Made by a program: the position numbers and the translations under genes | Part shown: piece by piece, positions 1-13,732 of the stretch | Position numbering within the stretch: position 1 is the first letter of the stretch | Layout: every line of letters begins with the position of its first letter | Source of the DNA: Kiritimatiellales bacterium | Lineage (GTDB): Bacteria; Verrucomicrobiota; Kiritimatiellia; Kiritimatiellales; Pontiellaceae | Direction: 5' to 3' | Assembly (NCBI GenBank): GCA_015486775.1 | Contig: WFRA01000182.1 | Span: 1 to 13,732 of the forward strand | Length of the DNA stretch: 13,732 nucleotides | Notes under the pieces: model-generated | Told to the model about the DNA's origin: nothing | Database searches by the model: none | Seen by the model: only the letters and a program-made list of their open reading frames with translations

Positions 1-344
1 ACATCGAAGAGGACGGCACCGTCAATATCTTCGCAGTCGATGCCGAGGCGATGGATGCCGCGGTTCGCGGGGTTAACGCCTGCACGGCGGAGATCGAGAT
101 CGGAACCACTTACGAAGGCAAGGTCATCACCGTGAAGGACTTTGGCGCCTTTGTGGAGTGCATGCCGGGCAAGGAAGGCCTAGTCCACATCTCCGAGATG
201 GCCAACGAGCGGATCGACAGCGTCGATTCCATCTGCAAGGCTGGCGATGCCATGCGCGTGAAGTGCATCGACATCGACAACCAGGGTCGCGTCCGCCTCA
301 GCCGCAAGGCGGTGCTCAACGACGAGGCCGCTGCCGCCGAGTAG
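1..344 (+). CDS. pnp: Polyribonucleotide nucleotidyltransferase (PNPase), C-terminal part
   Basis: PNPase degrades RNA 3' to 5' by phosphorolysis and works in mRNA turnover, often in a degradosome. Only the last 114 residues or so are in the window; the 5' end lies off the left edge and the frame begins at base 3. What is visible is the end of the KH domain ([17 protein letters not shown]) and then the complete S1 RNA-binding domain ([20 protein letters not shown], then [13 protein letters not shown] and [11 protein letters not shown]). This KH-S1 order with the phrase [10 protein letters not shown] is typical of PNPase rather than ribosomal protein S1. After the S1 domain there is only a short acidic/alanine tail (NDEAAAAE), so no long C-terminal extension. 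A terminator follows closely, so pnp probably ends its transcription unit. Confidence 0.93.
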
Positions 345-348
345 GGTG

Positions 349-365
349 TTTCCAAAGCTTGGAAA
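349..365. repeat. 17-bp palindrome TTTCCAR-N3-YTGGAAA, copy 1 (intergenic)
   Basis: GTTTCCAAAGCTTGGAAAC, with one extra matching base on each side (348-366), is a perfect 8-bp inverted repeat around a 3-base centre. It lies in the pnp 3' untranslated region, five bases after the stop and just ahead of the terminator. It is the only intergenic copy of the family in this window. Confidence 0.85.
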
Positions 366-370
366 CAAAG

Positions 371-404
371 AAAAGGGCGTTCCGCAGGGAGCGCCTTTTT
401 TTCA
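371..404 (+). terminator. Rho-independent terminator of pnp
   Basis: AAAAGGGCGTTCC, then loop GCAG, then GGAGCGCC followed by seven T's (396-402). The GC stem has one bulged G and one G-T pair, and the flanking A's can pair with the T tract. It lies about 25 bases after the pnp stop and ahead of rsmD, so it separates the two transcription units. Confidence 0.8.
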
Positions 405-439
405 TTCCCGCCACGAGGAATTCCGAATAGGATGCGTGC

Positions 440-1000
440 ATGAGGATTACAAGCGGGGTTTTGAAAAACCGGCGGTTCAACGTTCCGAAAGAAGAGGTGC
501 GGCCGACGATGGAGTCGGTGCGCGAGGCCGTATTCTCGGCGCTGGGCGGAAGCTGCGAAGGGCTGAAGGTACTCGACCTGTTTGCCGGATCGGGGGCGCT
601 GGGGCTGGAGGCGTGGAGCCGGGGCGCGGAATCGGTCACCTTTGTAGAGAAAAATTCCAGTGTCTGGAAGAATCTCCGGGAAAATATCCAGCGGTTGGAA
701 GCTCCGGGTCTGGGCGGAACCCGGTGCATCAAGGCGGATGCCGTCCGGTGGCTGGAGCGCTCCGGCGAGCGGTTCGACCTGGTTCTGGCCGATCCGCCCT
801 ACGACCTCCCCAACGCCCTGCAAGAGACCCTCGGCGGCATTGCCGGGCATTCGGTTTTGACAGATGGCGGACGGGTGGTGTACGAGTTGCGTTCAAAGGG
901 CGGTTTCGAGATTCCCGAGGAGTGGGAAATCCTGCGCGACAAGACATATGGAAAAACGCGCGTCCTGATGCTTCAACCCAACAGAAAGGATAGGCCATGA
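440..1000 (+). CDS. rsmD: 16S rRNA (guanine(966)-N(2))-methyltransferase RsmD
   Basis: RsmD is an S-adenosylmethionine-dependent enzyme that methylates N2 of G966 (E. coli numbering) of 16S rRNA during small-subunit assembly. The 186-residue protein is of normal family length. Visible motifs are the N-terminal [13 protein letters not shown], the [15 protein letters not shown] segment (21-35), the SAM-binding DLFAGSG (46-52) and the N2-guanine methylase signature ADPPY (117-121). The ATG at 440 is preceded by AGGA at 429-432. The stop overlaps the coaD start (ATGA at 997-1000), so the two are translationally coupled, an arrangement of rsmD and coaD common in bacteria. Two 17-bp palindromes lie inside the gene at 654-670 and 685-701. 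Confidence 0.95.
654..670. repeat. 17-bp palindrome family, copy 2 (in rsmD)
   Basis: ATTCCAG TGT CTGGAAG: arms TTCCAG/CTGGAA around 3 bases. In rsmD it is read in the frame that gives SSVW (residues 73-76). Confidence 0.6.
685..701. repeat. 17-bp palindrome family, copy 3 (in rsmD, degenerate left arm)
   Basis: TATCCAG CGG TTGGAAG, only 14 bases after copy 2. The left arm has one change from the consensus. In rsmD it is read as IQRLE. Confidence 0.5.
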
Positions 1001-1512
1001 ACAAGGCGGCAGTGTGCGCGGGAACCTTCGACCCCATCACCATGGGGCATCTGGATGTGATTGAGCGGGCATCGCGCATTTTCCCGCGCGTGGTGATCGG
1101 CGTGGCGACCAACCCCGGAAAGAATCCCCTCTTCAGCCTCGAAGAGCGCATTGAGCTGGTGGTTCGGTCCACCGCCCATCTGGAGGGAATCGAGGTCGAC
1201 AGCTTCGACGGCCTGCTGGTCGATTTTTCCGAATCGAAGAACGTGCATGTGATCGTCCGCGGATTGCGCGCCTTTTCCGACTTCGAATACGAGTTCCAGA
1301 TGGCGCTGACCAACCGGAAACTCAAGCCCGCGATCGAAACCCTCTTCCTGATGCCGAAGCAGGACTACAGCTATGTCAGCTCCAGCAACGTCCGCGAGGT
1401 GGCCCTGCTCGGCGGCGACACCAGCAGCTTTGTTCCCCGGCCGGTGCAGAGCGCCCTCGAAGCCAAATTCGGCGGTTTCCAGGGATTGGAAATTCCCGAA
1501 GAAGCCGGTTGA
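997..1512 (+). CDS. coaD: Phosphopantetheine adenylyltransferase
   Basis: CoaD transfers AMP from ATP to 4'-phosphopantetheine, giving dephospho-CoA in the penultimate step of CoA synthesis in the cytoplasm. The 171-residue protein carries the nucleotidyltransferase motif GTFDPITMGH (9-18), the conserved K42 region (NPGKNPLFSLEER), RGLR (88-91) and the YSYVSSSNVREVA stretch (124-136) that corresponds to the ISST/SxxVRE motif. The start is the ATG that overlaps the rsmD stop, with AAAGGA at 985-990. The protein runs about 10 residues past the usual core. That tail (GGFQGLEIPEEAG) contains a copy of the 17-bp palindrome, so the motif may have shaped the C-terminus. Confidence 0.97.
   Translation: MNKAAVCAGTFDPITMGHLDVIERASRIFPRVVIGVATNPGKNPLFSLEERIELVVRSTAHLEGIEVDSFDGLLVDFSESKNVHVIVRGLRAFSDFEYEFQMALTNRKLKPAIETLFLMPKQDYSYVSSSNVREVALLGGDTSSFVPRPVQSALEAKFGGFQGLEIPEEAG
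1476..1492. repeat. 17-bp palindrome family, copy 4 (3' end of coaD)
   Basis: TTTCCAG GGA TTGGAAA, both arms close to consensus. In coaD it is read as FQGLE, near the C-terminus. Confidence 0.75.
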
Positions 1513-1559
1513 TTTCCGGAAACGGAGCGTGTAGCTTTCCCGCTCGCTCAAACCAAACC

Positions 1560-1654
<95 letters not shown>

Positions 1655-1670
1655 CTTTTCCCGCAAATCT

Positions 1671-2537
1671 TCACCTTCTCCGCATCCAGCCGGGCTTGGG
1701 CTTTTTTTCGGAGAGGAGGTGTTCGAGCTTGCGCTTGAAACCGTCCTTTGCGGCGAGGCCTTGTTTATAGATGGCTTCGGCCTTATGGAAGTCGAGCATT
1801 TCGATGTCCATGAGCGGGGGTTGGATATAGATGTCGACGGGGTGGTGCTTGAGCTTTTCCTGTGCCATGGCGTCCATCATGACCTGATAGGTGTGGCCGA
1901 TGGCTTCGATGGGCGAGGGTGGCTTGTCGGCGGGGGTGGAGCGCTCGCCCATGATGTCGACGGCGATCCGGATATCGCATCTGGGATCGAGCAGGTCGTG
2001 GGGAACATTGTTCACCAGCCCGCCATCGACGAGCACCCGGCCGTCGATGACGACGGGGGTGAAGATGTAGGGAATGGCCATGCTGGCGCGGATGGCGGGT
2101 AGCAGTTCCCCGGAGTCGAAGACGACCTGTTTGCGGTTCCAGAAGTCGGTGGCCACGGCCTTGAGCGGGATTTCCAGCTCCTGGAAGCTGGAGACCTGCA
2201 TCTGCTCGTAGAGAAAGCCGAGGAATTTCTCGCCCTTGATCAATCCCTTCGGCTTGAGGCTGAAGTGAGGGTCGATCAGGGAGAGCGCCTTGAAGGCATC
2301 CTTGCTACGGATGATCTCCTTGAACGAGGCGTTGCGCGGAGCAATCAGCTGTTCGATCATTTCGACGATCTCCGCCGCCGAGTGGCCGGATGCGTAGAGG
2401 GCGCCGAGGATGGCACCAATGCTCGTTCCGGTGATGCAGCAGGGCTTGATGCCCAGCTCGTCGAATACTTCCAGCACAGGGATGTGCGCAAATCCGCGCG
2501 CCCCGCCGCCGCCAAGAGTGAGTCCGATTTTTTTCAT
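1671..2537 (-). CDS. Patatin-like phospholipase family protein
   Basis: This is a 288-residue serine lipid acyl-hydrolase of the patatin/RssA type. Visible are the oxyanion-hole loop GGGGARG (9-15), the nucleophile elbow GTSIG (37-41, Ser39) and the catalytic Asp in DGG (171-173), which together make the Ser-Asp dyad of the family. No signal peptide is evident, so a cytoplasmic or membrane-peripheral enzyme is likely. The substrate cannot be read from the sequence. The ATG at 2537 is chosen because the protein then begins directly with the beta strand MKKIGLTLGGGG, and AAAGGA lies just upstream, inside the end of murJ. The murJ stop is one base before this start, so the pair is an operon with coupled translation. 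The basic tail KKPKPGWMRRR is unremarkable. Confidence 0.93.
   Translation of the reverse strand: MKKIGLTLGGGGARGFAHIPVLEVFDELGIKPCCITGTSIGAILGALYASGHSAAEIVEMIEQLIAPRNASFKEIIRSKDAFKALSLIDPHFSLKPKGLIKGEKFLGFLYEQMQVSSFQELEIPLKAVATDFWNRKQVVFDSGELLPAIRASMAIPYIFTPVVIDGRVLVDGGLVNNVPHDLLDPRCDIRIAVDIMGERSTPADKPPSPIEAIGHTYQVMMDAMAQEKLKHHPVDIYIQPPLMDIEMLDFHKAEAIYKQGLAAKDGFKRKLEHLLSEKKPKPGWMRRR
2171..2187. repeat. 17-bp palindrome family, copy 5 (in the patatin gene)
   Basis: TTTCCAG CTC CTGGAAG. On the coding (minus) strand it is read as FQELE followed by IP, the same peptide context as the coaD copy (FQGLE, then IP), although the proteins are unrelated. Confidence 0.7.
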
Positions 2538-2538
2538 A

Positions 2539-4113
2539 TTAGTGTCCTTTGATGGCGGATTTGATTTCGCGCAGCTCGGGGGCGCGGAAGAGGAGAGTGA
2601 GCAGCAGGTAGGTGGCTCCGCCGGTGCCGATGGCGGCGGCGAGGGTGGCGATCTGGGCGATTTTTGAGGGGAGGTGGTTTCCAAGGATTGGAAGCAGGAG
2701 CCAGGCCACGGCCCAGGCGGCCGCCGCCATGGCGACCCCGGCAAGCAGGCAGCGGAGGAAGCTGCCGGCAATTTCCAGCCATTGGAGGTTTTTGACGCGG
2801 CGGGTGAGGATGGTGCCGAGCGCGAACATGCCGGCGGCTTCGGCGAGCACGGTGGAGAAGGCCATGCCAGCGTGTTTCCAGTAGGTCGGCAACGTGAGGA
2901 TGAAGGCGATGTTCATGACGAGGTTGAGGGCAACGGTGTAGATGCCGATTTTGACGGGTGTGCGGGTGTCTTGCATGGCGTAGAAGGCGGGGACAAAAAC
3001 CTTGGCGGCGCTGAAGACGACGAGACCGGGGGCGTAGAGCCGCAGGGCGCGGGCGCTGAGCAGGGTGGAGCGGGCATCGAAACTTCCGCCCCATTCGAAG
3101 AGCGCTTGGAGGATGGCGGGCGCGAGGACAAAGAGGCCGAGCGCGGCGGGTACCATGATGAAGATGAGGTGCCGCAGGGAGTGGACGATGGTTTCGCGCA
3201 TGGATTCGGCGTCTTCCTCGACGGCGTGGGCGGAGAAGGTGGGTAGCAGAACGGTGGCCATGGCGGTGGCGATCACGCCGAGGGGAAAGTAGATCAGCCG
3301 CTCGCTGTAGAAGAGCGCGGCGGGTGCCCATCCGCCGATCCAGAGGGCGAGCAGGCGGTCGATGAGCACGTTGAACTGGGTAACGGCCATGCCGAGCGCG
3401 GCGGGGCCCATGAGCATGAGCATCTGCCGGATGCGCGGGTCGTTCCAGCGGCTGGAAAAGCGGAAGGGGCAACCAAAGCGCTTGAGGGCGGGCAGCTGGA
3501 TGGCGACCTGCGCAATGCCGGCAACCAGCACAGCCCAGGCGAGGACGTGGGCGCGGGCGCAGGGGGCGTTTCCAATGATTGGAAAACCCGCGACCATGGC
3601 GACGATCAGGATCAGGTTGAGCAGGCAGGGGGCGAAGGCCGAGGTGGCGAAATGCTTGTAGGAGTTGAGCACGGCCATGGCGAGCGCCGCCATGCAGATG
3701 AAGAGCACATAGGGGAACATGATGCGCGCGAGCGAAAAGGTGGTGGTCCATTTTTCGGAGAGGCCGGGAATGTGCAGGCCGACCGAAAAGAGCAGGATGC
3801 CGACGATGGAGATGGCGGTGAGCAGGGCGGCGGCCAGCGTGACGACCCGGGAGACCATCTTCCACGCGGCCTTGTCGCCCTCCTGCGTGCGGGTTTCGAT
3901 CAACACGGGAATGAAGGCGGCCGAGAGCGCGCCCTCGCCAAAGAGCCGGCGGAAGAGGTTGGGAATGGTGAAGGCCACGAAAAAGGCGGAGGCGATCAGC
4001 GACGTGCCGAAATAGTAGGCGATCACGACATCGCGCACCATGCCCAGGCCGCGGCTGAGCAGCGTGAAGCTGCCCACCACCCCGGCCGACCGGATTGTTT
4101 TCCCGTGTTTCAA
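2539..4113 (-). CDS. murJ: Lipid II flippase MurJ (MviN)
   Basis: MurJ moves lipid II across the inner membrane for peptidoglycan synthesis. The 524-residue, strongly hydrophobic protein fits the 14-helix MOP-superfamily family. The N-terminus LLSRGLGMVRD (18-28), then FFVAFTIPNLFRRLFGEGALS, is the MurJ signature. R21, R27 and D28 correspond to conserved cavity residues of E. coli MurJ (R18, R24, D25; alignment from memory). The start is TTG at 4111-4113, with a strong AAGGGGAG three bases upstream (4117-4124); the first in-frame ATG would be residue 25 and would cut helix 1. It is the first gene of a leftward unit with the patatin gene and diverges from lpxC over a 91-bp gap. Four 17-bp palindromes lie inside it. 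Confidence 0.96.
   Translation of the reverse strand: MKHGKTIRSAGVVGSFTLLSRGLGMVRDVVIAYYFGTSLIASAFFVAFTIPNLFRRLFGEGALSAAFIPVLIETRTQEGDKAAWKMVSRVVTLAAALLTAISIVGILLFSVGLHIPGLSEKWTTTFSLARIMFPYVLFICMAALAMAVLNSYKHFATSAFAPCLLNLILIVAMVAGFPIIGNAPCARAHVLAWAVLVAGIAQVAIQLPALKRFGCPFRFSSRWNDPRIRQMLMLMGPAALGMAVTQFNVLIDRLLALWIGGWAPAALFYSERLIYFPLGVIATAMATVLLPTFSAHAVEEDAESMRETIVHSLRHLIFIMVPAALGLFVLAPAILQALFEWGGSFDARSTLLSARALRLYAPGLVVFSAAKVFVPAFYAMQDTRTPVKIGIYTVALNLVMNIAFILTLPTYWKHAGMAFSTVLAEAAGMFALGTILTRRVKNLQWLEIAGSFLRCLLAGVAMAAAAWAVAWLLLPILGNHLPSKIAQIATLAAAIGTGGATYLLLTLLFRAPELREIKSAIKGH
2678..2694. repeat. 17-bp palindrome family, copy 6 (in murJ)
   Basis: TTTCCAA GGA TTGGAAG. On the murJ coding strand it is read as LPILGN. 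Confidence 0.75.
2772..2788. repeat. 17-bp palindrome family, copy 7 (in murJ)
   Basis: TTTCCAG CCA TTGGAGG, one mismatch in the right arm. On the coding strand it is read as LQWLE. Confidence 0.6.
3442..3458. repeat. 17-bp palindrome family, copy 8 (in murJ)
   Basis: GTTCCAG CGG CTGGAAA, first base off consensus. On the coding strand it is read as SSRWN. Confidence 0.6.
3569..3585. repeat. 17-bp palindrome family, copy 9 (in murJ)
   Basis: TTTCCAA TGA TTGGAAA, with perfect 8-base arms (TTTCCAAT/ATTGGAAA) around a central G. On the coding strand it is read as FPIIGN, the same frame as copy 6. Confidence 0.8.
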
Positions 4114-4156
4114 CTACTCCCCTTGATTTGTTTGATTCGACCTCGAGAAAAGGATA

Positions 4157-4185
4157 AACATAGGCCATTCGAGCAGGCAGTTCAA
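4157..4185 (-). promoter_or_regulatory. Candidate sigma-70 type promoter of murJ
   Basis: On the minus strand, TTGAAC (4180-4185) and TATGTT (4157-4162) are separated by exactly 17 bases, each with four of six matches to the -35 and -10 consensus. Transcription would start near 4150 and leave a leader of about 37 bases before the murJ TTG. It lies in the 91-bp gap between divergent murJ and lpxC. Called by eye. Confidence 0.4.
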
Positions 4186-4204
4186 AACAGAACGGAATCC
4201 TTTT

Positions 4205-5239
4205 ATGACCGATCCAGGCAAAATCCTCATGGGCGACGGCGAGGCGATCCAGGCGTCCTACAAGCAGATGAACAACCAGCCAGTGGACTGGGATCTCTCC
4301 GGCCGCCCCGCGCAGCCGCTGCGAAGCAAACAGACCACGCTGGCAAAATCCGAGACCATTTCCGGCCCCGGCACCTTCATGGGCAAGGCGATGCGCACCA
4401 TCACCTTCGCACCGACCCATCTGGAGGGCTGGTGGTTCGACCGCACCGACCTGCCCGGCTCCCTGCCGATCCGCGCCGCGATTTCCAATGTCTGGACAAC
4501 CGGCCAGATCGTCAGCAACATTGTCCTGCGCAGCGGCAACCCGCACAACTATGTCCGCATGGTCGAGCATCTGGTGTCGCTCCGCATGGGCCTGGGGATC
4601 GACAACCTGCTGATCAAGGTCGACTCCGGCGACCCGCCCCTCTTCGAGCAGGGCAGTCTCGACGTGGTCGAGGCGTTGGAAAAATGCGGCACAACCGAGA
4701 TCGACCGCCCGGTGAAATATGTGACGGTCAAGGAACCCGTGACGGCGGGGGGAAGCTACGGCGACTTCATCACCCTTGCGCCGCCGGACGATCCGGCGAA
4801 TCCGCGGCTGCTCGTCGACTGCGCGGTCAACTTCCCGACGGCCATCGGGCAGCAGCGCATCGTCTTTCCCGTCGAACCCGAGCTGGTGAAGATGGCATCG
4901 GTCGCTCGCACCAACACCTCGCTTGGGAAGGTGGTCTACTGCGCCACCATCGGCAAGCTCTTCGCCGATATCCGCAACCTGGGCTACAACACCAAAAATG
5001 TTTCCATCGCCGGGAAAAAGCGCTACATCAACGAGCCGCGCCTCCCGCACGAAGGCAAGGCGCTCGAAGCCGCCTGGCACCGCGCCGTGCTCGACATGCT
5101 CGCCGCCATCGCCCTGATCCCCGACGGCCTGTTTGTCGGAAAAATAAAATCATACAAGGCCGGCCACCGCCTCGATTGCGAAATGATCAAACAACTATAC
5201 CTGAACCGGGAGCTGGTTCCGCTGGAGAAGAAATCGTGA
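4205..5239 (+). CDS. lpxC: LpxC-like UDP-3-O-acyl-N-acetylglucosamine deacetylase, divergent
   Basis: LpxC is the zinc enzyme of the committed step of lipid A synthesis. Family features seen are VEHL followed by GLGIDN (120-134; E121 and H122 match E. coli E78/H79), FDRTDLPG (78-85), ART (234-236), a late His/Asp pair (H292, D297) and SYKAGH (316-321, H321 for H265). Departures: an N-terminal extension of about 45 residues; GPGTFMG (54-60) with Phe58 where the family has the GLH histidine; HxxxxD instead of the HxxxD zinc pair; no acidic residue at the D246 position (A301); about 15 extra residues after ART. So this may be a diverged paralogue or an enzyme with an altered site. The ATG at 4205 has a weak GGA upstream; a rightward promoter is only weakly suggested (TTGATT 4132, TAAACA 4155). 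The end overlaps the next gene (GTGA). Confidence 0.82.
   Translation: MTDPGKILMGDGEAIQASYKQMNNQPVDWDLSGRPAQPLRSKQTTLAKSETISGPGTFMGKAMRTITFAPTHLEGWWFDRTDLPGSLPIRAAISNVWTTGQIVSNIVLRSGNPHNYVRMVEHLVSLRMGLGIDNLLIKVDSGDPPLFEQGSLDVVEALEKCGTTEIDRPVKYVTVKEPVTAGGSYGDFITLAPPDDPANPRLLVDCAVNFPTAIGQQRIVFPVEPELVKMASVARTNTSLGKVVYCATIGKLFADIRNLGYNTKNVSIAGKKRYINEPRLPHEGKALEAAWHRAVLDMLAAIALIPDGLFVGKIKSYKAGHRLDCEMIKQLYLNRELVPLEKKS
4482..4498. repeat. 17-bp palindrome family, copy 10 (in lpxC, degenerate)
   Basis: TTTCCAA TGT CTGGACA, one mismatch in the right arm. In lpxC it is read as SNVW, the same frame as copies 2 and 8. Confidence 0.5.
5179..5233 (+). repeat. Left 55-bp copy of the lpxC 3' end (direct repeat flanking the AlbA_2 gene)
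   Basis: This is the functional end of lpxC, coding EMIKQLYLNRELVPLEKK. It aligns without gaps to 6486-6540, offset 1307 bases, with about 40 of 55 positions identical by hand count. The matches include the first 12 bases (CGAAATGATCAA) and a 12-base run near the end (GGTTCCGCTGGA). It stops three bases before the GTG start of the AlbA_2 gene. Confidence 0.75.
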
Positions 5240-6516
5240 AAACAAAAATCGACCTCAAAGAGCTTGCTTCCCGCGAAAGCGAGCAGGTTGAATGGAAGAA
5301 AAATGTCGCCAATATCGAGGATGTAATTCGAACGGTCACCGCGTTTTCGAACGACTTCCAAAATATGGGAGGTGGTTATGTGGTGTGTGGTGCCGAAGAG
5401 ACGAAAGACGAACATGGATTTCAAAAAGTCACCTATCCGGGGCTGACCTCTGGGCGGCTCAAAGAAATTGAAGGGAAGGTCATGTCCGATGCCCGGAATA
5501 AAATTGACCCCGCTGTAACCCCCATAGTTGTCGAGCTGCCCGGGGAAAATGAAGGGTACCGCGTATTGGTGTTCATTATTCCCGCCACGGGTCATGCACA
5601 TAGTTATCGCCCATCGGGGAAGGAGAGTTCAACATACTATGTTCGGCTAAGCCGAGAAACTGTGGAGGCTAAAAACGGCGTGCTAAGAGAACTGCTCGTA
5701 CGAAAACATGCCCTTGCCCCATGGGATCGTCGGCTGGCGGAGCGAGCCGGAATTGAGGACATCGACTTGCTGGCCTTCCGGGAAGTGCTTCAGCAAATAG
5801 GTGCGTGGAATCCTTCAATTGAAATCGAAGAATATTTTTCTGATGCGATGAGAATTTCCGATTTTATTCCGTCCATGGGCGGCAAGCGCTCTCTGGATCC
5901 TGCAATTCATCCTCGAAATTTTGCCCTATTGCTTTTTGGGAATGAGCCAACCCGTTTTTTTTCCGGTGCCTGGACAAAAGTATCTTTTTATCCGGGAAAG
6001 GATCGAAGCGAGCGAACCGCCGAACGCCATGATCTAACGGGAACGATCGTGGGGCAGGCACGCAAGGCGCTTGAGCTCCTCAAGACACACGCTTCGACGG
6101 CCTACGACAAGGAATCTCTTGAACCGAATATATCCAAATATCCTGAACGAGCGCTACAGGAAGCAATCATCAATGCGATTGTCCACCGCGACTACGAAGA
6201 AGAGGATCCCATCAGCATTACTGTTTTTTCCGACCGGGTCGAAATCCGCTCTCCAGGTGCATTGGTTCGTTCGGTCAACAAAGACAAGTTTTTGTTGGGA
6301 CATGCATCACCGTCCTGGCGCAATCAATCGCTGGCCTACTTTTTTAACAAGCTCCAGTTTGCGCAGGCCGAAGGCCAAGGCATCCCAACGATTATCCGAA
6401 CAATGCGTCAACTTGGATCGCCTGCACCACAATTCGAACTCGAAGAATTCGCTGTAACATGCACTTTGCCAGCACATCCCCGCCACGAAATGATCAAGTA
6501 TTTATACAGCAATTAG
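5236..6516 (+). CDS. AlbA_2 (Schlafen-type) domain plus HATPase_c_4 protein, RecG-like COG2865 family
   Basis: A 426-residue protein of the type annotated as putative DNA-binding or RecG-related. The N-terminal AlbA_2 domain (about 10-155) shows ESEQVEWK, TAFSND, GGGYVVCG (45-52) and YYVRLSRETVEA. A middle linker follows. The C-terminal HATPase_c_4 module shows YPERALQEAIINAIVHRDY (302-320), with N313 in an N-box-like helix, VEIRSPGAL and GIPTIIRTM. There is no helicase motor, and the cellular role is not known from sequence. Relatives are frequent in accessory and defence regions. Start: GTG at 5236, overlapping the lpxC TGA, with GGAG at 5224-5227; the open frame upstream of this is antisense to murJ and not coding. 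The gene is clearly more AT-rich than its neighbours and sits between two copies of the lpxC tail. Its last residues (EMIKYLYSN) are read from the right copy. Confidence 0.9.
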   Translation: MKTKIDLKELASRESEQVEWKKNVANIEDVIRTVTAFSNDFQNMGGGYVVCGAEETKDEHGFQKVTYPGLTSGRLKEIEGKVMSDARNKIDPAVTPIVVELPGENEGYRVLVFIIPATGHAHSYRPSGKESSTYYVRLSRETVEAKNGVLRELLVRKHALAPWDRRLAERAGIEDIDLLAFREVLQQIGAWNPSIEIEEYFSDAMRISDFIPSMGGKRSLDPAIHPRNFALLLFGNEPTRFFSGAWTKVSFYPGKDRSERTAERHDLTGTIVGQARKALELLKTHASTAYDKESLEPNISKYPERALQEAIINAIVHRDYEEEDPISITVFSDRVEIRSPGALVRSVNKDKFLLGHASPSWRNQSLAYFFNKLQFAQAEGQGIPTIIRTMRQLGSPAPQFELEEFAVTCTLPAHPRHEMIKYLYSN

Positions 6517-6555
6517 CAACGGGTTCCGCTGGAAAATAAAAAGGAGAAGCCATGA
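6486..6555 (+). pseudogene. Displaced relic of an lpxC 3' end (right direct-repeat copy)
   Basis: Read in frame, it gives [17 protein letters not shown], against EMIKQLYLNRELVPLEKK at the end of lpxC: 12 of 18 positions agree. An in-frame TAG (6514-6516) now ends the AlbA_2 gene. Beyond it, the frame continues through KKEKP to a TGA at 6553-6555, which overlaps the yjbQ ATG as ATGA, the usual coupled-gene junction. This suggests it is what remains of the original lpxC end that once adjoined yjbQ. The alternative, that the tail came in with the insert, is not excluded. Confidence 0.65.
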
Positions 6556-6968
6556 AATCATACAGGAAAGAACTTTGGTTCGAGGCGTCGCGGCGGCGGC
6601 AGATCATCCACATCACCCCGCAGATCGACGAATGCCTGCGCGAGTCGGGCATCCAGGAGGGGCTCTGTTTGGTGAATGCCATGCACATCACCGCCTCGGT
6701 CTTCATCAACGACAACGAAAGCGGGCTGCACTCCGACTATGAAAAATGGCTCGAAAAGCTCGCGCCGGAAAAACCCTATTCGCAATATGCCCACAATGGC
6801 TACGAAGACAACGCCGATGCCCATCTCAAGCGCACCGTCATGGGGCGCGAGGTCGTCGTGGCCGTCACCGGCGGCCAGCTCGACTTTGGCCCGTGGGAGC
6901 AAATCTTCTACTACGAACTCGACGGCCTGCGCAAAAAGCGCGTGCTCGTCAAGATCATCGGGGAGTAA
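6552..6968 (+). CDS. yjbQ: YjbQ/UPF0047 family protein (secondary thiamine-phosphate synthase family)
   Basis: A small 138-residue cytoplasmic protein of the YjbQ (UPF0047) family, at normal length. Its members form compact trimers with a conserved His-rich pocket. Databases name the family secondary thiamine-phosphate synthase from weak activity in E. coli, and the true role is unsettled. The family pattern is clear: [13 protein letters not shown] (42-54, His45), then a second half with H81, [12 protein letters not shown] (87-98, His91), [18 protein letters not shown] (103-120) and the terminal strand [10 protein letters not shown]. The ATG at 6552 has a perfect AAGGAG at 6541-6546. The preceding region is the lpxC relic, and the FG-GAP gene starts 19 bases after the stop, so it lies in the middle of the plus-strand series. 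Confidence 0.94.
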
Positions 6969-6987
6969 AGACAGGGGGTCGAAGAAA

Positions 6988-8448
6988 ATGAAAAAAAGAG
7001 CAATGGCGATGGGCGTGTTGCTGTGCGCGCTCACTGCGAGGGGTATCCAAATTTCCGACCCCTCCGAATTGGTGCCTCCGGCTACGGGAGGCGAGGCTGG
7101 GCGGGCGGTCGCCGTTGGCCTAGACTGGGTGGCGGTGGGTGCCCCCTTTTCCAATGTTGCAAGCAACACAGATCAAGGCATGGTTTATCTCTATACCTTG
7201 CAGACCAACGGAAATTGGAACTATTCCACCTCGCTGGTGGCATCGGCGGGCATGGAGTATGATCGTTTTGGGCAATCTCTTTGCGCATGGAGCAACACGC
7301 TGGCTGTGGGGGTTTCCGGAGATGATTCGGGGGGAACCAATGCCGGGGCGGTCTATATTTTCGACACCGATGGAACCAATTGGACGCAGAGTGCCAAGCT
7401 AACCGCGCAGTCGCCCGGGGCGGGACATCTGTTTGGTTGTTCCGTGGCGCTCGACGGTGCCCGGTTGGCGGTGGGTGCCCGCAAATATCCATCCGGCGCA
7501 AAACCCGGAGCCGGTGCGGTCTATATCTTCGACCGAAGCGAAGAAGAGGGCTGGTCGGAAACATGGCGGGTCGAAGCCACGGAACCGGGGGAATACGATT
7601 ATTTCGGTTGTTCGGTGGCGCTCGATGGCGATGAACTGCTGGTTGGCGCAAGCGATAGCGATCCCAAAGGCTCCAAGTCGGGTTCAGCCTATGTCTTTGG
7701 CCGAGACTATTCAAATGGATATGCATGGGTCCAGGAACGCCTTTTGGTGGCGAACGACGGAGCCTCGTCTGACCAGTTGGGTTCCTTTGTTGCGCTCTGC
7801 AACGGCGTTGCGGCGGCGGGGGCACCCGGAGCAGGTGATGCCGGAGCCGTATACATTTTTGGCCGCCACTCGGGCGGCAGCAATCTGTGGGGTCAGGTGG
7901 ACAAGTTACTACCTACACCGATTCCGAGCGGAGCTACCTTTGGGCAATCCATTGCTCTGGATGGGGATTTTCTCGTTTCTGGTGCTCCCGAGGCCTCACT
8001 CGATGGAGTGCCGGCATCCGGTGCCGTTTTTGTTTTCGAAGTTCCCAACGAACACGAGGCGTGGGGTTCGCCAACGCGCATCCTCCTTGATCCTCCAACT
8101 GCGATGGAGCGCATGGGAGCATCGGTTGCTCTGGGAGGTTCCCTGATTGCTGTCGGCTCGCCCGGATGCACAAATTCAGGAACAAACTCAGGAGCCGCGT
8201 GGCTTTGTTCGGTCTCCAGCGATCCGGTTCCCTTGGCGATGACCAGCATCCATTTCAAGACCGGCATGGTACATGTTGCCTGGAGCAGCGGAACGGAACA
8301 ACGACTTATCCTGGAGGCCAAGGCGGGGCTGGCCGATGCCGCATGGTTGCCCCTGCAAACCAACGAGCCGCCCACCCCGCCCAAGGACAGCTATGCCGAA
8401 CCGGCAACTACCCAGCGCTTTTACCGTGTCCGCACCGAAACACCGTGA
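6988..8448 (+). CDS. Secreted FG-GAP repeat beta-propeller protein
   Basis: A 486-residue exported protein. An N-terminal signal peptide is likely (KKR, hydrophobic AMGVLLCALTA, cleavage near residue 20). Seven FG-GAP-type repeats of about 55 residues follow, each with a core like FGxSVALDGxxLxVGA...GAVYIF, for instance FGQSLCAWSNTLAVGV, FGCSVALDGARLAVGA, FGCSVALDGDELLVGA, FGQSIALDGDFLVSGA and MGASVALGGSLIAVGS. Seven repeats imply a seven-bladed integrin-like propeller, a scaffold for binding or adhesion; no enzyme motif is visible. The last 70 residues or so (from DPVPLAMTSIHF to RFYRVRTETP) form a small beta domain like the end of the neighbouring C25 protein, probably a shared sorting or terminal module. 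The ATG at 6988 has GGGGG about nine bases upstream. The next gene starts 14 bases after the stop. Confidence 0.88.
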   Translation: MKKRAMAMGVLLCALTARGIQISDPSELVPPATGGEAGRAVAVGLDWVAVGAPFSNVASNTDQGMVYLYTLQTNGNWNYSTSLVASAGMEYDRFGQSLCAWSNTLAVGVSGDDSGGTNAGAVYIFDTDGTNWTQSAKLTAQSPGAGHLFGCSVALDGARLAVGARKYPSGAKPGAGAVYIFDRSEEEGWSETWRVEATEPGEYDYFGCSVALDGDELLVGASDSDPKGSKSGSAYVFGRDYSNGYAWVQERLLVANDGASSDQLGSFVALCNGVAAAGAPGAGDAGAVYIFGRHSGGSNLWGQVDKLLPTPIPSGATFGQSIALDGDFLVSGAPEASLDGVPASGAVFVFEVPNEHEAWGSPTRILLDPPTAMERMGASVALGGSLIAVGSPGCTNSGTNSGAAWLCSVSSDPVPLAMTSIHFKTGMVHVAWSSGTEQRLILEAKAGLADAAWLPLQTNEPPTPPKDSYAEPATTQRFYRVRTETP

Positions 8449-8462
8449 AAAGGAGACAAGTT

Positions 8463-11400
8463 GTGAGAAAAATTATTATTGCCCTAGTTGTACTGGCTGG
8501 CTCACTGGGAGCCGTTGCACAATTCGAACCCATTCCGACAATGCGGAGCGATGGCCTACCGCTTCTTCCTCCCCCGGATTACGCCGCCCCGCCGTTAAGT
8601 ATCCAGGAGATTGAGTTGCCTCGAATATTGAAACGCATGGATTTCGAACCGGGAATGCCCGATGGCGGACGGATCGCCGTGGTGGTCGAAACCGCATTCT
8701 ATGCTTCGGTTTCAAACCATGTTGCCACCTATGTTGCGGATCTAACAACGCATGGGTTTGATCCGTTTGTGGTTTCCTTCTCCGGCAGTGCAGAGCAACT
8801 ACGTTCTCTGCTCCAGGGATACTATGCGCAGACCAATACCCTGGCCGGTGCGCTTCTGGTAGGGAACCTGCCATATGCGATCTGGGAAATGAACAAGCAA
8901 TTCGGTTCTGGATCACCATTCTACGAGGCAAGCATCTGCGATTTTTTCCTGATGGATCTGGATGGTGTGTGGGAAGACAACGCCATCAAGCCTCCCTTTG
9001 CCGCCGGACGCTACGATACCCGGAGCGGCGACCTCTATTGCGAGATTTGGGTGGCACGCATCGCGGCCGACAACCTGTCCATCGGTTCCAACTCCCCTGC
9101 CGATCTGGTGAACAGCTTCTTTCGCCGCAACCATGCCTACCGCGACGGTACCACAACGATAAATAAAGCGGCCCTGACCTATACCGACAACGATTGGGCC
9201 GACAAGGCGGAAACCGACTCCCGGGAGTTGGGTTCCGTTTTCCCCTCCGTCACATCCATTGCTGTGGGCGAGGACGCAAGCGCTGGGGGAAGCGACTATC
9301 GCGACAACTATCTGGACGGGAACTACGAACTCATCCAGGTGCGTTGCCATGGAACCGCAACCAGCCATCAATGGGACGACGGCGTGCATGTGACCTCCAA
9401 CGACTATCTCGCCAAGGATCCGCATGCAGTCGCCTACAACATCTATGGATGCTCCGCCGCCGATTTTACCACGGGCAACTGCCTCAACCGCATCGCGGTC
9501 ATGAACCCTCAGTCGGGAGGTCTGGTCTCCTGGTCGAACAGCGGAACCGGGGGCATGATCTCTTTCGGCGGCTATCGCTCCTCCGTTTTCTACAATGCCA
9601 TTGGCCAGGGCGAGTGCGTCGGCGAGGCATTCCGCCTCTGGTACAACTCCTGCGTCGCCGAAGACCAGCACTACACTAGTGGGGGAGCCACACCTGAGTG
9701 GTTCAACGGCATGCGCATCGATGGCGATGGCTGCCTCACCTTGCGCACGCCGGTAGTTCGCTATGTATCCAAGATCGGCAGCGACACCCCGCCCTACACC
9801 ACCGAAGCCTCCGCCGCGCGTAGCGTCAACGATGCTCTCGATGCCGCTGGCAACGGCGACGTCATCAAAATCGCCGCAGGGCGCTATGAGCTCACCGAAG
9901 CGCTGATCTTGAGCGACTCAAAAGAGGTCACGCTGCTCGGCACCGCACCGGATGCTGGTGCCATTCTCGATGCCTCGAAAATGGCCGTGCGCGACCGCTG
10001 CATTCAGGTCTATTCCGGCGTGGATGCCGTGATTGAAAACCTGACCCTAACTGGCGGTTTGAGCATCTGGGGTGGAATCAACTCCCCCGGCTACGGTGGT
10101 GGTGCAAGACTTCAGGGCGGCATATTGCGCGACTGCGTCGTGAGCAACAACGTTTCCTCAACAGGGGGCGGTCTCTATCTGGCCAACGACACCTATGTGG
10201 AAAACTGCCTGATTGCGAAGAATCTTTCGACCGGCCACGGGGGCGGATTCATCGGCTATGGCGGCAACGTCATCATGGTGGACACCGTCATATCCAACAA
10301 CATTGCCAGCGAGGCCGGAGGTGGAGGCATCACCACCGAGGGCGGACTCTACGAACGCTGCCTGTTCATCGACAACATCGCCACCAACGATGGGGGTGCC
10401 CTCTACATGGTCAACAACAGCACCCGCGTCGTTAATTGCCGCATCGAGGGCAACCAATGCGGAGGCAACGGAGGCGGTCTTTATGCCCCGCGCGGCAGTG
10501 CCGTGAACACGCTGATTAGCGGCAACCATGCCGACGGCGATGGCGGCGGAATCTATGCCGATGGCTACTCCCTTCCGGCCGGACTCACCAACCTGACCAT
10601 CACCGGCAACACTAGCGATGGTTTGGGCGACGGCCTCTATCTGGGTTCCGACATCGGCGTGCTCAACTGCATCATCCATGGCAATGGCAGCACCAATCTT
10701 TTCTGGAACGGCGAAACCAACCAGACCTATCTCAGCTACTGCTGCCTGGGCGAACCCTTCGTCGGCCCCGGCACAAACAATCTTGTTGCCGATCCCAAAT
10801 TCGTTGGCGGCGGAGACTATTCGCTGGTGCCCGCCTCAGCCTGTATCAACGGCGGCCTTACCGTGCCATGGATGGAAGGGGAAGGTGCCGGCTATACCGA
10901 AGAGGTTTTCGATCTCGCCGGAAACGCACGGGTGATGGGTGGAATCGTCGACATCGGTGCCTATGAAAGCCCTACGATTCCGGGCATATTTCCCATCCCT
11001 GGAACACTCGCCTTTTCCTGCTACGAAGGCTACAACCCCGCCCCGGTCGATTTTTGCGTACAAACCCAGCAATCCAACGCCATTCCCGCAAGTTGCACCG
11101 CCGGGGCAGCATGGCTCCAGCTCAGTTCCCCCCTCCTGACCGGCGGTTTGGTTTCCGCCGGAACCAATCTGGCCGGAACGGTCGGATGCAATGTTGCCGG
11201 GATGGTGGCCGGAACCTATAGCGGCACGGTCGACCTTATGACCAACGGAGCCAACCTCGCTTCGCAGGCCTCGGTTGTGCTGGAAGTCAAGGAGCTACAA
11301 ACCGATCAACTTCTTTTCGACGACATCGCATCGCCGCAAGGCACCGGAGTGGTCTTCAATGTCGTGCTCAGCGCCCTGAATTCGGAGGGGTTCATCGATT

Positions 11401-12539
11401 GGGGCTTCGCCACGAACACCGCCCTTTCCGCAACAGCACCCGGGCCACCGGTTCCCGTTCAGGAACAGGTGGGCAGCTCGACCGCCACCACGGAATATTT
11501 CCTCCACACCTACTACCACGACTCCCGCTCGCAGGTCATCTACCTCGCCTCTGAGCTTGGCGGCGCAGGAACCATCACCAATCTGGCCTTCTACATGACC
11601 CAGCTTCCCGGTCAGCTCCCGCTCAGAAATTGCACAATCCGCTTGCAGCATACGGCTCTCTCCTCATACACCGCCGCATCCTTCATCCCCTCGGGATGGC
11701 AGACCGTCTATCAGGCCAATCTAGGCCTGACGGCCGCGCAGGAAGGTACATGGGTCGAGCTGGCATTCGATACCCCCTTCGAATACGACGGAACCAATAA
11801 CCTTCTGGTCGATTTTTCATTCAACAACAGCGATTGGGACGATTCGGGGATTATCCGCTGCACCGATATGGGAGCCGCGCGCTACTACCAGGGATATTCC
11901 GATAGCAATGACGGCGATCCTCTCGACTGGGGAGCCAGCGGTTCGCCCTCGACCCGGGTGCTGAATGTGGTTCCCAACCTGCGTTTTGGTCTCCTCCGGC
12001 CGGGCGAAATCAGCGTCCCGATCAGTCCAACCAACATTCCGCCCGCCTCCTTTGTGAACGGCATTTGGGACGGGCAACTATCGGTTCTTGAGATTCATTC
12101 CAATGTGGTGCTCCACGCTACTGCTGGCCAGCTCGCGGCCAGCAGCACCCCCTTCCATGTGCAGGATTCTCCGCCCAACCCCATCCCTGCCGTATGGCTG
12201 GCCTCCTTCGGCCTGCCTCCGTCTGAACCTCCCGCCGGAAACCCCGATGCCGATCCTTTCACGACGCTCGACGAATACTATGCCGACACCAACCCGACGG
12301 ACAGCAACGACTGGTTCCGCATCACGGCAATCAGCAACGGTCCGCCCAACACGGTAATCTACTTCGACTCGTCAAGCAATCGGTTCTACACGTTGCTGTG
12401 CAGCACAAATCTGGCGGAAGGCACCTGGACGAACGTACCCGGAATGCCCGGCCGCATGGGAACGGGCGGCGTGGATTCGATGGAGGCGACCAATAGCCTG
12501 CCAATCAGGTTCTACAAGCTGGAGGTGGGACTTCCGTGA
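8463..12539 (+). CDS. Secreted multidomain C25 (gingipain-type) cysteine peptidase with beta-helix
   Basis: A 1358-residue exported protein. Signal peptide: MRK, hydrophobic core, AVA cleavage site after residue 19. Residues about 55-428 form a C25-type caspase-fold peptidase: GALLVGNLPYAIW, EIWVARIAA, then RCHG (catalytic His296) and YGCSAADF (Cys330), 34 residues apart as in gingipains, closing with EWFNGMRIDGDGCLTL. Residues about 430-800 are a right-handed beta-helix with repeated GGG-LY and NC-ISNN turns, ending in a choice-of-anchor Q-like segment (DLAGNARV, VDIGAYES). Then come a BACON/Ig-like domain (843-943), a beta sandwich (949-1236) interrupted by a jelly-roll-like domain (about 1009-1175), a DADPFTTLDEYYADTNPTD linker and the terminal beta module. 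GTG at 8463 is chosen for AAAAGGAG at 8448-8455; an in-frame GTG at 8445 is a weaker alternative. Substrate unknown. Confidence 0.87.
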   Translation: MRKIIIALVVLAGSLGAVAQFEPIPTMRSDGLPLLPPPDYAAPPLSIQEIELPRILKRMDFEPGMPDGGRIAVVVETAFYASVSNHVATYVADLTTHGFDPFVVSFSGSAEQLRSLLQGYYAQTNTLAGALLVGNLPYAIWEMNKQFGSGSPFYEASICDFFLMDLDGVWEDNAIKPPFAAGRYDTRSGDLYCEIWVARIAADNLSIGSNSPADLVNSFFRRNHAYRDGTTTINKAALTYTDNDWADKAETDSRELGSVFPSVTSIAVGEDASAGGSDYRDNYLDGNYELIQVRCHGTATSHQWDDGVHVTSNDYLAKDPHAVAYNIYGCSAADFTTGNCLNRIAVMNPQSGGLVSWSNSGTGGMISFGGYRSSVFYNAIGQGECVGEAFRLWYNSCVAEDQHYTSGGATPEWFNGMRIDGDGCLTLRTPVVRYVSKIGSDTPPYTTEASAARSVNDALDAAGNGDVIKIAAGRYELTEALILSDSKEVTLLGTAPDAGAILDASKMAVRDRCIQVYSGVDAVIENLTLTGGLSIWGGINSPGYGGGARLQGGILRDCVVSNNVSSTGGGLYLANDTYVENCLIAKNLSTGHGGGFIGYGGNVIMVDTVISNNIASEAGGGGITTEGGLYERCLFIDNIATNDGGALYMVNNSTRVVNCRIEGNQCGGNGGGLYAPRGSAVNTLISGNHADGDGGGIYADGYSLPAGLTNLTITGNTSDGLGDGLYLGSDIGVLNCIIHGNGSTNLFWNGETNQTYLSYCCLGEPFVGPGTNNLVADPKFVGGGDYSLVPASACINGGLTVPWMEGEGAGYTEEVFDLAGNARVMGGIVDIGAYESPTIPGIFPIPGTLAFSCYEGYNPAPVDFCVQTQQSNAIPASCTAGAAWLQLSSPLLTGGLVSAGTNLAGTVGCNVAGMVAGTYSGTVDLMTNGANLASQASVVLEVKELQTDQLLFDDIASPQGTGVVFNVVLSALNSEGFIDWGFATNTALSATAPGPPVPVQEQVGSSTATTEYFLHTYYHDSRSQVIYLASELGGAGTITNLAFYMTQLPGQLPLRNCTIRLQHTALSSYTAASFIPSGWQTVYQANLGLTAAQEGTWVELAFDTPFEYDGTNNLLVDFSFNNSDWDDSGIIRCTDMGAARYYQGYSDSNDGDPLDWGASGSPSTRVLNVVPNLRFGLLRPGEISVPISPTNIPPASFVNGIWDGQLSVLEIHSNVVLHATAGQLAASSTPFHVQDSPPNPIPAVWLASFGLPPSEPPAGNPDADPFTTLDEYYADTNPTDSNDWFRITAISNGPPNTVIYFDSSSNRFYTLLCSTNLAEGTWTNVPGMPGRMGTGGVDSMEATNSLPIRFYKLEVGLP

Positions 12540-12681
12540 GAGCAGAATGGCTGTCTCGCGCCTACCACCACGCCTCCATCTGGACACCGAAGGAGAACCC
12601 CTGCGTGTCCGATCCACATGAAACGGGAGCGGCGGCGGTGAACGCGATGCAAAACACGGTTCTTTTTCGGAGGTGCAGGGT

Positions 12682-13395
12682 ATGGACAAAAACCGGATAT
12701 TTCATCGCAACGAACTTTTATTGGGCAAGGAGGGCGTCGATGCGCTGGCGCAGACCCGTGTGATCCTCTTTGGGGTCGGCGGCGTGGGCAGTTGGTGCGC
12801 CGAGGCACTGGTTCGCTCGGGCGTGGGGCATCTGGCCATCGTCGACAACGACGTGGTTTGCGAAAGCAACATCAACCGCCAGCTTCAGGCCACGGTTCCG
12901 AACCTTGGACGCCCCAAAGTCGAGGCGCTTGCCGAGCGGCTGCTGCAGATCAATCCCGATGCCCGCATCGAGGCCGTCGCCAAGCTCTACAACCTCGAAT
13001 CGAGCACCGATTTCGATCTCGGATCATACGACTATGTGATCGATGCCATCGATACGCTCTCGCACAAGGCGGGGCTGATCGCGCAGGTCATGGTGTCGGG
13101 CACCACGCTCTTTTCGGCGATGGGTGCGGCCTGTAAGCTCGATCCCTCCCGCATCCGCGTGGCCTCGATCTGGGACTCGAAGGGCTGCAAGTTGGCGCGG
13201 TTTGTCCGCAAGCGCCTGCGCCGCCGGGGGGCGGAGGGCGACTGCCTCTGCGTCTATTCCGAGGAGCTAGTCGAGTCGCGCGAAGAGGGGGTTCACGGGT
13301 CGATGGTCCACATGACCGGAATCTTTGGTTTCCACCTCGCGGGGCTGGTGGTGCAGGATGTCTACCGGCAGGCCGGTCACTCCTCGAGAATGTAG
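12682..13395 (+). CDS. tcdA: tRNA threonylcarbamoyladenosine dehydratase TcdA (CsdL)
   Basis: TcdA is an E1-like ThiF-family enzyme that uses ATP to cyclise t6A37 of tRNAs to ct6A. The 237-residue protein shows the family N-terminus FHRNELLLGKEG, the nucleotide loop GVGGVGSWCAEAL (31-43), the Asp-containing strand IVDNDVV (53-59), NINRQ (63-67), DAIDT (121-125), the SAMGAACKLDPSRIRV segment (145-160) and the late LCVYSEE. This separates it from ThiF/MoeB, which carry zinc CxxC pairs not seen here. The ATG at 12682 has GGAGG at 12669-12673; a GTG three codons upstream is less likely. The 142-bp gap before it (12540-12681) shows no gene, terminator or clear promoter. The 3' end overlaps the opposing pseudopilin gene by 19 bases. 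Confidence 0.95.
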   Translation: MDKNRIFHRNELLLGKEGVDALAQTRVILFGVGGVGSWCAEALVRSGVGHLAIVDNDVVCESNINRQLQATVPNLGRPKVEALAERLLQINPDARIEAVAKLYNLESSTDFDLGSYDYVIDAIDTLSHKAGLIAQVMVSGTTLFSAMGAACKLDPSRIRVASIWDSKGCKLARFVRKRLRRRGAEGDCLCVYSEELVESREEGVHGSMVHMTGIFGFHLAGLVVQDVYRQAGHSSRM

Positions 13396-13732
13396 ATGTA
13401 GCCGCCGGAACGGCGGCGGAACTGCCCGCTGTTTAGGTTCCCGTCGTCGATCAGGGCATCGACTTCCTGCATCTGCTCGCTGTTCCAGTCGGGTGATTTG
13501 ACCGACACGCCGGCCACGACGCCGAACACCCCGTAGTCCCAGTCCCACTGGCCGCCGATCACAGTCTCTTCGCCCCAGGGAAACTTGTTCAGATATTCGG
13601 CCATTCCCGCGGGCATTTGCGCCGGATACTTGTCCGGCGGATAGTCGCCGTGGTCGAAGGCATACTGGACAAAAGCGTGGCCAGCCGCCCGGATGTCGTG
13701 GGCAAAGCGTGCCTTGCGCGCGTTGTTTCCCG
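13377..13732 (-). CDS. Type II secretion/prepilin-type pseudopilin, C-terminal part
   Basis: The last 118 residues of a protein whose start lies beyond the right edge. The pattern is that of the PVC-type pseudopilins (PulG/GspG-like): a residual N-terminal helix ARKARFAHDIRAAGHAFVQY, then FDHGDYPPDKYP, MPAGMAEYLNKFPW, a GGQWDWDYG core and short C-terminal strands ending GGYIYILEE. In these proteins a prepilin peptidase cleavage site and a hydrophobic N-terminal helix precede this part; neither is in the window, so the class call rests on the globular part. Proteins of this kind build the periplasmic pseudopilus of type II secretion or related machines. Its gene converges on tcdA. Confidence 0.72.
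   Translation of the reverse strand, partial: GNNARKARFAHDIRAAGHAFVQYAFDHGDYPPDKYPAQMPAGMAEYLNKFPWGEETVIGGQWDWDYGVFGVVAGVSVKSPDWNSEQMQEVDALIDDGNLNSGQFRRRSGGYIYILEE

Follow-up and report, generated by a model that had tools for sequence, protein, structure and literature searches.

The window, by which we mean the whole stretch of 13,732 nt that was analysed, carries between lpxC and yjbQ a gene encoding SLFN_AlbA_2 and HATPase domains, followed by a second copy of the lpxC 3′ end. Its features, as we read them from the sequence, are the following.

2539..4113, minus strand: murJ (lipid II flippase), the native left neighbour (Pfam MurJ, E 2.7e-104)
4205..5239, plus strand: lpxC, intact, 344 aa, its present 3′ end being the left tail copy (Pfam LpxC, E 3e-31)
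5179..5233, plus strand: left copy of the lpxC tail, in use (55-nt alignment)
5179..5187, plus strand: CGAAATGAT in the left lpxC tail, the microhomology partner (sequence)
5236..6516, plus strand: inserted SLFN_AlbA_2/HATPase gene, 426 aa, 3′-truncated (Pfam, alignment with relatives, GC content)
5275..5670, plus strand: SLFN_AlbA_2 domain, residues 14–145 (Pfam, E 1.2e-9)
6208..6465, plus strand: HATPase_c_4 domain, residues 325–410 (Pfam, E 7.2e-20)
6486..6494, plus strand: CGAAATGAT, the fusion point, where HEM codons of the inserted gene coincide with the lpxC tail
6486..6555, plus strand: displaced old lpxC 3′ end, decayed, with TAG as its tenth codon (profile, genus loci)
6552..6968, plus strand: yjbQ (UPF0047), the native right neighbour of lpxC (Pfam UPF0047, E 7e-37)

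The inserted gene opens with a GTG at 5236 that overlaps the lpxC stop codon as GTGA, and closes with the TAG at 6514–6516, within the right tail copy; the sequence-only reading had likewise placed its start just after the left copy and its end in the right one. Its GC content is 0.50, compared with 0.62 for lpxC. In the same-genus genome G007 (locus L033) murJ also lies to the left of lpxC, and lpxC across the genus is 64–85% identical. The sole tRNA in the window, at 1560–1651, is far from the insert. Ten window proteins, none of them from the partial ORFs at its ends, were compared with Pfam, and their matches include no transposase, integrase or phage family, in agreement with the earlier impression that transposase and integrase genes are missing here.

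The spacing between the end of lpxC, as matched, and the yjbQ start at 24 same-genus lpxC loci supports the view that the SLFN_AlbA_2/HATPase gene is an insert. The distance is 8–32 nt at 14 of these loci and 112–181 nt, free of genes, at five more, so that no gene lies between lpxC and yjbQ at 19 of the 24; this bears out the insertion first proposed from the sequence, for which the lpxC–yjbQ regions of relatives had been named as the place to look. The inserted gene is present at two loci, those of the window and G007, and one other (G021) has a different gene between lpxC and yjbQ, with no tail duplication; two loci were not assignable in this count, and those of G021 and G006 were looked at separately. 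The copy in G007 sits at the same site and is full-length, and there the lpxC stop codon and the start of the gene overlap as ATGA. No second lpxC tail is found in the G007 spacer by the profile described below, and no clear one by alignment; the best alignments there are matched by 7.5% and 2.2% of shuffles, the latter being a faint likeness to the right copy of the window. Since G007 has the gene at the same site without a clear second tail, the duplication is not a fixed part of a transferable unit.

The tail repeat itself is real and lies far above chance. Aligned without gaps, 5179–5233 and 6486–6540 agree at 40 of 55 positions, confirming the 55-base repeat originally reported, and none of 2000 shuffles of the right region matched the alignment score. 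The tail peptides given for the two copies were also correct; translated past its TAG, the right copy yields 21 residues. Its first nine nucleotides, 6486–6494, double as codons of the inserted gene, whose full-length relatives read HPRHEMM there; these nine are ambiguous, and thus only ∼46 nt are unambiguously lpxC sequence. A profile built from the lpxC tails of 23 other genomes was compared with a background of 800 kb from genomes G024 and G016, on both strands (1,596,240 positions). The right copy scores 14.1 bits, a value reached by two background positions, both of which are true lpxC ends; with the first 9 nt removed its score is reached by five, two of them true lpxC ends. Profile and shuffles thus dispose of the possibility, raised with the original observation, that the match is no better than random. 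Like the lpxC end of several relatives, the right copy has kept an ATGA overlap with the start of yjbQ, and so it is the displaced old lpxC end; we conclude from these comparisons that it is lpxC sequence in its native arrangement with yjbQ.

The window protein exceeds the Pfam cut-offs for both PF04326 (SLFN_AlbA_2; 39.1 bits, cut-off 25.3) and PF13749 (HATPase_c_4; 71.2 bits, cut-off 26), and proteins with this pair of domains we take to be of the COG2865 type. The solved relative 3lmm (DIP2311) is its sole sequence match (E 1.5e-8) and also its best fold match. The closest relatives are 659–660 residues long, with 659 in the G007 copy, compared with 426 in the window. The window protein departs from the family at HPRHEM, just ahead of the helical-repeat domain, and this point coincides exactly with the microhomology at which the duplication begins. 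The C-terminal helical-repeat domain, which marks the long subfamily of about 660 aa, is absent from the window protein, and tblastn finds no remnant of it in the window. On a model of the G007 protein (mean pLDDT 85.5), the truncation comes after the last HATPase strand (residues 406–412) and before the repeat domain begins its first long helix (415–431). We conclude, by alignment with its relatives, that the inserted gene is 3′-truncated and fused to the lpxC tail at a 9-nt microhomology.

With both of its N-terminal domains whole, the truncated protein is probably still functional, as an accessory protein that binds ATP and is linked to nucleic acids; its role may be in defence. PADLOC returns three matches for it, to pAgo or pAgo-associated models of which only a part is covered in each case (best E 1.7e-18), and the pAgo match sets protein residues 6–411 against model positions 32–434 of 1121. 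A phage or plasmid vehicle was considered and set aside: of 41 pattern matches in viral_contigs none was confirmed, no plasmid match is found at E 1e-60, and two phage records, unannotated, match at 27–28% identity.

Short forms of the gene appear, by our reading of the gene tree, to be scattered among long ones, with good support at two places only. At these, short forms are paired with long ones, that of the window with G007 (99/90) and P0058 with P0015 (86/89), and the C-terminal domain has therefore been lost at least twice. A count of groups on this tree compared the short forms with three mid-length forms only. Among the 18 loci with short forms, the window included, 14 hold no remnant of the domain and some is left at L081, L092, L097 and L098. 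A fusion origin is claimed for the window form and not extended to short forms everywhere; the other short relatives examined end in unrelated tails, so that the finding which the sequence-only reading had named as contrary to its view, relatives in unrelated contexts with the same EMIKxLYxN tail, was not made.

The sister relationship of the window and G007 inserted proteins disagrees with both lpxC trees, in which G007 pairs with G011, a genome without the gene (99/98 for DNA, 98/88 for protein), so that transfer or losses are needed. The window genome, G000, is weakly placed in the lpxC trees, with a deviating base composition in the DNA tree and no firm position within a group of eight in the protein tree. 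The likeness of the left tail in the last lpxC block is 0.78 for G007 and 0.74–0.79 for eight others; it is not visibly closer to G007, so that a foreign origin for it is no more than presumed. Between G000 and G007 pS is 0.73 for the inserted gene, 0.62 for lpxC and 0.49 for murJ, and the greater divergence of the inserted gene implies that any transfer was old or came from an unsampled donor.

In four unrelated genomes, too, relatives of the inserted gene have pieces of other genes repeated on their flanks, a pattern that the sequence-only reading had proposed to look for. Such repeats occur at four of the 34 other family loci tested (of 37; L093, L099 and L100 were left out) and, with the window, at 5 of 35, compared with none among 91 neighbouring ORFs and one among 48 other accessory genes (the latter contrast has p = 0.08); the rule applied, short and of high identity, was chosen after the hits were seen, and relaxing it to a score of 25 gives 6 of 35 against 3 of 91. 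The repeated pieces are the ends of lpxC, thiC, a HAD hydrolase gene and perhaps an unnamed ORF (at L080, without any Pfam match, so that it is uncertain whether this is a gene end), and the start of an ECF sigma-factor gene. The tails at L065 are identified as ThiC by matches to thiC genes on plasmids (every one of the 8 records listed, of 22), a search of the PDB giving no match; the thiC gene of that genome is broken off at a contig end before its tail. Left out of the five are L060, a distant AlbA_2 gene whose 70-nt flanking repeat resembles, by eye, a dispersed palindromic repeat; L136, where Sorangium has its second copy, surrounded by large repeats that occur many times; and L085, with a score of 33 over ∼490 nt at low identity, where three control ORFs behave likewise at 26–34.

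We propose, with belief and doubt in roughly equal measure, that homology-facilitated illegitimate recombination (HFIR) brought the accessory gene into the space between lpxC and yjbQ. The donor and the direction of events, like the mechanism as such, we infer. The donor would have been a relative already carrying lpxC followed by the SLFN_AlbA_2/HATPase gene, as G007 does at present, and the incoming gene would have had its full form, with the C-terminal helical-repeat domain. The incoming lpxC end would pair by homology with the resident one, and the far side would be joined illegitimately within the resident lpxC tail, at the common 9-mer. The incoming end would become the working end, seen as the left copy; the resident end, shifted 1.3 kb downstream and still attached to yjbQ, would lose its function and decay, and the new gene would lose its last ∼240 codons, with a stop codon supplied by the displaced tail. 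HFIR is supported by the gene-free sites in the genus, the full-length gene of G007 at this site, the disagreement between gene tree and lpxC trees, the native arrangement of the right copy and the start of the duplication at the microhomology. A duplication that arose at the window joint would also leave G007 without a clear second tail, and none is seen there. ComEC-type competence proteins are present in all seven genus genomes tested, the G000 copy being a fragment at a contig end. Counting against HFIR are the left tail, being no closer to G007 than to others, the high divergence of the inserted gene, the weak placing of G000 in the lpxC trees, the fragmented assembly, the faint likeness of the G007 spacer to the right copy, although the profile finds nothing there, and the fact that a later deletion would leave an identical junction.

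Such a deletion is the main rival. A full-length gene would have entered with a duplicated lpxC tail beyond it, through a staggered break, template switch or Campbell-type integration, and a deletion between the CGAAATGAT copies would later have removed its 3′ end. We regard this two-step history as possible, if doubtful; it produces the same final junction, ThiC tails stand on both sides of the full-length gene at L065, and the repeated loss of the C-terminal domain (window/G007; P0058/P0015) is in keeping with it, but it requires one extra event and, given the state of G007, loss of the second tail in that lineage. Site-specific integration, too, typically leaves a gene end duplicated around the insert, and elements that lack an integrase but have att sites as their boundaries form a named class (CIME). 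The insert could be a relic of this kind, with the lpxC end as attachment site, the tails as attL and attR and the other element genes lost; this we consider improbable, since no integrase, excisionase or relaxase is found in Pfam matches of the window proteins tested or in the G007 locus ORFs read by eye, G007 has no clear second tail, the single other genus locus of 24 with an insert (G021) lacks tail duplication, and site-specific integration would not fuse a coding sequence to the tail at a microhomology. Of the original interpretation, then, the insertion stands, and the suggestions of tail duplication during recombination or of a foreign lpxC end fit better than a gene-end-targeting element.

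A SLFN_AlbA_2/HATPase gene that moves by itself and creates the duplications at its flanks is very unlikely in our view. The flanking repeats at other loci speak for this idea, as does the sporadic occurrence of the long family (under strict cut-offs it is in none of 386 further genomes of the phylum and in none of 296 of another phylum, the single match in each being the centre genome itself). The gene has no recombinase or transposase domain, however, and no sign of a self-mobile element was found; 30 of the 35 loci lack a repeat of this kind (29 with the low-identity L085 counted as having one), the repeats vary widely in length (46–109 nt) and in distance to the gene, and another accessory family also has one (L141), the contrast with other accessory genes not being significant. 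We give least credence to assembly artefact or chance similarity. The assembly is fragmented (439 contigs, 72% complete), but the copies differ at 15 of 55 positions, making repeat-induced misassembly unlikely, the separate G007 assembly has the gene at the same place, and the profile test excludes chance.

Bacterial gene content changes largely gene by gene, and the entry of single genes lacking a transposase is seldom visible; at the window locus one can read the joint itself, the host-gene end that was displaced and, in relatives, the site without the gene. Flanking repeated pieces may be a general scar of accessory-gene gain. If they are common around accessory genes, illegitimate gene gain could be computed directly from this signature, and junction products would account for some short protein forms and odd C-termini. 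A bolder suggestion, which we offer tentatively and think more apt to fail than to hold, is that single genes of the SLFN_AlbA_2/HATPase type repeatedly enter bacterial genomes via joints at conserved gene ends, leaving displaced host-gene scars. Conserved gene ends would then serve one-gene cargo as landing pads that need no recombinase, and past events of this kind could be searched for through the displaced pieces.

Compared with known systems, the window protein has both domains of the SLFN_AlbA_2/HATPase_c_4 family and, unlike its closest relatives, lacks the C-terminal helical-repeat domain. The insert resembles cis-mobilizable elements in having no recombinase (none among ten window proteins) and being bounded by a repeated gene end; it differs from them in that no recombinase-bearing partner is seen, the right repeat is fused into the cargo gene and the same att repeat is not found in G007. 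The product of HFIR is an illegitimate joint at a microhomology of a few bp, and the 9 nt of CGAAATGAT provide such a joint in the window. HFIR is described as a rare RecA-dependent event in the transformable species S. pneumoniae, A. baylyi and P. stutzeri, worded as the integration of 3- to 10-bp segments (PMC6382021), and is reported for E. coli conjugation (PMC3240628). The window shares with these experiments one homologous anchor and one illegitimate joint on a short common stretch, whereas the case is read from a natural genome and its anchor side is not provable. HFIR has also been proposed for displaced 3′ gene ends in Vibrio T6SS clusters (PMC5361080). As in the effector/immunity arrays outlined there, a new module at a homologous anchor would have shifted the old 3′ end downstream; in those arrays effector genes are replaced, whereas at the window locus the housekeeping gene remains functional and gains an unrelated accessory gene as its neighbour.

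The last 55 bases of lpxC in the window (5179-5233) recur without gaps at 6486-6540, with identity at 40 of 55 positions, as the sequence-only reading had claimed; none of 2000 shuffled right regions attained the alignment score. As relatives show, nucleotides 1-9 of the right copy double as codons of the AlbA_2 gene (5236-6516, forward strand). A profile of the lpxC tail was therefore built as a further test; it covers the final 16 codons, ending at VPLE, and draws on 23 genomes of the genus, the window genome excluded. The right copy scores 14.1 bits. On both strands of 800 kb from two relatives (1,596,240 positions) two sites attain this value, both of them true lpxC ends, so that a match by chance, the doubt attached to the original claim, finds no support. 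With the first 9 nt removed from the profile, five positions in the same 800 kb attain the right-copy score, two of them true lpxC ends. From these scores we conclude that the right copy is a second lpxC end. Its stop codon, reached when the frame is continued beyond TAG, overlaps the yjbQ start as ATGA, and the same overlap joins intact lpxC to yjbQ in several relatives.

Alignment of this junction in the same genus bears out the proposed insertion. Among 25 genomes searched, lpxC was found in 24, with no match in G009. The junction lacks a gene in 14 + 5 of the 24 loci; yjbQ starts 8-32 nt beyond the end of the lpxC match in the 14, and 112-181 nt separate the genes in the five. The AlbA_2 gene occupies the junction in the window genome (G000) and in G007, a different gene does so in G021, where lpxC and yjbQ are 2.6 kb apart, and two loci are not classed (G006 stops at a contig border and yjbQ of G015 lies outside the fetched flank). 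The G021 insert (L102) holds an 874-residue open frame, and no copy of the lpxC tail was found at it. In the 112-181-nt spacers (L004, L006, L008, L010 and L019), which may represent small dispersed repeats, inspection by eye picks out inverted-repeat-like sequence in some cases.

The window is strongly enriched in a palindrome of the form TTCCANNNNTTGGAA (19 matches against 0.26 expected, both strands, at most one mismatch). Of its 12 places, ten fall to the left of position 4500, some of them within coding genes such as murJ, and seven palindromic sites fall in 350-3584. Under a stricter definition, 400 kb of G016 contains 31 copies (0.4 expected) and 400 kb of G024 contains 8 (0.3 expected), with none in 10 kb of G007.

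The window AlbA_2 protein carries SLFN_AlbA_2 and HATPase_c_4 domains. Close homologues (80-81%), of 659-660 residues, occur in two of 27 other genus genomes: that of G007 sits at the lpxC-yjbQ site as in the window, and that of G002 at another site, the gene being absent from G002's own lpxC-yjbQ gap. In the alignment the window protein departs from these relatives at HPRHEM and ends seven residues further on. In the G007 protein model (mean pLDDT 85.5, pTM 0.66) the HATPase part closes with a strand at 406-412, and a domain of helical repeats follows from residue 415; a fold search with this model ranked 3lmm at the top, followed by TPR proteins, all at low TM-scores (≤0.30 over the query). 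The window protein thus stops at a modelled domain boundary: one whole domain has been lost and the others retained. Further short forms of 422-444 residues end right after HPRHExM or its equivalent in unrelated sequence; a tail shared by family members elsewhere, which had been named as counting against the insertion, was thus not seen among the short relatives compared. Short and long forms pair at least twice in the gene tree, with fair support (window with G007, 99/90; P0058 with P0015, 86/89); loss of the C-terminal domain therefore recurs and seems to be tolerated. All 426 codons form an open frame, and dN/dS between window and G007 is low (about 0.04), with synonymous sites near-saturated. 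One study describes AlbA_2 domains in pAgo proteins and operons (PMC6299218), an association that would fit a link to defence without proving it.

Direct repeats between flanks were tested at 34 further family loci, of 37 fetched. In this search, of the kind that the sequence-only reading had proposed for other genes of the type, short, high-identity repeats were present at four (5/35 with the window):

L065: two ThiC tails, 92 nt, identity from a further sequence search
L092 (Planktothrix): HAD-hydrolase tails, opposite strand, 81 nt
L080: terminal part of an ORF that matches no Pfam family, opposite strand, about 46 nt
L078: 5' end and upstream region of an ECF sigma-factor gene, about 109 nt

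Duplicated tails of identified genes are present at L065 and L092; the ORF whose end recurs at L080 matches no Pfam family, and the L078 repeat is a 5' end. The L092 AlbA_2 gene is truncated too (about 520 residues), its end entering the repeated HAD tail. At L092 (4827-6618) all that remains of the HAD gene next to a WD40 gene is tail fragments, placed around the AlbA_2 gene; the same genome holds a complete HAD gene at another location, and the WD40 gene adjoins a complete HAD gene in two other Planktothrix genomes (loci compared: L251; L242, L243), so a rearrangement occurred there as well. At L065 a nucleotidyltransferase/HEPN gene pair (163-1008) immediately precedes the first ThiC tail, so that more than one cargo may have been taken up at that thiC end; the fetched stretch, which extends to the contig end, shows no complete thiC.

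No flanking repeats were found around 91 neighbouring ORFs (three long low-identity matches not counted, likewise L085 in the family), 22 usable distant AlbA_2 genes (the palindromic repeat of L060 set aside) or 24 N6-methylase genes. One of 24 AAA_15 genes, in Anabaena (L141), lies between two 61-nt repeats (668-728 and 2637-2697; 89% identity) whose sequence looks like the 3' terminus of a different gene; six of 30 loci were skipped in each accessory set. Fisher tests give p = 0.0013 both for the contrast with neighbours and for that with neighbours and accessory genes pooled, but 0.08 when accessory genes alone serve as the control, and 0.07 for distant AlbA_2 genes (24 entered, 22 usable). 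Direct repeats of similar size number 11 in 800 kb of two relatives. By eye, most are domains common to, or within, long genes; L230 has matching ends of two adjoining long genes, L203 holds three of the repeats and itself looks like a row of displaced toxin-type tails, and in L236 the start of a gene recurs directly after its end. In none of the 11 does the end of a housekeeping gene flank a single gene. Displaced-end scars are therefore rare in the genome at large; they are commoner around gained genes, and their peculiarity to the AlbA_2 family is not established.

G007 is sister to G011, which lacks the AlbA_2 gene, in both lpxC trees (99/98 and 98/88). The DNA tree puts G000, whose base make-up deviates there, outside a clade of G007, G011, G006, G012, G017, G002 and G020 (95/90), and the protein tree leaves it unplaced within a group of eight; the AlbA_2 gene tree joins the window copy to that of G007 as its sister. 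Either a single gain was followed by several losses, or the gene moved between lineages with its lpxC junction. GC3 is lower in the AlbA_2 gene than in host lpxC (G000, 0.50 against 0.84; G007, 0.43 against 0.70; G002, 0.35 against 0.71), which suits an outside origin. Between G000 and G007, pS of the AlbA_2 gene (0.73) exceeds that of lpxC (0.62) and murJ (0.49), so these synonymous divergences give no sign of recent transfer from a G007-like genome.

The motif CGAAATGAT lies at 5179-5187 in lpxC and again at 6486-6494, at the fusion point. The simplest reading, which may equally well prove right or wrong, is a one-step joint by homology-facilitated illegitimate recombination (HFIR), in which one illegitimate joint would have formed at this microhomology together with one homologous joint within lpxC. 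An earlier duplication of the lpxC tail, followed by deletion at the same microhomology, we consider rather unlikely: G007 might have kept the second tail, yet the profile detects none in its 67-nt spacer, where a badly decayed remnant may nevertheless lie (scores equalled by 7.5% of shuffles against its own lpxC tail and 2.2% against the window right copy).

According to the original reports, the short segments involved in HFIR are identical stretches at the joint. Titles and abstract starts in one open-access library (HFIR; AlbA_2/COG2865/Schlafen; cis-mobilizable elements; illegitimate insertion and housekeeping genes; Pontiella) yielded no publication that deals with the present locus or describes host-gene ends displaced around the family. 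HFIR is cited in a Bacillus study as RecA-dependent, rare and integrating 3- to 10-bp segments (PMC6382021), and duplications by transformation through unequal crossing-over between repeats are described for pneumococcus (PMC3784515). For Vibrio T6SS clusters the same HFIR-type recombination has been proposed to account for 3' gene ends that are shifted back (PMC5361080).
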